DNA of 64,000 nucleotides, taken from contig JAPLKB010000064.1 of assembly GCA_026388275.1 (NCBI GenBank), positions 57,038 to 121,037 on the forward strand, in the 5' to 3' direction. The notes under the pieces were generated by a model. It was given only the letters and a program-made list of their open reading frames with translations, made no database searches and was not told the DNA's origin. Of this stretch, positions 1-64,000 are shown one piece after another (positions within the stretch are counted from its first letter, which is position 1; each line of letters opens with the position of its first letter). The position numbers and the translations under genes were made by a program. This stretch comes from Pseudomonadota bacterium (GTDB taxonomy: Bacteria > Desulfobacterota > Syntrophorhabdia > Syntrophorhabdales > Syntrophorhabdaceae).

Positions 1-509
1 ATTCTGAAAAATTCGACACCTGCCTTAGGGAAGTAAAAGAACATTTCTCCTACGGACTGTGATGCCTCTCTGCCCACATACATAATTTCACCGTGTTTCC
101 TGGTATGGAAATAACCATATTGATTAAGAAGTATTTTTTGGAATATCCTGTTTTGCAGATCTGAGTGAAGTCTTAAATGATACCGAAGAGAAGTGCTTTC
201 AGATATAATTCCGAGAATCCGGCTAATAATAATCAATATAAGAAGCAGCAAGCTTGCTGAAACAAGCTTATCATCCACGGGCAACAGCGCCGATACTAAA
301 TCAAGATATTCAAGTATTTTACCACCGTATTGAGCTGTAGTTTCCGTTTTTGAAAGAATTCTGCTGACAAATGGGTATAACGCACCGACACTGAGCATTT
401 CCAGAAATGCATACGCAAAAAGCAAGGAAAACACAAAGAGAGCCTGGAGCCAGTAAGGTCTTAGAAACCACACCATTATTCTTAAATCGCTAATATTATT
501 TATCTGCAT
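1..509 (-). CDS. ABC exporter, membrane domain (3' end outside window)
   Basis: The reading frame opens at an ATG at 509 and stays open to base 1, so only the N-terminal ~169 residues are visible. It starts MQINNISDLRIMVWFLRPYW and has a hydrophobic helix right after (ALFVFSLLFAYAFLEML). A second hydrophobic segment lies near residues 80-95, followed by a basic stretch ending in HTRKHGEIMYVGREASQSVG. This is the layout of the transmembrane domain of MsbA-type half-transporters, where the H-x-G-E/D-I segment sits in the first cytoplasmic loop. The ATP-binding domain would lie beyond the window. Next to glycan genes, a lipid-linked or polysaccharide substrate is plausible, but that is inference. 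Confidence 0.8.
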   Translation of the reverse strand, partial: MQINNISDLRIMVWFLRPYWLQALFVFSLLFAYAFLEMLSVGALYPFVSRILSKTETTAQYGGKILEYLDLVSALLPVDDKLVSASLLLLILIIISRILGIISESTSLRYHLRLHSDLQNRIFQKILLNQYGYFHTRKHGEIMYVGREASQSVGEMFFYFPKAGVEFFR

Positions 510-652
510 TGCAATCTTTAGTGATAATTGTTTCTGGAATTTTTTATAAATATTCTTAAAAAATATTAAAAAAAATATTGAATCAATGAGATTTTATTAA
601 ACCAGCACATCTTTCAAACATCACTATTGTAATTATTGTATCCTTGTTATTT

Positions 653-1450
653 TTAGTCCTTCTTCTTTATAAATACTCTTTTAGAAACTGAACTGAAAAA
701 ATTATTTTTTATGTTGTATGGCATTGTTGGTAACAAGAACTTATGATTGTCGCCGTAATATAATTTGAATAAGATTGTTTTACAACCATTCTTCTCAAAT
801 ATACTATTAAAATCATAAGCATATACCTTAGAATTTTCCGTTGTTAAAACCAAAATATATTTTTTTGATACTCTAACCATATCTTTGAATAACGAAATAT
901 CTTTTGGCGGAATGTGTTCGAGCACTGCATTTGCAAAAACTACATCGTAACTTTTATCTGATATTTTCTTAATTTCCTCAGCAGCACTTCCTACAAAAAA
1001 TTGACCAACATTATAAAGCTCTGGAAAATTATTTTTTAAAGTTTCATTAATTGCTGTCCGGTTAATCTCTATTCCTGCCAAATCCCTAAAACCTTTTTTA
1101 TAAAGATAATTTAAGTTTCTCCCCGCATTGCATCCTATTTCTAAAAAGGAAGCGTTTTTATCTAGTACCTGCAGTACATCTTCGAATAGTGAATGTGTTG
1201 AAATATCCTCTTTAATATAATTCTCAGGGCCATGAGTATCGCCAACATTTCTATCAGACCAATATTTTTTTTGATCTTTTTTAAATGGATTGTTGATACC
1301 TTTCATTGCAAGAAATCTCGATATAGGAAAATAATATTTATGCAATATATAGTTGTTTGCAAGTTTATTTTTATCCACAATTTTAAACAAAACAACAGCC
1401 CCTATTCTTTGAAAAAGGTCCCAAATGGTAGGTTTATTACTTTTTATCAT
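653..1450 (-). CDS. SAM-dependent methyltransferase
   Basis: This 265-residue protein has the class I SAM methyltransferase core. Motif I reads FLEIGCNAGRN near residue 100, an acidic residue ends strand 2 (GIEIN), and the post-I segment YDVVFANAVLEHIPP is typical of the Methyltransf_11/23 families. About 80 N-terminal residues precede the core and could bind the acceptor. It lies 12 bases downstream of the large glycosyltransferase-like gene, so the two are probably co-transcribed. The substrate is likely a surface sugar or its lipid carrier, but nothing in the sequence identifies it. Confidence 0.8.
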   Translation of the reverse strand: MIKSNKPTIWDLFQRIGAVVLFKIVDKNKLANNYILHKYYFPISRFLAMKGINNPFKKDQKKYWSDRNVGDTHGPENYIKEDISTHSLFEDVLQVLDKNASFLEIGCNAGRNLNYLYKKGFRDLAGIEINRTAINETLKNNFPELYNVGQFFVGSAAEEIKKISDKSYDVVFANAVLEHIPPKDISLFKDMVRVSKKYILVLTTENSKVYAYDFNSIFEKNGCKTILFKLYYGDNHKFLLPTMPYNIKNNFFSSVSKRVFIKKKD

Positions 1451-1462
1451 TTATTATTCCTT

Positions 1463-3385
1463 TTATTTATCTAACATATTTTCTAATATTGATTGAACTT
1501 TATTACAAACATTGCCATGATAACAATTACTGTAAAATTCTTCCTTTAATATTTTCCTGTTAACTTCCTTCAACATATTACCACTCAAATAATTATTTAC
1601 GTGATGCTTCAATTCTGAATATTCCTTTACTATTACAGGAACATTATCATAATTAAAATGTGTTTCCATGTAATCAGATATTTCATAAAATATAACATCC
1701 CTGTCTGAAGCAAGCAGTTCATCACAAATAGAGGTGTGGCAAGCAATAGTCAAATCAGCCTTCGCTGCAATAAAATGAGGATTGTATTTGTCCAGATTCA
1801 ATTCTATATTTATATTCGCAGCGCTATCTATTTTCTGAACTATATCTGATATATATACACTGCTATAAGATTTAATATCCTTTCCTTTAATAACTATATG
1901 AATCTGTGGAAACTCTATAGATAATTGCAATAAATCTTCATAGAATCGTCTCATTTGATCAACCTTTGGCAAAAATAATGAAGTGTTTTGATAATCATTT
2001 TCTGGCAATGGATAATCAAATACAAGTACAAGTTTCTTTGATTTTTTAATTACATCATATTTATCATCTGAAATTTTCAATTTATCGAATTCATATAACC
2101 TATCAACCCTGGGCAGACCAATTGATACACAATTATCGATATTTGAATTTTTTAATCCTTTTTCTTTAACTATAGGCCCTGCAATAAAGTAATAATCAAA
2201 AAGATAATATGTTGAGGCATAAAAAGCCTGTATAAACCTCTCTTGAGTTGCACAAACCTTTACATCAATTAATTGAAGAGCAATAGCCAGTTCTGGAGCG
2301 AACAAATAATCATAACCCGCAAGAGCTAATTTTAATTTTTTAAGTTTAGACACAATTGAATAATACAGCTTTATCTTTATGAAAATTATGGATACCAGTA
2401 TGATAAATACTGCGCCATACCGGTAAACTTCTGATAAAATTTTAAAAGGTGTTTTGGATAATAATAGCAAATAGTCCTTTATGACATTGAATAGGCTTAT
2501 TCCAAAATCACTTGAATCGATATGGGGTATTTTATTGGAACCATAATATTCATAACATTCTTCCATATAGTCTTTTGTTTTCTCATTCAAAGATATATGC
2601 AATATTCTTGAGCTATGCAAGGATGATTTCGAATCTGAACTATAAAATTGATCTTTAACAAAAAGATTACCGAAAAAAATTCCCTGGTGCGGGAAATATG
2701 CAACTTCATAAGCTTTTGCGCTATCTAATGTCTGATAGTATGGAGAAAGGGAACTATTTGCATCAATCAATTTATTTTTTTTATTAAATCTTAATAAACT
2801 AGTAATTTTATTTAATAAAAATCTGATCAATTTATTATAGATATATTGTGTATCGTAATAATCAGATAAAATAATAAAAGGAAATAATATGATTTTAACA
2901 TTGGGTTGTAGGTGGTCTTTTATTAAAAGCGCAATGGAGTTGGACGTCAAAAGTCTCACTTTAGTATAAATATTCTTTTTATCTAAGAAATAAAATACCG
3001 CATACTGGAATGCAAACGGTTTAATTGCCTTAAATATATTGTGTCTCCAAACAACTTCCATTTTTGTTTTTATTTTTTCAGAAGAATAATATTGATTGAT
3101 TAAGTTCACTATAAAAGAAAGGTTTATTTTTTCAAATATTTTTCTTTGGAAATCTGTAGCAAAAATATTCCCTTTTTCAAAATCAGAAAAGTGTATGTAA
3201 TCTTTTTTTATCCATCTATATCCATGTTGTTCTAATCGCTCAATAAGCTTAATACGTTTTTGAAAGTAGAGTGAAACTTCAAAAAAATAAACATCGGTTA
3301 ATTTGCCACGCTTGAATAGAATTGAAATTAAGAAAGTAATCAAGGTAAGTCTATACAAGACAATTGCTTTTCTATTTTTGCTCAA
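1463..3385 (-). CDS. Large GT-B-like surface polysaccharide protein
   Basis: A 640-residue protein, very rich in Lys, Ile and Tyr and AT-rich in codon use. The C-terminal ~220 residues look like a GT-B fold nucleotide-sugar-binding half. A SIGLPRVDRLYEF segment resembles the G-x-P-R-x-D motif of CDP-glycerol transferases and 2-epimerase-like enzymes. It is followed by LVLVFDYPL, HIVIKGK and a final ADLTIACHTSICDELLA segment, the usual donor-binding position. A hydrophobic stretch near residues 325-345 could be a membrane helix. I do not recognise a specific family. A role in glycan or nonulosonate transfer is inferred from position between a methyltransferase and a radical SAM gene. Confidence 0.6.
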   Translation of the reverse strand: MSKNRKAIVLYRLTLITFLISILFKRGKLTDVYFFEVSLYFQKRIKLIERLEQHGYRWIKKDYIHFSDFEKGNIFATDFQRKIFEKINLSFIVNLINQYYSSEKIKTKMEVVWRHNIFKAIKPFAFQYAVFYFLDKKNIYTKVRLLTSNSIALLIKDHLQPNVKIILFPFIILSDYYDTQYIYNKLIRFLLNKITSLLRFNKKNKLIDANSSLSPYYQTLDSAKAYEVAYFPHQGIFFGNLFVKDQFYSSDSKSSLHSSRILHISLNEKTKDYMEECYEYYGSNKIPHIDSSDFGISLFNVIKDYLLLLSKTPFKILSEVYRYGAVFIILVSIIFIKIKLYYSIVSKLKKLKLALAGYDYLFAPELAIALQLIDVKVCATQERFIQAFYASTYYLFDYYFIAGPIVKEKGLKNSNIDNCVSIGLPRVDRLYEFDKLKISDDKYDVIKKSKKLVLVFDYPLPENDYQNTSLFLPKVDQMRRFYEDLLQLSIEFPQIHIVIKGKDIKSYSSVYISDIVQKIDSAANINIELNLDKYNPHFIAAKADLTIACHTSICDELLASDRDVIFYEISDYMETHFNYDNVPVIVKEYSELKHHVNNYLSGNMLKEVNRKILKEEFYSNCYHGNVCNKVQSILENMLDK

Positions 3386-3421
3386 TCTTGTTCTCGTGAT
3401 TATTCAGACAACCATTCAAAA

Positions 3422-4525
3422 TCAAATATAAATCTCCATCATCTGTTTCAATGTCTCAATTTTATCAGTATCAACATGGTTTTTTTGTTTTAAATTTCCT
3501 AAAACAGTTTTTTCCATGTAGATTGGCAAATCCCTAAGAAAATCATCCTTTCCGTAACCAATGCAGGGATTATTGCAGGCAAAACAATCATGCCCAATTC
3601 CAACAAAGTAATCAATGTCACTATTAATAAGTGATTTTCTTAATTTTCTTGCTTTTTCATTATTCCATAGCTCATATAATTTATCTTTTTTAACATTCCC
3701 GATTGGGTATCTGCTTTGGAAATCATGAGAACAAATTGTTACATCTCCATTTGATTTGACACTTAATGTAATCCAAGGAATTATGCAAACGGGTTTGCTC
3801 TTTATGTCTCCATGAAACCTCAATGATTCTTCCATAGGGCTATTGTTCTGAAGCGTGCTAAGTGGCGGAAAAGCTATATTGTCTACCGGCAGAGTCTGCC
3901 AGAATTTCATGAATTCATCTCTTTCCCCACTGTTTATTGAAGTTAAAATGGCAGAAATTGAAGTATATACGCTATGTTCATGCTCCTGGTTTAATAAAAG
4001 AAAATACAATATGTTAGCCATGGTTACATTAAAAAAGCTTATATTCTTTCTCTTGGGTCTCCTCAATAAATCATATGTTGTCTTTTTTATTGAATCTATT
4101 GATATTTGAATTCTATCCAAACCAGATTCTATTAATGCATGACTTATTTTTTTATTCAATATGGTACCGTTTGTAATCAATTCTACGCTTAAAAAATTAT
4201 TCTTTTTTATGTATTTTATCATTTGTGGTAATTCTTTGTTAAGGAGAGGCTCGCCATGACCGGTTAAAGTCAGTCTAATAAGCTTTTGCCAATTCTGAGA
4301 AACAATATCATCTATTGTTTTTTTAAAAATATTAAAATCCATTTTCTCTTTTTTTCGAAGAATATTTTTTGTAGCACAAAAGGGACAGCTGAGATTGCAC
4401 AAATTGATAGGTTCCATATAAATATGAAGAGGAGGAAGCACTGTTTTCTCAGAAAAACTGTTTTTTATATAATCGTACATTTGGAAATAAAATCCGATAT
4501 ATTCTCTTAAGTTTTTTTCAATCAT
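3422..4525 (-). CDS. Radical SAM protein with SPASM-type C-terminus
   Basis: 367 residues. The radical SAM cluster motif CNLSCPFC (C-x3-C-x2-C) sits near residue 43 after EPINL, followed by the SAM-binding TGHGEPLLN segment. The C-terminal part has WITLSVKSNGDVTICSHD, GNVKKDKLYELWNNEKARKLRK and further cysteines (CFACNNPC), which is the SPASM layout for auxiliary Fe-S clusters. Such enzymes modify peptides or, in glycan loci, sugars and aminosugars. The gene overlaps the pseH-like gene upstream by four bases (ATGA), so it belongs to the nonulosonate operon. The reaction cannot be named from sequence. Confidence 0.85.
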   Translation of the reverse strand: MIEKNLREYIGFYFQMYDYIKNSFSEKTVLPPLHIYMEPINLCNLSCPFCATKNILRKKEKMDFNIFKKTIDDIVSQNWQKLIRLTLTGHGEPLLNKELPQMIKYIKKNNFLSVELITNGTILNKKISHALIESGLDRIQISIDSIKKTTYDLLRRPKRKNISFFNVTMANILYFLLLNQEHEHSVYTSISAILTSINSGERDEFMKFWQTLPVDNIAFPPLSTLQNNSPMEESLRFHGDIKSKPVCIIPWITLSVKSNGDVTICSHDFQSRYPIGNVKKDKLYELWNNEKARKLRKSLINSDIDYFVGIGHDCFACNNPCIGYGKDDFLRDLPIYMEKTVLGNLKQKNHVDTDKIETLKQMMEIYI

Positions 4526-5088
4526 GTATTTTTCCTTTTGATGTTAATTCTATCATCAATTTGATTAACCATTCCCATTATCAATATGTTACACCATTTG
4601 TTATCTCTATAGACTGAATCCGGCAAAACACCTTCCCTTTGAAAACCAGCATTTTCATAAAACTGGATCGCACGTATATTATTGTCGATTACTTCAAGCT
4701 TCAGAGTACGAAGTTTTACAATTTCAAAAGCAAGCACCTTAAGACATTGAATGAGAATTTTACCGACCTTTAATTCATCAGGATTTGTGTATATGCCCAA
4801 GTATGCATTTTTTTTCTTTCTATCCACTTCGTTAAGGTAGACCACTCCAATATCGTCACTGTTTTCTTCCTGCCCGAGCCAATAATAATTACTATTATCT
4901 TTTTTAAGTCTTTCAATGAAATTTAGATGTTCTTCTTTGGATATGACATGATTTGAGTACATCCAGTTCTTTATCTTATCATTGTTTCTCCACTGCCGAA
5001 TCATTTCCTTTTGCTGATCAGATAAGTTTACAAAATTAACCAGATGTACTTTGTGAATTGTAAAGTTACTCTTTAAATTTATAGACAA
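4522..5088 (-). CDS. pseH: PseH-like aminosugar N-acetyltransferase
   Basis: A 188-residue GNAT-fold protein. The N-terminal segment FVNLSDQQKEMIRQWRNN, then WMYSNHVISKEEHLNFIERL, is characteristic of PseH. PseH transfers acetyl from acetyl-CoA to the 4-amino group of UDP-4-amino-4,6-dideoxy-N-acetyl-altrosamine in pseudaminic acid synthesis. The acetyl-CoA region reads LGIYTNPDELKVGKILIQ and the C-terminal FYENAGFQREG is the usual GNAT end. It is six bases from the PIG-L gene and close to pseG, matching the pathway. The exact acyl donor or sugar could differ in this variant cluster. Confidence 0.82.
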   Translation of the reverse strand: MSINLKSNFTIHKVHLVNFVNLSDQQKEMIRQWRNNDKIKNWMYSNHVISKEEHLNFIERLKKDNSNYYWLGQEENSDDIGVVYLNEVDRKKKNAYLGIYTNPDELKVGKILIQCLKVLAFEIVKLRTLKLEVIDNNIRAIQFYENAGFQREGVLPDSVYRDNKWCNILIMGMVNQIDDRINIKRKNT

Positions 5089-5094
5089 TATTTC

Positions 5095-5772
5095 TTACCG
5101 AATAATTCTAACGCACTTAAAAGCTTCCGCATAATTATATCCAGAGCACATCCCCCAGTATTCTGCATCTACTTTAATACCTTTAATAGATCTTGGGTGA
5201 GGAAATTCCTTTAGCTCAGACTTATACATATTAGCAGCTTTTAATTTAATATCCAAAGTATTGGAAATATCATAAAATACATCAGGAACAAAATTTAAAG
5301 GGTAATTCCATTCAGTCGAAGATAAGGTTTTAAAAGTATATAATTCCTTTACAGTCTCGTCCTTTAATGGCCTTGTAGCAACAATCACTGCCTTATATGT
5401 TATTTTATGGTCAACATTTAGGTCTTTCTCATAATGCGTAAAAACTATATCCGGTTTAATATCAATTTTAATATTTTCGACAGTTTTCACAATATCTAAT
5501 AAGGGGATACTGTCAAAACGGTTATCTGGAAAATCAAAAAGATAAACTTCCTTTACTCCGACAACATGAGCAGCATCATATGCCTGTTTTTTTAGCGCAT
5601 CCAATTCATTTTTTCTATTCTTAACATCACGTTCATTGTCCCGGGAAGTTATTCCTTCACCCAATATCAAGGTATGCACTTCATATCCTTCTCTTGCTAA
5701 TCGCGATATTGTTCCTCCACAACCCAATATTTCATCATCGGGGTGTGCTGCAACAACAAGTATTGTCTTCAT
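5095..5772 (-). CDS. PIG-L/LmbE family deacetylase
   Basis: 225 residues, the usual length for the family. The zinc-binding AHPDDE motif is at residues 9-14, followed by LGCGGT. A second metal ligand lies in HYEKDLNVDHKIT near residue 111. Family members remove N-acyl groups from GlcNAc-type sugars using Zn. The start overlaps the pseG stop (ATGA, 5769-5772) and the pseH-like gene lies six bases downstream. An N-deacetylase between a UDP-sugar hydrolase and an N-acetyltransferase suggests acyl exchange on the nonulosonate precursor, which is inference. Confidence 0.85.
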   Translation of the reverse strand: MKTILVVAAHPDDEILGCGGTISRLAREGYEVHTLILGEGITSRDNERDVKNRKNELDALKKQAYDAAHVVGVKEVYLFDFPDNRFDSIPLLDIVKTVENIKIDIKPDIVFTHYEKDLNVDHKITYKAVIVATRPLKDETVKELYTFKTLSSTEWNYPLNFVPDVFYDISNTLDIKLKAANMYKSELKEFPHPRSIKGIKVDAEYWGMCSGYNYAEAFKCVRIIR

Positions 5773-6764
5773 AAATTATCAATTCCTTTTATAAATTCAT
5801 AAATATTTGTAACACCTTTTCCATCAATTAATTCCCTGCCATTTTGTGAAAGTTGTAATCTTATTGATACTTCTTTTATTTTATCAAGTTGATCAATTAT
5901 TTTCATATACAATTTTTCATCATCCCAAAATATTTTATCAATTAAAAAACCTTTCTCATAAAAGCTTTCTGCATTTAATTTCTGATCATCATCGACACAA
6001 ATTGCAATTGTTGGCTGACCCATATAAGCAAGTTCATTTAAAGTTTGACCAGCCGCTGTTATTACCACATCCGCCAAATTAAATAATTTTACTATTTCCT
6101 GATCATCGACAAAACCATAAAAATGAATTTTATTTTGTCTGGAAAATTGTGTCTTAAGCTTATTCATATATTCTTCTGTACCAGCAATTGAGACAATGTC
6201 ATAGCATCCCTTGCCGTTTAAAACATCAATAAGCTTTGGCATTAGACCTCTATAATCACTCCCGCCCATTATAACTAATACTTTTTCAATTTTATCTCTT
6301 ATTTTAAAATTTATATTAATATCCATTATAGACTTGCGGAGTATTACATATTTAGTGCCACCTATTGCTATGGCAGATTGATTTGTATAATCAATGGAAT
6401 CACCATATATGTTAGGATTAATTATCAGGTCAACTGGATATTGAATCCGGTTGTAATCATCTATTGTAATGACTTTTTTAAAACATTTTTTAAGAAATTC
6501 ATAATATTCTGCAGTAGCAAGGTATGAGTCAACAAGTACATATTCAAATAGCCTTGCAATCTTTTCAACCTCATTGGCTTTATCCAACCAGTTAACACAT
6601 TTGATAAATCTGCTTTCACTTTTGTATCCACTACCATAATAATTTACAAAAACAAGCGCATTGATGCCATTTATTATTAAATGGTCTTTTAAAGCATTAC
6701 ACCTCATGTAATGACCGTAGCCTATGTTTTTACCTGCTTCTGTTAAAATAACTAAATTTTGCAT
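5769..6764 (-). CDS. pseG: PseG-like UDP-sugar hydrolase
   Basis: 331 residues with GT-B architecture. The N-terminal NIGYGHYMRCNAL (residues ~13-25) matches the G-x-G-H-x2-R motif of PseG and SpsG, which holds the catalytic His. The C-terminal VITAAGQTLNELAYMGQPTIAI is the conserved diphosphate/UDP-binding segment. PseG hydrolyses UDP from the 2,4-diacetamido altropyranose before condensation by PseI. Neighbours pseH and the PIG-L gene support this. A gap of ~48 bases separates it from the upstream B12-binding radical SAM gene. Confidence 0.87.
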   Translation of the reverse strand: MQNLVILTEAGKNIGYGHYMRCNALKDHLIINGINALVFVNYYGSGYKSESRFIKCVNWLDKANEVEKIARLFEYVLVDSYLATAEYYEFLKKCFKKVITIDDYNRIQYPVDLIINPNIYGDSIDYTNQSAIAIGGTKYVILRKSIMDININFKIRDKIEKVLVIMGGSDYRGLMPKLIDVLNGKGCYDIVSIAGTEEYMNKLKTQFSRQNKIHFYGFVDDQEIVKLFNLADVVITAAGQTLNELAYMGQPTIAICVDDDQKLNAESFYEKGFLIDKIFWDDEKLYMKIIDQLDKIKEVSIRLQLSQNGRELIDGKGVTNIYEFIKGIDNL

Positions 6765-6812
6765 TTATGGATTACCATGGTATTTTTATTGTTCATACTA
6801 TTTAAAGCGTTT

Positions 6813-8207
6813 TTATTTCCTTGCCACTTTATAAGTTGTTGTTTTTAATACATTATCATCAGCTATAGGTATGCCCAAAGCATTTTTCAGTTTTATTAAT
6901 TCCTGACGCAAAGTATCTATCAACTCTTCGTCAGTCATTTTTGTCAGATTTATATGTAAATCCTGCCTGTCGCCTATGCTTAATAAATAATCTTCTTCGT
7001 CGGCGATAAGACCCTTCTGCAACGCATAATCATAGATAGGTGTTTTTGGAAGAGGCAGTAAAAAACCTGCTGATGGGTATATAGATAGCTGTCTGCACAA
7101 GTCGATAGTTTTTATAATTGTTTCCTTCGTCTCTTGCGGATATCCGAAAACAAGGGACGTTGCAACATCGAGGCCTGCTTTCCTTGCAACCTGTACTTGT
7201 TTTATATATTGCTCAATTTCCATCTTCTTATTCATAGCTTTTAAAATATCATTGTCTGCTGATTCAAAAGCACCGCCTATTGCCATTGCTCCCAAGTCTT
7301 TAGCTCTTTTTAACAAATCAAGATCCTTCCAAGTAAAAGTGTTTGGCCTACAATTAATTTTCCAATAAAAATATATTTTAGATTTTTCTATTATCTGGCA
7401 CAGTTCTTCCAATCTTTTTCTAGAAAAGAAAGTGAGTTCGTCCCAAAAATGAACATAATTTATGGAATAATTTTCTTGTAATTCTTTAATAAAATTTACA
7501 ACCATATTGAATGGGTAATATCTATACCGGTACCCTTTAAAAGCGTGACCACAAAAAGTACAGTTAAAAAGACATCCTCTTGCAGTGTTTATCGGCAGAG
7601 CCTTTAGTCTTTCGATGGGAACGGGAGGTATAGGCTCCGATATAGTCTTATAGGACAGAGAAAGATACGTGTTAATGTCAAAAAGAGAATAGTCAGGGAA
7701 GTCAACATCTGTAATTTTAGGAATTGCTTCTCTTTGACTTGAAAAAATAATCTTCGATTCACTTCTATATGCAATCCCTGCGACATTTCTCCATTCTTTC
7801 CCGGATGCAACTGCCTTTGCTATATCAACAATAGTTCTATCACCTTCGCCAAGGACGGCAATGTCTACCTGCGGTACACATGTCAAAATAATTTCGGTGA
7901 TTGATGTTGCAACCGTGTTTCCAACCACTATTAAAGTTTTAGGCATTGCTTCTTTGACCTGAATGGCAATTTTCTTTGTAAATTTATAGCCTGAAACAAT
8001 ATTCCCAAAACCAACAATATCATAATTGTTGTTTTTTCTTAAAAAATTGTTTATTTCATCATCATTGTATTCATGCAAATCAATATCGTATATATCGGGA
8101 TGGAAACCGGCATGATCAAGCGCCGTCGCAATACAGGACAATCCAACCGGTATATATTTTATGATAGTATTATAACGGATACATACATTGATAAGTAGAA
8201 TTCGCAT
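6813..8207 (-). CDS. B12-binding radical SAM protein
   Basis: 464 residues with the BchE/P-methylase-type layout. An N-terminal cobalamin-binding Rossmann domain (PVGLSCIATALDHAGF, later DIVGFGNIVSGY and VGNTVATSITEII) is followed by a radical SAM domain with RGCLFNCTFCGH (C-x3-C-x2-C) near residue 210. A His at the classic DxHxxG position is not evident in the N-domain, so base-off cobalamin binding is uncertain. The start has a strong GGAGG ribosome site at 8211-8216. Such enzymes often methylate unactivated carbons or rearrange rings. In this cluster it may tailor the glycan. Confidence 0.82.
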   Translation of the reverse strand: MRILLINVCIRYNTIIKYIPVGLSCIATALDHAGFHPDIYDIDLHEYNDDEINNFLRKNNNYDIVGFGNIVSGYKFTKKIAIQVKEAMPKTLIVVGNTVATSITEIILTCVPQVDIAVLGEGDRTIVDIAKAVASGKEWRNVAGIAYRSESKIIFSSQREAIPKITDVDFPDYSLFDINTYLSLSYKTISEPIPPVPIERLKALPINTARGCLFNCTFCGHAFKGYRYRYYPFNMVVNFIKELQENYSINYVHFWDELTFFSRKRLEELCQIIEKSKIYFYWKINCRPNTFTWKDLDLLKRAKDLGAMAIGGAFESADNDILKAMNKKMEIEQYIKQVQVARKAGLDVATSLVFGYPQETKETIIKTIDLCRQLSIYPSAGFLLPLPKTPIYDYALQKGLIADEEDYLLSIGDRQDLHINLTKMTDEELIDTLRQELIKLKNALGIPIADDNVLKTTTYKVARK

Positions 8208-8224
8208 TAGACCTCCGGAGGGCT

Positions 8225-9046
8225 TTATTCGTTTTTTAGTCGAAAGACATTCTGAACCATAATTTTTTGAATATCAGCGTCGTCAAAACCATACTTTTCA
8301 AAAAAATTATTCATTATATGCACAGAATCCATCAAGCTTATATATGGAAAATCAGATCCATACAATATCCTATCGACTCCAATCTTTTTATAAGCAAAGG
8401 CAAAATCTTGTTCCACTGAAGACCCCAAAAAGTATGGTAATGAAAATGATGTTTCCAGAAATATATTCTTTTTTTCGTCAGCAAGAAGCATTGCTTCCAG
8501 GATCCTTGCTCCTGCACTGTGAAGCAAAACAATAGGGACTTTTGAAATAAACTCTGATAAAAAAGCTGAAAGTCTGAGGTTATCGTATTTATACATTCCC
8601 GACGTTCCATAGCTTGTATCTATGCAAATGAACAATTTATGCTTTTCTGCATACTGGGCAGCTTTCAGAACATTATCGAAATCATTTTCTGTTATTTTTT
8701 GAATATATGAGTGGAATTTTATACCATCTATCCCGAGTTCAACTGCTCTGTTTATAGAATCCTCGATCTTGCTATTTCTGAAATTGATAAGGGAAGTAAT
8801 GTAGCAGTGTTTAAAATCACCTTTCATTCTTTTGATTACGGTATCAACACCATCTTCTGTTATTATGTTTTCGTTCAGAAACATAAAATTTGCACTACTT
8901 ATGGAGCTTTGAAGATCTTCTAAACTGTCGATGTAACTTTTACTCAATTGCTCTACGGTGATATTATCTTCGTTATACGCTAACTGACCAGAGGTCTGTA
9001 TGAATGGGTATGGCAAATGAATATTAAAATCGAAAATGTTTTTCAT
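8225..9046 (-). CDS. Amidohydrolase-superfamily protein
   Basis: 273 residues with a TIM-barrel metal-dependent hydrolase pattern (Amidohydro_2-like). The N-terminus reads FDFNIHLPYP, where the usual D-x-H-x-H has Asn in place of the first His. Then come DGIKFHSY (strand-4 region), PIVLLHSAG and RILYGSDFPY, the last matching the G-S-D-x-P metal-binding Asp motif. It sits between the B12 radical SAM gene and a methyltransferase in the same operon. A hydrolytic or decarboxylating role is possible, but the missing His suggests altered metal binding. Substrate unknown. Confidence 0.75.
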   Translation of the reverse strand: MKNIFDFNIHLPYPFIQTSGQLAYNEDNITVEQLSKSYIDSLEDLQSSISSANFMFLNENIITEDGVDTVIKRMKGDFKHCYITSLINFRNSKIEDSINRAVELGIDGIKFHSYIQKITENDFDNVLKAAQYAEKHKLFICIDTSYGTSGMYKYDNLRLSAFLSEFISKVPIVLLHSAGARILEAMLLADEKKNIFLETSFSLPYFLGSSVEQDFAFAYKKIGVDRILYGSDFPYISLMDSVHIMNNFFEKYGFDDADIQKIMVQNVFRLKNE

Positions 9047-9062
9047 AACTAAATCCTGTTAT

Positions 9063-9728
9063 TTATTTGAAAATAAATAACATAAATTCCTTCTGAGGTA
9101 TGGGAAGGTAATCATGCTTCAAAATAGCATTATTAGATAATGAAAATGCATATTCGAGCATCAATTCGGGTTTATGATAAAAAACAAAATCCTCTTTTGG
9201 ATAACTTTGCGTCAAATAAGAACTTAAAAAATCAACAATCAAAACTTCGCGGACACGGCTAAAGGCTTTATCTATGGCAATCTTTGAATACCTATAATTA
9301 TCAAAAGTGTCTTTCAGGTTAAAATTCAATACACCAAGCATAACGCCAATATCCGTTAAGAGCCCTTCGTCAGTGTGGTTATCAAATATATTCTTAACGT
9401 CAAATGTGACATTCTTTTCTAAAGCAAATATATTTCTTGCTTCGCCAATTAAGTCGGGATTTAAATCCCACCCCTTATATGATTTAATATCAATGTTTGC
9501 ATTTTTTAAGAAACTATAGTAATCCCCAAAACCACATCCAATATCAAGAATATGCCGACTTTTAAAATCTATCTCTCCACTAATGGTCTGCAAAAACCTA
9601 TATTTCTGCTGCTCCTTCGTTCCCCAACCAAGCGTTCGTACGTCGTATTTAAGTGTTTTATATCTATTCGAGTAACGTTCGACAGTTTCATTAAAAACCT
9701 TTTTCAATGCTTCGTCTGTATTGTCCAT
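9063..9728 (-). CDS. Class I SAM methyltransferase
   Basis: 221 residues. Motif I is HILDIGCGFGDYYSFLKN near residue 57, strand 2 ends YKGWDLNPD, and TDIGVMLGVLNFNL is at the post-I/motif-II position. The C-terminal part is short, so this is a small single-domain enzyme. It is 17 bases from the amidohydrolase and 23 from the next methyltransferase, so all three are likely co-transcribed. The acceptor is unknown. Confidence 0.8.
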   Translation of the reverse strand: MDNTDEALKKVFNETVERYSNRYKTLKYDVRTLGWGTKEQQKYRFLQTISGEIDFKSRHILDIGCGFGDYYSFLKNANIDIKSYKGWDLNPDLIGEARNIFALEKNVTFDVKNIFDNHTDEGLLTDIGVMLGVLNFNLKDTFDNYRYSKIAIDKAFSRVREVLIVDFLSSYLTQSYPKEDFVFYHKPELMLEYAFSLSNNAILKHDYLPIPQKEFMLFIFK

Positions 9729-9750
9729 AATAACCCCTTACTATAATTCT

Positions 9751-11010
9751 TTAGATATCAAGTATTAGCAAATCCTGATTATTAAATAGTTTGTCATACT
9801 CATTTTTTATATATTCCAGAATGACATTGCTGTGAAGTCGAGTAAATATAATAATAAAAACACTATTTATTATTTCCTGCTTGACCTCATTGGGTAGAAA
9901 AACGGGAAGATCATCAAGGAAGAAATTCTTTTTTTCCGGGTTAGAATCAACAATAAAGACATTTTTCGGCATGGAATTTCTTTTACTCAAAAATCTTATT
10001 AAATTATCATTTGCACCCCAAAGGATAATAGGCATATTCTTCTTTGCATATTCAGTCAATAGGAAATTGGCATTATCTATTTGTGCATCAAATTTATTCA
10101 TTTTTTCAAGGGCTTTAGTAAAAAATGATTTATTTTTTTCATATTCACCGGGTAATTCTCCCACTTCTGCTTTTCGAAGGATTGGTGAGAAGAAATTTTT
10201 ATTATCATAATTTGTACTAATTTTTGACGTTAATGTTTCATTTAATTGTATAGAGTTTGCAGAAGCCATTTGCCGATCATGCTTAATAAAAGCCACAGCA
10301 ACACCATATGGCCTGCTACACAATTCGTATGAACTGTCTATAAGATTAAATCCACAGTTTTCTGCAATTCTTGTGAGCAACCCCAAAGAAAAATGATTAA
10401 CATGCTCATGGAGCATAAAAGGACTCAGGTACTGAGGATAAAATTCAATGTCGGGTACTTCGCAAATCATAATACCGCCAGCTTTTAAAGCTCTGTGACA
10501 ATTATAAAAGTAATTTTCTATATTTGTAACATGTTCCAGAACAAAATAATGTGTGAGCACATCACCATTGTTATCATATATTTCTTCAATGGATTGCAGA
10601 TCTCTTGCAACATTGTTGTTAATCTCAACAGTAATAACCTTGGAAAAAATATCTTTTAGCTTTTTATGAAAGATTGATTGTCTGTTGCTGCCTATTTCAA
10701 TATAGACCTCTCTATGGGACAGGTTTCTTTTTATGAATTCAATACGTTTGTTGATATCGTAATCCAAAGTCTGTTTATCGTAGGGCGTATAAGAATCGAA
10801 GTAATAGTCTTTTAGATCTTTTTCAATAGCCGCTGGTGATACAAAGACAAAACCACACTTTCTGCAAATAACATTGCATACATTAAACTCCCATATTGCT
10901 TTTTTTGTCTTTGCGGGAAATGTGTAACTCCAGAGTTTCTCTAAGTCGTTATTATTGCAGCAAGGACAATATCTTTCTTCTAATGCAATCTTTTTTCTCT
11001 CAAGCATCAT
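9751..11010 (-). CDS. Zinc-binding C-methyltransferase-like protein
   Basis: 419 residues in three parts: an N-terminal zinc site (RYCPCCNNND and CRKCGFVFV, two C-x2-C pairs), a SAM-methyltransferase core, and a C-terminal Rossmann-like domain (PIILWGANDNLIRFLSKRN, then VFIVDSNPEKK). This is the architecture of sugar C-methyltransferases of the NovU/TylC3 type (Methyltransf_13/23/14). Motif I is degenerate (VYIEIGSNRQSIF), so SAM binding may be altered. The core keeps THYFVLEHVTNIENYF. In this cluster it may methylate a keto sugar or act on a side chain. Confidence 0.8.
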   Translation of the reverse strand: MMLERKKIALEERYCPCCNNNDLEKLWSYTFPAKTKKAIWEFNVCNVICRKCGFVFVSPAAIEKDLKDYYFDSYTPYDKQTLDYDINKRIEFIKRNLSHREVYIEIGSNRQSIFHKKLKDIFSKVITVEINNNVARDLQSIEEIYDNNGDVLTHYFVLEHVTNIENYFYNCHRALKAGGIMICEVPDIEFYPQYLSPFMLHEHVNHFSLGLLTRIAENCGFNLIDSSYELCSRPYGVAVAFIKHDRQMASANSIQLNETLTSKISTNYDNKNFFSPILRKAEVGELPGEYEKNKSFFTKALEKMNKFDAQIDNANFLLTEYAKKNMPIILWGANDNLIRFLSKRNSMPKNVFIVDSNPEKKNFFLDDLPVFLPNEVKQEIINSVFIIIFTRLHSNVILEYIKNEYDKLFNNQDLLILDI

Positions 11011-11028
11011 CTTTTCTCCAGCAACAGA

Positions 11029-12030
11029 CTACATCTTTTTGTATCTTATTAAAGCTTGTTCTAAAACTTCATTGTCAACAATAGTTTTATTCACTTTAGA
11101 TATCTCTATGATCATTTTATGGAAATCAACTCCTTCTCTTTCGGAAAAATTCTTTACAATGTCTTCAAAGGAAGAGTGGAAAGAAGCATAACCAAAAAGC
11201 GTATCTTCTTCCTTTACGGAATAGTGGATCCCTTTGGCCAGGAGGTAATTTCTGAAATCTCTGGTTATTTTTAATGCTTTTAGCAAAATATTTTCGTCTT
11301 CAAGCATACCCTTTCTATTCATTATTGCCAATAAAGCTTCCGTGGGTACATTGCCACCGCTTCGTCCTATGCCGCCCAAAGTAGTGTCAATGAAATCAGC
11401 ACCACACTCGATTGCTGCTAGAGCATTTGCCATAACGAGATTCAAATTATTGTGGCCATGAAACCCTATTTTTATATCTCCGATCTCATCTTGTATAATA
11501 TTTATATATGTTTTAATATCTTCCGGGAACATACATCCGGCAGAATCTACCACATAAATAACATCTATCAGGTCTTTCACGTCTTTTAGATTCTTTGCAT
11601 ATTCTTTTGGCGATACAGTATAAGTTTTCATAAGATTAAGACAAACAAAAATATCTCTTTTTTTTATGGATTCAATAATTCCGATCTGACTATTTAATTC
11701 TGACGCATTTATTCCCGCTCTCACACCATATAGGCCATAGCTTTTCAATAGCTGCAGGTCATCCATATCTCCTATACCAGGAATAAAGAAACAAAAAACT
11801 TTATTTTTTTCTATTATTCCCTGGAGAACAGAGAATAGCTGTTCATCTGTAAATCCGCTTGAATATTTCCTGTAAGCACCAAGGCCTAATGGATGGCCAA
11901 TTTCAATGTATTCTATGCCGATATCTGATATCTTTCCTGCAAACTCTGAAATCACTTCAGATTCAATTAAAAAATTAGAGACATATAGACTATCCCTGCA
12001 TGTATCTTCTAAAATGTTAAACTTATTCAC
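11029..12030 (-). CDS. DRE-TIM metallolyase (HMGL/4-hydroxy-2-oxovalerate aldolase-like)
   Basis: 333 residues with the HMG-CoA lyase-like TIM barrel. The N-terminal LEDTCRDS is a variant of the D-x-T-L/C-R-D metal and catalytic motif. GFHGHNNLNLVMANA carries the two metal-binding His residues (H-x-H-x-N), and DTTLGGIGRSGGNVPTEALL is the C-terminal signature shared with 4-hydroxy-2-oxovalerate aldolases. The gene overlaps the ATP-grasp gene by eight bases, and a NeuB-family synthase precedes that. An aldol or Claisen step on a pyruvate-derived group fits the family, but the acceptor is unknown. Confidence 0.82.
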   Translation of the reverse strand: MNKFNILEDTCRDSLYVSNFLIESEVISEFAGKISDIGIEYIEIGHPLGLGAYRKYSSGFTDEQLFSVLQGIIEKNKVFCFFIPGIGDMDDLQLLKSYGLYGVRAGINASELNSQIGIIESIKKRDIFVCLNLMKTYTVSPKEYAKNLKDVKDLIDVIYVVDSAGCMFPEDIKTYINIIQDEIGDIKIGFHGHNNLNLVMANALAAIECGADFIDTTLGGIGRSGGNVPTEALLAIMNRKGMLEDENILLKALKITRDFRNYLLAKGIHYSVKEEDTLFGYASFHSSFEDIVKNFSEREGVDFHKMIIEISKVNKTIVDNEVLEQALIRYKKM

Positions 12031-13234
12031 ATTCTACCTCTAATCTATCTAATAGGCTTTTCGTTTGAGACACCAACTGTTCTTTACCTGATGTAGTCAC
12101 AATAATTACGCCATGTCTGTCTGCGCCGCTTCTAATCTCAGGTATTTTATATCCTTTCTTAATAAGCATCTTTAACTTCAGCGTATGGACATCGTCTTCA
12201 ACATCCTTAATGCCTTTTATATTTTTGACCTCTTTTCCCTTGAGATTTGGAAAAGAGAAGAACTTCATTAACGTCGGTATTTTATTTACTTTAACACTTT
12301 TTATACCCGTAGATATACCAAAGACATCTTTAATATACACGTCCAATATGTCTATACCGGATACATGGGGAACAATAATTTCCGAAGTAAAAACTCCTCC
12401 CCCTCTATTTGCAATTTCAGTCAAATAAACATCTCCTTCTGTTGTGATTATAAATTCACCATGGAAGAACCCAAAAGATAAGCCTAAATTCTCTGCCACA
12501 TACTCTGCGTTCATTATTGTTTTATCATATAGTTCATCGTCAAGATCTCCAGGATAAATTATCTCCCCGTCAATAATTCCACCTTTATCCTCCAATTTTT
12601 GTTTTGTTGCTAACCCTAAAGCCCTTGGTCCAATTCCTTGGAACATATAACCATCAACAGTTATATCGATACCATTAATAAATTTTTCTGCCAATACCAG
12701 TCTTGAATGACAATTAGCCAAAGCATCGTAAAAAGCATTCGGAATATCCTTTTCTTCCTTGATTTTATTAATGCCAAAGCTGCCCCTATTATCTACCGGT
12801 TTTGTGATAACAGGCAAACCCACTTTATCAATGAACTGATAGAGATCATAAATTGCAGTGCACAATTGAAACTCAGGAATCAGAATATTAGCTTGCTTTG
12901 ATACGGTGCGCTGCAAATACTTGTTTGTAGCCCTTTGTGCCTCCATGATCCTTGGGCCGGGAAGATTTAGCTTCTCTGCTATTAGGCTTTGAGCAAAATA
13001 TGAGTAGTCACATTGATCTGAAATAACTGCATTAGGCTTCACTTTCTCGGCAAATCTGGATATTTTTACCAAATCTCTCAGATCAGTAATTAACATGTCC
13101 TTATATTTTGGTGCTTTATAATAGCTATCGTTATAATGAACACCATAAATGTTGACTCCTAATTCACTAAGTTTGTCCAAAAGAGGTTCCTGCTCCCATC
13201 CTAAGTTAATAACGAGTATTTTTTTTCTGTTCAT
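12023..13234 (-). CDS. ATP-grasp ligase
   Basis: 403 residues with the ATP-grasp layout of the carbamoyl-phosphate synthase/PurK/D-Ala ligase group. The N-terminal Rossmann part (ILVINLGWEQEPLLDKLSELG) leads to the ATP-binding lysine strand (PVITKPVDNRGSFGINKI), the omega segment LVLAEKFINGIDITVDGYMF, and metal ligands in FFHGEFIITTEGDVYLTEIANRGGG. These enzymes couple a carboxylate to an amine through an acyl-phosphate. It starts one base after the pseI-like stop and overlaps the aldolase gene, so it probably ligates an amino acid or acid to the nonulosonate. That role is inference. Confidence 0.85.
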   Translation of the reverse strand: MNRKKILVINLGWEQEPLLDKLSELGVNIYGVHYNDSYYKAPKYKDMLITDLRDLVKISRFAEKVKPNAVISDQCDYSYFAQSLIAEKLNLPGPRIMEAQRATNKYLQRTVSKQANILIPEFQLCTAIYDLYQFIDKVGLPVITKPVDNRGSFGINKIKEEKDIPNAFYDALANCHSRLVLAEKFINGIDITVDGYMFQGIGPRALGLATKQKLEDKGGIIDGEIIYPGDLDDELYDKTIMNAEYVAENLGLSFGFFHGEFIITTEGDVYLTEIANRGGGVFTSEIIVPHVSGIDILDVYIKDVFGISTGIKSVKVNKIPTLMKFFSFPNLKGKEVKNIKGIKDVEDDVHTLKLKMLIKKGYKIPEIRSGADRHGVIIVTTSGKEQLVSQTKSLLDRLEVECE

Positions 13235-14296
13235 TTATTGCCCCTCCAAATCACTCCATTTTAGAAACGTTCCCTGCTGCAGATATTTCTTTGGCTTCAA
13301 ATGACTGACTATAAAATCTGAATCTCTGCAGTCAATTCCTCGTGGATAACGTTTAAATTCGAAATCACCGTCTTTAAATGGATCCCCTTTCTCTTTTGGA
13401 TATTTTAAAATAATTCGATAAATTATTTTTTCTTTGAATTTCTTTTCATCGTCATCAATATTGATTCTGCTTTTGCTTATTAGTGATTGTTCCACTGATC
13501 TAATGGCTTTCACCATTTCAGTAAATTCTTTTTGATTTAAAGAAATATCGGAATCAGGTGTCTTGAGTTTTCTGTCTAAAGTAAAATGCTTTTCTATCAC
13601 ACTCGCACCCAAACTCACTGCCGCAATGGGAACATATATGCCTAGCGTATGGTCTGAAAATCCTACCGGTTGATTGAACATCATTCTATAAATGTGCATC
13701 AGCTGTAAGTTTACTTTATTATATGGCGTAGGATAGATGCTGTTACAATGGAGAATCACGAACCTTTCATTTCCATTATTTTTAAAAATTTTTACGACCT
13801 TTTCTAAATCACTGTAGGATACCAGACCTGTTGACAATAAAACTGGTTTACCGGTTTTTGCCACTCTTTCAATAATTTGTGGAAAAGTACCTATTTGCGC
13901 TGACGCCAGTTTATATAGTTCTGTTTGGATGCTTTCAAGTATATCAACCGCCTTTAAGTAAGTTGGTGACGCGAAAAAAACAATATTTTTTTTATCAGAA
14001 TATTCTTTCAATTTGATAAGCCATTTTTCACTGATGTCAATTTGTTTATGAAGTTCTTTAGTTGATTTATCAGGTTTATAATACAATTCATCTATATTAA
14101 TAGATTGAAATTTTACAGCATTGGCTCCACATTGCAAAGCAGCATCTATCAATTCCAGGGCTAGATTAATATCCTGATTATGGTTGGAAGCAATTTCCGC
14201 CACTATAAATGTCTTTCCATCACCAATTAAATGGTTTCCAATATAAATTAAATTCTGTTTCATATCGGTTTTTTGCTCCATAATTTCATTCACCAT
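13235..14296 (-). CDS. NeuB-family nonulosonate synthase (PseI/SpsE-like)
   Basis: 353 residues. The NeuB barrel shows FIVAEIASNHNQDINLALELIDAA, AVKFQSINIDELY, YKLASAQIG, VLLSTGLVS, LHCNSIYPTP and GFSDHTLGI, then VIEKHFTLDR. The C-terminal ~60 residues are an SAF/antifreeze-like domain. The enzyme condenses PEP with a 6-carbon amino sugar to give a nine-carbon sialic-type acid. The neighbouring SpsF-type cytidylyltransferase overlaps it by 11 bases and pseG/pseH/pseB lie in the same cluster, so a pseudaminate-type product is likely. A second NeuB homologue at 29395-30417 belongs to the legionaminate set. Confidence 0.87.
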   Translation of the reverse strand: MVNEIMEQKTDMKQNLIYIGNHLIGDGKTFIVAEIASNHNQDINLALELIDAALQCGANAVKFQSINIDELYYKPDKSTKELHKQIDISEKWLIKLKEYSDKKNIVFFASPTYLKAVDILESIQTELYKLASAQIGTFPQIIERVAKTGKPVLLSTGLVSYSDLEKVVKIFKNNGNERFVILHCNSIYPTPYNKVNLQLMHIYRMMFNQPVGFSDHTLGIYVPIAAVSLGASVIEKHFTLDRKLKTPDSDISLNQKEFTEMVKAIRSVEQSLISKSRINIDDDEKKFKEKIIYRIILKYPKEKGDPFKDGDFEFKRYPRGIDCRDSDFIVSHLKPKKYLQQGTFLKWSDLEGQ

Positions 14297-15023
14297 ACTT
14301 TTTCTGTTCTATGTGTGCATTAATGTTTTGCCACTCCGGATGCTTTTCCAATAATTCTAAACAGTCTTCCAGACTAAATAAACTATTTTTAGGATAAAGA
14401 TTCTCTATAATTAATTTCAACAACTCAAAATCTTCCTTTGTATCAACTGTCCACCTGTGTGAACTAAAATCCTTGTAATATCGAATATTAGCAAGTTTAA
14501 AATATTTTGAATTTGTTCTGATAAATGGAGTTACATGCTCACGGTCAGGCTGTTTAGTGGCTTCGAAAAATGCCTTCTCAAGAGCCGCATAAGAAAAAAT
14601 CTCTGTATCCATACCACGCGGATATGTTCTTTCAATGCAGTTCGCAACAAAATCATATCTGGGGTAATTTGATTTATAATATGCAATTACGTTGTCAACC
14701 ACTCTCGGATCAATTACTGGACAATCAGCAGTAATCCGCACAATTTGGTCAGCCATAAATTCCTTTACCGTGAAATAGAATCTTGACAGCACATCATCTT
14801 CAGATCCTCTAAAATATGCAACATTTAATTTATTGCATAAATCAACTATAGGTTGGTCATCCTGATTCTTGGTAGTTGCAACAACAATCTGATCGGCAAG
14901 TTTTGACCCCATTAATCTTTCAAGTTCTATCTCCAATAAAGATTTGCCTAAGACGGTTTTTAAAACTTTGCCAGGCAATCTGCTTGATGTCATGCGGGCT
15001 TGTATGATTATAGTTGTTTTCAT
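14286..15023 (-). CDS. SpsF/PseF-like cytidylyltransferase
   Basis: 245 residues. The N-terminal nucleotide-binding segment TIIIQARMTSSRLPGKVLKTV and the following VVATTKNQDDQPI and RITADCPVIDP match the SpsF/acylneuraminate cytidylyltransferase family. The enzyme would activate the nonulosonate as its CMP derivative. It overlaps the NeuB-family gene and is the first gene of this run, after a 221-base gap from pseB. The SpsE-SpsF-SpsG grouping known from spore-coat loci is mirrored here by the NeuB homologue, this gene and the pseG-like gene. Confidence 0.82.
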   Translation of the reverse strand: MKTTIIIQARMTSSRLPGKVLKTVLGKSLLEIELERLMGSKLADQIVVATTKNQDDQPIVDLCNKLNVAYFRGSEDDVLSRFYFTVKEFMADQIVRITADCPVIDPRVVDNVIAYYKSNYPRYDFVANCIERTYPRGMDTEIFSYAALEKAFFEATKQPDREHVTPFIRTNSKYFKLANIRYYKDFSSHRWTVDTKEDFELLKLIIENLYPKNSLFSLEDCLELLEKHPEWQNINAHIEQKKYGE

Positions 15024-15155
15024 CTGAAAAACCTACCTCTTAAGTTTTTTTATCTAATCGGCAAATATGGGTTTACTATCATAAAAAATAGCTTATACGA
15101 TAACCATGAAGATAAAATTTACAAATGTTTTCTCAAATCAATTAATTTTAAGATC

Positions 15156-15177
15156 TTGCTTAAGCCGGTCTAAGCAA
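15156..15177. other. Small inverted repeat between pseF-like gene and pseB
   Basis: Arms TTGCTTA (15156-15162) and TAAGCAA (15171-15177) enclose an eight-base loop. It lies in the 221-base gap 15024-15244, which holds no gene. There is no clear T-run on either side, so it is not a convincing terminator. It may be an operator or a processing hairpin in the intercistronic leader. Confidence 0.35.
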
Positions 15178-15244
15178 TTGTGAAACCTTGTTGACCACCT
15201 GAATATTATCATTGTTGATTGATTATCTTCCGATTTGAATCATG

Positions 15245-16234
15245 CTAATGATCTTTTACTAATTCTCTCAAATCATTCACTGTCAGCCATTTGCTGTTTG
15301 TTTTGCTATCATACACAAAACCTTCATTAACAGTCTGTCCTCCATTTGACATATGGTTTTTAGAATTCCACCAGTTAAACTCAGGTTCGATAATAAAATA
15401 ATCATCAAATTCGAGGGTATGTCTGGCATCATCTTCTGTGACTAAAACTTCATGTATCTTTTCTCCAGGTCTGATACCTACAATCTCATAACGGCAATCA
15501 GGAGCTATTGCATTGGCTAAGTCAATTAGCTTCATGCTTGGGATTTTCGGAACAAACAGTTCTCCCCCCTCAGCAAGATCAAGACATTTCAATACAAATC
15601 TGACACCCTGCTCAAGAGTAATCCAGAAACGGGTCATCCTCGGGTCTGTAATCGGAATAACTCCGGTCTCTTTCATTGTTTTGAATAACGGAATTACACT
15701 TCCCCTGCTTCCTATGACATTACCGTAACGCACAACCGAGAATCTTGTATCCTTCCATCCTGCATAGGAGTTCCCTGAGATGAATAGTTTATCTGAGCAT
15801 AGTTTTGTGGCTCCATAAAGATTGACAGGGTTGGCAGCTTTATCTGTACTGAGAGCAAGAACTTTTTTAACACCGCAATCAATAGCTGCATTAATAATAT
15901 TTTCAGCACCCATGACATTTGTCTGAATTGCCTCGAAAGGGTTTCTTTCACAGGCAGGCACCTGTTTTAGTGCAGCAGCATGGATAACATAATCAACTCC
16001 ATAAAAGGCTCTGTACAATCGATCTTTGTCTCTTACATCACCAATAAAATACCTTAGACACCTATGTTCTTTTTCAGAATATATTTGGGACATTTCAAAT
16101 TGTTTCAATTCATCCCGACTGAATATAATCAATTTTTCAGGTTTGTATTCCTTCAGAACAATTTCTACAAACTTTTTTCCGAAGGAGCCTGTTCCGCCGG
16201 TTACAAGTATAGATTTTCCATTAAATATTGACAT
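15245..16234 (-). CDS. pseB: UDP-GlcNAc 4,6-dehydratase (inverting), PseB
   Basis: Starting at the ATG at 16234 gives 329 residues: MSIFNGKSILVTGGTGSFGK. This start follows a strong AAGGAAAGGTG ribosome site, so a longer upstream reading was rejected. The NAD-binding TGGTGSFG motif, the IIFSRDELKQFEM segment, YFIGDVRDKDRL and the AAALKQVPACERNP stretch are diagnostic of PseB/FlaA1. The SDR catalytic site shows LSTDKAANPVNLYGATK. PseB makes UDP-2-acetamido-2,6-dideoxy-arabino-hexos-4-ulose, the first pseudaminate intermediate. The next enzyme, PseC, is not obvious in the window. Confidence 0.92.
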   Translation of the reverse strand: MSIFNGKSILVTGGTGSFGKKFVEIVLKEYKPEKLIIFSRDELKQFEMSQIYSEKEHRCLRYFIGDVRDKDRLYRAFYGVDYVIHAAALKQVPACERNPFEAIQTNVMGAENIINAAIDCGVKKVLALSTDKAANPVNLYGATKLCSDKLFISGNSYAGWKDTRFSVVRYGNVIGSRGSVIPLFKTMKETGVIPITDPRMTRFWITLEQGVRFVLKCLDLAEGGELFVPKIPSMKLIDLANAIAPDCRYEIVGIRPGEKIHEVLVTEDDARHTLEFDDYFIIEPEFNWWNSKNHMSNGGQTVNEGFVYDSKTNSKWLTVNDLRELVKDH

Positions 16235-16248
16235 AAATTCACCTTTCC

Positions 16249-17412
16249 TTATAATGCTTTCATAAGTCTGTTTGCAACAATCTGCCAATAAGGCAGTTCT
16301 TCGGTCCCATCCTTTTTAATATAATAGTTCCTGTATCTGCGGTATGCGTCTTCATCTATCCGTATTTCTTCATTAAGATCAATTGAAACCTCTCTGTCTA
16401 AATTGTGGGCCTTCTTTCCGAAAAAAGAAGCCAGCCATTCAATTGTAGGGTCTTCTAATATACTGGCGTTTACCTTATCGGTTGTAAAAAATATCATTGG
16501 TTTTTTATAGAGTACAACATGATTAATAGCAGTACTATTATGCATCAAAATAAAATCTGCATTCTTTACCAGTTCCGCTGTCCTGCCCCGTATAATTTCT
16601 CTTCCACCGAAATAATCAGGATGTTCTTCATAATGTGAACGCGGATGGGCAGCTATAATAATCCGCACTTTAAAACTTTCTTCAATATAATTAAAAAATT
16701 TTACCAATGCAGGATAGTATTCATCTGCAGATATTTTTACCGGTAAATCAAGATAAAGGTAGTCCGTATGAAACGGAAGATATTCATCAAGAAAAACTCC
16801 TACAGAAGGAATCTTTTCTTGAGAAATATCTTTTAATTCAAGATATGTATCATAATCATAGCTGTGTACCCATAGAAACTCACTTTTTTCATTTATTGCA
16901 AAGTAATTTGCAAGAAAATATTTTTCTCCCGGTGCAAACACGATTCTTGCCGGTTTTACCCCGAAAAATGTAAAGGGAATCATCCTGAATGTTTTATCCA
17001 GAACCCTCTCGAAGGTGATTTTTTTCAATCTTCTTAGCCATAATTCCTTCTTGCCTGAACTGACAGGAAGAGCAAACAGTGTTGTTGAAAAATGTATGCC
17101 CTGTTTCGACAGCATTCTAAAAATAAAAAGAGAAGCAAGTGTGTAATGAACCATTAAAACAACAAACACAGAACTGTTGAGGGTTTTAATCGCCTCTCTG
17201 GCAGCTTTCAAATTTTCAAAAGAACGATGCCCCCTCCACTGAATTGGATCAGGAGGAGCGCTTGTTATGTATCCCTCAGGTACAATAAGTTTGGTAAATT
17301 CCCATATCTCTACATCAAACCCGTTGTTCAACATAATTTCTATGCCGAAACGATTATAGTCTCTTTCATTGAAGTATTCTTCAAGAAAATAGATAACCTT
17401 TTTAATGTGCAT
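16249..17412 (-). CDS. GT-B-like glycan transferase, hisH/hisF-associated
   Basis: 387 residues, no family confidently recognised. The C-terminal half shows a GT-B-like donor domain: PSVGVFLDEYLPFHTDY, RIIIAAHPRSHYEEHP, then AELVKNADFILMHNSTAINHVVLYKKPMIFFTTD. This H-P-R...N-S-T pattern resembles CDP-glycerol transferases and putative nonulosonate transferases. It lies between pseB (15 bases away) and hisH2 (18 bases). Transfer of the amidinated nonulosonate is a reasonable inference. Confidence 0.6.
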   Translation of the reverse strand: MHIKKVIYFLEEYFNERDYNRFGIEIMLNNGFDVEIWEFTKLIVPEGYITSAPPDPIQWRGHRSFENLKAAREAIKTLNSSVFVVLMVHYTLASLFIFRMLSKQGIHFSTTLFALPVSSGKKELWLRRLKKITFERVLDKTFRMIPFTFFGVKPARIVFAPGEKYFLANYFAINEKSEFLWVHSYDYDTYLELKDISQEKIPSVGVFLDEYLPFHTDYLYLDLPVKISADEYYPALVKFFNYIEESFKVRIIIAAHPRSHYEEHPDYFGGREIIRGRTAELVKNADFILMHNSTAINHVVLYKKPMIFFTTDKVNASILEDPTIEWLASFFGKKAHNLDREVSIDLNEEIRIDEDAYRRYRNYYIKKDGTEELPYWQIVANRLMKAL

Positions 17413-17430
17413 TATTTGGTTGATTGGCTT

Positions 17431-18087
17431 CTATAGGTGTTGCGAACGCATTTTCAGGAAGGTATTTATAATCTTAAGCCCAACTGCGCCGCTTTTTTCA
17501 GGATGGAACTGACATCCGTACAGATTTCCCGATTGAATGGCTGCACAGATAGAAAGTCCGTTGTATTCACAGTCGGCAAGATCATTAACAGGATCTGCCG
17601 GATTTACTGAAAAAGAATGAACAAAATATACCGATTCCCCTATTGATAAGTCTTGAAAAATAGTATTATCCCAATCTTCGCGATTTTTCGGGAGTAAAAG
17701 GCCGTTCCAGCCTATATGGGGAATTTTGTGTAGTGTGCCGTTGGAACCTGTCTTTGGAATCATAATTACTCTGCCAGGTATTAAAGCAAGCCCTTCATAA
17801 ATACCAAACTCCTCACTTGTTTCCATCATCATTTGCATACCAAGGCAAATACCAAGAAAAGGTCTACCTGTTTTAGCAAACTTTCTGATCGCTTCCACAA
17901 ACCCCCTGCTGTGCAGCTCCCGCATCCCGTCAGCAAATGCACCTACTCCTGGAAGAACAAGGCATTCAGCTCGCTCCACCACATTTGGAGAATTTGTAAT
18001 TACGACCCTTGCGCCGCAGTTCTCAAAAGCCCTTTGCACGCTCAAAAGATTTCCCATTCCGTAGTCAACAACTACAACATTTCGCAT
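17431..18087 (-). CDS. hisH2: HisH2-type glutamine amidotransferase subunit
   Basis: 218 residues of the class I glutamine amidotransferase fold: VVDYGMGNLLSVQRAF at the start, LVLPGVGAFADGM, the nucleophile elbow LGICLGMQMM and the His-Glu pair in GCQFHPEKS. HisH releases ammonia from glutamine. Here no other histidine biosynthesis genes are present. The neighbours are hisF2 (one base away) and a PseA/WbpG-type amidotransferase, so this copy supplies ammonia for making an acetamidino group on a surface sugar rather than imidazole-glycerol phosphate. Confidence 0.88.
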   Translation of the reverse strand: MRNVVVVDYGMGNLLSVQRAFENCGARVVITNSPNVVERAECLVLPGVGAFADGMRELHSRGFVEAIRKFAKTGRPFLGICLGMQMMMETSEEFGIYEGLALIPGRVIMIPKTGSNGTLHKIPHIGWNGLLLPKNREDWDNTIFQDLSIGESVYFVHSFSVNPADPVNDLADCEYNGLSICAAIQSGNLYGCQFHPEKSGAVGLKIINTFLKMRSQHL

Positions 18088-18088
18088 T

Positions 18089-18850
18089 TTAGCAAACCCT
18101 TACCTTGATTCCTCTCTGCTGGCAACCATCTCTTATTTCATCTATCGTAAGCATTCCATAGTGGAGGACATGCGCCATAGCAACCGCATCGGCGTGACCA
18201 TCTTTTACAACCTTTTCAAGATCATCAATGTTCCCCATTCCTCCGCTTGCAATTACAGGGATAGGCAGCATATCGGAGACTGTTCTGACAAGCTCAAGAT
18301 CGAATCCTTTTGCCCCGCCCTCCATATCAATGGAAGTGAGAAGTATTTCCCCTGCACCGAGATCATAACCTTTTTGTGCCCACTCTATTGCATCAATGCC
18401 TGTTTTTTCTCGTCCATAATCGTAGTAGGCCTCCCATTGCTTTTCACCTTTTTTCTTAGCTTCAATGGAAAGCACCATACATTGAGAGCCAAATCTTTGC
18501 GAAACCTGCCGTATAAGTTGAGGATTCTTGATTGCGGCAGTGTTTATAGCAACTTTATCGGCGCCGGCACGCAGTATTTCTCTGGCATCATCAACAGAAC
18601 GAATTCCTCCACCCACTGTCACAGGGATAAACACATCTTCAGAGGTGCGCCGCACTATTTCTTTAATATTATTACGCTCATAAAGGCTTGCTACTATGTC
18701 CATATAAATAATCTCATCAATCCCGTCGTCATAATATTTTTTTGCAAATCTGTTTGGGTTCCCCATTTTGCGCAAACCTTCAAGCTGTACACCTTTTACA
18801 AGATTAGGCCCCTTAACATCAAGACGGGCAATGAGTCGCATGTTATGCAT
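18089..18850 (-). CDS. hisF2: HisF2-type synthase subunit of sugar amidotransferase
   Basis: 253 residues, a HisF-family TIM barrel: [52 protein letters not shown] and [13 protein letters not shown]. The second catalytic Asp of true HisF (strand 5, S/A-I-D-A-K/R) is Glu here (VLSIEAKKK). This and the [13 protein letters not shown] start are features of the HisF2 branch that partners WbpG/PseA. It probably forms the ammonia channel between HisH2 and the PseA-like enzyme, as inferred for Pseudomonas and Campylobacter O-antigen and flagellin loci. Confidence 0.87.
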
Positions 18851-18862
18851 TTTTAAGCCTTA

Positions 18863-20182
18863 TTATTTTCCTTCCGCTTCCCATATAGGATATCTCAGTT
18901 TCCATTGTCCATTCTCTTTTTTCCAGAGATGCGGAGATCTGAATCTATCGCATAGACTCATGAAATAATCTCTGTCTATCAGCGGACTCTCGAACATCTT
19001 GGATGCAACCGGGTATTCCTTTTCCGGAATACTTAAGTATTTAAATATCTCCTCTGCAAATCTCTCAGGGAATTCACCGTCGAACTTCTTTACGAGCGCA
19101 ATTCCTTCATCACGTGTGATTTCTTCGTTCCTTATCTCTTGAGCAGCGTCGTACGTAGCCCTTCCCATCCCAAACTTTATATAGTGCGATAAGAAGTGGA
19201 AATCATCAATTTTGTCGTCGATACTGTTGTACTTGCTATAGGTGCCTGGAGTTCTCTCTGGAGCACAACGAAAATTGCCGTGTTCAACAGCATAATAATA
19301 ACAGCCCTGCGGATGCCACGGCAGATAATAGCCAAGGAATTGGAACTGTATGTTCATTTTTTCCATATCTTCAAGTCTCGAAGGCAGATAAGGTGAAAGA
19401 TCATTTTGACTTAATCCATAATCATTTTTTAAGGATTTAACAGCTACACCGGATATGTATACATTATCGGGGTCATCAGCAGTCGCATAAGACCAGTCCC
19501 TATTAGGATTGAAGTTGTCTTCCACCGGATTACCATACTCTGCTTCGTTTTCACCGAAGAATATGAGAGAAATTTTATGCTTTAATGCAAATTTAGGTGC
19601 AAAGTTCTTCTGTCCGATAACAAAAGGCTGGAATGGATAAAAAATATTCTCTGTTGCAAGCCTAGTCAATAATCTATGAACCCTTCCGTTCGGAGTGAAT
19701 AGATAATTATCGAAACCGGCATGAATCCATGCCTGAAAGTTCTTCCAGCCCCAGTCAGTGTACATATGGGGTGCCCAGGTTACCGTAAGAGGATGCATGC
19801 CATATTTGTATTTGAGAATATGTGCTGCATAAAAACTGTCTTTTCCACCGGAACCAGGGACAAGGCAGTCATAAGAACCATCATCTTTGCGGTGTTTATT
19901 GCAGAGATCAATCAATTCCTGTTCTCTTTGGTTCCAGTCAACGGTACCACCTTTCTTCATATCTGCCCAACTGCATGCATCGCATATCCCATCGTCATTA
20001 AAATTAAGTGTTCTTTTTTTTCTATTGATATTGTGGGCAAATTCGTTGTCAGAGATTGGATTCTGGTTCGAATAAACACACTCATTACAAAACTTAACTT
20101 CACTTGGTAATCCATAATAAGCCTCGAGTTCGCTCTCGTTATTATGTTTATTTGTTTGTTTTGACTTCTCTTCTGCACTCAT
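18863..20182 (-). CDS. N-acetyl sugar amidotransferase (PseA/WbpG family)
   Basis: 439 residues. The N-terminus has C-x2-C pairs (FCNECVYSNQ and ICDACSWADM). These are followed by the PP-loop ATP-pyrophosphatase motif LVPGSGGKDSFYAAHILK near residue 110 and the GENEAEYGNPVED segment. This layout matches the N-acetyl sugar amidotransferase family that converts an acetamido to an acetamidino group with HisH2/HisF2-delivered ammonia. It is 12 bases upstream of hisF2. In Campylobacter PseA acts on CMP-pseudaminate; here either the pseudaminate or legionaminate product could be the substrate. Confidence 0.9.
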   Translation of the reverse strand: MSAEEKSKQTNKHNNESELEAYYGLPSEVKFCNECVYSNQNPISDNEFAHNINRKKRTLNFNDDGICDACSWADMKKGGTVDWNQREQELIDLCNKHRKDDGSYDCLVPGSGGKDSFYAAHILKYKYGMHPLTVTWAPHMYTDWGWKNFQAWIHAGFDNYLFTPNGRVHRLLTRLATENIFYPFQPFVIGQKNFAPKFALKHKISLIFFGENEAEYGNPVEDNFNPNRDWSYATADDPDNVYISGVAVKSLKNDYGLSQNDLSPYLPSRLEDMEKMNIQFQFLGYYLPWHPQGCYYYAVEHGNFRCAPERTPGTYSKYNSIDDKIDDFHFLSHYIKFGMGRATYDAAQEIRNEEITRDEGIALVKKFDGEFPERFAEEIFKYLSIPEKEYPVASKMFESPLIDRDYFMSLCDRFRSPHLWKKENGQWKLRYPIWEAEGK

Positions 20183-20254
20183 GCTTCCTCCTTGTTACTG
20201 CATACTTTCTTAAAGTTTGTTATTGTCAAAATTGGTAATACGATTTTTCTGCTG

Positions 20255-20977
20255 TTACACTATATCGTTTATTCTTTCCTGCATTATCGTCTCAATTATC
20301 ATAAAATCGTAAATGTCATCTACCTCATAGCATTGCCATCTTTCTACAAAATAAGGTATTGTCCTGCGCTGATAAAAACTTTTGTATTTATAGAGAGCTT
20401 TAATCTTTGTAATATAGATAACCCCATAGGGAAAATATGCCAGGCTGAATCCCTGTCGCCCGGTTGCCTTTTCGGGTTTTTTAATATAAGGCACCATATA
20501 ACCCTTATCGTTGACCTTCTTTATAACTGCCGGATGTTCGAGATTAACCCTTCCCAGGCTAACAAGGCTGTCAGCCTCTTTTTCTTTGTCTATTAAATTG
20601 GCAATAGCATTGTCAAGATCACCCTTCTTTCTCATGGGTGAAGTAGGTTCAAGAAGTACCACATAATCATACTCATCACCATTTTTTGCCAGATATTCAA
20701 TGGCATGGACTACCACATCAAAGGAGCCCATGCTGTCACCGGAGAGTTCCTCTGGCCTCATAAACGGCACTTCTGCCCCGTACTTTTTTGACACAGCAGC
20801 AATTTCATCGCTGTCAGTAGACACAATGACTCTGTCAATATATTTGCTTTCCAAACCCTTTTCAATTGTCCATGCAATAAGAGGTTTTCCGAGTAGAATT
20901 TTTATATTTTTTCCCGGAAGGCCCTTACTCCCTCCTCTTGCAGTTATTACAGCAAGACATTTTTTATCTTTATACAT
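20255..20977 (-). CDS. legF: CMP-nonulosonate synthetase (LegF/PtmB/NeuA family)
   Basis: 240 residues of the acylneuraminate cytidylyltransferase family. It begins with the nucleotide-binding signature CLAVITARGGSKGLPGKNI, then VIVSTDSDEIAAVSKKYGAEVPFMRPEEL and LLEPTSPMR. The enzyme transfers CMP to a nonulosonic acid. It is the second cytidylyltransferase in the locus, and its neighbours (PtmA-like SDR, PtmE, LegG, LegI, LegH, LegC) point to legionaminate. Confidence 0.88.
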   Translation of the reverse strand: MYKDKKCLAVITARGGSKGLPGKNIKILLGKPLIAWTIEKGLESKYIDRVIVSTDSDEIAAVSKKYGAEVPFMRPEELSGDSMGSFDVVVHAIEYLAKNGDEYDYVVLLEPTSPMRKKGDLDNAIANLIDKEKEADSLVSLGRVNLEHPAVIKKVNDKGYMVPYIKKPEKATGRQGFSLAYFPYGVIYITKIKALYKYKSFYQRRTIPYFVERWQCYEVDDIYDFMIIETIMQERINDIV

Positions 20978-21058
20978 TATAGCCTCGCAAAAATCATGAA
21001 ACCCGCCGGAACCCGGTCAAAGTTTTCATAAATAAAAATTCAAAATTAAAAACTGCTT

Positions 21059-21802
21059 TCAATATATTGTCCAGCCGCCGTCAACAAGAAGATTCTGGCC
21101 GGTTATATAAGCCGAACGGTCACTGATCAGAAAACGCACTGCTTCAGCCGCGTCATTTGACGATGCCATCCTTCCAAGGGGTACTCTTGAAGCATATGTC
21201 TTTGCAAAATCACTCCCACCTCTCTGAGAGTCACCAATTCCTCCCGGAGAGACTGCGTTGCATCTGATGCCGTATCGTCCGTATTTGGCAGCGACCCACT
21301 TGCAGAAATGAATTATGCCGGCCTTTGAGACAGCATACACCAACGGTGATGTAATCTTCATACCTTCATATATGGTAAATGTGGGCGCAACTACTCCCTG
21401 AATGGAGCCAATATTGACAATACTTCCGAATCCCTGCTTCTTCATAAAAGGCACCACAAGCTTTACAAGCAGAAAACTGCCTACAAGATTTACTTCGAGA
21501 ACCTTTCTAAAGGTATCAGGCAAATAGTCTTCAAGCTCATTTGCAAAACCTTCAGGCTGACAGGATGCGTTATTGACGAGTCCGTGTATTTCGCATTCAC
21601 CAGAAGAGAGATGATTTTCAAGTCTTGCTATGTCTTTTTCATTTGCTATATCACATTGAAAATATTCTCCATAGATCGTTCTGTCTTTATGATATTCCTT
21701 TGTGTCAAGCAACAAAATATCGTAGCCATCATCAATTAATATTTTTGCATAACTCTGACCCAATACCCCTAATCCACCAGATATAATTACATATTTTTTC
21801 AT
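21059..21802 (-). CDS. SDR oxidoreductase, PtmA-like
   Basis: 247 residues of a classical short-chain dehydrogenase. The cofactor motif is IISGGLGVLGQSYA, the NNAS segment reads LVNNASCQPEGF, and the catalytic pair is YAVSKAG after SIVNIGSIQGVV. The C-terminus YITGQNLLVDGGWTIY is typical. It resembles the flagellin-modification protein PtmA, which sits next to legF/ptmB in Campylobacter. It is 15 bases from the Gfo/Idh/MocA gene. The precise oxidation is not defined by sequence. Confidence 0.8.
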   Translation of the reverse strand: MKKYVIISGGLGVLGQSYAKILIDDGYDILLLDTKEYHKDRTIYGEYFQCDIANEKDIARLENHLSSGECEIHGLVNNASCQPEGFANELEDYLPDTFRKVLEVNLVGSFLLVKLVVPFMKKQGFGSIVNIGSIQGVVAPTFTIYEGMKITSPLVYAVSKAGIIHFCKWVAAKYGRYGIRCNAVSPGGIGDSQRGGSDFAKTYASRVPLGRMASSNDAAEAVRFLISDRSAYITGQNLLVDGGWTIY

Positions 21803-21817
21803 TGACCTTCCTCTTGT

Positions 21818-22819
21818 TTAATAATGCACATCATCAGGAGAAATCCATTTTTTCTCATTATCAGATCTTTCAATTGCCCCAATAACCTTCATGGTACTTA
21901 AGGCAGTCTCTAGATCTACCATACTCCTGTTGGTACCTTTTATGATTCCGATAAAATTTTCCAGTTCCTCCAAATAGGTACTGTTAAAATCATAACCGGG
22001 CTGAACAACAAAAACATCCTCAGACAACCTTTTTTCTTTGCTGAAATAAGCAACCCTGCCGCCCTTGCCATCCCATTCCCATTCGACAGTGCCTTTCTCT
22101 GCTATAATTCTCCCGCCTCTTAAATACTTATGCGAGAGATAGTCAAGGTGGATTTCAGCAACAGCGCCGCTTTTGTACTTTAAAATAGCTGAGCACATAT
22201 CGTCCGTAGATATATCAAGAGAGCTCACTCTGTTTACATAACCTGTAAGGGACTCCGGAAAACCGAGAAACCAGAGGGCATACTCGATATCGTGGGCTAG
22301 TTCTATATGAACACCACCGCCAAGCTCTTTTTTTGCACTTGACGTTTCACGGTAATCAGCATCAGGTCTCCAGTACGGCAGATAATAACCCACATAAATA
22401 TTTGCAGCATAAATACTTCCAATTGTCGGGATAAAGTCTTTTAGAAATCTGATGACAGGATGATATCGGAGATTAAAGGCAATATCATATCTCTTAAATT
22501 CCTTAGCTCTTATAATATCAGCCATTTCTACGGTTGACCGCAAATCTGAAGCAGGCGGCTTCTCAAGAAGAAAGGGAATATTTTCTTCAATCAGCAATTT
22601 TACATCATGAAGATGCATGGAAGTTGGAGAACATATAACGGCACCGTCAATATTCTCTTCATGCGCCAGCACATCATCAAAGGAATAATATTCTTTAATG
22701 CCTTCTTTATTCTTTTCTGTCCTTGAATGTCTCAGCAGAACAGCGTTATGTCCTGAAGAACGAATATTCCCGGCATGCCTTTTCCCGATTGAGCCATATC
22801 CTATTACAAGAAATTTCAT
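21818..22819 (-). CDS. Gfo/Idh/MocA-family oxidoreductase
   Basis: 333 residues. The NAD(P) motif KFLVIGYGSIGKRHAGNI opens the protein and the family signature E-K-P occurs as FLLEKPPASD near residue 92. An H-x2-D/H-x2-E-Y-like catalytic pattern is present in GGGVHIELAHDIEYALWFLG. Such enzymes oxidise or reduce a ring hydroxyl, often of a nucleotide sugar or inositol. It lies between the PtmA-like SDR and the class III aminotransferase, suggesting an oxidation and amination module. Confidence 0.83.
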   Translation of the reverse strand: MKFLVIGYGSIGKRHAGNIRSSGHNAVLLRHSRTEKNKEGIKEYYSFDDVLAHEENIDGAVICSPTSMHLHDVKLLIEENIPFLLEKPPASDLRSTVEMADIIRAKEFKRYDIAFNLRYHPVIRFLKDFIPTIGSIYAANIYVGYYLPYWRPDADYRETSSAKKELGGGVHIELAHDIEYALWFLGFPESLTGYVNRVSSLDISTDDMCSAILKYKSGAVAEIHLDYLSHKYLRGGRIIAEKGTVEWEWDGKGGRVAYFSKEKRLSEDVFVVQPGYDFNSTYLEELENFIGIIKGTNRSMVDLETALSTMKVIGAIERSDNEKKWISPDDVHY

Positions 22820-22841
22820 ATCAATTTCGACAGTTACTTAA

Positions 22842-24137
22842 CTATAATTTCCTTATATTAAAAGCACTTATAGGCTTACCGTTAATCTTATTTCTCAATG
22901 ATTTATCCTGAATAACTGTTTTCATTATAGCAAATACTTCATCATATGTTTTTAAAGTATATTCAATGTCTTTCTCTTTATGGGCAAAAGAAGTGTGGTG
23001 ATATCCGACAAAGAGCAACCCTCTTTTTACACATTCCTCCTGAATAAATGATCTTATCTCGTTTACGGTAAAGCCCTCATAATCCGTTATTACAAAATGG
23101 CTCATTACCGGAAATCCGACAATCTTAACAAAATCACTGATGTTATGTTTACTGATAATATCTGATATACCTTTTTTCAGTAATCCGCCCACTTTCCAGT
23201 TATGCTCGATCACCTTGTCTCTGTCAAGTATCTCAATAGTTTTCAGTGCGGCGTTGAGTGATGCCTTCTCTGTCGCATAGGAACCTGAAAAGAAACAGTT
23301 TTCGTCTTCAAACTGCTCCATGAGATATTTTTTCCCGGTAAGTACACTCAAAGGAAAACCATTGGAAAGACCTTTTGCAAATACTGCCAGATCAGGGATT
23401 ACATTAAAATATTTCTGACCTCCTCCTATATCAAGGCGGAAACCTGTTTTCATCTCATCAAATATAAGTATGATGTTGTTATCTTTTGTAAGTTCCCGTA
23501 TTCTCTCAAGGAAACCTTCATTTGGTTCAAAATTTATAACAGGTTCCATAATGAGGGCAGCAATCTCATTTCCTTTGTCTTTTATGGTCTTTTCTATGGC
23601 ATCGATATCGTTGTAATTATGGGGCAGAATCCATTCAGCCATTACTTCGGGAATGCCTTTTTTTCTGGGTGTTGAAACAATAAACCAGTCATGAAACCCA
23701 TGATATCCGCCAACAGTTATTACTTTTAATTTCTTCGTATAGTTTCTTGCAAGTCTGATTGCACCCTCGCAAACATCAGAACCATTCTTGCAGAATCTCA
23801 CCATTTCGGAACACGGGATGATTTCTGTCAGTTTCTTTGCTAGCACTGCTTCTTCCGGGCAGGAAAGGGTAAATATCAATCCGTCATCAATACCGGCCTT
23901 AGCCGCCCTATCTACCTCTTCGTTGGCATATCCGAGAATAATAGGACCAAGAGCCATAGAAAAATCAATAAATTCATTATCATCAACATCGTAAAGTCTG
24001 CATCCCTTTGCTGATTTTATAAACAACGGTGCTCCGCCGATTACAAAAAGGTTGGGGTTTTTGCTGAAGGTTGACGTACCCATAGGGATAACATTAAGGG
24101 CATCTTCATAAGTTTTAATAGAATTATCAAATTTCAT
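22842..24137 (-). CDS. Class III (GSA-type) PLP aminotransferase
   Basis: With the ATG at 24137, which has an AGAGG ribosome site five bases upstream, the protein has 431 residues. It resembles glutamate-1-semialdehyde aminomutase: LYDVDDNEFIDFSMALGPIILGY, VRFCKNGSDVCEGAIRLAR, the PLP Asp region LIFDEMKTGFR, and the Schiff-base lysine in VFAKGLSNGFPLSVL. No haem genes are nearby. Between a Gfo/Idh gene and an iron-type alcohol dehydrogenase, it likely aminates a keto intermediate of the glycan or its lipid. Substrate unknown. Confidence 0.83.
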   Translation of the reverse strand: MKFDNSIKTYEDALNVIPMGTSTFSKNPNLFVIGGAPLFIKSAKGCRLYDVDDNEFIDFSMALGPIILGYANEEVDRAAKAGIDDGLIFTLSCPEEAVLAKKLTEIIPCSEMVRFCKNGSDVCEGAIRLARNYTKKLKVITVGGYHGFHDWFIVSTPRKKGIPEVMAEWILPHNYNDIDAIEKTIKDKGNEIAALIMEPVINFEPNEGFLERIRELTKDNNIILIFDEMKTGFRLDIGGGQKYFNVIPDLAVFAKGLSNGFPLSVLTGKKYLMEQFEDENCFFSGSYATEKASLNAALKTIEILDRDKVIEHNWKVGGLLKKGISDIISKHNISDFVKIVGFPVMSHFVITDYEGFTVNEIRSFIQEECVKRGLLFVGYHHTSFAHKEKDIEYTLKTYDEVFAIMKTVIQDKSLRNKINGKPISAFNIRKL

Positions 24138-24147
24138 AAACACCTCT

Positions 24148-25320
24148 TTATCTTAAAGAATATATAAGCTTTTCAATTTCATCTATGCCGAAAGGCACAG
24201 GATTCTGGTCAAAGGCACCTTTAAGCTGCATGGAATTGTCAATAATCAGTTTGGCATCATCTTCAGTTTTTACACCGAAACCTTTCAGATCCGTGGGGAT
24301 ACCTAATGCCGCACTTAGTTTGCGTATTTCTTCTGCAAAACTGATAGACTTTTCTGCTGCCCCCATTGATGATTCGCCGAAAATAAGATCATAGAGCATT
24401 GCATAATCAGTGTAGCCTTTTTCCACATTATGTTTTACAACACCCGGCAGAAAAACTGATCCGGCAAGACCATGAGGAACATCAAAATAAACTCCGAGAG
24501 GATAACTCAATGCACCGGCTGGCCCTGCTCCTGCATTCATAAGGGCAATTCCTGCAAGTCCGCTTCCTACAAGAAGATTCAGCTTTGTGCTGACTGACCT
24601 GTCTTTTTGTGCAATCCTGTTGAGATTTTCAAATAAAAGTCTGAACGCTTCTTTGGAAAATATTCTGGAGTAAGCGCTTGCCCCGTTTGCAACGAAGCTT
24701 TCCAGAGTATGGGTCATGGCATCCATTCCTGCAGAGGCATATACCGTATCAGGACAGCTGTCGAGAAAACCCGGATCATAAAGAGAAAGTCTCGGATAAT
24801 TATATTCCGTGTTGATTCCAAATTTCCAACGCTCTTTCGTGTCTATGAATACTGCATATGGTGTAACTTCACTTCCTGTCCCTGCTGTTGTTGGAAGAGC
24901 CACGACAGGAAGCGGGACCTCTTTTACCTTGCCGAAGCCTCTGTATTCTATGGCCGGTCCTTTATTTGTCTTTAATGTTGCAAGTCCTTTTGTAAGATCA
25001 AGAGCACTCCCGCCGCCAATACCAACAAAACAGTCCAGGTCTGATGACTCAAATTCTGTCTTCGCTTTGTCCAGATAATCGTATGTAGGTTCCGGCATCT
25101 CACCTATCAAAAGCACAGTTTTTTCCATGCTGCTTTTTAGCAGATCTATGATTTCATTAACGTATCCATTGCCCTGATAGACACCTTTGTCAACAACAAG
25201 ACCTATCCTGTTCCAACCCATGCCTTTCAGCTTTTCCGGAAGTTCCCTGGCAATACCATCACCGGCAAAAAGTTCTGTCCTCATGATAAAACGTACATTT
25301 TCTTTTAAAAAATCTTTCAT
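24148..25320 (-). CDS. Iron-containing alcohol dehydrogenase family
   Basis: 390 residues of the group III dehydrogenase family. The NAD-binding GGGSALDLTKGLA motif occurs near residue 101, then LPTTAGTGSEVTPYAVF. Metal ligands are visible in AGMDAMTHTLESF and GVYFDVPHGLAGSVFLPGVVKHN. The C-terminal His of the usual second motif is present as PHG. It reduces or oxidises a small aldehyde or alcohol using NAD(P)H. It is four to ten bases upstream of the class III aminotransferase, so the two may act in sequence. Confidence 0.83.
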   Translation of the reverse strand: MKDFLKENVRFIMRTELFAGDGIARELPEKLKGMGWNRIGLVVDKGVYQGNGYVNEIIDLLKSSMEKTVLLIGEMPEPTYDYLDKAKTEFESSDLDCFVGIGGGSALDLTKGLATLKTNKGPAIEYRGFGKVKEVPLPVVALPTTAGTGSEVTPYAVFIDTKERWKFGINTEYNYPRLSLYDPGFLDSCPDTVYASAGMDAMTHTLESFVANGASAYSRIFSKEAFRLLFENLNRIAQKDRSVSTKLNLLVGSGLAGIALMNAGAGPAGALSYPLGVYFDVPHGLAGSVFLPGVVKHNVEKGYTDYAMLYDLIFGESSMGAAEKSISFAEEIRKLSAALGIPTDLKGFGVKTEDDAKLIIDNSMQLKGAFDQNPVPFGIDEIEKLIYSLR

Positions 25321-25434
25321 TCAGCCCCCTTCACAATCTATTCTTTATTTCTTCAACATCGTAATATAAATCGGTGATTCGCATATGTTCGGTCATCTTT
25401 CTCATAATTACATTTTCATACAATATCATTTATA

Positions 25435-26112
25435 CTATTTTTCAGCGTAACCAAGAAGTTGAACCTCTCTGGAAAACCTAACTAATTTTTTAAACTCCGT
25501 CAGTTTTGAGTTCTCAGTATATTTCGCAGGCAATAAAGCAAACAATTTTGTCAGACTTTTATAAAAAGGTCCTTTCCAAGTGAAAGGCAGATGGTAGAAA
25601 AATTCCACATAGAAGTTTTTAAATCCAAACATATTGAACGTATCTTCCATAGAAACTTTGGTAAATGGTGTCTTATGAGTACAATCATCATAAAAGATTT
25701 TATAGTTTTTCTTCCAGTCGCATGTAGTGGCAAGAAAGCAACCGCCTGGCTTCAGAACGCGATATACTTCACTCATCAGATTATCAATATTACGTATATG
25801 CTCAATGGCTGACTTCATCATAATTACATCAAAAAAATCATCTTCATAAGGAAAGGGTTCTTCCTCAATATTGACAATGGCAACGCTAAGCCCTTTGTCT
25901 CTGGCAACTGTATCCATATCAATACCGTATACGGTAAAACCTATCTTCTGAAAGATTTCCAGGTGTTCTCCCCTGCCGCAGCAGAGATCAAGAAAATTAC
26001 CCGATCTTCTTTTGAAATAATGATCTGCAAGATGGTTGCAGAGTTTTTCCGGATATTTCGTGTAAGGCCTTAAGTTTTCGTTATAATGAACATTCGTGTA
26101 ACGGTTTTTCAT
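25435..26112 (-). CDS. SAM-dependent methyltransferase
   Basis: 225 residues from the ATG at 26112; a TTG at 26115 is an alternative with nine-base spacing to the GGAGG site at 26125-26129. The core has FLDLCCGRGEHLEIFQKIGF (motif I), a strand-2 Asp in YGIDMD, and DVIMMKSAIEHIRNIDNLMSEVYRVLKPGG, a clear Methyltransf_11 pattern. It overlaps the ptmE-like stop. It probably modifies a sugar of the glycan; the acceptor is unknown. Confidence 0.82.
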   Translation of the reverse strand: MKNRYTNVHYNENLRPYTKYPEKLCNHLADHYFKRRSGNFLDLCCGRGEHLEIFQKIGFTVYGIDMDTVARDKGLSVAIVNIEEEPFPYEDDFFDVIMMKSAIEHIRNIDNLMSEVYRVLKPGGCFLATTCDWKKNYKIFYDDCTHKTPFTKVSMEDTFNMFGFKNFYVEFFYHLPFTWKGPFYKSLTKLFALLPAKYTENSKLTEFKKLVRFSREVQLLGYAEK

Positions 26113-27188
26113 CAAGTATTAAAACCTCCAAATTCTTCAACGCTCTTTTTATATTCTTCCCATTGACCTATATCAACCCAGCCTCCGTATATGGGATATA
26201 CGACAACCTTTTTGTCCTTCGACACAATTTCAATCAGCTCATTCATATTCATGTGCTCATTTTGACTTAAATAAGACAGTACAATGGGTTCCATAACATA
26301 AACACCTGTATTGATGATCATATCATGGACAGGTTTTTCTACAATACCTTCAAGGATTCCGTTATCCAATTGCAATACACCAAAAGGTATTTTTACCTCG
26401 TTGTGACATCCGATAATTGTCATGGCTGCCCCTTTTGACTCATGCCATCTCAACACATCCGCATAATCCACAGCCAGGAGAGAATCGCAATTGGTAACAA
26501 AAAAAGTGTCATTAACTTTGTCTTTTATGAGTGCCAAACTTCCGGCTGTTCCATAGAAGTCGTCTTCTTCAACCCAATCAATATCATAATTTGATTTGTT
26601 CTCTTTGAGAAAAAGCTTGATGTATTCTTTTTTATAGTTAAGCGAATAAATGAAACGATAAAATCCGCATTTATAAAAGCTTTCCATAATAAGTTCAATA
26701 ACAGGTTTATTTCCAATTGGGATAAGGGGCTTAGGTAGTATTCTTGTGAAAGGCTCAAGCCTTGTTCCTTTTCCTCCTGCCATTACAATTACTAATTTTT
26801 CATAGGTTTTTTCAGGTTTTGTGCTTTTGGTCTTTCCAAGAAGATCGGTCCAAAGGAAAACATCAACAACCACACCGTCATCATCAAGCACAGGTATCTG
26901 TTCGATCTTGTTTTGAACCATGAGGTTTTTTACGTGCTGCTCCATGTTTAACATGCCTTTATTGACTGCCACAAAATTCCTGTACATTACAATTTCTATC
27001 AGATCACTGAATTTGAGGCCGTTTATAAGAGCAGTCCGAATATCACCATCAGTAACCGTCCCTAAAAGCATTTCCTTTTCATCGACGACAAAGAGTATCC
27101 TCTCGGAAGTCTCGCTTAGCCTCTGCATTGCCTGTTTAATAGTAGTATCAGGGGGAACAAGAAGAGATTTCAGTTTTACTTTATCCAT
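26112..27188 (-). CDS. ptmE: CBS-nucleotidyltransferase, PtmE-like
   Basis: 358 residues. Two CBS domains occupy about residues 5-120, including GTVTDGDIRTALING. A sugar-1-phosphate nucleotidyltransferase domain follows with VIVMAGGKGTRLEPFTRILPKPL near residue 135, a TNCDSLLAVDY metal site, and a PFGVLQLDNGILEGIVEKP segment. This fusion is typical of PtmE, the guanylyltransferase that makes GDP-GlcN for the GDP-linked legionaminate route in Campylobacter. Nine bases separate it from legG. The nucleotide specificity (GDP) is inferred from the family. Confidence 0.87.
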   Translation of the reverse strand: MDKVKLKSLLVPPDTTIKQAMQRLSETSERILFVVDEKEMLLGTVTDGDIRTALINGLKFSDLIEIVMYRNFVAVNKGMLNMEQHVKNLMVQNKIEQIPVLDDDGVVVDVFLWTDLLGKTKSTKPEKTYEKLVIVMAGGKGTRLEPFTRILPKPLIPIGNKPVIELIMESFYKCGFYRFIYSLNYKKEYIKLFLKENKSNYDIDWVEEDDFYGTAGSLALIKDKVNDTFFVTNCDSLLAVDYADVLRWHESKGAAMTIIGCHNEVKIPFGVLQLDNGILEGIVEKPVHDMIINTGVYVMEPIVLSYLSQNEHMNMNELIEIVSKDKKVVVYPIYGGWVDIGQWEEYKKSVEEFGGFNT

Positions 27189-27197
27189 AATATATCT

Positions 27198-28382
27198 TTA
27201 GTGCCTCCCGTGAGGTATTTCATAGAATTCTTTTTTTAATATACCGCTTAAATCCACTGTTTTCAGGACCTTCACAATCTTTTTACCGGCATCGCCCTTG
27301 CCGTAAGGGCTCTCAAGAACCTTCAATGAGCTTCTGAAATCATCGCTCATTGCTTTAGATATTGCCTTCACAATATCACGTTTCCTGCAAACAGGAACGT
27401 CAATAATGTTTTCTGAACGAATCCTGCCGGCCTGCCTGTCACCAATGTTTACCACGGGAAGCTTAAATGACGGTGCTTCAATAATGCCTGAAGATGAATT
27501 TCCAACCATAAGATCTGCATGTTTCAAAAGCGACAGGTATCGCAATTGACCGAGGGATGCAAACATTTTAACCTTGCCGGCATTTTCCAGAACGAACTTT
27601 TCCATAAGGGCCTGTATAGTTCTTCCTCCCGGGTCTGCATTGGACATGGTGATAACCCAGAAGACACTTTCTATTTCCGAAAGCGCCTTCATTAGTTCCT
27701 GTGCCTGTGATTCAACAGGAAAATCATCAATTGTCTCTGGATGGAACGTGACAACACCTATTTTTACCTTCTCATGCAAATCAAGCTCACTGATAAGCAT
27801 CTTCCTGTTCACTAATTTGAGTTTATAGATATTATCCAGTCCCGGAGCACCGAAGCAGTAGACCATTCCGGGTTTCTCCCCCATCTGTATTATCCTGTCG
27901 GCATAATGTTGTGCAGCAGGAAAATGAATGGCACTCATCTTGGTAATAGCATGGCGGAACTGTTCATCCATAACACCTTCCGTTGCCTCACCGCCATGGA
28001 TATGGGCAACAGGTATTCTCATGGGTACAGCAGCTGAAACTGCAGAAAATATTTCAAAGCGGTCACCGAGCACCAGAATAATATCCGGTTTCAATCTCTC
28101 ATATGCCTTTGCAAATCCGGCAAGACCAATACCCATTGAAATTGAGGTCGATACTTTTGTATCAGAAGAAAGAAGCATTTCAACCCTTTCAGCAATAGGG
28201 AAACCATCTTTTTCAATATCTTTAATTGTATAGCCGAATTCTGTTGACAGGTGCATACCGGTAACAATGAGCTGCAGTTCAAGTTGAGGATCTTCATGTA
28301 TGCCTTTAATGATCCAGTAAAGAAGTCCGTACTCAGCTCGTGTTCCTGTTACAACTGCTATTTTACGTTTCGGCTTAGGCAT
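27198..28382 (-). CDS. legG: Hydrolysing 2-epimerase, LegG/NeuC family
   Basis: 394 residues of the UDP-GlcNAc 2-epimerase/NeuC fold. Motifs include VVTGTRAEYGLLYWII, VTGMHLSTEFGYTIKDIE, ILVLGDRFEIFSA and the catalytic HIHGGEATEGVMDEQFRHAI. The C-terminal MVGNSSSGIIEAPSF is the nucleotide-binding segment. LegG hydrolyses the nucleotide and inverts C2 of N,N-diacetylbacillosamine, yielding the substrate of LegI. It lies between the DUF4365 gene (eight bases) and ptmE (nine bases). Confidence 0.92.
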   Translation of the reverse strand: MPKPKRKIAVVTGTRAEYGLLYWIIKGIHEDPQLELQLIVTGMHLSTEFGYTIKDIEKDGFPIAERVEMLLSSDTKVSTSISMGIGLAGFAKAYERLKPDIILVLGDRFEIFSAVSAAVPMRIPVAHIHGGEATEGVMDEQFRHAITKMSAIHFPAAQHYADRIIQMGEKPGMVYCFGAPGLDNIYKLKLVNRKMLISELDLHEKVKIGVVTFHPETIDDFPVESQAQELMKALSEIESVFWVITMSNADPGGRTIQALMEKFVLENAGKVKMFASLGQLRYLSLLKHADLMVGNSSSGIIEAPSFKLPVVNIGDRQAGRIRSENIIDVPVCRKRDIVKAISKAMSDDFRSSLKVLESPYGKGDAGKKIVKVLKTVDLSGILKKEFYEIPHGRH

Positions 28383-28390
28383 GTTTTGTT

Positions 28391-29398
28391 TTAGTTTTTA
28401 CCCGACAACTCGGAATAGGCTTTTCTTAAGCGTGCATCCCATTCTTTCGTCCAGTCTGGCATAATATCATTTTTATTATCTATATTGATTTTGTTTTTTT
28501 CCGAAAGTAAATCAATAAGTTGATTCAAGGTATTAATCTCATTAACATTAGTACCGATTCTTTTTAAGTGCTCAAGCAATATTGCTAACCTTGTCGTGGT
28601 ATAGGTATAAACAAATGTTTCAGGGTTTTCTTGATTAAAACTTATCGTCTCTGTTGTTAAAACATTATCTTTGTTGAAATATCTCGCCAACGGAGAGTAG
28701 ACACAGGCAGAGAAATTATTAATATTAAAATAATCGAAGTTAATCCAATCGGATAGACATGCTGATATAGTTTTTCTTTCGTCGCCATTTAGCTTTAATG
28801 TTTCCATTGACGTTTCAAAAACCTGCGGGCCTATTTCTAACTCAATCTGCTTTGCCTTTTTCTTTTCATTCCATTTAACCACATGTTCATCTTTCAGAAG
28901 ATCTGAAAAATCATTTTTCTCTACAAGTTTTGTTATGTTAATTAGATTTCTTTTTAAATATCTTTTAATAGGTTTCAGTTTTATCAAAAACCTTCCCTCT
29001 GTCTTGTTTTCTCTTGAAAAATTTCCAAATTTTATGAACAGAGGGAGCAACTGCTGGCATGAATATATTTCAATAGAAGAATTTTTCCTGTTCGCAATAC
29101 ATAAATAATGGGGAATTCTCAAACTTGCAAGAAAGTTCAGATTTGTTGAGTTCAACGTAATTTCTTTTCCTTTAGCTTTTACCTGTATTGAAAAAGTTTT
29201 TCCCGGTTCTAAATACCTTTCTTCTTTTGCAAACAAAGTGCAGAAAAAATCTGCCCCGACGTCGCTTCTGACATGAACTGGCACCACAAAAGCAATTTCT
29301 GACAAGATATATTCCGCTAAAACCTCTGCACGCCAGCCCTGATAGTAAGAATCTAACTTACCCGAAGACGTTTTTTGATTATGCTTCAGCAAATTCAT
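28391..29398 (-). CDS. DUF4365-type (PD-(D/E)XK-like) protein
   Basis: 335 residues. The N-terminal ~130 residues match the DUF4365 pattern: a helix with conserved Glu (GWRAEVLAEYIL, E25), then SDVGADFF (Asp46-x-Gly-x-Asp50) and FSIQVKAKG (Gln72-x-Lys74). This is the layout of a restriction-endonuclease-like active site. The remaining ~200 residues are unrecognised. The ATG overlaps the legI stop (ATGA, 29395-29398) and legG starts eight bases after its end, so it is transcribed inside the legionaminate operon. A nuclease has no role in sugar synthesis; a defence function or a non-catalytic role is possible. Confidence 0.7.
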   Translation of the reverse strand: MNLLKHNQKTSSGKLDSYYQGWRAEVLAEYILSEIAFVVPVHVRSDVGADFFCTLFAKEERYLEPGKTFSIQVKAKGKEITLNSTNLNFLASLRIPHYLCIANRKNSSIEIYSCQQLLPLFIKFGNFSRENKTEGRFLIKLKPIKRYLKRNLINITKLVEKNDFSDLLKDEHVVKWNEKKKAKQIELEIGPQVFETSMETLKLNGDERKTISACLSDWINFDYFNINNFSACVYSPLARYFNKDNVLTTETISFNQENPETFVYTYTTTRLAILLEHLKRIGTNVNEINTLNQLIDLLSEKNKINIDNKNDIMPDWTKEWDARLRKAYSELSGKN

Positions 29399-30417
29399 AC
29401 CTCTATTATTTCATCAGGCTCAAAATCTCTTTTTGCCCTCTTCCCCAGAATACTGTCCCATTTCATAGGGCTGATCCCTGTTCCCGGCCTCTTAACGGTA
29501 ATATTTTCTTCTGTAATAACATCGCCTTTTTTTATCGCCCTTGAAGCGACGATGCTTTTACGAGCAATAACCATATTTTTTGTTTCCGAAGGCGATGGTG
29601 TTTTTACCCCATTACCAAGGGCTTCCTCTATGTTTCTTATTGCCGTCACCATTGCCTCCAGTTCTTCCGGTTCAAGTGATGCCCTGTGATCCGGACCTTT
29701 GGCATTTCTATTAAGTGTAAAATGCTTTTCAATAATCTCTGCACCGAGAGCCACTGCAGCTACAGGTATTTCTATTCCCAGTGTATGATCTGAATAACCT
29801 ACCTTCATGCCGAATCTTTTTTTCATGGCAACCATGGCAAGAAGGTTTACATCTTGAAGAGGAGTAGGATACTCGGTGTTACAATGAAGAAGTGTTATAT
29901 CTTCTTTGGATGTCCCGGCTTCAACAAGAATTTTTATTGCTCTTCCGATTTCTTTCATATCAGCCATGCCTGTGGACATGATGATCTTCTTTTTCAAATT
30001 TCCTATTTTTCTCAAATAGGGAAGATTAGTTATTTCACCTGAAGGTATTTTAAACGTCTCAAGACCAAGACCTTCGAGGAGATCGATGCTGTCCATATCA
30101 AAGGGGGTCGAAAGAAATTGGATTCTCTTTTTTTTACAATATTCGATAAGTTCTTTATGTGCATCAGCTTTAAGAGACAGCTTTTTCAGCATCTCAAGCT
30201 GTGATTCTCCTGCATCTGTGGTGCTTTTCTGATATTCCGCCTTGGGCGTTTTTTTGCTCACAAGATCTTCCGGCACAAAAGTCTGAAACTTAACAGCGTC
30301 AGTACCTGCTTTAACTGCTGTATCAATCATTTTTTTTGCAATCCCGATATCCCCGTTATGATTCACACCGGCTTCAGCAATAATAAATACCTTCTTATCA
30401 GACAGTTTGTTTTTCAT
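29395..30417 (-). CDS. legI: N,N-diacetyllegionaminate synthase (LegI/NeuB family)
   Basis: 340 residues: FIIAEAGVNHNGDIGIAKKMIDTA, AVKFQTFVPEDLV, QFLSTPFDMDSIDLLE, FKIPSGEITNLPYLR, LLHCNTEYPTP, GYSDHTLGIEIPVAAVALGAEIIEKHFTLNR. The C-terminal SAF domain includes IVASRAIKKGDVITEENI. These are all hallmarks of NeuB synthases that condense PEP with a 6-carbon diamino sugar. LegG, LegH and LegC neighbours assign it to legionaminate. It ends in an ATGA overlap with the DUF4365 gene. Confidence 0.92.
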   Translation of the reverse strand: MKNKLSDKKVFIIAEAGVNHNGDIGIAKKMIDTAVKAGTDAVKFQTFVPEDLVSKKTPKAEYQKSTTDAGESQLEMLKKLSLKADAHKELIEYCKKKRIQFLSTPFDMDSIDLLEGLGLETFKIPSGEITNLPYLRKIGNLKKKIIMSTGMADMKEIGRAIKILVEAGTSKEDITLLHCNTEYPTPLQDVNLLAMVAMKKRFGMKVGYSDHTLGIEIPVAAVALGAEIIEKHFTLNRNAKGPDHRASLEPEELEAMVTAIRNIEEALGNGVKTPSPSETKNMVIARKSIVASRAIKKGDVITEENITVKRPGTGISPMKWDSILGKRAKRDFEPDEIIEV

Positions 30418-30420
30418 GTC

Positions 30421-31041
30421 CTACCGTTTTTTTGATGGAAATTGTTCACATGAACAAATGCCAAACGGAACAGTAACACCGCTTTTTACAAAGGCGCTTT
30501 CACCTATCTCGATATATTGCCTTGTGGCACTGTTGCTTCCGATAAAAGTTTTTGCTCCGATTCTCGTCCCTCCATTTATCACCGCTCCCGTTGATATGTG
30601 GCAGTGATCGCCTATAACTACATCGTGCTCGATAATGGCGCCGGTGTTTATGATACAGTTTCTGCCTATCTCAGCACCCGCATTGACAATTACATTATGC
30701 ATTATAATAGTGCCCTCACTAATGACGGAATGTTTCGATACATGAGCCCTAGGTGAGGTTATCACGGGAAACAGTGCACCAAATTTTTTTAACATGTCAA
30801 ATTTTTCAATCCTTACAAAGGCATTTTCTATCTGACCGATGGTTATTAAAAAAAATTTAAACCTCTCAACAAGACCGGCAAGATCATCTTCAGTACTCAA
30901 AATTTCATATCCCAGAACCTTCTGGTGCAGCTTCTCCTTAATGTCTACAATTCCTGCGATACGGAAAATATTCTCAGTTTCGATGACATCAATACATGAC
31001 CTGCAATGACCGCCTCCACCAAAAAGTATTAAGTCTTCCAT
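30421..31041 (-). CDS. legH: Sugar N/O-acyltransferase, LegH/NeuD/PglD type
   Basis: 206 residues. The N-terminal nucleotide-sugar domain starts DLILFGGGGHCRSCIDVI. From residue ~100 a left-handed beta-helix of hexapeptide repeats follows (SVISEGTIIMHNVIVNAGAEIGRNCIINTGAIIEHDVVIG). The catalytic His of PglD-type enzymes fits IEHD. The family N-acetylates the 4-amino sugar made by LegC. It sits two bases downstream of legC and three upstream of legI. Confidence 0.87.
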   Translation of the reverse strand: MEDLILFGGGGHCRSCIDVIETENIFRIAGIVDIKEKLHQKVLGYEILSTEDDLAGLVERFKFFLITIGQIENAFVRIEKFDMLKKFGALFPVITSPRAHVSKHSVISEGTIIMHNVIVNAGAEIGRNCIINTGAIIEHDVVIGDHCHISTGAVINGGTRIGAKTFIGSNSATRQYIEIGESAFVKSGVTVPFGICSCEQFPSKKR

Positions 31042-31043
31042 GG

Positions 31044-32138
31044 TTATGAAATAGTCTCCTTTATTGCCTTGCAGGCATAATAGATATCATCAGCCGAATT
31101 CAACGTGGAACAGGGCAGGCATAAACCTTTTTCATATATTTCATCAGAGTTTTTCAAGGAAATTTCATCTCCGGCAATATATGGCGGGAAACCGGTAATA
31201 GGCATAAAAACCCTTCGAACAGGCACGTTTTTCTTTTTTAATAAATCCATTAAGGAATTAAAATCAATCTTTTTCTCAATTGTTATGCAGGTAAACCAGA
31301 ATGAACTTTCGGCACACTCATATGACTCCTGAAAACGGACAAAATCAAGTTTACCCAATTCCTCACGGTATATATCGTTGTACATCTTCTTCTTTGCAAG
31401 GAATTCGCCGAGCCTCTCCATCTGAGCCAGCCCCATAGCTGCTTCAAGATTCGTCATTCTATAATTGAACCCTATCTCCGGGTGGTAGTAACCCCTCGAT
31501 TCATCACGAGCCTGATTTACAAGAAATTTGATGTGCTCCATGCGCTTTTCATCATTTCCCACAACCATGCCGCCGCCGCCTGTGGTAATAGTCTTATTGC
31601 CATTAAAGCTTAAACAGCCAAGATCTCCTGCATTCCCCATATATTGGCCTTTGTATTTAGCGCCAAGGCTCTCTGTTGCATCCTCTATTACAAAAAGCCC
31701 GTATTTTTCGGCTATCTCCATTATCTCATCCATTTTACAAGGGTTTCCATAAAGATGGACAGGAATAATTGCCTTTGTCCTCGGCGATATGCAGCGTTCA
31801 ATTTCAGCAGGACTAATATTCCAGGTTTTTATATCCACATCGGCAAAGATAGGTTTTGCATTTACGTAAACAATCGGATTCACCGTAGCAACAAAGGTAA
31901 GGGCTGGAACAATAACCTCGTCCCCCTCTTTTATTCCCAATTCATATAAAGCTACGTGAAGAGCAGCGGTTCCACTCTGAGTCGACACTGCCCTTTTAGC
32001 ACCAAGATATATGGCAATTTCATCTTCAAATTGCGGGACAAAAGGACCGAAGGTAGAGACAAAGTTCGAATCTATGACCTTTTCAATATATGCCTTTTCA
32101 ATTGCACCCAGATTTGGTGCATCAAGCTCTATCTTCAC
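31044..32138 (-). CDS. legC: Sugar aminotransferase, LegC/DegT family
   Basis: A GTG at 32138, preceded by AGGAG five bases upstream, gives 364 residues starting (M)KIELDAPNLGAIEKAYIEKV, the normal family N-terminus. A longer form from an ATG at 32183 would overlap the upstream gene by 62 bases and lacks a site, so it was rejected. PLP features are TQSGTAALHVAL, VIVPALTFVATVNPI, FVIEDATESLGAKYKGQ and the internal lysine in LSFNGNKTITTGGGG. DegT enzymes aminate the 4-keto-6-deoxy sugar. It is the only DegT-type aminotransferase in the window. Confidence 0.88.
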   Translation of the reverse strand: MKIELDAPNLGAIEKAYIEKVIDSNFVSTFGPFVPQFEDEIAIYLGAKRAVSTQSGTAALHVALYELGIKEGDEVIVPALTFVATVNPIVYVNAKPIFADVDIKTWNISPAEIERCISPRTKAIIPVHLYGNPCKMDEIMEIAEKYGLFVIEDATESLGAKYKGQYMGNAGDLGCLSFNGNKTITTGGGGMVVGNDEKRMEHIKFLVNQARDESRGYYHPEIGFNYRMTNLEAAMGLAQMERLGEFLAKKKMYNDIYREELGKLDFVRFQESYECAESSFWFTCITIEKKIDFNSLMDLLKKKNVPVRRVFMPITGFPPYIAGDEISLKNSDEIYEKGLCLPCSTLNSADDIYYACKAIKETIS

Positions 32139-33111
32139 CACCGCTCCTAAATTTAGGTTCCGTGTTGTAATATATGTTTTCATATGGATTTTCTATGATT
32201 CCTGAAGACAGCATTTTCACGACCTCCCTGACTCCGTCTTCCACTGTAAAAACATTTGTCAAACCAAGATATTCTTTAAGCTTAGTAAAATCAACCTGGT
32301 AATCTCTAAGATCAGCGCCTTTATCTACTACATCTATTTTCAGATCAGGAACAAACTTCTTCACAATCTCAGCTATTCTAATCTTCTGGTAGTTTTCAGT
32401 ATTGAATCCAACATTAAAAACATTTCTACAAACCTTATTGAATTGCCCGATCATTGAGATAATTACCCTTGCTGCATCATAAACATGTATATAAGGTCTG
32501 TATGTATAAGGTAAAAAGATATCGAGATATTTCTTCATAAAGGCATTCAATGCAAAATCGTTGACTGTAAGGTCAAAACGCATTCTCGGCGATGCTCCAT
32601 AGATAGTGGACATCCTACATACAACCCAATCGATGTTCCCTGGGTTATCCATTAATAAATTTTCCACTCTTACCTTGGTATCAGCATAGAGCGAAAGGGG
32701 CTTCAAATTTGTGTTCTCGCTTGCAAGTCCATCAACAACCCCGTAGTTAGAGCAGGTAGAAAGAAAGATAAAGCCTTTTGCCCCTTCTTCTGCTGCAAGC
32801 CTTATAAGTTCTTTTGTAGCTACAAAATTTGTTTTTTCCGTCAAATCAGGGAATTTATTACTTGCGGGTTCTCCTACTATTGCAGCAGTGTGTATCACAA
32901 AATCAATGTCTTTCAAGTAAGGCCTAACTTTCCCTGAATCCGTAATATCAATATTAAAAAATTCATAATTAGGATTACCAAGATGTATCAAGGGCACCTT
33001 GTTATCAAAAAATAAAGAGTCAATAACTCTTACCTCGTAGTCATTTTTAAGCGCTGTGTTTGTGAGCACAGACCCGACATATCCGGCGCCCCCTGTAATA
33101 AGCAATTTCAT
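32122..33111 (-). CDS. NAD-dependent sugar epimerase/dehydratase
   Basis: 329 residues of the extended SDR family. The NAD motif LLITGGAGYVGSVLTNTAL is at the start, FVIHTAAIVGEPASN follows, and the catalytic site is STCSNYGV then YADTK. The protein does not show the sequence typical of the LegB 4,6-dehydratase. It could act as a nucleotide-sugar 4-epimerase or a dehydratase that replaces LegB. It overlaps legC by 17 bases with the chosen GTG start, and overlaps the MarR-type regulator by four bases. Confidence 0.83.
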   Translation of the reverse strand: MKLLITGGAGYVGSVLTNTALKNDYEVRVIDSLFFDNKVPLIHLGNPNYEFFNIDITDSGKVRPYLKDIDFVIHTAAIVGEPASNKFPDLTEKTNFVATKELIRLAAEEGAKGFIFLSTCSNYGVVDGLASENTNLKPLSLYADTKVRVENLLMDNPGNIDWVVCRMSTIYGASPRMRFDLTVNDFALNAFMKKYLDIFLPYTYRPYIHVYDAARVIISMIGQFNKVCRNVFNVGFNTENYQKIRIAEIVKKFVPDLKIDVVDKGADLRDYQVDFTKLKEYLGLTNVFTVEDGVREVVKMLSSGIIENPYENIYYNTEPKFRSGGEDRA

Positions 33112-33476
33112 AGGCTTATATCTCCTTCCGTTTTAGCTTTCCGGTCTGCCTTCACCTGTCCTACTTCATCTGTATCTTTTTTTAATTCATCTATCTCCAT
33201 CTTTAACCTTTCGTACTCTTCCATTTTTTTCTGAAGAAAATACTGGGTTTGTTTGACCCGTGCATTTATCCCCTGAGGCGTCAGAACATATATATAAGCT
33301 GCTTTTTTACTCGAGTTTTTAAAGCGCTGGGTTTTGACATATCCTTTTTGAATAAGCTCCTTCATGATATAGTTGATGCTGCCGAGACTCAACCCTACCT
33401 TTCTGGAAAGGTCACGTTGAGATACCGTACCCTCTACGGATAATTCTTTCAGAGTCTTAAACTGAGCTTCGTTCAT
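33108..33476 (-). CDS. EPS-associated MarR-family regulator
   Basis: 122 residues. The N-terminal winged helix-turn-helix (TLKELSVEGTVSQRDLSRKVGLSLGSINYIMKELIQKGYVKTQRF) and a C-terminal basic coiled coil (YFLQKKMEEYERLKMEIDELKKD) match the EPS-associated MarR subfamily found at the head of exopolysaccharide clusters. It is the first gene of the legionaminate operon and overlaps the next gene by four bases. A TGTTCA-N5-TGAACA inverted repeat at its promoter start site suggests autoregulation. Confidence 0.87.
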   Translation of the reverse strand: MNEAQFKTLKELSVEGTVSQRDLSRKVGLSLGSINYIMKELIQKGYVKTQRFKNSSKKAAYIYVLTPQGINARVKQTQYFLQKKMEEYERLKMEIDELKKDTDEVGQVKADRKAKTEGDISL

Positions 33477-33537
33477 AAAACATATATTGTTGTTTTGCTC
33501 TCATGGCATCCGCATCGCGGGTCGTGGCTTGATGCCA

Positions 33538-33576
33538 GTGGAGGGGACGACCGGGTACCCGTTTGCGGGTGTTCCG
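33538..33576. repeat. 39-base dispersed repeat, copy A
   Basis: The segment from GTGGAGGGG to TTCCG matches 44052-44090 at about 31 of 39 bases without gaps. It lies in the ~180-base transcribed leader of the MarR-type regulator and contains a hairpin ACCCG-TTTG-CGGGT. A second hairpin (GGCATC...GATGCC, 33505-33536) lies directly beside it. This 309-base gap (33477-33785) has no gene. The repeat may be a remnant of a small mobile element or a structured RNA. Confidence 0.6.
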
Positions 33577-33644
33577 AAAAATTGATAGGCTACCGCTATT
33601 AGCGAATGTTACCGTTACCATTGAAGATAAATAAATTTTGAATA

Positions 33645-33695
33645 TGTTCAACCACTGAACACATTAATAATGCCAGTAAACTATTTGCATGTCAA
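33645..33695 (-). promoter_or_regulatory. Sigma70-type promoter and operator of the legionaminate operon
   Basis: On the minus strand TTGACA (33690-33695) is followed after 17 bases by CATTAT (33667-33672). Just downstream, where transcription would start near 33660, is the inverted repeat TGTTCA-GTGGT-TGAACA (33645-33661). A repressor bound there would block initiation. The regulator encoded ~170 bases downstream is the likely ligand, which is inference. Confidence 0.7.
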
Positions 33696-33785
33696 GATAT
33701 TTTCTTATTTGCTTTATCGAATTATTTTAAGAATAAACAATCTACACTAAAAACAGCATGCAGTTATTATTGCTGTTCTTTTCAA

Positions 33786-34901
33786 TCATCTATTGTGCTT
33801 TGCCTGAATGCCCTTTTGCAAAATCAATTCAAGTTTTTCTCCGATGCTCTCTATTGCATACTTGCCCGATACCTCAAACCCACGTTTAATGTGAGAAAGA
33901 CGCATTTCTTCATTTTCTGCTATCTCAATAACAGCCTTTGCAATCTCTTCCGGTTTGTGCACATTTACAAAATATGCATAGTCATAGGCCTCATCGAATG
34001 CAAGAAAGGGGGGAACCTTTGTCAGGATTACAGGTGTTCCTGCACTCATAGCCTCCACAGGCGGTAAGCCGAAACCTTCTATCTCGGTTGATGCAGAAAC
34101 AAGTATATGGGTTTCCCGATACAAATCTGCCATCTCCTGCTCGGATATCCTTACAAAAAACCTGTCTACCACCCCATAGTTCTTTTCATCATCCGGAATA
34201 TCTGCCGGTGACACTCTTGTCAGTAAAACATTTTTCCCTTTCTCTTTCAGAATCTTTACTGCCTTTAATATATCCGGTATAGCCTTGTATTCTATGGTAG
34301 AATTTCCCACCGAAAGTATTCTGATCGTACCTGAATAATCGAGTTCTACTACCTTAGGATAAAACACTTTCCTGTCAATACCGTTAGGCAAAAGATAGCA
34401 CGGCATATTGAATCTTTTTTCAACGCCTGCAACAAGATGTGGAGAAATGGCAATCTTCACAGTAGGAAGTCTGTACAACTCATCAAACCTTTTAAGTTTT
34501 TGTTTCCAACCATGCTTTTTCCTAAAATAGTTCAGTCTTGTCAAAAAATCCTTTGAGCAGAAACGCGCTGGTATAACATGCCCTCTTATCCTCTCCAGCA
34601 CATAATCAGGCTCAAAACCTTGCATGAAATGAAAGAGCGGGATATTCCTTTTCTTGGCAATTTTCCATAGGTCCTCCACGTCCTTCGGGGTTGTAACTAC
34701 AATTGCATCCGCTTCCGGCACATACATATCATCAAATGAAGGAACTATTTCCGGCGTTACCCTGAAACCCCACTCTTCATCAAGAAAACGCGTAATAAGA
34801 TAGACCGTATGTCCCATGTTTCGCAAAAGCTCCACATGCTGGAAAAATACTTTTACTCCGCCTGTCATGCCCACATGTCTTATTGCATAAACTATTTTCA
34901 T
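33786..34901 (-). CDS. GT4-family glycosyltransferase
   Basis: From the ATG at 34901 (MKIVYAIRHVGMTGGVKVFF) the protein has 371 residues. A 14-residue upstream extension is possible but has no family match. The N-domain shows the GGVKVF loop and ITRFLDEEWGF. The C-domain has RILSVGNSTIEYKAIPDILKAV and the GT4 EIEGFGLPPVEAMSAGTPVI segment, in which E-x7-E binds the nucleotide sugar. It would add a hexose to a glycan lipid. It precedes the regulator gene on the same strand but is separated by 309 bases containing a promoter, so it is probably a separate unit. Confidence 0.88.
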   Translation of the reverse strand: MKIVYAIRHVGMTGGVKVFFQHVELLRNMGHTVYLITRFLDEEWGFRVTPEIVPSFDDMYVPEADAIVVTTPKDVEDLWKIAKKRNIPLFHFMQGFEPDYVLERIRGHVIPARFCSKDFLTRLNYFRKKHGWKQKLKRFDELYRLPTVKIAISPHLVAGVEKRFNMPCYLLPNGIDRKVFYPKVVELDYSGTIRILSVGNSTIEYKAIPDILKAVKILKEKGKNVLLTRVSPADIPDDEKNYGVVDRFFVRISEQEMADLYRETHILVSASTEIEGFGLPPVEAMSAGTPVILTKVPPFLAFDEAYDYAYFVNVHKPEEIAKAVIEIAENEEMRLSHIKRGFEVSGKYAIESIGEKLELILQKGIQAKHNR

Positions 34902-35090
34902 GAATAAAATACCGTTATCACATACTTTGTCACTATTCAACAAATATCATTCCGATTTTTTTGGATATTAAAAAGACCCCTTATTTTATATTGATTGTAA
35001 AATTTTACAAATGTTTTATGTTGAAATAAATTCTTAAAGAAATCGTTTCAGGGTATTAGAATGAGGCATATAAGGCAACATTCTGGCTTT

Positions 35091-35119
35091 TTGACTTAGT
35101 TCTTTTAATCAGTTATAGT
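35091..35119 (+). promoter_or_regulatory. Sigma70-type promoter of the moa operon
   Basis: TTGACT (35091-35096) and TATAGT (35114-35119) are 17 bases apart. Transcription would start near 35126, leaving a leader of about 150 bases before the moaA ATG at 35279. Confidence 0.65.
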
Positions 35120-35133
35120 ATTACACCAAATGT

Positions 35134-35155
35134 AATTTCCGGAAGACAGGAAATT
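35134..35155 (+). promoter_or_regulatory. Leader hairpin upstream of moaA
   Basis: A perfect 7-bp stem, AATTTCC and GGAAATT, encloses an eight-base loop, close to the predicted start site. It has no T-run, so it is not a terminator. It may take part in leader-based control. I could not match it to the molybdenum-cofactor riboswitch consensus by eye. Confidence 0.4.
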
Positions 35156-35278
35156 TAAAATGCTTATGGAACTGATTACCTTGGATAAATCTAAAAAAAG
35201 ACTTAACTTATAGGCATGGACGGATACGGTATAAAAAAACCAATAAAATATATCAATGAATAACGGTGAACAATAAAT

Positions 35279-36253
35279 ATGCTGATTGATGAGTTTAACA
35301 GAGTTATTAATTATGTGAGAATTTCTATTACCGACAGATGTAATTTAAGGTGTAAATACTGTGTTGACGGGACATTTCCCTTTATCCCCCATAATGATAT
35401 GCTTTCCTATGAAGAAATTATCCGCTTCGTAAAAATATCCGCCGAGCTTGGCGTAAGCAAGATCCGCTTGACAGGAGGAGAACCCCTTGCAAGAAAAGGG
35501 ATTTCTTATCTTCTCGGAGAAATAAATAAAATACAGGGTATTAACGATATAAGTCTAACCACAAACGGCGTTTTACTTGGAAAAAACATTAAAGAGCTTA
35601 TGGAATCAGGATTAAGAAGGGTAAATATCAGCCTTGACACGTTGAAAAAAGACAAGTTCGCTTACATAACAGGTGTTGATGCTTTCACCGATGTAATAAG
35701 GAGCATTAAGAAGGCTCATTATTCAGGTTTAAACCCGATTAAAATTAATTCTGTTATTATTAAAGGCTTCAATGATGATGAAATCCTCGATTTTGCAAAA
35801 CTAACAATACGTTATAATCATCACTTTAGATTTATAGAATATATGCCTTTTGGCGATTCAGGCATGTGGGACAGAACAAAGATTGTCACTTCAAGTGAAA
35901 TTGAAGCCCGCATAAGAGAAGTATACGAACTGGAGTCTTCTATTAATAATGAAAGAGGTCCTGCGAAGATGTTTAATATTAAAGGCGCAGCTGGCAAGAT
36001 AGGGTTTATCAGCCCCGTATCTTCTCATATATGCTCGGAATGCAACCGAATCAGGCTTACTTCAAACGGTAAAATTCGGCCATGTCTATTTTCTGATGTG
36101 GGATATGATGTGAAAAAACTCATGAGAGAAGGAAAAAGCGATGAAGAAATAAAGACTTTTATAATCAATATCGTCAAGGTAAAACCTGAAAGAAAGGATG
36201 AAATCGGCCAGATTAAAAAATGTCAAAGAAGTTTGCAGCATATAGGAGGATAG
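35279..36253 (+). CDS. moaA: GTP 3',8-cyclase MoaA
   Basis: 324 residues. The radical SAM cluster TDRCNLRCKYC is near residue 20 and KIRLTGGEPLARKGI follows. The C-terminal cluster ligands are in HICSECNRIRLTSNGKIRPCLF, and the chain ends in Gly-Gly as in active MoaA, which needs this tail. MoaA makes the first molybdopterin intermediate from GTP, upstream of MoaC. The gene is followed within ten bases by moaC. All expected motifs are intact. Confidence 0.95.
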   Translation: MLIDEFNRVINYVRISITDRCNLRCKYCVDGTFPFIPHNDMLSYEEIIRFVKISAELGVSKIRLTGGEPLARKGISYLLGEINKIQGINDISLTTNGVLLGKNIKELMESGLRRVNISLDTLKKDKFAYITGVDAFTDVIRSIKKAHYSGLNPIKINSVIIKGFNDDEILDFAKLTIRYNHHFRFIEYMPFGDSGMWDRTKIVTSSEIEARIREVYELESSINNERGPAKMFNIKGAAGKIGFISPVSSHICSECNRIRLTSNGKIRPCLFSDVGYDVKKLMREGKSDEEIKTFIINIVKVKPERKDEIGQIKKCQRSLQHIGG

Positions 36254-36263
36254 AGGAGAGGAG

Positions 36264-36752
36264 ATGAAACTTACCCATTTAGACAGCAATGGTAAGGCAC
36301 GTATGGTTGATGTTACTGAAAAAAAGGAAACTGAAAGGGCGGCAAAGGCCTTTGGTAAGGTAAGGATGTCGCCTAAAACATACAGGGAAATTAGAAAAGG
36401 TGTTGGGCCAAAGGGTGATATTTTTACTGTTGCTAAAATAGCCGGCATTATGGGAACTAAAAAAACACATGAGCTTATACCTCTATGCCATCCCTTGACC
36501 ATTACCCATATAGATGTCAATTATAACTTTGATGACAAAGAATCCATTGTGGAAATTACATCATCTGTAAAAATAAAAGGACAGACCGGTGTTGAGATGG
36601 AAGCTCTTACCTGCGTTATGCTCACTGCGCTGACAATATACGATATGTGCAAGGCTATTGATAAGGGTATTGAACTTGGGCCATTCTATCTCCTTGAAAA
36701 GAGCGGCGGGAAGAGCGGCAAATATGTAAAAAACGTGAAGTGTGATTCGTGA
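36264..36752 (+). CDS. moaC: Cyclic pyranopterin monophosphate synthase MoaC
   Basis: 162 residues, with a strong GGAGAGGAG ribosome site just upstream. Family segments are MVDVTEKKETERAAKAFG, LIPLCHPLTITHIDV, GVEMEALTCVMLTALTIYDMCKA and LLEKSGGKSGKY, which include the catalytic Lys and His residues. MoaC converts the MoaA product to cyclic pyranopterin monophosphate. The gene order moaA-moaC-MOSC-mogA indicates one operon. Confidence 0.95.
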   Translation: MKLTHLDSNGKARMVDVTEKKETERAAKAFGKVRMSPKTYREIRKGVGPKGDIFTVAKIAGIMGTKKTHELIPLCHPLTITHIDVNYNFDDKESIVEITSSVKIKGQTGVEMEALTCVMLTALTIYDMCKAIDKGIELGPFYLLEKSGGKSGKYVKNVKCDS

Positions 36753-36792
36753 AGCGTAAAAACACGAAATATAAGGCTATGGAGTATAAGAC

Positions 36793-37230
36793 ATGAAAGG
36801 TAAGATCATTTCAGTAAATATCAGTGACAAAAAGGGCGAGAAGAAACATGCAATAGGGAAGTGCATGTTGATAAAAGATAGGGGGCTTGAGAATGACGCA
36901 CATGCAGGTTTTATGCACAGACAAGTAAGCCTCCTGGCAAAGGAGAGTATTCAGAAGATAAAGGACATGGGAGTCGATGTGGATTGCGGAGATTTTGCTG
37001 AAAACCTGACCACTGAAGGCATAGAACTTTTTACGCTACCCATAGGCACAAAATTTAAAGTCGGAGACGGAATTATTTTAAGGGTCACACAAATAGGTAA
37101 GGAATGCCATGCCAGGTGCGCTATTTTCCAGCAAGTCGGTGATTGCGTAATGCCAAGAGAAGGTATTTTTACCGAGGTGCTCACTGAGGGTGAAATCAAA
37201 ACAGGAGATGAAATCGAGGTAATGCAATGA
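36793..37230 (+). CDS. MOSC-domain protein
   Basis: 145 residues, essentially one MOSC domain: GLENDAHAGFMHRQVSLLAKESI, NLTTEGIELFTLPIGTKFKVG, then GKECHARCAIFQQVGDCVMPREGIFTEVL. It contains conserved Cys residues used by MOSC proteins to handle sulfurated molybdenum cofactor. It overlaps mogA by four bases. Single-domain MOSC proteins beside moaC/mogA are common in anaerobes. A role in cofactor sulfuration or carriage is inferred. Confidence 0.88.
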   Translation: MKGKIISVNISDKKGEKKHAIGKCMLIKDRGLENDAHAGFMHRQVSLLAKESIQKIKDMGVDVDCGDFAENLTTEGIELFTLPIGTKFKVGDGIILRVTQIGKECHARCAIFQQVGDCVMPREGIFTEVLTEGEIKTGDEIEVMQ

Positions 37231-37715
37231 AATATAGTGTTGTAATTATTACATGCAGTGATAAGGGCTCCGTAGGTGAACGTGTAGACAAAAGTGGACC
37301 TGCAATAGCTGAAATGCTTAAAGATTCTTATAATGTAACCGATATTCTTATCGTACCGGATGAAACAGATATTATTGCTGATACGATAAAGAAGCTGATT
37401 GATGAACAAAAGATAGACCTTGTTGTTACAACCGGCGGTACAGGTTTGTCAAACAGGGATGTAACTCCTGAAGCCACAAGAATGGTCATTGAAAAAGATT
37501 TGCCCGGTTTCGCTGAAATAATGCGTATTGAGAGCTACAGGATCACCCCTCACGGGATAATATCAAGGGGTATCTGTGGGATAAGGGGCGAGAGTATCAT
37601 CATCAACCTTCCAGGAAGCCCGAAGGCAGCAACTGAATGTCTTTCCTTTGTATCGGTTGCCCTACCTCATGCACTTAATAAGCTTAAAGGAGATAATGCT
37701 GATTGCGGCAGTTAA
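37227..37715 (+). CDS. mogA: Molybdopterin adenylyltransferase MogA/MoaB
   Basis: 162 residues of the MoaB/MogA fold. The motif DLVVTTGGTGLSNRDVTPEATRMVIEKDLPGFAEIMR is the substrate-binding signature. ISRGICGIRGESIIINLPGSPKAATECL is the second conserved block. It adenylylates molybdopterin before metal insertion. It starts in an ATGA overlap with the MOSC gene and converges with the HDOD gene, the two stop codons being one base apart. Confidence 0.92.
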   Translation: MKYSVVIITCSDKGSVGERVDKSGPAIAEMLKDSYNVTDILIVPDETDIIADTIKKLIDEQKIDLVVTTGGTGLSNRDVTPEATRMVIEKDLPGFAEIMRIESYRITPHGIISRGICGIRGESIIINLPGSPKAATECLSFVSVALPHALNKLKGDNADCGS

Positions 37716-37716
37716 T

Positions 37717-38598
37717 TCAATTTTTCAGAATGTTTTCCATCTCTTCGATTTCATTGTCAACATTCTCCAGATCCCAGATGAACTTGACAAAATCTATCTC
37801 TGCGATTGCTGTATCGGCTTTTAAAAGAACATTGAATGCTTCTGTTTCATTCAAAACAACCCCGCTCATATCACCGCCAAAACCAAAATCTTCAATCCTT
37901 GCCAATTGATCCGCCATTGAGCAAACAGCAACAGCTGTTCTGTTTCCCTCCGAAGAATCCATTACAGAATGATGGTGGCTTGCGACGTCAATAAACATAA
38001 ACGGCAGCTTCCACCGTTCCATAATCCAGCCGCCAATTGTCTCGTGAGACTCACCGATAAACTTTTTCTCAGCCTCAATCATCGATATGCATTCGTCACG
38101 GGTTGCCTTAATGACAATCTCATATATTTCATGAACAAATTTATCCAATATTATCTTTCCAACATCATGCAGAAGGCCTGACAGATAAATAGCTCCCTGG
38201 TCTTTTATATTCACCTTATTGCATAGCCTTTTTGCAATTACCGCAGTAGCCACAGAATGTTTCCAGAATTCATCCATATCAAATGTTTGTCCATTTCGGG
38301 ATGGCTTTAATGCTTTATATGTACCACAGGCTATACAAATCATTGTAATCTCTTTGACTCCCAGCATTCTTACCGCATGGTCAATGGACGAAACCTTATA
38401 TGGGAGCCGGTAAAAGGCAGAATTAGCAACCTTCAGCACATTCAGGCTCATTGAAGGATCTTTTGAGATTATTCTTGCTAAAGAGTTGATGTCCGTATTG
38501 TCATCGTCAAGGGCATTTAATAACTCTGCCATTATCGCAGGAATCGGTGGCAATAAGTTAATAGCACCTTCAATTCTTTTTTTTAAATCCTTTATCAT
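37717..38598 (-). CDS. HDOD-domain signalling protein
   Basis: 293 residues. The HDOD core runs from about residue 12 (LPPIPAIMAELLNAL) through IISKDPSMSLNVLKVANSAFYRLPYKVSSIDHAVRMLGVKEI. The HD-like segment YLSGLLHDVGKIILDKF retains His-Asp, and ESHETIGGWIMERWKLP with VASHHH follows. HDOD proteins act in signalling and stress or motility control without a defined enzymatic activity. It stands alone, with the mogA end at its 3' side. Confidence 0.9.
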   Translation of the reverse strand: MIKDLKKRIEGAINLLPPIPAIMAELLNALDDDNTDINSLARIISKDPSMSLNVLKVANSAFYRLPYKVSSIDHAVRMLGVKEITMICIACGTYKALKPSRNGQTFDMDEFWKHSVATAVIAKRLCNKVNIKDQGAIYLSGLLHDVGKIILDKFVHEIYEIVIKATRDECISMIEAEKKFIGESHETIGGWIMERWKLPFMFIDVASHHHSVMDSSEGNRTAVAVCSMADQLARIEDFGFGGDMSGVVLNETEAFNVLLKADTAIAEIDFVKFIWDLENVDNEIEEMENILKN

Positions 38599-38745
38599 AA
38601 TTTTTCTATGTTCCAGACTTAATAATTATATATTTCACCTTTCAGTATAATATCGGATATTTTTACAAAGACTTAAGAATATTGATGAATTGTGTTTAGA
38701 ATTTTTTGTACTTTTCTGTCTGTTAGTGCTTTAGGCCTTTATCCG

Positions 38746-39459
38746 CTATATGCCGAGGAATTGTATTGCAATCCCACAAAGAAAAATGGCAGCACCTGCC
38801 AAAGCATGGCTATATCTTTCAAAACGTTTGAAAGGAAGAAAATTGATACCCCTATATGAAATACCAACAATGCTTAACATAGTCATTATTGTAACTCCAC
38901 CGAATACAAATGTTACTACCATCAGGCCAAAAAAACTGCTCTTGGCTGCAGGATACATCAATATGGGAATAAGCGGCTCACAAGGACCAAAAACAAAGAT
39001 TGTGAAAAGCACCCAGGGTGTGATATTTGTATTATTTTCAACGTTATGAATATGAGTATGTTCCTCAACGTGAACATGCTCATGGATATGTTTGCCGCCG
39101 TCTAAATGAAAATGCACGTGTTTGTGGGGTTTGTTTCTTATAGACCTCCTTAAGCCCCAAACAAAATATACCAACCCGAAGGCAATGAGCGCCCATGCTG
39201 CAAGGTTACCTCGAAACGATTCCACTATTTCCAATCTTGTTACAGCAATACCTAAAACTATGCCTGCCATACCCAATACAACCGAGCTTCCGATATGACC
39301 AATACCGCATAAAAAGGTTATCCACATTGTCTTCATTAAAGACCATTTTCTTGCCTTGGCAATTACTATAAACGGTATATAGTGGTCAGGACCGATCAAC
39401 GTATGGAAAAAACCTATTGAGGCGGCGGTAATTATAAGGATTATCAATTCATGTGACAT
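38746..39459 (-). CDS. Nickel/cobalt-type membrane exporter (UreH/NicO-like)
   Basis: 237 residues with about six membrane helices. An H-x5-D-H motif lies in helix 1 (FFHTLIGPDHYIPF). A His-rich cytoplasmic loop (KHVHFHLDGGKHIHEH, then VHVEEHTHIH) sits between helices 3 and 4 and would bind metal ions. FGPCEPLIPILMYPAA is a conserved intramembrane segment of this family. Transport of nickel or cobalt is the family role; the direction is inferred. Confidence 0.8.
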   Translation of the reverse strand: MSHELIILIITAASIGFFHTLIGPDHYIPFIVIAKARKWSLMKTMWITFLCGIGHIGSSVVLGMAGIVLGIAVTRLEIVESFRGNLAAWALIAFGLVYFVWGLRRSIRNKPHKHVHFHLDGGKHIHEHVHVEEHTHIHNVENNTNITPWVLFTIFVFGPCEPLIPILMYPAAKSSFFGLMVVTFVFGGVTIMTMLSIVGISYRGINFLPFKRFERYSHALAGAAIFLCGIAIQFLGI

Positions 39460-39500
39460 TTTTTTTGCAATTATACACTATTTAGATAAGGAAATATAAT

Positions 39501-39543
39501 AAAAAATTAGCTGCTCCGGATGCTTACGGCGGAGCAGCTAATT
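39501..39543 (-). terminator. Intrinsic terminator after pilU
   Basis: A perfect 14-bp stem (39505-39518 with 39530-39543) with an 11-base loop is followed on the minus strand by a run of six T (39501-39506) and an AT-rich tail. It lies 15 bases beyond the pilU stop codon. Confidence 0.9.
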
Positions 39544-39557
39544 CCCTAAAACATTTT

Positions 39558-40679
39558 TCATTTCTGATCAACCTTCAGTTTAAATGAAGGCTCTTTTTTG
39601 TCAACATCTTCTTTTTCAATACCGGACATTTTTATCTTCAATCTTAAATCGTTAGGACTATCAGCGTTTGCAATAGCATTATTGTAGTCAATCTTTCCTG
39701 CCTTATAAAAGTCCATTATATGCTGGTCAAAGGTCTGCATACCTTCATTATACGCTTCGGCCATCGTCTCTTTTAAAAGACCAACCTCGCCCCTCATAAT
39801 AAGGTCTTTTATCCTCGGGCTGTCGAGCATTATCTCTATAGCTGCAACCCTTTTTCCTTCAACAGTCGGTATCAGCCTTTGAGATATAATAGCCCTCAGG
39901 TTCAATGATAGCTGCATGTGTATCTGAAGATGCCTCTCTATAGGAAAAAAGTTCATGATCCTTTCAATTGCCTGGTTCGCATTGTTTGCATGGAGGGTAC
40001 CAAGGGCAAGGTGGCCTGTTTCTGCAAAGGTAATGGCATCTTCCATGGTTTCCGAATCCCTTATCTCACCGATAAGGATCACATCAGGCGCCTGCCGTAA
40101 GGTATTTTTCAAGGCATTATAAAAGGAAAGGGTATCGAAACCCACCTCCCTCTGGGTAATAACACTCTTTTTGTGATTATGGACATATTCAACCGGGTCC
40201 TCTATGGTGATTATGTGTCCGCGCTGATTGGCATTCCTGTGGTCTATCATTGATGCAAGAGTGGTGGATTTGCCGCTTCCTGTAGCACCGACAACAAGCA
40301 CAAGACCCCTTTTGCTCATCATAATATCTTTGAAGACTGCCGGCAGGCCCATTTCATCGAGACTTTTTATCTCTGTTTTAATCTGTCTGATAACAATACC
40401 GGTGCATCCCCTCTGTCTGAAAATATTGACCCTGAACCTGCCAATATCAGGATAATAAAGTGCAAGATTCTGTTCAAACTCTTGAGCAAACTGGACCTTC
40501 TGTTTTTCATTCATTATAGCAGCTGCTACTCTATCCGTGTCTTCAGGGGTTAAAGGCGGTTCGTCATAAGGTTCTGTGGAGCCCTGAATTCGGAACATAG
40601 CAGGGAGACCCGAAGTAATATATATATCCGAGGCATCCATCTGATTCATATATCTTAAATATTCTAAAATATCGGTCAT
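39558..40679 (-). CDS. pilU: Type IV pilus retraction ATPase PilU
   Basis: 373 residues of the PilT/PilU ATPase family. Walker A reads VVGATGSGKSTTLASMIDHRN, with ITIEDPVEYVH, DVILIGEIRDSETMEDAI (Walker B) and GHLALGTLHANNANQAIERI (His box). The GATGSGKS and MIDHRN forms are PilU-type. It is seven bases downstream of pilT and ends before a terminator. It drives retraction together with PilT in twitching motility. Confidence 0.92.
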   Translation of the reverse strand: MTDILEYLRYMNQMDASDIYITSGLPAMFRIQGSTEPYDEPPLTPEDTDRVAAAIMNEKQKVQFAQEFEQNLALYYPDIGRFRVNIFRQRGCTGIVIRQIKTEIKSLDEMGLPAVFKDIMMSKRGLVLVVGATGSGKSTTLASMIDHRNANQRGHIITIEDPVEYVHNHKKSVITQREVGFDTLSFYNALKNTLRQAPDVILIGEIRDSETMEDAITFAETGHLALGTLHANNANQAIERIMNFFPIERHLQIHMQLSLNLRAIISQRLIPTVEGKRVAAIEIMLDSPRIKDLIMRGEVGLLKETMAEAYNEGMQTFDQHIMDFYKAGKIDYNNAIANADSPNDLRLKIKMSGIEKEDVDKKEPSFKLKVDQK

Positions 40680-40685
40680 AATTCA

Positions 40686-41726
40686 TTACCTCTGCTGCGC
40701 AGATTGAGGCAGATAAAAAGCCACCTCATCTCTTGTAACAATATTTTTTGCAAGCAATTCGGTAACTGAAGCTTCCATTGTCTGCATACCAAGGGCCTTG
40801 CTTGTTTGCATAATGGATGGTATCTGGGCAATCTTACCCTCCCGGATGAGGTTCCTTACAGCAGGATTACCGATCATAATCTCAAAGCCTGCAACCCTGC
40901 CCTTTCTATCTTTTCGCCTGAACAATGCCTGTGTTATAACTGCTTGTATGGACTCGGAAAACATTGATCTAACCTGTGCCTGCTGAGCCGCAGGAAAAAC
41001 GTCTATAACCCTGTCAACTGTTTTCGGTGCTCCGCTTGTATGCAATGTTCCAAAAACAAGGTGTCCTGTCTCTGCAGCGGTAAGTGCAAGGGAAATGGTC
41101 TCCAAATCCCTCAATTCGCCAACAAGAATCACATCAGGATCTTCACGAAGAGCACTCCTCAATGCATTGGAAAAACTTTTTGTATGAGGTCCAAGTTCGC
41201 GTTGATTAACAAGGCAGCCCTTCGATTGATGGACAAACTCGATCGGATCTTCGACAGTCAGTATATGTCCCTTTTCTTCCCGGTTTATTAAGTCAACCAT
41301 TGCCGCAAGGGTCGTGGACTTGCCACTACCGGTCGGGCCTGTAACAAGGACAAGCCCTTTTTCCAATCTGGAAATATCCATAAAAACCTTGGGTAGGTTC
41401 AATTCTTCGAAGGTAGGTATCTTTGTTGGAATTGTTCTGAAAACAGCAGCATCGCCTCTCTGCTGTTTAAAAACATTCACTCTGAACCTTGCAATATCGC
41501 CAAGAGCAAAAGAAAAATCCAGTTCAAGATTCTCCTCAAAAACCTTTCTCTGCTGATCGTTCAGAATATCATATATCATGTTATGGACTTCATCCTTGTC
41601 CATGGGCGGCACCTCAATCTTCATCATATCCCCGTTTATCCTCACAACAGGAGGCTCGCCGGAACTGACATGCAGGTCAGAACCTTTATTGTCAACCATA
41701 AAAATCAATAATTCAGATACATCCAT
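40686..41726 (-). CDS. pilT: Type IV pilus retraction ATPase PilT
   Basis: 346 residues. Walker A is VTGPTGSGKSTTLAAMVDL; the Asp box ILTVEDPIEFVH, Walker B VILVGELRDLETISLAL and His box GHLVFGTLHTSGAPKTVDR are intact. The C-terminal PAVRNLIREGKI matches the AIRNLIRE retraction motif of PilT. The N-terminus carries the PAS-like SDLHVSSGEPPVVRING. Ten bases separate it from scpB. The pilT-pilU pair implies type IV pili made elsewhere. Confidence 0.93.
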   Translation of the reverse strand: MDVSELLIFMVDNKGSDLHVSSGEPPVVRINGDMMKIEVPPMDKDEVHNMIYDILNDQQRKVFEENLELDFSFALGDIARFRVNVFKQQRGDAAVFRTIPTKIPTFEELNLPKVFMDISRLEKGLVLVTGPTGSGKSTTLAAMVDLINREEKGHILTVEDPIEFVHQSKGCLVNQRELGPHTKSFSNALRSALREDPDVILVGELRDLETISLALTAAETGHLVFGTLHTSGAPKTVDRVIDVFPAAQQAQVRSMFSESIQAVITQALFRRKDRKGRVAGFEIMIGNPAVRNLIREGKIAQIPSIMQTSKALGMQTMEASVTELLAKNIVTRDEVAFYLPQSAQQR

Positions 41727-41736
41727 AATTACCCTC

Positions 41737-42255
41737 CTATTTTTCTAATACTTCCAACTCTTTTATTGTCGGTAAATCTTCTAAACACATTAGTCCATAT
41801 ACTTCAAGAAATCTGTTCGTTGTTCTGAAAACAATAGGTTTTCCGATCTCTTCGTTTCTTCCTGCAATTTCGATAAATTTTCTTTCAAGCAGTTGCTTAA
41901 TGGCACGCGATGAGTCTACCCCCCTTAAAGCATCCACCTCCCTTTTTGTTATAGGCTGTCTGTAAGCAATAATTGCAAGCGCTTCAAGTACAGATTTCGT
42001 TAATTCAACATCTTTTTCTTTTACAAACCTTTTTACCCATTCTTTAAAATCTATTTTCGTTCTCATCTGGTAGCCGCCTGATACTTCGACTATCTCTATT
42101 GCCCTTTCCGAGTAGTTGTATTCAGACATCAGTTCTTTAACAGTCCCTTCAATATCTGCCATAGAACAGCTTTCAAGCCTCTTATTGAGCCCTTTCAGCG
42201 TTACAGGTTTACCGGACACAAAAAGAACCGCTTCTATAATCCTCTTGAGTTCCAT
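41737..42255 (-). CDS. scpB: Segregation and condensation protein ScpB
   Basis: 172 residues with two winged-helix domains. Recognisable segments are IIEAVLFVSGKPVTLKGLNKRL, YQMRTKIDFKEWVKRF, LTKSVLEALAIIAYRQPITKREVDALRGVDSSRAIKQLLERKFIEIAGR and PIVFRTTNRFLEVYGL. ScpB binds ScpA and SMC to form the condensin complex. scpA is not next to it here. It overlaps the 3' end of miaA by 22 bases. Confidence 0.93.
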   Translation of the reverse strand: MELKRIIEAVLFVSGKPVTLKGLNKRLESCSMADIEGTVKELMSEYNYSERAIEIVEVSGGYQMRTKIDFKEWVKRFVKEKDVELTKSVLEALAIIAYRQPITKREVDALRGVDSSRAIKQLLERKFIEIAGRNEEIGKPIVFRTTNRFLEVYGLMCLEDLPTIKELEVLEK

Positions 42256-43172
42256 CCTTTCAAAAACTCCGAAACAGTTGTTTTTATAATACCAATACCT
42301 TCAGGATACTCGTGCCAGACAACATCTTTTTCTTTGGAGAACCACGTCATTTGCCTTTTTGCATAGTGTCGTGTATGCATTTTTATATCTTTTACCATAT
42401 CTTCCAGGCTAATTAAACCTTTAATATAAAGGAGTATCTCTCTGTATCCGATGCTTGTAAAAGGCTTCAGTTCCTCCTTATATCCCAGGGAAAGAATATG
42501 TCTCACCTCATCTACCCAGCCTGCAATCAGCATATCATCCACCCTTTTATTTATTCTCGGATATAATTCATCCCTTTCTCTTCTTAATCCAAGTTTCAGA
42601 ACTTCATAATGACTCTCCCTGAAACCATGGATACTCGACCATTCAGACATGCGCAGCCCTGTGGATTTAAATATTTCCATTGCCCTGACTGCTCTTAACT
42701 TGTCCCTGAAACTTATTTTAAGAGCATATTCAAGGTCTGTCTCCTTAAGTTTATCATAAAACTTCAAAGGATCTTCGGCGTATTCTCTTTGCAGGGCATC
42801 CCTTAAACCTGCATCTTTCGGGGCAACAAAGAGTCCGTACACCAAAGCCCTAAGATACAGACCTGTCCCGCCGACAATGATAGGGATCATATTTCGGCTG
42901 CAAATGTCGTTTATACAGGCATCCGCCCTTTCTTTGAACAGAGCTGCGTTAAATTCTTCATATGGCTCAACAACGTCAATTAAGTGATGGGGAATTATTT
43001 TACGTTCCGCCATGTCCGGTTTGGCAGTGCCTATGTTAAAGTGTCTGTATACCTGCATGGAATCGGCGTTGACAATCTCGCCGCCAAAAGTCTCAGCAAG
43101 GTACATTGACAGATCGGATTTGCCGGTGCATGTCGGTCCGACAACAGTAATAACTTTTTTCATGTTATTCAT
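42234..43172 (-). CDS. miaA: tRNA dimethylallyltransferase MiaA
   Basis: 312 residues. The P-loop is VVGPTCTGKSDLSMYLAE; then EIVNADSMQVYRHFNIGTAKP, HHLIDVVEPYEEFNAALF and PIIVGGTGLYLRALVYGL, all conserved in MiaA. The C-terminal TRHYAKRQMTWFSKEKDVVWH is the tRNA-binding end. It prenylates A37 of tRNAs reading UNN codons. It is the first gene of the miaA-scpB-pilT-pilU run. Confidence 0.94.
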   Translation of the reverse strand: MNNMKKVITVVGPTCTGKSDLSMYLAETFGGEIVNADSMQVYRHFNIGTAKPDMAERKIIPHHLIDVVEPYEEFNAALFKERADACINDICSRNMIPIIVGGTGLYLRALVYGLFVAPKDAGLRDALQREYAEDPLKFYDKLKETDLEYALKISFRDKLRAVRAMEIFKSTGLRMSEWSSIHGFRESHYEVLKLGLRRERDELYPRINKRVDDMLIAGWVDEVRHILSLGYKEELKPFTSIGYREILLYIKGLISLEDMVKDIKMHTRHYAKRQMTWFSKEKDVVWHEYPEGIGIIKTTVSEFLKGWNSRGL

Positions 43173-43262
43173 TTAATCCATTGTTCATACAGTAATTTAT
43201 TGCCCCGCCGGGTCAATACCCCTAAGCTTGCTTCGAAATGGTTCCATATTCTTGTCTTTGAT

Positions 43263-43285
43263 ACCCCGTCCGTTTACGGCGGGGT
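43263..43285. repeat. GC-rich hairpin upstream of miaA
   Basis: ACCCCG-t-CCG pairs with CGG-CGGGGT across a four-base loop (9 bp, one bulge). The TCCGTTTACGG core resembles the core of the 39-base repeat at 33538 and 44052. A related CCCCGCCGGG lies near 43203. It stands in the 187-base gap between the small HTH gene and miaA. Confidence 0.5.
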
Positions 43286-43359
43286 GATTCATTTCGTAGT
43301 TTACAATTAAACTTATTCACTTTCGCAGAACTGCTGTGTGATGTACATTTTGTCTTTCC

Positions 43360-43557
43360 TTATATGCTATTTCCTGTCAAATAATAACCGCCGGTCTTCT
43401 TGCTCCCTCTTAACTCTATTTTGCCGTCGCCACGCAGCTTTTTTATCAAGCTTCCAGCTTTTCCCGGTGATATATTTGAACCATTTGCGATTTGTACAAT
43501 ATGTTTGCCAGGGTTGCTTTTTACATAAGCAAGCAAGGAATTCATTTCCTCATTCAT
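43360..43557 (-). CDS. Small winged-helix protein
   Basis: The ATG at 43557 follows GGAGG by eight bases, giving 65 residues (MNEEMNSLLAYVKSNPGKHI). A longer 78-residue form lacks such a site. The sequence IVQIANGSNISPGKAGSLIKKLRGDGKIELRGSKKTGGYYL has the pattern of a winged helix with a recognition helix and a wing. No family is named. It stands alone beside repeat-rich DNA and IS debris, so it may be accessory. Confidence 0.65.
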   Translation of the reverse strand: MNEEMNSLLAYVKSNPGKHIVQIANGSNISPGKAGSLIKKLRGDGKIELRGSKKTGGYYLTGNSI

Positions 43558-43908
43558 TTCAGCACCCTCCGAAGCGGTCTCAGTCAAAACCGCCAAATAT
43601 CTATGGAAAACAACTAAATAAAACCGCTCAAGTTCTCAATAATCCTGAATACTTTCTTTGATATATCTGCTTAACCTGCTAACATTATACATACCAGGAA
43701 CAAAATTAGGCTCCATGCCGTATAAGCCTTAAGTAGTGTCATGAACCTCCTGCATTTCCAACTTCATCAACATAGCAATATCTGGTCGTTCCGTCAGCCA
43801 TGGTGATAATTCTCCAGGTAATGGATACCCTCTCGTACTGCTTGCCCGAAGATTCTATTTTCATTTATATGTAAATGGTGATCTTCTCCCATTTTCACGG
43901 ACATACAG

Positions 43909-43956
43909 TTAAGCTACCATATGTTTCCTCTCATATTCCAGTGGAGATAAATAATT
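43909..43956 (-). pseudogene. IS3-family transposase C-terminal remnant
   Basis: The frame NYLSPLEYERKHMVA-stop is the typical last 15 residues of IS3-family OrfB transposases (Y-L-S-P-x-E-Y-E-R). It is blocked upstream by a stop at 43957-43959. The DNA just after the stop (TGTCCGTGAAAATGGGAGAAG on the minus strand) looks like an IS3 terminal end. The rest of the element is gone. Confidence 0.6.
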
Positions 43957-44030
43957 TTAATACCGTTGCATAAGCAAAAGTCTTAAGCCGAACGCGAGCA
44001 TAAACCAGCCCGCACTGTGGGCAAGAGGGG

Positions 44031-44065
44031 GAGGCTCCGCGAGCTTTGCTTGTGGAGGGGGCGAC
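44031..44065. repeat. 35-base direct repeat, copy 1
   Basis: The segment from GAGGCTCCGC to GGGGCGAC recurs at 44141-44175 with one mismatch, exactly 110 bases downstream. Copy 1 runs into the 39-base dispersed repeat (44052-44090). Confidence 0.8.
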
Positions 44066-44090
44066 TGGGTATCCGTTTACAGGTATCCCG
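44052..44090. repeat. 39-base dispersed repeat, copy B
   Basis: Same unit as at 33538-33576, with about eight substitutions and no gaps. The conserved parts are GTGGAGGGG, CGAC, GGGTA and CCGTTT. The paired hairpin of copy A is partly lost here. Confidence 0.6.
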
Positions 44091-44140
44091 GTATGTATAG
44101 CGTCAATGTGATAAATAGCTCACATGGTGAGCGAGGAGGG

Positions 44141-44175
44141 GAGGCTCCGCGAGCTTTGCTTGTGGATGGGGCGAC
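44141..44175. repeat. 35-base direct repeat, copy 2
   Basis: 34 of 35 bases match copy 1 at 44031-44065. After GGGGCGAC the sequence diverges to GTAAGCCCC, so it lacks the 39-base extension. Confidence 0.8.
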
Positions 44176-44264
44176 GTAAGCCCCAGTAATTGAAGCCGCC
44201 TTAAGCATAATGAACGTGTTTGCCGGGGATAACCCGACATCGTTGCCAATGATATATCCCAGGA

Positions 44265-45161
44265 TTATATAATTGAAGGCGGACTGGTATTACGCAGGGT
44301 GTGACATGCTTCTGCCAGCTCCCTGAAAAATGATTGAAAATCTTCCGATTCTTCATGAGACTTCCGACTAACTTCCTGCAGGAAGTTAGTCAGTAACAAA
44401 TCGCCCCGAAAGGGCGTGTGTTGTTGACAAATGCCTTCCCATCTCTTCACGAGCGCACTGCCTACCACAAAACCGTCTACACATCCCGCATATTCATGTA
44501 TAATATCAGGCCCGGATATTCCAAAACCAAGTACCAGGGGCAGCTTGATTTTACTTTTAATCTCGTCAATCTTATCTTTTAATCCTTCCGGCAGTGCACT
44601 TCTCTCGCCGGTGACTCCTGTAACAGAGACAAAATATATAAAACCTCTTGCTATATTATTAATCACCTGTATACGCTTTTTATCCGTTACAGGAGTTGCA
44701 AGAAATATTGAAAAAACCCCTTCCTTCCAGAGCAGCTCGACAAAGGGTTTTGCCTCTTCAGGCGGGAGGTCAACTGTAAGCACAGCATCAACACCTGCTG
44801 TTCCTGCGTCCTTTGCAAATGTCTCAATCCCGTAGGCATAGAAAGGATTAAAATACCCCATAAGTACTATCGGCACCGAATAGCGGGCCTTGAAATCACT
44901 TACTAACTGAAGAACTTTTCTTAAAGTGGTTCCGCTTTTAAGGGCCCTTTCCATAGCTCTCTGAATTACAGTCCCGTCCGCCATGGGATCGGAAAAGGGA
45001 ACACCAAGTTCAATGATGTCTGCACCGTTTTCTGCAAGCATCGCCAGTAATTCCATGGTTTTAGCAAGATCAGGATCACCTGTGGTAATGTATGGAATAA
45101 ACACTTTTTTGCCGGTTATTTTAAGTTCTTCAAATACTTTCGTTATTTTATTGTTAGTCAT
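44265..45161 (-). CDS. trpA: Tryptophan synthase alpha subunit (with C-terminal insertion)
   Basis: 298 residues; typical TrpA is about 265-270. Hallmarks are [40 protein letters not shown] (catalytic Glu), [26 protein letters not shown] and [11 protein letters not shown]. After [14 protein letters not shown] an extra stretch of about 25-30 residues ([20 protein letters not shown]...) precedes the normal C-terminal helix. It is encoded by a perfect palindrome and a GC hairpin, so it looks like an in-frame insertion. The alpha subunit cleaves indoleglycerol phosphate. It is the last gene of the supraoperon and overlaps trpB by four bases. Confidence 0.92.
44366..44391. repeat. 26-base perfect palindrome inside trpA
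   Basis: GACTAACTTCCTG (44366-44378) is followed directly by its reverse complement CAGGAAGTTAGTC (44379-44391). A second hairpin, CGCCC-CGAAA-GGGCG, lies at 44402-44416. Both encode the extra residues near the TrpA C-terminus. Confidence 0.9.
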
Positions 45162-46333
45162 GATTCTCCTTCCAGGATTTTCGATACCTGATCCACATCC
45201 TTGTCTCCCCTGCCTGAAAGATTTACAATAACTATCTTTCCCTGAAACTCGTTCGCATGTTTTATTGCATAGGCTATGGCATGACTGCTCTCTAAGGCTG
45301 GAATAATGCCTTCCTCTCTCGAAAGAAGACTGAATGCATCAAGCACTTCACCATCCGTGGCATAGGAATAATGCGCCCTTTTCATATCTCTTAAAAAGCT
45401 GTGTTCAGGACCCACACTGGCATAATCAAGCCCTGCTGAAACAGAGTGTGTCGGGAGAATCTGACCGTCATCATCCTGCAATACATAACTTTTCGTGCCC
45501 TGAAATACACCGACTTTACCTGTTTCAAACCTTGCCGCATGTTTGCCAGTCTCTATACCGAGACCACCCGCCTCAACACCAATGAGTTCTACCTCTTCAT
45601 GCTCGATAAAAGGATGAAAAATACCCATGGAATTACTGCCTCCGCCGACACATGCAATAATAGCATCAGGTAGCCTACCCTCTTTCTTTTTAATCTGCCT
45701 GATTGCTTCCTTGCCTATGACTGAAACAAACTCCTTCACCATAGTAGGGTAAGGATGGGGTCCAAAGGCAGTACCAAGGACATAGTGGGTATTTCGCACA
45801 TTTGTCACCCAGTCCCTTAATACCTCGTTTATTGCATCCTTAAGAGTCCTGCTTCCGCTTTCTACTCCAACTACTTCTGCGCCCAACAATTCCATACGGA
45901 TTACATTCAATGCCTGCCTTACCATATCTTCCGAACCCATGTAGACTCTGCATTCAAGACCAAAAAGTGCTGACGCAGTGGCTGTTGCAACACCATGCTG
46001 TCCTGCCCCTGTTTCAGCTATAACCCTGCCTTTGCCCATTTTCTTTGCAAGAAGTACCTGACCAATGGCATTGTTTATCTTATGCGCACCGGTATGACAG
46101 AGATCTTCACGTTTCAAATAAAGCTTCATACCCGTTTTTCTGGAAATATTTGCTGCAAAGTAAAGCGGTGTCGGTCTGCCTACATATTCGGCAAGGTAAT
46201 ATACAAACTCTTTGTGAAATACCCTTGATTTCACATGTTTTAAAAAACATTTATTCAACTCACCAAGGGCAGGCATGAGCGTCTCCGGTACATAAGCACC
46301 ACCATATTTACCAAAATAACCATTTGTTTTCAT
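45158..46333 (-). CDS. trpB: Tryptophan synthase beta subunit
   Basis: 391 residues of the TrpB1 type. The N-terminus [19 protein letters not shown], the PLP lysine in [25 protein letters not shown], the [15 protein letters not shown] loop and [15 protein letters not shown] are all intact. It joins indole to serine. It overlaps both trpA and trpF by four bases, the usual mark of translational coupling. Confidence 0.96.
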
Positions 46334-46971
46334 AATATCCTTAATCCTTCTCGCTCACTGTGTGAGCTAAAATAATTATCTATCTTTCTAAAAATTTCAA
46401 CCATCTTCTCCGGGTCTTTTTTCCCCGGAGTTGATTCAACGCCTGATGCTATATCGATTGCATAGGGCTCAAGTTTCAGGGCCATATCAATGTTTTCACA
46501 ATTTATTCCGCCTGCAAGGATAAATGGTCTGCCGAAATTAGCCATAAGCTTCCAGTTGAATGCCCTGCCGCTTCCACCGCGCATCTTCTCATGATAGCTG
46601 TCAAGCAAAGGGAACGCCTCCGATTTTTGCGCCATTTCAACGTCTTTCATACTACGTATCCTGAAGGCCATAATGGTAATACCCGGGACAATATTGCCGT
46701 ACAGGTTATCGTCGCCTGAGTATACCTGCACCCTGTCCAGTTTGCAAAAATCCCTTATTCCCATGATTCTTTCCCACTTTTCATTAACAAAAACACCGCA
46801 TTTAATAATAAACGGCGGTAAGTTGCAGATTATTTCTCTTGCAGCTTCGCATGATATGCATCTTTTACTCCCTTCATAAAACACAAACCCTAATGCATCG
46901 GCACCCATTTCTGTAGCCAGCAAAGCATCTGCGAGGTTCGTAATACCACAGATTTTAACAAGTGTTTTCAT
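46330..46971 (-). CDS. trpF: Phosphoribosylanthranilate isomerase
   Basis: 213 residues. The catalytic Cys is in [27 protein letters not shown], and the general acid region [10 protein letters not shown] corresponds to the D-x-V-Q-L-H-G block. The phosphate site is [13 protein letters not shown] and the chain ends near [19 protein letters not shown]. It catalyses the Amadori step. It overlaps trpB and trpC by four bases each. Confidence 0.94.
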
Positions 46972-47753
46972 GTCTTTCCTTGCAACTCTCTGAGTTTGTT
47001 ACAGGGGTTACCTGAAACGATAAGCGATGTGCCGATAAGAAATCCGCTGGCCCCCTGTTCTTTAAAACTCTTGATATGTTCTCTGTCCTCAATTCCGCTT
47101 TCCACTATTACAGGCAATGTTTTAGAGATATTCTTAAGCATTTCATGGGAAACAGAAAGATCGACTTTCAGGGTTTCAAGGTTTCTGTTATTTATCCCAA
47201 GGACAAAGCCTCCAAGATCAGCTATCTTTTTATAGGTTTTTATACTATGAACCTCAAGCAGTACATCAATTTCTATCTGTCGGGCAATTTCGAGATATTC
47301 GGCAATCTGATGTACATCCAGAGTCTCGCCTATTAAAAGCACTGCATCAGCGCCAAAAGCCTTTGCCTGGTATATTTCATACTCATCAACTATAAAATCC
47401 TTCCTTAAAACCGGCAGATTAATAACTTTTTTCGCCTCTGTAATATAGGCAAGTGAACCGTTAAAATACTTTTCCTCAGTAAGGATTGATATCGCTGAAG
47501 CTCCGCCTTTTTCATAATCCATAAGTAGCCCCGGCAAATCCAGGTCTTGAACAAGCACACCCATGGAAGGTGATGCCTTTTTCACTTCAGCGATTATCTT
47601 CACATCTTCCGGGAATCTCCTGCAAAAGATCTGATAAAAAGGTCTCTTTTCAATCCCTGCGATCATCTGCTTAAGGTCTGAGAGAGGGGTTTTTACTTTT
47701 GAATCCTTCACTACTCTCTTTTTTTCATCTAAAACCTTTTCAAGAAATGTCAT
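46968..47753 (-). CDS. trpC: Indole-3-glycerol phosphate synthase
   Basis: 261 residues. Conserved blocks include IIAEVKKASPSMGVL (catalytic Lys), GASAISILTEEKYFNGSL, LPVLRKDFIVDEYEIYQAKAFGADAVLLI, VLLEVHS, LGINNRNLETLKVD and VESGIEDREHI. It closes the indole ring. A 75-base gap separates it from trpD; that gap contains short repeats of the AACGGTTTAAACGGTTT type but no gene. Confidence 0.95.
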   Translation of the reverse strand: MTFLEKVLDEKKRVVKDSKVKTPLSDLKQMIAGIEKRPFYQIFCRRFPEDVKIIAEVKKASPSMGVLVQDLDLPGLLMDYEKGGASAISILTEEKYFNGSLAYITEAKKVINLPVLRKDFIVDEYEIYQAKAFGADAVLLIGETLDVHQIAEYLEIARQIEIDVLLEVHSIKTYKKIADLGGFVLGINNRNLETLKVDLSVSHEMLKNISKTLPVIVESGIEDREHIKSFKEQGASGFLIGTSLIVSGNPCNKLRELQGKT

Positions 47754-47828
47754 ATAAATCCTATCTCATCCTTTGATCTGCTTAAACTACTTGAATAGCT
47801 TTAACGGTTTAAACGGTTTGAACAATTA

Positions 47829-48875
47829 CTATCCTCTGCCTGCTCCTGCCAGTTCTTCAATTTTTTTCAATGCCTTTCCTGAGTCTATAACCTCTTCAGC
47901 ATAGGCTATGCCTTCTTTTATATCCCGCCGGACGCCTGCAACATAAAATGCAGCGCCGGCATTGATAAGGACTGCCGCCCTTTTTGCCCCGTTTTCTTTC
48001 CCTGAAAAGATGCCTTTGAGGATTTGCGCATTCTCCTGTGCATTCCCTCCCTTCAAATCCTCAATATCATATTCTTTAATCCCGAAATCCTTTGGATTTA
48101 TCAGATAATGCCCTATCCCGCCGTTTTTTATCTCCGCCACTTTTGTGTCTGTAGTAACCGATATTTCATCCATTCCATCAAGCCCATAGACGATCATAGC
48201 CCTTTCCGTGCCAAGTTTCAAAAGCACATTCGCAAACATTTCGCATAAAGCTTCATCATATACGCCGAGAAGCAGGTGTCTGGCCGAGGCAGGGTTTGTA
48301 AGAGGACCGAGCATATTAAATATTGTCCTGATTCCTATCTCTCTCCTTGGGCCTACGGCGTGTCTCGTTGAACCATGGAATACAGGTGCAAACATAAAGG
48401 CTATGCCGATTTCACTGATTTGTTTTGCAACCATATCCGGTGCAGCTTCAATATTAACTCCCAACTTTTCCAGCACATCAGCGCTGCCGCATTTACTTGA
48501 AACAGATCTGTTGCCGTGCTTTGCGACTGTGGCGCCTCCCGCTGCAGCAACAATAGCGGCCGCCGTGGAGATGTTGAAAGTCATTGTACAATCACCGCCT
48601 GTACCGACAATATCGATTATCACACCATTACGTCTGTTTATGCAATCACAGATCGCTTCCCCGTTTAAAGCTACTTTTGCCGCCTTGCTTCTCATCACCT
48701 TGACTGCACCCACAACCTCATCAACGGTTTCCCCCTTAATGCGCAGCGCCGTAATCAATGAAGCTATCTGGGCAGGGGTTGTCTTCCCTTCCATGATATC
48801 CTCCATAACCTGCGACATTTCATGTTCCTCAAGGTGAACCATATTTACAGCCTTATTGATAGCTTGTTTAATCAT
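47829..48875 (-). CDS. trpD: Anthranilate phosphoribosyltransferase
   Basis: 348 residues. The PRPP and anthranilate-binding segments are DIVGTGGDCTMTFNISTAAAIVAAAGGATVAKHGNRSVSSKCGSADVLEKLGV, FMFAPVFHGSTRHAVGPRREIGIRTIFNMLGPLTNPA and VYGLDGMDEIS. It is separate from trpG, unlike the enterobacterial fusion, and overlaps it by four bases. Confidence 0.95.
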   Translation of the reverse strand: MIKQAINKAVNMVHLEEHEMSQVMEDIMEGKTTPAQIASLITALRIKGETVDEVVGAVKVMRSKAAKVALNGEAICDCINRRNGVIIDIVGTGGDCTMTFNISTAAAIVAAAGGATVAKHGNRSVSSKCGSADVLEKLGVNIEAAPDMVAKQISEIGIAFMFAPVFHGSTRHAVGPRREIGIRTIFNMLGPLTNPASARHLLLGVYDEALCEMFANVLLKLGTERAMIVYGLDGMDEISVTTDTKVAEIKNGGIGHYLINPKDFGIKEYDIEDLKGGNAQENAQILKGIFSGKENGAKRAAVLINAGAAFYVAGVRRDIKEGIAYAEEVIDSGKALKKIEELAGAGRG

Positions 48876-49462
48876 AACCCCTTCCCTCCATTTGTCTTTG
48901 AAATTGACAAAAAATTATTCAATATCTTCATCCCTTCCTTTGTAAGGATTGATTCCGGATGAAACTGCACCCCTTCAAGCATATATGTTTTATGTCTTAT
49001 GCCCATAACCTCGCCGTCTTTGGTCCATGCGGACGCATCGAATTTATCCTCTAATCCCTTCATTTCCACTGCAAGGGAATGATAGCGAGTGGCTTCAAAG
49101 GGATTGCCCACATCATGCATGATAGTCTTTCCATCGTGAAACACTTGAGAGGTCTTTCCGTGCATAAGCTCCTTTGCAAGCACAATCTCGCCTCCGAATG
49201 CATATCCGATGGCCTGATGCCCGAGGCAAACACCGAAGATAGGAATCCTGCCGGCAAAGCGTTTTACTACATCAACAGATATGCCCGCTTCTCGAGGAGT
49301 ACACGGTCCGGGAGATATAACTATCCTTTCCGGTAAAAGATTTTCTATCTCTTCCAATGTGACTTTATCGTTCCTGTAAACCGCCACCTCTTCACCAAGT
49401 TCGCTGAAATACTGGACGAGGTTATATGTAAATGAATCGTAGTTATCTATCATTAGCAGCAT
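48872..49462 (-). CDS. trpG: Anthranilate synthase glutaminase subunit
   Basis: 196 residues of the class I glutamine amidotransferase fold. LMIDNYDSFTYNLVQYF opens the protein, IVISPGPCTPREAGIS follows, the nucleophile is in FGVCLGHQAIGYAFGG and the His-Glu pair in GVQFHPESILT. It feeds ammonia to TrpE. It starts one base after the trpE stop. Confidence 0.95.
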   Translation of the reverse strand: MLLMIDNYDSFTYNLVQYFSELGEEVAVYRNDKVTLEEIENLLPERIVISPGPCTPREAGISVDVVKRFAGRIPIFGVCLGHQAIGYAFGGEIVLAKELMHGKTSQVFHDGKTIMHDVGNPFEATRYHSLAVEMKGLEDKFDASAWTKDGEVMGIRHKTYMLEGVQFHPESILTKEGMKILNNFLSISKTNGGKGL

Positions 49463-49463
49463 A

Positions 49464-50948
49464 TCAGTCTATTATCTCCTTTAATTCCATGATGGATTTT
49501 ATCAATGCCTGTGACTTGTGAATCGTTTCCATGTATTCCGTCTCAGGTACGGAATCGGCCACAATACCTGACCCGGCCTGGATATATACCTTGTTTTGCT
49601 TCTTAAGGAGTGTCCTTATGGTAATGCAAAAATCCATGTTTCCGTTATAGGTAAAATAGCCCACAGATCCTGCATAAAATTCTCGTTTCTCCTTTTCCAG
49701 TTCTTCGATGATCTCCATTGCCCGTATTTTCGGGGCGCCGGTCACTGTGCCTGCCGGGAAGGTTGCCTGAAACACATCAAAGGCATCCATGCCTTCTTTG
49801 ACCTGTCCCTTAACAGAGGATACTATGTGCATTACATGGGAATACCTCTCGATATCCATGAATTCCGGCACAGAAACGCTTCCTGCTGCAGCTATCCTTC
49901 CCACATCATTTCTCCCGAGATCAACAAGCATAGTATGCTCAGCCAGCTCTTTTTCATCACAGAGGAGTTCCTTTGCCAGGGCCTCATCTTCTTCCCGGTC
50001 CTTTCCTCTTCTTCTTGTCCCTGCTATAGGTCTTACCTCGACCTCTCCGTCTTCCAGTTTTACCAGCGTTTCAGGCGAAGTACCTATAAGACTATAATCA
50101 AGATAATCGAGGAGAAACATATATGGAGAAGGGTTCACCACACGCAGTGCTCTGTAAAGGCTCAAATTGTCGATAGAAATCTCCATTGCGAATCTTTGGG
50201 ACAAAACTACCTGGATGACATCACCGGCATGGATATATGCCTTTGCCTTCAAGACCATTTCCTCAAACTCTTCTTTGGTTGTATTGCTGTCCATCATGCG
50301 TACGGAAAGCTCACCTTCTTTGTGAAAGGCAAGGGGCGAACGGACAATGGTCTGGAGTTCGTCAAGTCCTGCAATACCGCCCGCATGGCTCTCCCGCATA
50401 CTCTCATGTTTTCCTGCATGATGAAATACAAAGAGCGTCATCCTCCGTGTATAATTATCAAATATGATAAGTTTCTTCGGGAAGATGAAATGTATATCAT
50501 GAACGTCAAGTACACGTTCATTTCTGTCCGGCATTTTCTCAAAGAACTTAATTACATCGTAGCCCACATAACCGACAGGACCTCCAAAACGTGCAATGCT
50601 ATCGGAAAAACCGAAGCCCTTAAATTTGTTCATGATTTCCTTGAGTTCCAGAAAAGGATTATCACTTTCGAATGTATCCTCAATAATCCCATTTAAAAAC
50701 ACTTTATTATCAAGACTCTTGAACGCAAGAAATGGCTCAAACCCGATAAAGGAGAATCTGCCGAGTCTTTCCTTGGCCTCTACGCTTTCAAGTAGAAAAG
50801 ACGGGGAAGACGGGTACGCATCCTTGAGTTTCATATAGCATGACAGGGGGGTATCAAGATCTGCAAGTATTTCCCTGAAAAAGGGGAATACATCTCCTGC
50901 TTCAGCCTGTTTTAAAAATTCTTTGTAAGTCATGGCTTCATTATTCAT
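49464..50948 (-). CDS. trpE: Anthranilate synthase component I
   Basis: The ATG at 50948 follows AGGAGAGG by eight bases and gives 494 residues; a TTG at 50972 would put that site inside the gene. The feedback-binding LLES motif is present (SPSFLLESVEAKERLGRF). The chorismate site shows VVLSQRFAMEI, PSPYMFLLDY, GTSPETLVKLEDGEVEVRPIAGTRRRG, DLGRNDVGRIA and FPAGTVTGAPKIRAMEII. It makes anthranilate and starts the trp half of the operon, right after a small inverted-repeat element. Tryptophan inhibition is likely. Confidence 0.95.
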   Translation of the reverse strand: MNNEAMTYKEFLKQAEAGDVFPFFREILADLDTPLSCYMKLKDAYPSSPSFLLESVEAKERLGRFSFIGFEPFLAFKSLDNKVFLNGIIEDTFESDNPFLELKEIMNKFKGFGFSDSIARFGGPVGYVGYDVIKFFEKMPDRNERVLDVHDIHFIFPKKLIIFDNYTRRMTLFVFHHAGKHESMRESHAGGIAGLDELQTIVRSPLAFHKEGELSVRMMDSNTTKEEFEEMVLKAKAYIHAGDVIQVVLSQRFAMEISIDNLSLYRALRVVNPSPYMFLLDYLDYSLIGTSPETLVKLEDGEVEVRPIAGTRRRGKDREEDEALAKELLCDEKELAEHTMLVDLGRNDVGRIAAAGSVSVPEFMDIERYSHVMHIVSSVKGQVKEGMDAFDVFQATFPAGTVTGAPKIRAMEIIEELEKEKREFYAGSVGYFTYNGNMDFCITIRTLLKKQNKVYIQAGSGIVADSVPETEYMETIHKSQALIKSIMELKEIID

Positions 50949-50980
50949 ATATACATCCTCTCCTATTAACAAAGTTCTTT

Positions 50981-51106
50981 TTCCAATGCCAAATCAAAGA
51001 TGATATCAAGGCAGCAAGGAAGAGGCACCGCAGGCGTACTTCAACAGTACGTCGAGGATGCCGATAACGAAGCCAACGATGATAGCGCTTTGATTTGACA
51101 TTGGAA
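50981..51106. repeat. MITE-like or REP-like element with terminal inverted repeats
   Basis: About 126 bases bounded by 18-base inverted repeats (50981-50998 and 51089-51106, one mismatch; TTCCAATGCCAAATCAAA). Inside lies a smaller hairpin CGTACT-TCAAC-AGTACG near 51040. It fills the aroC-trpE gap. On RNA it would fold as one long hairpin. There is no open frame inside. Confidence 0.75.
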
Positions 51107-51110
51107 TTTT

Positions 51111-52292
51111 TCACAGGGAAAACGTCTCCAATTCCTCCTGATCCTTTTCTCTGATGATATGTTTCAGATATTCCAGCTTTGCCGTAACCCTGTCCAGTTC
51201 AGCCAATGAATCTGGACTGAATACGGTCTCTGCATCAAGACAACCGGCTAATGCGCCTTTTACCATATCTGTATACTTTAATTGTATTTTCTCTGATGAT
51301 ACGCCGATGATCCTCCCCATCACCTGTTGTATAAGCATGAGATCTGCAAGAACTATTGCCGTGACAGCCTCTACAATAACAGGTACCCGTAGCGCAATGC
51401 ATACATCGTGTCTTCCAGTTATTTTAAGCTCTGTTTGTTCGCCGGTTTTCATATTAATTGTATGCTGCATTATGGGAATGCTCGATGTAGGCTTAACAGC
51501 CACCTTAAAAAAAATATCATTGCTGTTTGTTATGCCGCCGTTAATACCACCGGCGTTATTGGTCCTTGTCTCACCATTTATATTGATGATCTCGTCATTG
51601 CACTCGCTCCCCCTCATCTGCGCGCATGAGAAGCCTGCGCCGAACTCTATCCCTTTAATGGCCGGTATTGAAAAAACTATATGGCTTATTAAAGATTCCA
51701 CAGAGTCAAAGAAAGGTTCTCCCAGTCCTGCCGGCAAGCCATCCACTCTACACGTTACAACACCGCCTATAGAGTCTCTGCTTTGTATGGCTGATTGAAC
51801 AGCAGCGGCAACATCCTGAGACCCGCCAGCTTCTATAAGCACTGCTTCTATGTGCACAGGTTTTATAAGCATCTTTGCTATAACCCCTGCAGCAACCAGC
51901 CCTGCAGTGAGCCTGCCTGAAAAATGTCCTCCGCCTCGATAGTCATTGAAACCATCGTATTTTCTCCAGGCAGTAAAGTCCGCATGCCCCGGTCTGGGCG
52001 TATCTTTTATATCGTTGTATGCACCTGAATCAACATCTTTATTTTCAAAGAGAACGCATATCGGCGCACCTGTGGTTTTTCCGTTAAATACTCCACTTTT
52101 TATGAGGGGTATATCCTGCTCTTTTCTCGGGGTTGTGCCCTTGATGCCTCTCATGCGCCTCTTCAGATCATCATAGAACTCCTGAGCAGGTACAGAAAGT
52201 CCGGCAGGACAACCATCAATAACAATACCCACACATGATCCGTGCGATTCTCCAAGAATAGATACTCTAAAAATACGTCCGAAACTATTCAT
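51111..52292 (-). CDS. aroC: Chorismate synthase
   Basis: 393 residues. It begins FGRIFRVSILGESHGSCVGIVIDGCPAGL, with RRMRGIKGTTPRKEQDIPLIKSGVFNGKTTGAPI, RPGHADFTAWRKYDGFNDYRGGGHFSGRLTAGLVAAG and INGGITNSNDIFFKVAVKPTSSI, all typical. It needs reduced FMN and removes the last phosphate to give chorismate. It overlaps aroA by eight bases and is the last aro gene before the repeat element. Confidence 0.95.
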   Translation of the reverse strand: MNSFGRIFRVSILGESHGSCVGIVIDGCPAGLSVPAQEFYDDLKRRMRGIKGTTPRKEQDIPLIKSGVFNGKTTGAPICVLFENKDVDSGAYNDIKDTPRPGHADFTAWRKYDGFNDYRGGGHFSGRLTAGLVAAGVIAKMLIKPVHIEAVLIEAGGSQDVAAAVQSAIQSRDSIGGVVTCRVDGLPAGLGEPFFDSVESLISHIVFSIPAIKGIEFGAGFSCAQMRGSECNDEIININGETRTNNAGGINGGITNSNDIFFKVAVKPTSSIPIMQHTINMKTGEQTELKITGRHDVCIALRVPVIVEAVTAIVLADLMLIQQVMGRIIGVSSEKIQLKYTDMVKGALAGCLDAETVFSPDSLAELDRVTAKLEYLKHIIREKDQEELETFSL

Positions 52293-53544
52293 ATTTCACC
52301 TTCACTGAGTTTAGATCTTCAAAGAACGAAGGGTAGGATTTGGAAACACATGCCGGCCCCTCTATGACAACATCCACTTCCCTTGCAATGGCAGCAATTG
52401 CGCATGCCATTGCAATTCTGTGGTCATTATGGGAATCCACAGTACCGCCTCTGGTAATACCACCATTGATTTCCATCCTGTCTTCAAAAACTTTTATTTC
52501 AATCCCAAGCTTGGAAAATTCCTCAACCAGGGCAATGGCACGGCTGCTCTCCTTATGTTTGAGACGCTCCACCCCGTAGATGACACTTTTGCCTGTGCAA
52601 CCGGCTCCAAGGGCAACAAGGGGTGGGAACAAATCGGGACAATCACGTGCATCAAACTCAAAAGCATTCAATCTATCTTTTGTGACAAGAATATAGTCAT
52701 CTTTTGCCTTTACCTGTGCACCGGCATTGATAATAGCCTTTATCACAGCTTTATCGGCCTGATATGAAGCAGGATTCAAGCCCCTTACCTTTATAGAACC
52801 AGCAAGTGCACCGGCCACAAGAAAAAAAGCAGCACCGGACCAATCTCCTTCTGTGACATACGTAGAGGATTTGTATTGTTGGTCACCTCGAATATAAAAT
52901 TCCTCAAGGTTTTTGTCATGGAGAACCTTCACGCCGAATCTGCCCATTATATCAATTGTCAACTCAATATAGGGCTTGCTTTTTAGCCCGGTAACCACAA
53001 TGTGTGAATCGCCGCTGCATAAAGGAAGCGCCATAAGTAAGCCTGTCAGGAATTGTGAGCTTTCAGCGCCGCTTATGTTGATCCTGCCTCCATTGATCCT
53101 GCCTTTCACCATGACAGGCGCAAAACCTGCTTCTGTACGGCATGTTGCACCAAGATCCGTTAATGCTTCAACCATCTTCATAGGTCTATTGATCAATGAG
53201 CCGGAGGCCTTCAGAATAATCTCTTCTTCAAGCAATCCTGTAACAGGGGTAAACATCCTCATGCAGAGCCCGGATTCTCCACAATCGAGAACATTGCTCT
53301 TTATGCCTCTTTCCTTCAAACTATCATTACCCTTGATCGTAACGCTTTTGTCTCCCCTGTATATTTCAGCCCCCAGCGTATCTGCTATGGCAAGGGCAGT
53401 CAAACCGTCGCTGCAAAAAGATGGGTTTACTATTTCAGATGTGCCTGAAGCCAGCAAAGCTGCAGCAACAACTCTGATCATTACGCTTTTTGATGCCGGT
53501 GCGTCGATTGTCGCATCAATCTTTGAGGAACTTATTGATTTCAC
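52285..53544 (-). CDS. aroA: EPSP synthase
   Basis: 419 residues. The PEP-binding lysine region DAPASKSVMIRVVAAALLASG, the L-x-C-G-E-S-G-L-C-M-R-M block (NVLDCGESGLCMRMFTPV) and VTEGDWSGAAFFLVAGAL are visible. The C-terminal NDHRIAMACAIAAI is conserved. The residues of the class I or II glyphosate-sensitivity loop were not assigned. It overlaps the aroEK fusion gene by 29 bases. Confidence 0.94.
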   Translation of the reverse strand: MKSISSSKIDATIDAPASKSVMIRVVAAALLASGTSEIVNPSFCSDGLTALAIADTLGAEIYRGDKSVTIKGNDSLKERGIKSNVLDCGESGLCMRMFTPVTGLLEEEIILKASGSLINRPMKMVEALTDLGATCRTEAGFAPVMVKGRINGGRINISGAESSQFLTGLLMALPLCSGDSHIVVTGLKSKPYIELTIDIMGRFGVKVLHDKNLEEFYIRGDQQYKSSTYVTEGDWSGAAFFLVAGALAGSIKVRGLNPASYQADKAVIKAIINAGAQVKAKDDYILVTKDRLNAFEFDARDCPDLFPPLVALGAGCTGKSVIYGVERLKHKESSRAIALVEEFSKLGIEIKVFEDRMEINGGITRGGTVDSHNDHRIAMACAIAAIAREVDVVIEGPACVSKSYPSFFEDLNSVKVKYE

Positions 53545-54871
53545 TATATACCTTCCTTATAATCTCCTCAGGTTCCATACCATCCGTAATTACAACCATA
53601 TCGGAGGTTTCTGCATAAAAAGGCATCCTTTCATCAAGCATCTCTTGAATGTGGATTTTTTCACGCATGTTGCGAAGCAGCGGACGTCTATTGTCATTGC
53701 CTGCACGTTTCAGAACAGTGTCGGCGTTTGCCCATAGCCATATGACGATAGAGTTTTTCCTGAGTATATTCCTGTTTGCCCTGTTAAGTATTGCCCCGCC
53801 TCCGCATGATACTATTGTTCCCGACAGATTCCCGATGCTTGCTATTTCATCACTCTCCATCTGCCTGAATGCCTGTTCTCCCTTGTTTTCAAAGATCTCG
53901 CTTATCGATATTCCTGCTTTCTGCTCAATCACCGTATCGATGTCTATAAATGGCATTGCCGTCAGTTCTGCCATACCACGGGCCGCCGTTGATTTACCGG
54001 CGCCCATAAAACCTATAAAGGCAATGTTTTTCCCGATAGACTTGTTTTGCCCGTATAAAGCCTGCCGCATGAACTCCATCGGAGGCTCTGTGCCTGTGAA
54101 AAGCCTGAAGGCGGCCACGCCCTGAAAAAGCAGCCATTCCCTGCCGTCAATAATTGTACATCCCTGCCTTTTACCGTCCTCCACAAGGGCAGTGGGTTTA
54201 CTGTAGTTAGCATCAAGGATTGCCATATTTTTCTTAAGGGAATCAGGTTTAACAATCCTTTCCGCTGAAGGCAGACATGAAATAAGGATATCTGTAAATT
54301 TCAGTGCTTTATTCATATCTTCCATTTTTGCGACTTTGCATCCCATATCTTCAGAAATAGCCTTTGCCTTTTCAAAGGTACGATTCACGATTATTACATC
54401 CGCCCCTTCTGAGATAAGGGCACATACGACTGCTTTAGCTGCTCCGCCCGCACCAAGCACAAGCACCCTCTTCCCTTCAACTTCCACACCATTAAAAGAA
54501 AGGGCATCTTTTACACCTTTAATATCCGTATTGAATCCATGAAGTCTGCCATCCTTTACAAGTATTGTGTTAACAGCACCTACTCTCTGTGCCGCTTCCT
54601 CTGTATTCTCCAGAAAGGGCATGATCTCTTCCTTAAAAGGTGATGTCACGTTAAAACCGGAAAGCCCTATATCCGATATTCCAGCCATTATGTCTTTGGC
54701 ACGCGATGCTGCAAAACGGGTATATACTGCGTCTATCGACATCAAACCAAAGGCAGTGTTAAAGATATCCGGGCTTTTGCTGTGCAGTACAGGATTACCG
54801 ACAACGGCAAAAATCTTTGTTTTTTCTGAATTGTTTGTTTGATTGGTCTTATTAGGTCGTATACGACTCAT
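53516..54871 (-). CDS. aroEK: Shikimate dehydrogenase-shikimate kinase fusion
   Basis: 451 residues. Residues ~18-275 are AroE: FAVVGNPVLHSKSPDIFN, the catalytic Lys in FNVTSPFKEEIM, RVGAVNTILV, GFNTDIKGV and the NADP motif VLVLGAGGAAKAVVCALI. Residues ~283-451 are AroK: the P-loop GFMGAGKST (Lys293), FIDIDTVIEQKAGISISEIFENKGEQAFRQMES, SCGGGAIL and the LID region NRRPLL. Two successive but non-adjacent-substrate steps (3-dehydroshikimate to shikimate to shikimate 3-phosphate) are joined in one chain. It lies 18 bases after aroD. Confidence 0.95.
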   Translation of the reverse strand: MSRIRPNKTNQTNNSEKTKIFAVVGNPVLHSKSPDIFNTAFGLMSIDAVYTRFAASRAKDIMAGISDIGLSGFNVTSPFKEEIMPFLENTEEAAQRVGAVNTILVKDGRLHGFNTDIKGVKDALSFNGVEVEGKRVLVLGAGGAAKAVVCALISEGADVIIVNRTFEKAKAISEDMGCKVAKMEDMNKALKFTDILISCLPSAERIVKPDSLKKNMAILDANYSKPTALVEDGKRQGCTIIDGREWLLFQGVAAFRLFTGTEPPMEFMRQALYGQNKSIGKNIAFIGFMGAGKSTAARGMAELTAMPFIDIDTVIEQKAGISISEIFENKGEQAFRQMESDEIASIGNLSGTIVSCGGGAILNRANRNILRKNSIVIWLWANADTVLKRAGNDNRRPLLRNMREKIHIQEMLDERMPFYAETSDMVVITDGMEPEEIIRKVYSEINKFLKD

Positions 54872-54889
54872 TAAATTCCCTTTCTTTTT

Positions 54890-55534
54890 TCATTGTCTTA
54901 ATAACTCCATGATTTCTTCCAGCCGTGCTTTTTCAATCTGGCCTTCAGTAGTCTGCATCCCCTCTGCAAGCGAGGCATATGTAAAAAGACTTCCCAGAAG
55001 AGGTGCAACAATCCGTGTTATTTTCCCCTCTTTACCCATACCTACCACTATCAATCTGTCCTTAAAATCCTCCTGACCGGGAAGTCCCAAAAGTCTCGCA
55101 CTATCCATAACAGAATTAGCCTTACAAGCAATCTTGGCAATGTCGGCGCCTTCACTAAAGCACAGGGCAGCTATTTGCCTTAACTTTACATTTGCCGGAG
55201 TTTGTTCGAAATCATGAAAAGAAACTATCACCTTGCACCCCTTTGACCCTGCTTTTTCCAAAATGTCTCTTTTAAAGGCAATGTCTGATTCCACCTCGAT
55301 ATCCACATATTTTGCCCCTGCCTCTATTGCAGCAATCAGATATGCCTTCCTCTTCTGATCGTCAAGGGTACCGGGTCTGCATGTGGCAACAAATGTAACA
55401 GGCTGTGAGAAGATGTCTGCAATATCTTCCGGGGCCAGGATCATCCTGTCCATCCTTATCTCAGCAATGTCTATATTCATTAATGATTTAAGGTAGTTAA
55501 TATTATATTGTTCATCCATACTAACACATATCAT
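54890..55534 (-). CDS. aroD: 3-Dehydroquinate dehydratase, type I
   Basis: 214 residues, a compact type I enzyme. IAEIRMDRM is near the N-terminus, VTFVATCRPGTLDD follows, and catalysis uses the His in VIVSFHDFEQTP and the Schiff-base Lys in ADIAKIACKANSVMD. RLIVVGMGKEGKITRIVAPLLGSLFTYAS closes the active site. It overlaps aroB by 14 bases. Confidence 0.93.
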   Translation of the reverse strand: MICVSMDEQYNINYLKSLMNIDIAEIRMDRMILAPEDIADIFSQPVTFVATCRPGTLDDQKRKAYLIAAIEAGAKYVDIEVESDIAFKRDILEKAGSKGCKVIVSFHDFEQTPANVKLRQIAALCFSEGADIAKIACKANSVMDSARLLGLPGQEDFKDRLIVVGMGKEGKITRIVAPLLGSLFTYASLAEGMQTTEGQIEKARLEEIMELLRQ

Positions 55535-56549
55535 ATGCTATCTCCTTGATTACATTAATCTTTATCTTCTCAATAACAGCTTTTCCAATTCCATCGAGAA
55601 GGATAGCGTGTATGTACTCATCCTCCCGCTTCTTATCTTTTCTGATTGCATCAATAGTTGCCTCTACATTGCCCTGAAATGATACCGGCAGACCAAAGGC
55701 ACCAAGCACATGTGCTATTCTATTCACATCTTTTTTCTGCAACATGCCTTTAACCTCGGAAAGTCTTGCCTCCATAAACATGCCGATGCTTACTGCTTCA
55801 CCGTGCCTGATACCGGTGGTTTTTTCTAATGCATGACCAAAGGTATGACCAAAATTAAGTTTTCTCCTCTCTCCTTTCTCTGTTTCATCGCGGGAAACAA
55901 TACCGGTTTTCACCTTTACGGAGTTATATACAATCCTGTTAATCGTATCTTTATCGAGCGATAGAGCTGCTTCCCGGTTTCTTTCAATACGGGAAAAAAG
56001 TGCTTTGTTCCCTATCAGGGCATGCTTTATCACCTCGGCAAAACCATTCTTTAATTCTGCTTTTGGAAGAGTTTTTATGGTTTCAAAATCACACATAACA
56101 AACCCGGGCTGATTGATTGTACCGATAAGGTTTTTATAACCCTTGAAATTGACACCGTTCTTCCCGCCGACACTGGCATCCACCTGAGCAAGAAGTGTAG
56201 TAGGTGCAAAACCGAAGGGCAAGCCCCTGAGATATGTTGAGGCCACAAAACCTGCAATGTCACATACAACCCCGCCGCCGATGCCTACTATATATGATGA
56301 GCGGTCAAATTCGAGTTCAAGGAGTTTTTTATAGATATTGTGGACTGTATCGAGGGTTTTATGCTCCTCGCCTGCCTCAATCACAATTGTCCTGTACCTG
56401 GAAAACTGATCCCCGTAAAGCCTGTGGACATTATTGTCTGTAATAATGATTGTTTTTTCGATGCTGCAAAAATCGGTCAAATTGTTTAATGATGTACCCA
56501 GCATGATTTTGCTTTTGCCGGTATTGCCGGCCAACATAATCTGTCTCAT
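55521..56549 (-). CDS. aroB: 3-Dehydroquinate synthase
   Basis: 342 residues. NAD and substrate regions are [90 protein letters not shown]. The metal-binding [28 protein letters not shown] is intact. It overlaps aroF by four bases and aroD by 14. Confidence 0.95.
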
Positions 56550-57358
56550 TCTGAATCCGCCATAAATTTATAGAGTGCCCTGGCTTTTTTTATCATTTCT
56601 GAAAACTGCTGTGGGTTTAATGTCTGTTCCTTATCACAGATGGCCTCTTCCGGATTAATATGAACTTCAACAATAATACCGTCCGCACCGGCAGCCACTG
56701 CTGCAAGACTAAGTGGGGATATCAGACTTGCCCTTCCCGATGAATGGGAAGGATCAATAATTACAGGAAGATGGGTAAGTTCTTTCAGCGATGGGACAGC
56801 ACTGATATCGAGTGTATTTCTTGTATAGGTTTCAAAAGTACGTATGCCCCGCTCGCATAGTATCACATCGGTGTTTCCTCCATCGAGTATGTATTCAGCA
56901 CAGTTCAGCCACTCTTCTATAGTTGAATTCATACCTCTTTTTAACAGGACAGGCTTTTGCATCTTGCCCACTTCTTTAAGGAGGGAAAAATTCTGCATGT
57001 TTCTCGCACCTATCTGGAGTATATCGGCATACTCACATACCCACGGAACATCCCTTGTATCGATTACCTCTGTGACAATAGGCAATCCCGTCTCTTCCTT
57101 CGCCTTCCTCAGTATCTTGAGTCCTTTTAAGCCAAGTCCCTGAAAAGCATAGGGAGATGTTCTCGGTTTGAAAGCTCCGCCCCTCATCATATCGGCGCCT
57201 GCTTCCTTTACTGCCCGTGCGGTTTCAACGGTCTGTTTCTCGTTTTCTACAGAGCATGGGCCTGCAATGACACAAAAACCCTCCCCTATAACCGCATCGC
57301 CCACACACACAACTGTCTTTCCATTTTCTTTTAAGGCAGTCAATTTTATGCCGTTCAT
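56546..57358 (-). CDS. aroF: DAHP synthase, type I-beta, core only
   Basis: The ATG at 57358 follows AAGGAGG by five bases and gives 270 residues; an upstream in-frame extension lacks such a site. Core motifs are [88 protein letters not shown] and [20 protein letters not shown]. Neither an N-terminal ferredoxin-like regulatory domain nor a chorismate mutase domain is fused, so feedback inhibition through those domains is not expected. Attenuation of its leader may replace it. Confidence 0.93.
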
Positions 57359-57496
57359 TGTGCCTCCTTCTTTCACGTACTTTAGAAATGAACTACCCCG
57401 CGGCAAACAAATGTCTCCTTTCACAGAGTTTTAAAGACGAGATAAAAACATGAAACCATCTCAAAACAAACTCCGGGATATTAGCCCGTGGGCAAT

Positions 57497-57532
57497 AAAA
57501 AAAGGCCATGGGTTACTACACCCATGGCCTTT
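57497..57532 (-). terminator. Attenuator terminator in the aro-trp leader
   Basis: A perfect 13-bp stem (57520-57532 with 57501-57513) with a six-base loop is followed on the minus strand by seven T (57497-57503, overlapping the stem foot). It lies 18 bases after the leader-peptide stop and about 140 bases before the aroF start. A competing pairing of 57564-57571 (CUGCAUCC) with 57516-57523 (GGGUGUAG) can form eight base pairs and would open the terminator. Confidence 0.9.
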
Positions 57533-57550
57533 AGAAACCTTTTTTCGGCT

Positions 57551-57622
57551 CTAATGAGGACGAGGATGCAGCGACGCATTGAAATACCACCAGCCAAAAT
57601 ATTTATTAATATTTTCCTGCAT
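57551..57622 (-). CDS. Aromatic leader peptide of the aro-trp operon
   Basis: A 23-codon frame, read as MQENINKYFGWWYF then NASLHPRPH and stop TAG. It has codons for Tyr, Phe, Gly, Trp, Trp, Tyr, Phe in a row. AGAGG lies four bases upstream of the ATG; an ATG at 57640 in the same frame would give a 29-residue form. The terminator follows 18 bases after the stop. Ribosome stalling on any of the three aromatic codons would favour the antiterminator pairing seen at 57564-57571. This is the classical arrangement of amino-acid operon attenuation, here sensing all three aromatic amino acids. Confidence 0.85.
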   Translation of the reverse strand: MQENINKYFGWWYFNASLHPRPH

Positions 57623-57638
57623 TTTCCTCTGTTCCTTC

Positions 57639-57678
57639 ATTGTGCACAATTATAAACATTTGTTTTTTTATTTGTCAA
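57639..57678 (-). promoter_or_regulatory. Consensus sigma70 promoter and palindrome of the aro-trp operon
   Basis: TTGACA (57673-57678) and TATAAT (57649-57654) match consensus exactly, with 18 bases between. A 12-base palindrome ATTGTGCACAAT (57639-57650) covers the -10 edge and the predicted start near 57642. It may be an operator. Confidence 0.85.
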
Positions 57679-57883
57679 GAAATAATTTCAAAAAAATATC
57701 ATAACCATTTTGTCGAATGGAATACATGTTTCGACAATATTGTTTGATAAATGCGATCCAATGCAAACATATATTATAAATATCTTATATATTGCACATA
57801 GATACAAACATTACTAAATCTGGTACAGGTTTTGCTTTATTTATGTATATGAATATTAATAATGGCGGTACTGGAGGCTGAAG
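57679..57883. other. Intergenic region with inverted repeat between aro-trp leader and envelope gene
   Basis: No gene is seen. An inverted repeat TTGTCGAA (57710-57717) and TTCGACAA (57730-57737) with a 12-base spacer lies upstream of the aro-trp promoter and of the divergent glycine-zipper gene. The rest is AT-rich. Confidence 0.5.
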
Positions 57884-58345
57884 ATGAAAAAAATAATAGC
57901 AGTGATAATGGTTTTAGTGACGGGGATTATAATATCCAACCCTACTATGAGCTATGGGCGTGTTTTTGATCGTAGTCACAACGATTATAAACATATGGCA
58001 ATAAATAATCATAGTGGTCGTGATTCGGGGCCTTCCCGTCCTTATAATAATGTACGCTATGAAAGGTCAAACGATAACGACAATGGTTTATACATCGCAG
58101 GTGCAGCGCTTGGAGGCATCATTCTCGGCACTGTTCTCGGTATTACCTTATCGCAACCGGCAAATGCAGCAACCCGGCAAACAGTTTACAATATCCCTGC
58201 CCCTGGACCTCAACAGCCTTACAACTACGGACCATCCTATAATCAGGATGATACACCTCCCGGTCAGTGGGTTACGGTTCAGGGACAATGGGTAAACGGC
58301 CAGTGGATACCGGCGCATAATTTATGGGTACCCGTTAATCCATAA
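57884..58345 (+). CDS. Exported glycine-zipper envelope protein
   Basis: 153 residues, with a GGAGG ribosome site upstream. Residues 1-24 are a Sec signal (KKIIAVIMVLVTGIIISNPTMSYG). A single hydrophobic helix with a glycine-zipper pattern lies near residues 68-90 (LYIAGAALGGIILGTVLGITL). The rest is rich in Asn, Pro, Gln, Tyr and Trp (GQWVTVQGQWVNGQWIPAHNLWVPV). It probably sits in the envelope. No enzymatic motif was found. Confidence 0.75.
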   Translation: MKKIIAVIMVLVTGIIISNPTMSYGRVFDRSHNDYKHMAINNHSGRDSGPSRPYNNVRYERSNDNDNGLYIAGAALGGIILGTVLGITLSQPANAATRQTVYNIPAPGPQQPYNYGPSYNQDDTPPGQWVTVQGQWVNGQWIPAHNLWVPVNP

Positions 58346-58370
58346 TAATTTTAAAAGGGTGACTACTGTA

Positions 58371-59105
58371 TCATAATTGCAAGTTTGGCAGATTCCGTTC
58401 CAAGTAAAGGGCAAGATCACTGACACTATGAAAGAGAAAATCAGGATGCTCTTTTAAAAGATTATCTTCATCCTCGTGGCCGGTAGTAACAGCTGCCGCC
58501 ATGCACCCAGCCTGTTTTGCGGCATGTATATCTGATACGGTGTCTCCTATTGCAATACATGTCTCCTCAGGGACATCAAGTCTCTTTGCACATTCAATAA
58601 TAACATCGGGGGCCGGTTTCCTGAATTGTATCTCTTTTGAGGTTACGATGGCACTTATATACCCGTCAAGTCCCAGCTTCCTGAATCTGGTCCATTCATC
58701 CTCGTTGGATGACATTCTCCCTGTAGCAATACCTATTTTTATACCTTTCTGTTGTAAATGACCAAACAATTCTTCTGTTCCCGGAAAAGCTTTCACCTCT
58801 CCTATTTCCGCTTTTTTGAAAAGTTCAAGAATATCTGTCCTGCATGCTGCGTAGGTATCTTCATCTATCGGGTATGGAAATACTTTCTGCAAAATCTGAC
58901 GCAGACTTAATCCCTTTGCCAGATTGTCACGCAAAACCTCTTGCGTTGCCGGTGGCACACCAAACCGAGCAATACCCTGATTAAATACCTTTTGATAAAC
59001 CTCGAATGTATCAACAAGAGTGCCGTCAATATCAAAAATAATTGCTCTTATGTCTTTGTTTTCAAGCCTTGCATATCCTTCCATTTCTATATTACATTCC
59101 TCCAT
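58371..59105 (-). CDS. HAD-superfamily phosphatase (phosphoglycolate phosphatase-like)
   Basis: 244 residues. Motif I is IIFDIDGTLVDTFEVYQ, motif II falls in IGIATGRMSS, motif III is RKPAPDVIIECAKRL and motif IV CIAIGDTVSDIHAAKQAG. GGGAG lies eight bases before the start. It belongs to the HAD-IA Gph/PpaX group and hydrolyses a small phosphate ester. It follows the rubredoxin-like gene by 62 bases in what looks like one operon with msrA. Confidence 0.87.
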   Translation of the reverse strand: MEECNIEMEGYARLENKDIRAIIFDIDGTLVDTFEVYQKVFNQGIARFGVPPATQEVLRDNLAKGLSLRQILQKVFPYPIDEDTYAACRTDILELFKKAEIGEVKAFPGTEELFGHLQQKGIKIGIATGRMSSNEDEWTRFRKLGLDGYISAIVTSKEIQFRKPAPDVIIECAKRLDVPEETCIAIGDTVSDIHAAKQAGCMAAAVTTGHEDEDNLLKEHPDFLFHSVSDLALYLERNLPNLQL

Positions 59106-59167
59106 ACACTAATCTCCCTTCACAGGTATATCATTTTAAGGGATATCATGTCCAGTATACTCAACCC

Positions 59168-59359
59168 TTATTGCTTGTTTCCAATACCGCCTTTTCTCCT
59201 CGATACCAGTTGTGGATCTACATTCCCCGGCCCTCCACAATCAGGTGTGTAACAGGTTACATCGAGAAAAGTGCAAGTTTCTTTGCATGAAGGACATTGA
59301 TCAAGAGGCGTATCCGCCGCAAAAGTATATCCGCATTTCTCACATTGCCATTGTGTCAT
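59168..59359 (-). CDS. Rubredoxin-like iron protein
   Basis: From the ATG at 59359, nine bases after GAGGAG, 63 residues. Two Cys pairs (WQCEKCGYTF and QCPSCKETC) match the rubredoxin iron site. A further Cys pair follows (CYTPDC). Such proteins carry electrons in oxidative-stress defence of anaerobes. The position just downstream of the Sec-MsrA gene suggests a common redox role, which is inference. Confidence 0.85.
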   Translation of the reverse strand: MTQWQCEKCGYTFAADTPLDQCPSCKETCTFLDVTCYTPDCGGPGNVDPQLVSRRKGGIGNKQ

Positions 59360-59410
59360 TTTAATCATCTCCTCGTAATTAATTCGTACTTACCCACAAA
59401 TACAGTACAA

Positions 59411-60244
59411 TCAGTAACGCCGCTGTCCATTTAAAAAAGCAATAAGTTTTTTAACAGTTTCAGGCCGCAATCCCGTTTCCGATAAATCTTTTTCGAGATC
59501 TGAGTTTTTCCCATAACCGCCGAGATACCCATTGATGCGCGCTGCAGCGGTAGATGCCACAAAATCTTCATCAGTCCGATAGATTTCCTTAAACAGATGC
59601 ATCAACTCCTTGTTGTTCCTGAGATAATATTTCTGATGGTAATCCTCGGCAGGGTAAAATCTATTCTCCGGTACAATTTCCGTATATATTGTTTGTTTCA
59701 GTTTCTCTTCAAGCCTGGCCTTGGTTTCAAAGGCAAGCCTTTTCTGCTCTTCATTACGGTAAAAAATAACCGACTTGTACTGCTTTGACCAGGATCGCGA
59801 AAAAGCATCATGGTTACTCCAGAAGATATCCAGAAGTTGCTCATAAGAAACCTTTCCGGGATCATAATAGATGCGGATCGTCTCGGTATGGTCTCCAAGG
59901 CTTTGGTAGGATGGATTTATCTTAGTTCCTCCAGTATAACCTACTTGCGTTTTGACAATACCTCTTATATGCCCGAACCGGGCATCAGGACCCCAGAATC
60001 AGCCCATGCCGAAGGATGCTATCTCCTGGCCTACAGGTGACGGTGTTTGTTCATTAAGAGGTGTAGAATTTTGTGCAGCGCCAGATATTTCCGTTGTCAT
60101 ATCTTTGTTCTCCTTTCCTGTGTTTGCACAATTCTTTTCCGTTTTCGATAAACCGCAGGCAACAAGGAGGAAAAGCCCGCAAACAATTGCTATAGTCCTT
60201 GTGATTAATATTCTATTTTTATAAATATGAAAAAAGAAGATCAT
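59411..60244 (-). CDS. msrA: Selenocysteine-containing peptide methionine sulfoxide reductase MsrA
   Basis: The frame is open from 60244 to 59411 except for one TGA at 59999-60001. Read through, the TGA falls exactly on the catalytic residue: SFGMG-U-FWGPDARFG, where MsrA has GCFWG. Downstream are VGYTGG, HTETIRIYYDP, FWSNHDAF, and the signature FYPAEDYHQKYYL. No Cys follows, so resolving Cys are absent, as in other Sec-MsrA. A SECIS-like hairpin starts 13 bases after the TGA. The N-terminus (RTIAIVCGLFLLVACG) is a lipoprotein signal with lipobox LVAC. A second ATG at 60100 has AAGGAG nine bases upstream and would give a cytosolic 229-residue form. Confidence 0.88.
59969..60001 (-). promoter_or_regulatory. 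Sec codon and bacterial SECIS-like hairpin
   Basis: On the minus strand UGA (59999-60001) is followed after 13 bases by AUGCCCG-GUU-CGGGCAU (59969-59985), a perfect 7-bp stem. The apical GGUUC begins 19 bases after UGA, close to the 18-base spacing in E. coli fdhF. A CCU/AGG lower stem is possible beyond an internal loop. Confidence 0.75.
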
Positions 60245-60250
60245 GGAATC

Positions 60251-60278
60251 AGTATAAGCACATTTTTCATCGAGTCAA
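60251..60278 (-). promoter_or_regulatory. Candidate promoter of msrA
   Basis: TTGACT (60273-60278) and TATACT (60251-60256) are 16 bases apart. Transcription would start at or very near 60244, the first base of the upstream ATG, so the lipoprotein form would be translated from an almost leaderless mRNA. Confidence 0.6.
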
Positions 60279-60312
60279 GGGCAGGAAAGCGGACAGGGTC
60301 TCGTTAGTTACA

Positions 60313-60341
60313 TTGACATCTGCTTCTTGATCAAGTAGAAT
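60313..60341 (+). promoter_or_regulatory. Promoter of the THUMP methyltransferase gene
   Basis: TTGACA (60313-60318), 17 bases, TAGAAT (60336-60341). The start would be near 60348, about 84 bases before the ATG at 60432. Confidence 0.65.
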
Positions 60342-60431
60342 TAGCCAGCACTTAAGCGGCCAGGGTTTGACATGGGGGAATGTGGTTAACTCGAAGCAAA
60401 GCTTCAAGGAATCTATTGATCGAAATATTTA

Positions 60432-61577
60432 ATGGAGATTCAATTGGAATATCAGCTTTACGCAACCTGCTCTGATGAACTGACAGGTCTTTTAGCAAAA
60501 GAAATCGCTTCAATCGGCGGAACAAGTATAAAAATCGGCTATAGAGTCGTATATTTTTGTGGTTCAAATGAGGTTGCCTATAAGGTTCACCTGTACTCAC
60601 GCCTGGCAAACAGAATTTGCAGAGTCTTGAAAGAAATCCCGGCTCAATCTCCTACCATTATCTTCGACAAAGCTAAGAGAATTCGATTTCATGAAATCTT
60701 CTCACATAATCAGGCAGTCACCATCAATATTTTCGCATCCAATGACGAGAGTGATATTCCTAATCATTTGATCGGCAGTAAAATACGCGAAGCAATCAAT
60801 GATTGCTTTCAGCATTATCTGAATATTACGCCCAACCAGAGTTCACGGGACGCCGTCATCGGGATCACCGGCTATCTCCACAACAAACGTCTCATGGTCA
60901 GTGTCGATACTTCTCTTGAGAGTCTTCATAAGCGTGGATACAGGGTTGAAGGTCACCCGGCTCCCTTGAAGGAAACGCTTGCCGCGGCGCTGCTCGCGGC
61001 CTGTGAATATGACGGTACTATGAGCTTTTTTGATCCCATGTGCGGCAGCGGTACAATAGTAGTAGAGGCTGCGCAGATTGCAATCAACCGCGCTCCGTTG
61101 ATAGACAGGAAACAAGGCGGGTTTGGTTTTGAATATCTGCTTGATTTTGATTCAAAGCTTTGGCATACCACCCAGGACCAGGCACGTGCTGCTGAGCATC
61201 CTGCGAAAGCTAAAATATTTGCTTCAGATATTGAATCCCGGTTTGTCGAAATTGCAAAAAAAACTGTTGCCAACGCTCAATTGAAAACCCTTGTTCACTT
61301 TGAGACAAAAGACTTCTTTAAAACAGAAAAACCCGATAAGAAAGGGCTACTGATTGCCAACATACCTTACGGAGTAAGAATGACGGAAAAAGATTTCGGT
61401 AAGGATTTTTTGCGTGCCATCGGCGACCACCTTAAAAATAACTTTAAGGGTTGGCGCTGCGGGATTCTCGGGCCGACATCATCACCTTTGAATGAAATCG
61501 GACTGAAACCCCAAAAGAAAGTGTCATTTTTAAATGGTGCCGTTCCTGTCAAACTTGTAATTTTCGATATCTATTAA
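60432..61577 (+). CDS. THUMP-domain rRNA N2-guanine methyltransferase (RlmL/YpsC-like)
   Basis: 381 residues. The N-terminal ~150 residues form a ferredoxin-like plus THUMP RNA-binding region (TCSDELTGLLAKEI, VDTSLESLHKRGYR). Then APLKETLAAALL and the MTase core: FFDPMCGSGTIVVEAAQIAI (motif I), FASDIESRFVEIA and the catalytic ANIPYGVRM (N-x-P-Y). This is the layout of 23S rRNA m2G2445 methyltransferases. It is a single gene with its own promoter, divergent from msrA. The exact target base is inferred from family. Confidence 0.88.
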   Translation: MEIQLEYQLYATCSDELTGLLAKEIASIGGTSIKIGYRVVYFCGSNEVAYKVHLYSRLANRICRVLKEIPAQSPTIIFDKAKRIRFHEIFSHNQAVTINIFASNDESDIPNHLIGSKIREAINDCFQHYLNITPNQSSRDAVIGITGYLHNKRLMVSVDTSLESLHKRGYRVEGHPAPLKETLAAALLAACEYDGTMSFFDPMCGSGTIVVEAAQIAINRAPLIDRKQGGFGFEYLLDFDSKLWHTTQDQARAAEHPAKAKIFASDIESRFVEIAKKTVANAQLKTLVHFETKDFFKTEKPDKKGLLIANIPYGVRMTEKDFGKDFLRAIGDHLKNNFKGWRCGILGPTSSPLNEIGLKPQKKVSFLNGAVPVKLVIFDIY

Positions 61578-61885
61578 TCCAATATTTTCCATTAGGATAA
61601 GTAACAGTACCGTTCTGTCCTTTACAAACATGCTCATTACGCTATTGTAGCAACATTTGCTAAAATTGATACTGCCTGGTTTTTACCTGTGGTACTGCTT
61701 CCTTTCTGTATATTGTTTTTGCTATATTCTTTCGGTGCACTATTTTATAAACGGCATTCAACAATTCTGTAATAGTATTTTTACTTGTAAATTAAATAAA
61801 ATTGCAGGAGAATTAAGTACAAGGATCAATATTAAATATATCATTGGCATGGCTTGACCTTTAGATTTCACATAAGGAGGTTATC
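61578..61885. other. Intergenic region without recognised gene
   Basis: A 66-codon frame at 61657-61857 is low-complexity, rich in Phe/Tyr/Cys, and has no ribosome site, so it is not called. No hairpin or promoter of note was seen apart from the GGAGG site of the next gene. Confidence 0.5.
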
Positions 61886-62557
61886 GTGGTTCCTGAAAGC
61901 TTTTCCACGAACATTGGAAGCGTAAATCAGAAAGATCTGGGAGTAGAGTGGGGAATGCCCCTCATGATTAGCTTCCAGGGGTTTAACGAGTCTCATAAGG
62001 GCATTCTCGTGGGAATGGATCGGGGGCATTACCTCATCTGCAGCGTAGCACAAATGAGAAGTATCTGGATCAAGGTGCACAAGGAAAGTCATGTTGTGGT
62101 ACGTTACTTGCACAAAGGGGTGGTTTACGGGTTCAAAAGCAACATGATCTCCCTCATAGAGGAGCCGATTCCCCTGATGCTGTTGTCATATCCGGAGGAA
62201 ATAGAGACAGTTGCGCTTCGAAAACATGACAGGATAAACTGTTTAATTCCTGCCACTGTGCAAGTGGATGGCCAATCATACAAAGGCGCAATACTTGACA
62301 TGAGTTTGGGTGGATGCAGTTTTGTGTATACCACTTCCCCGGAGAGTGAATCATCACAGGTTCAGAAGGGGGTAGATGCTGTCCTGTCCATTCAAATTCC
62401 GGGCTCACAAAGTGAGCGTACTGTGGAACTTGGCATAGTCAATGTCAGAAGAGAAGGTCACAAAATCACTATGGGCAGCCAATTCAAGAACCTGGATACT
62501 ACCACAGGTAACACAATAGAATCCTACATCCAGACCATGGCGGCCCTGAGCGGGTAA
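61886..62557 (+). CDS. PilZ-domain c-di-GMP receptor (YcgR-like)
   Basis: 223 residues starting with GTG, six bases after AAGGAGG. Residues 1-110 resemble the YcgR N-terminal domain (GMPLMISFQGFNESHKGILVGMDRGHYLI). From residue ~112 is a PilZ domain with the c-di-GMP motif RKHDR (R-x3-R) and DMSLGGCSF (D-x-S-x2-G). It probably links c-di-GMP to motility or polysaccharide production. pilT/pilU lie elsewhere in the window, but it stands alone here. Confidence 0.88.
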   Translation: MVPESFSTNIGSVNQKDLGVEWGMPLMISFQGFNESHKGILVGMDRGHYLICSVAQMRSIWIKVHKESHVVVRYLHKGVVYGFKSNMISLIEEPIPLMLLSYPEEIETVALRKHDRINCLIPATVQVDGQSYKGAILDMSLGGCSFVYTTSPESESSQVQKGVDAVLSIQIPGSQSERTVELGIVNVRREGHKITMGSQFKNLDTTTGNTIESYIQTMAALSG

Positions 62558-63067
62558 GCAAATGAAATGAAGCATTGGTTTTTTTTGGAAGGCTTTTTGT
62601 ACCATACCCTTCCGGGATAATGCTATTTGAAACACAACCAGATTGTCCAACAATTCTTTCTTATGTATTCTGTAAATATATCGCAGCCATTTCTGTCCTC
62701 AGCAGGCCAATTCTGTTGCTCTCCTATGTGTTCTTTCATTACTTAGCAGGCCTGGATATTCAAAAAAGTAATCCTTTCTCCATAATATTTATTTGTTAGT
62801 CATAGGATGTGTCTGAAAAATTGTATCGACATCACGGCTATTTAATTGGAAAAACTTCTTCCTGTAATACGCGCTGCGCGGTTTTTGCCTGAAGCCACGA
62901 TAACTTCCCGAAATGCACACTGCGTGGCTTTTGCCTTAGATTCAAAGCTCCTTCCTGTAATGAGGACTCTTGCAAATTTCCTTCAGATGATAGCTTTGAA
63001 TTGGTAACCGTTGAGACAAAAAGGCAGAATCAAGTTTCAACCCTGCCTTTTTTGTAAGAAGAGACTG
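62558..63067. other. Intergenic region with short repeats
   Basis: No gene is supported. It holds two near-copies of a TTCCTGTAAT segment (about 62854 and 62951), two of TGCG(C/T)GG-N-TTTTGCCT (62874-62889 and 62931-62936 region), and a 10-base inverted repeat ATTCAAAGCT (62940-62949) with AGCTTTGAAT (62992-63001). The terminator at 63018-63052 closes it. Confidence 0.5.
63018..63052. terminator. Bidirectional terminator after the PEP-CTERM gene
   Basis: A 10-bp stem, AAAAAGGCAG and CTGCCTTTTT, with a 15-base loop has A and T runs on both flanks. It lies 15 bases past the stop of the minus-strand PEP-CTERM gene and could also end plus-strand transcripts. Confidence 0.85.
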
Positions 63068-63694
63068 CTATTTATTGAACCGTCTCAACGCCATGAGAGA
63101 AAAGAGGCCTGAACCCAGGAGTGCCATAGGCCCCGGTATAGGGACGGCTGTTGGCGAGACGTCAATTGCTGTAAGAAAGTAACCTCTTGCATCATCCCAT
63201 CTTGTATTTGCTCGTCCCGAGAATGCAATAGTCGAGGATGACCCGGTAGCTAATACAGTATATATGTACTCGGTCCAACCAAGTTGAACAGCTTCCGTTA
63301 TATCCAGCACAGGGGTTTCATTCCAATACGCCTTGAGGCTACCCGGGGAATAGTTGTTGTTGAGATCATAGGGCTGTGCCAACCAAAAGCTGAAAGAGTA
63401 TGATTTACCGGCAACCGTCTGAATAGTCTGCCCTATAGAGTCGCTATCGGGTCCGGGACCAGCAAAGACTGCCTGATACATGCTTGGGCCGGGGATACCA
63501 CCAATATAATAATTTGACCCATGACCGGCATCCGTTCTGCTCCACCCGTCCCATGATGGGGCTATAATCTCCGTTCCATCCGACCCGTACATGATAGTTT
63601 GGAAATTCCCATTGGTTACCAGATTGGCACAAGCAATCCCACCTGTGATTACGCACAGGGTAACGAAAAACAAAATAGTCAGTAGTCGTTTCAT
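63068..63694 (-). CDS. PEP-CTERM-type exported protein
   Basis: 208 residues. Residues 1-23 are a signal peptide (KRLLTILFFVTLCVITGGIACA), then NLVTNGNF, the start of a beta-sandwich domain of the DUF642/CBM type. The C-terminus has the sorting signal VPIPGPMALLGSGLFSLMALRR: a proline motif, a hydrophobic helix and a basic end. Such proteins are processed by exosortase and displayed on EPS-producing cells. This fits the EPS-type MarR regulator in the window. An exosortase gene is not in view. Confidence 0.87.
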   Translation of the reverse strand: MKRLLTILFFVTLCVITGGIACANLVTNGNFQTIMYGSDGTEIIAPSWDGWSRTDAGHGSNYYIGGIPGPSMYQAVFAGPGPDSDSIGQTIQTVAGKSYSFSFWLAQPYDLNNNYSPGSLKAYWNETPVLDITEAVQLGWTEYIYTVLATGSSSTIAFSGRANTRWDDARGYFLTAIDVSPTAVPIPGPMALLGSGLFSLMALRRFNK

Positions 63695-63918
63695 AATTAC
63701 CCTCTCTTAGTCCTGAACGGACGTTTTTTACTATAATTTGTTTAAATGTAAGATAACTGCTAACAAATTGTCAAGACAATCATAAAGTGCTTGAAATAAA
63801 TAATTCTTATCGCTTTCATGTAGTAATCCTCATCTCCGAAGATTGCCTGCCACACAATATTTGTAGGTGCTATACGTAACAAAGTCTGCTTTGCCTTATT
63901 ATTTTGGTTAGTTACACA
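63695..63918. other. Intergenic region upstream of the PEP-CTERM gene
   Basis: No gene is seen. A GAGAGGG site lies just upstream of the PEP-CTERM ATG. The rest is AT-rich. Confidence 0.5.
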
Positions 63919-64000
63919 TCATTTCACATTATCCCTAATCCATGCTTTCGTGTCAACAATAATTTCATCAATTAACGGTTCCAATTCTGAAGACTTCATA
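63919..64000 (-). CDS. C-terminal end of an unidentified gene (cut by window edge)
   Basis: The minus-strand frame from the right edge reads (M)KSSELEPLIDEIIVDTKAW then IRDNVK and stop TGA at 63919-63921. The ATG at 63999 may be the true start of a tiny protein or an internal Met of a larger one. It is too short to identify. Confidence 0.3.
   Translation of the reverse strand, partial: MKSSELEPLIDEIIVDTKAWIRDNVK

Follow-up and report, generated by a model that had tools for sequence, protein, structure and literature searches.

The window (the whole 64,000-nucleotide stretch of DNA analysed here) carries a gene for a predicted selenocysteine (Sec)-containing methionine-S-sulfoxide reductase (MsrA), and one frame with two starts probably gives both an envelope-anchored lipoprotein and a cytoplasmic enzyme. 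Initiation at 60244 would yield a pre-lipoprotein destined for export and for lipidation at Cys30. Initiation at Met49 would yield a 229-residue cytoplasmic form without any Cys, with Sec82 as its only chalcogen nucleophile. The features concerned are:

59411..60244, minus strand: msrA, Sec-containing methionine-S-sulfoxide reductase, long form, 277 residues, stop TGA at 59413-59411
60251..60278, minus strand: promoter-like TTGACT-16-TATACT, a consensus match only, ending 6 nt before the long-form ATG
60155..60244, minus strand: N-terminal leader (residues 1-30) with a hydrophobic stretch and the lipobox LVAC; frame-specific hydrophobicity in homologues
60110..60115, minus strand: Shine-Dalgarno (SD) sequence AAGGAG, 9 nt 5' of the internal ATG
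60098..60100, minus strand: internal start ATG (Met49), 33 codons before the UGA, opening the short leaderless form
59999..60001, minus strand: in-frame UGA at the catalytic position (residue 82, GUFWG), kept in the same-genus genome G201
59969..59985, minus strand: bSECIS-like hairpin AUGCCCG-GUU-CGGGCAU, 13 nt after the UGA, with covariation
59168..59368, minus strand: rubredoxin-like small protein of 66 aa (PF21349, 31.1 bits), directly downstream of msrA

Read with TGA as Sec, the frame 60244-59411 encodes 277 residues with one internal UGA (nucleotides 60001-59999, MGUFWGPDARF), and a second TGA is its terminator. A sequence-only reading of this DNA, which gave no strand, had proposed an MsrA frame intact on either side of a single catalytic TGA. 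This is borne out: the product matches Pfam PMSR at 2.1e-44, and its GxFWG active site and above cut-off score for PF01625 (151.9 bits versus 23.7) identify it as an MsrA; TIGR00401 is also above its cut-off (130.1 bits versus 108.1). It is the only MsrA match in the genome. The Cys residues are at positions 22, 30 (in the lipobox LVAC) and 39 only, all before Sec82, and there are none in residues 83-277, as had been claimed for the catalytic domain. With translation table 11 the frame falls apart into one ORF of 81 aa (60244-59999) and another of 64 aa (59605-59411), so automatic calling would split the gene as foreseen.

The UGA at the catalytic Cys, the absence of a resolving Cys after the nucleophile and the presence of a C-terminal helical domain are shared with the 1-Cys Sec-MsrA of Clostridium (Alkaliphilus) oremlandii (CoMsrA; PDB 4lwj, 4u66), and we predict that the catalytic residue is selenocysteine. 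In the available text on CoMsrA, that enzyme has 209 residues with Sec at position 16, is regenerated by glutaredoxin and forms substrate-induced dimers (PMC4479559). CoMsrA of that length, with Sec at that position, has no room for a leader, whereas the enzyme part of the window MsrA follows a lipobox leader and an internal start led by an SD. Tyr48 and Arg88 of CoMsrA are Q114 and K154 in the window MsrA. By analogy with the C. oremlandii enzyme, Sec82 would take the oxygen from Met-S-sulfoxide and would be reset by an external thiol, in the cytoplasm probably glutaredoxin. Since the short form holds no Cys, its Sec82 would have to be reset from outside.

The host genome (3.5 Mb, 99.5% complete) encodes the Sec machinery, with best matches above cut-off for selA (583 bits), selB (366 bits), selD (370 bits) and tRNA-Sec (72 bits). 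The selD gene (G000 C38:36875-37789, L011) carries an in-frame TGA of its own. A lack of this machinery and an assembly error at the TGA had both been named as grounds for doubting a selenoprotein; both were checked and neither applies. A separate genome of the same genus (G201) keeps the TGA at 70% protein identity. An in-frame TGA is present in every one of the 27 matches with E<=1e-40 from 395 genomes of the phylum, counting that of the window itself (one TGA in 26 of them, two in the other). This threshold favours the UGA clade, because Cys-type copies are weaker (1e-33 to 1e-40) and are thus left out. When it is relaxed to 1e-30 within the family (39 genomes), the TGA is found in 14 of 20 matches and the six weaker ones are Cys-type. 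The best 80 of 558 relatives (loci from named genomes) comprise 59 UGA and 21 Cys loci, and their record titles include Nitrospirota, Desulfobacterota, Planctomycetota, Bacillota, Chloroflexota, Actinomycetota and others. These match lists are ranked by similarity to a leader-bearing query, and the homologues are related, so that loci are not independent events; one locus with two TGA and no placed motif (L124) is excluded from all UGA-locus counts. In a search covering 50 loci less one (L034), selA was above cut-off in 28/31 genomes with a UGA-MsrA versus 5/18 with a Cys-MsrA. The three UGA-MsrA genomes below the cut-off have a partial selA at a contig edge, a partial selA and none, respectively. 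MsrA matches in the plasmid (1084 records) and phage (21 records) collections are all below 60% identity.

Table 11 ends the frame at the TGA, as it would if the codon were a true stop in a pseudogene or a sequencing error. We consider this very improbable, given the TGA kept in the congener and in the phylum matches above, a dN well below dS after the TGA, the covariation of the hairpin described below and the Sec machinery of the host. We give even less credence to an altered genetic code in which TGA is read as tryptophan. A gene caller using such a code would produce Trp (GWFW) at the catalytic site, and this is seen in 14/120 public homologues among the matches listed (P0007, P0009, P0010 and 11 more). 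However, the same gene terminates on TGA, the full Sec pathway is present, and by established MsrA chemistry Trp cannot be the catalytic nucleophile. In a further 31/120 of the public matches listed, the GxFW motif is absent and the protein starts after it; together with GWFW, this is consistent with gene callers being misled by the UGA. The GWFW proteins are an annotation trap, their TGA apparently having been read as Trp by the caller.

The sequence-only reading had also pointed to a GGUUC-loop hairpin at a SECIS-like distance, and this stands. The 7-bp stem AUGCCCG/CGGGCAU (59985-59969) puts the GUU loop 20 nt from the UGA (19 nt for the GGUUC loop), in keeping with the bSECIS model in the available text of PMC13188914 (loop of 3-9 nt with a G in the first two positions, stem of 4-16 bp, 16-37 nt from the UGA). 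The overall folding energy of the window segment is ordinary (z -0.39; 63/200 shuffles as stable), so position-specific synonymous tests were used instead. An Rfam scan of the window gave no family at gathering score. The case for the hairpin thus rests on its position and conservation.

Of 1000 synonymous recodings of the window hairpin, 1.9% score at least as high. Over 81 non-redundant UGA loci (clusters at 70% identity), the score is 16.5 versus 11.7 +/- 0.46 in synonymous recodings, with just 26/81 loci individually at p<=0.05, whereas 27 Cys loci have no excess (10.9 versus 10.3 +/- 0.7). The loop of the best-scoring hairpin lies 19-20 nt from the UGA in 67/81 clusters, and the five loop bases are GGTTC in 44, AGTTT in 20, AGTTC in 13 and other in 4. 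The Phe codon tracks the opposite base (TTC in 44/44 after CGG; TTT in 19 and TTC in 11 after CAG). In an alignment of 80 of the 81 loci (L035, with an apparent frameshift, left out), covariation is 0.262 versus 0.132 +/- 0.012 when shuffled and at most 0.143 when slid; these tests are inflated by relatedness, and part of the stem changes affect the encoded residues as well. The counts of paired cells and of cells with changes on both sides exceed all 500 shuffles, and two of the five measures lie within them (pairs changed on both sides, 482/500 as high; further pair types, 459/500). The two outermost pairs form in 36/80 and 34/80 sequences. Based on these homologues, the evidence for the predicted hairpin is strong.

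The leader TIAIVCGLFLLVAC ends at Cys30 and has the charged start, hydrophobic stretch and lipobox of a lipoprotein; for the lipobox we assumed the pattern [LVI][ASTVI][GAS]C. In the congener the lipobox is LAAC, and VCGxFLLxAC is kept between the two. Of 81 loci, 78 had enough upstream sequence for a frame test. A hydrophobic open leader occurs in frame in 49/78 and in the other two frames in 1/78 and 0/78, and this confinement to frame 0 indicates that the leaders are coding. A lipobox-like motif is present in 19/49 leader loci. Between the congeners, dN and dS are 0.28 and 0.48 in the leader and 0.13 and 0.55 in the enzyme, which suggests only moderate constraint on the leader. The Sec-MsrA relatives L110, L111, L123 and L130-L132 have what we take to be twin-arginine-like leaders (RRSFMK, RRSFVK or RRSFLK), which suggests Tat export of a selenoprotein.

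An SD precedes a long-form start in 36/49 loci, against 22.4 +/- 3.2 in codon shuffles (maximum 32 in 500). The window's own long-form ATG has no Shine-Dalgarno (a 3-nt match only). A transcript from the promoter-like site would, at a guess, start at or next to the long-form AUG, and because this ATG has no SD, use of the long form in the window hangs on that guess of a leaderless transcript. TTGACT and TATAAT also stand at this position in the congener. Promoter matches are no more frequent in the region than expected by chance (7 versus 4.9 +/- 2.0), so only the congener match lends weight to the site. In another locus (L104), a 9-codon upstream frame (ATGAAAAATAAGATG...TAA) overlaps the long-form GTG, as if coupled.

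The missing SD and the uncertainty of leaderless translation from a transcript starting at the long ATG would both suit a gene of which only the short cytoplasmic form is made, the leader frame being untranslated 5' sequence. We regard this as improbable, since it leaves unexplained the confinement of hydrophobic leaders to frame 0, the lipobox-like motifs, the excess of long-form SDs and the motif kept between congeners. The lipoprotein leader claimed by the sequence-only reading therefore stands as coding sequence. It is not the whole story, as a second SD-led start follows it in the same frame, and for this reason the MsrA is probably not exported only.

This second start is Met49, preceded by AAGGAG and placed after the export leader. 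The block GGAGAACAA-GATATGACA at the internal SD is common to the window and the congener (L103). In the 49 non-redundant leader loci, an in-frame linker ATG is present in 38 and follows an SD of at least 4 nt in 37, while codon shuffles within the linkers give such an SD-ATG in 11.3 +/- 2.8 loci (maximum 19 in 1000). This version supersedes an earlier two-start test (39/52 versus 12.0 +/- 2.6). With an SD of at least 5 nt, the count is 25 loci versus 3.3 +/- 1.7 shuffled, and both other frames combined have 8 SD-ATGs. Twelve of the 49 have no internal SD-ATG, and 26 have both SDs, long-form and internal. The commonest position of the internal ATG is exactly 33 codons before the UGA (16/37). 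The internal SD occurs in each of the three codon registers and is encoded through different residues, a pattern indicative of selection at the RNA level. In a small control set of 36 other leader ORFs (from the named-genome loci and the window), an SD-ATG within the next 42 codons occurs in 1 (shuffles 2.7 +/- 1.4). The Cys-type relatives retrieved alongside the UGA loci have a weaker signal, with an internal SD-ATG in 3 of 12 leader loci versus 0.8 +/- 0.8 (shuffle maximum 4).

A simpler account would be that only the exported long lipoprotein is made, the internal SD-ATG being a by-product of a hydrophilic, Lys/Glu-rich linker; shuffling linker codons does produce an SD-ATG in about a quarter of loci. 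We hold this to be unlikely, though it is the alternative to which we give most weight. The observed 37 loci far exceed what these codon-preserving shuffles yield, other leader ORFs have almost no such starts, and neither the exact 33-codon distance nor an SD in three registers would be expected of a by-product. For the two-start gene that we favour, the linker (residues 29-69) is modelled as disordered (pLDDT <50); because Met49 lies within it, both forms would keep the whole enzyme. Among loci without a leader by our threshold, 21/28 have an SD-ATG before the enzyme, a tally made without a shuffle control that leaves out four truncated loci and includes several (among them L044, L061, L110 and L123) that look like weak leaders. 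On this basis the family may originally have begun at the internal start, which was retained when a leader was added upstream of it.

The layout is not tied to selenium, as MsrB loci share it. The only MsrB of the genome (G000 C19:3071-3685, minus strand; L144, L147) has a hydrophobic leader; its TTG start is preceded by GGAGG, and AGGAGG stands before an internal ATG. In the congener, MsrB shares this internal start and its leader contains a Cys. Among the 30 MsrB/MsrAB loci listed for the phylum, where 167 genomes had a match, a leader is present in 26 and an internal SD-ATG in 21, compared with 8.1 +/- 2.2 in shuffles (maximum 15). The putative two-start layout also recurs in distant relatives. 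With one MsrA and one MsrB of the same layout in the genome, each gene would serve both compartments. We lean, with less confidence than for the window gene, towards the wider proposal that two-start genes underlie exported Msrs in many phyla, most of all the selenoenzymes. A ribosome site in the linker would make a cytoplasmic twin from the same message, so that one Sec-MsrA and one MsrB gene repair both compartments, and in this genus the transcript for the long form may have that form's AUG as its 5' end.

The rubredoxin-like gene, a possible operon partner, also follows msrA in the congener (84% identity). A rubredoxin as the MsrA reductant is not claimed, because the neighbour is kept only in the congener; in one other locus (L117) a rubredoxin match lies on the opposite side of msrA, and the remaining loci have none. 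Among 53 of 60 flanking same-strand ORFs of at least 70 aa scanned at msrA loci (68 ORFs in all), 12 are MsrB. No thioredoxin, glutaredoxin or DsbD family appeared in the msrA flanks among the matches listed (25 of 41 families). The host genome has two glutaredoxin-like genes. At another locus (L145; G000 C61 near 31060-31245), what we take to be a glutaredoxin-like gene lies near an ORF that presumably resembles the ferredoxin:thioredoxin reductase catalytic chain joined to a rubredoxin end, and these genes are a candidate electron path for the Sec-MsrA. Elsewhere in the window, 53516-54871 (minus strand) encodes a shikimate dehydrogenase fused to a shikimate kinase (aroE-aroK), whose nearest named relatives among the matches listed are 'Proteobacteria bacterium' (70%) and Syntrophorhabdus (about 50%), which suggests a Desulfobacterota-like host. 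At 63068-63694 (minus strand) lies a gene for an exported-looking protein with what we assume to be a PEP-CTERM-like tail, PGPMALLGSGLFSLMALRR.

Bacterial Sec-MsrA has been on record since 2006 (PMC1794560 and PMC13188914, available portions). In table 3 of PMC1794560, as far as its accessible text goes, the MsrA of Syntrophobacter fumaroxidans, a deltaproteobacterium, is listed as a selenoprotein, and the window enzyme resembles it in being a bacterial Sec-MsrA. A close parallel to the two forms proposed here from sequence is PilB of Neisseria, with an exported full form and a cytoplasmic form from an internal AUG; the accessible part of PMC6210582 describes this truncated Msr for N. meningitidis from expression in E. 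coli, and in that of PMC6372556 the truncated form was not seen in N. gonorrhoeae. In PilB a thioredoxin-like N-terminal domain accompanies Cys enzymes and a fused MsrB, whereas the window has a lone Sec-MsrA with a short leader; a Pfam scan of its product gave only PMSR and helical-domain matches. HBP35 of Porphyromonas gingivalis, an exported thioredoxin-type protein from a family unrelated to MsrA, likewise has internal starts that give leaderless forms, according to the available text of PMC2907840. In the titles and abstract openings listed by the literature searches (subscription papers lying outside), we found no report of two starts in a Sec-MsrA or as a conserved trait. Bacterial Sec-MsrA itself is established, and the proposed two-start layout appears to be new.

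If the second start is conserved, these proteins are wrongly assigned in databases on two counts: they are truncated at the UGA, and they are labelled as solely exported or solely cytoplasmic. If the proposal is true, the organism would hold a cysteine-free selenoenzyme in its cytoplasm and a lipidated twin outside, and the layout would be a simple, recurrent route by which one bacterial gene serves two compartments.
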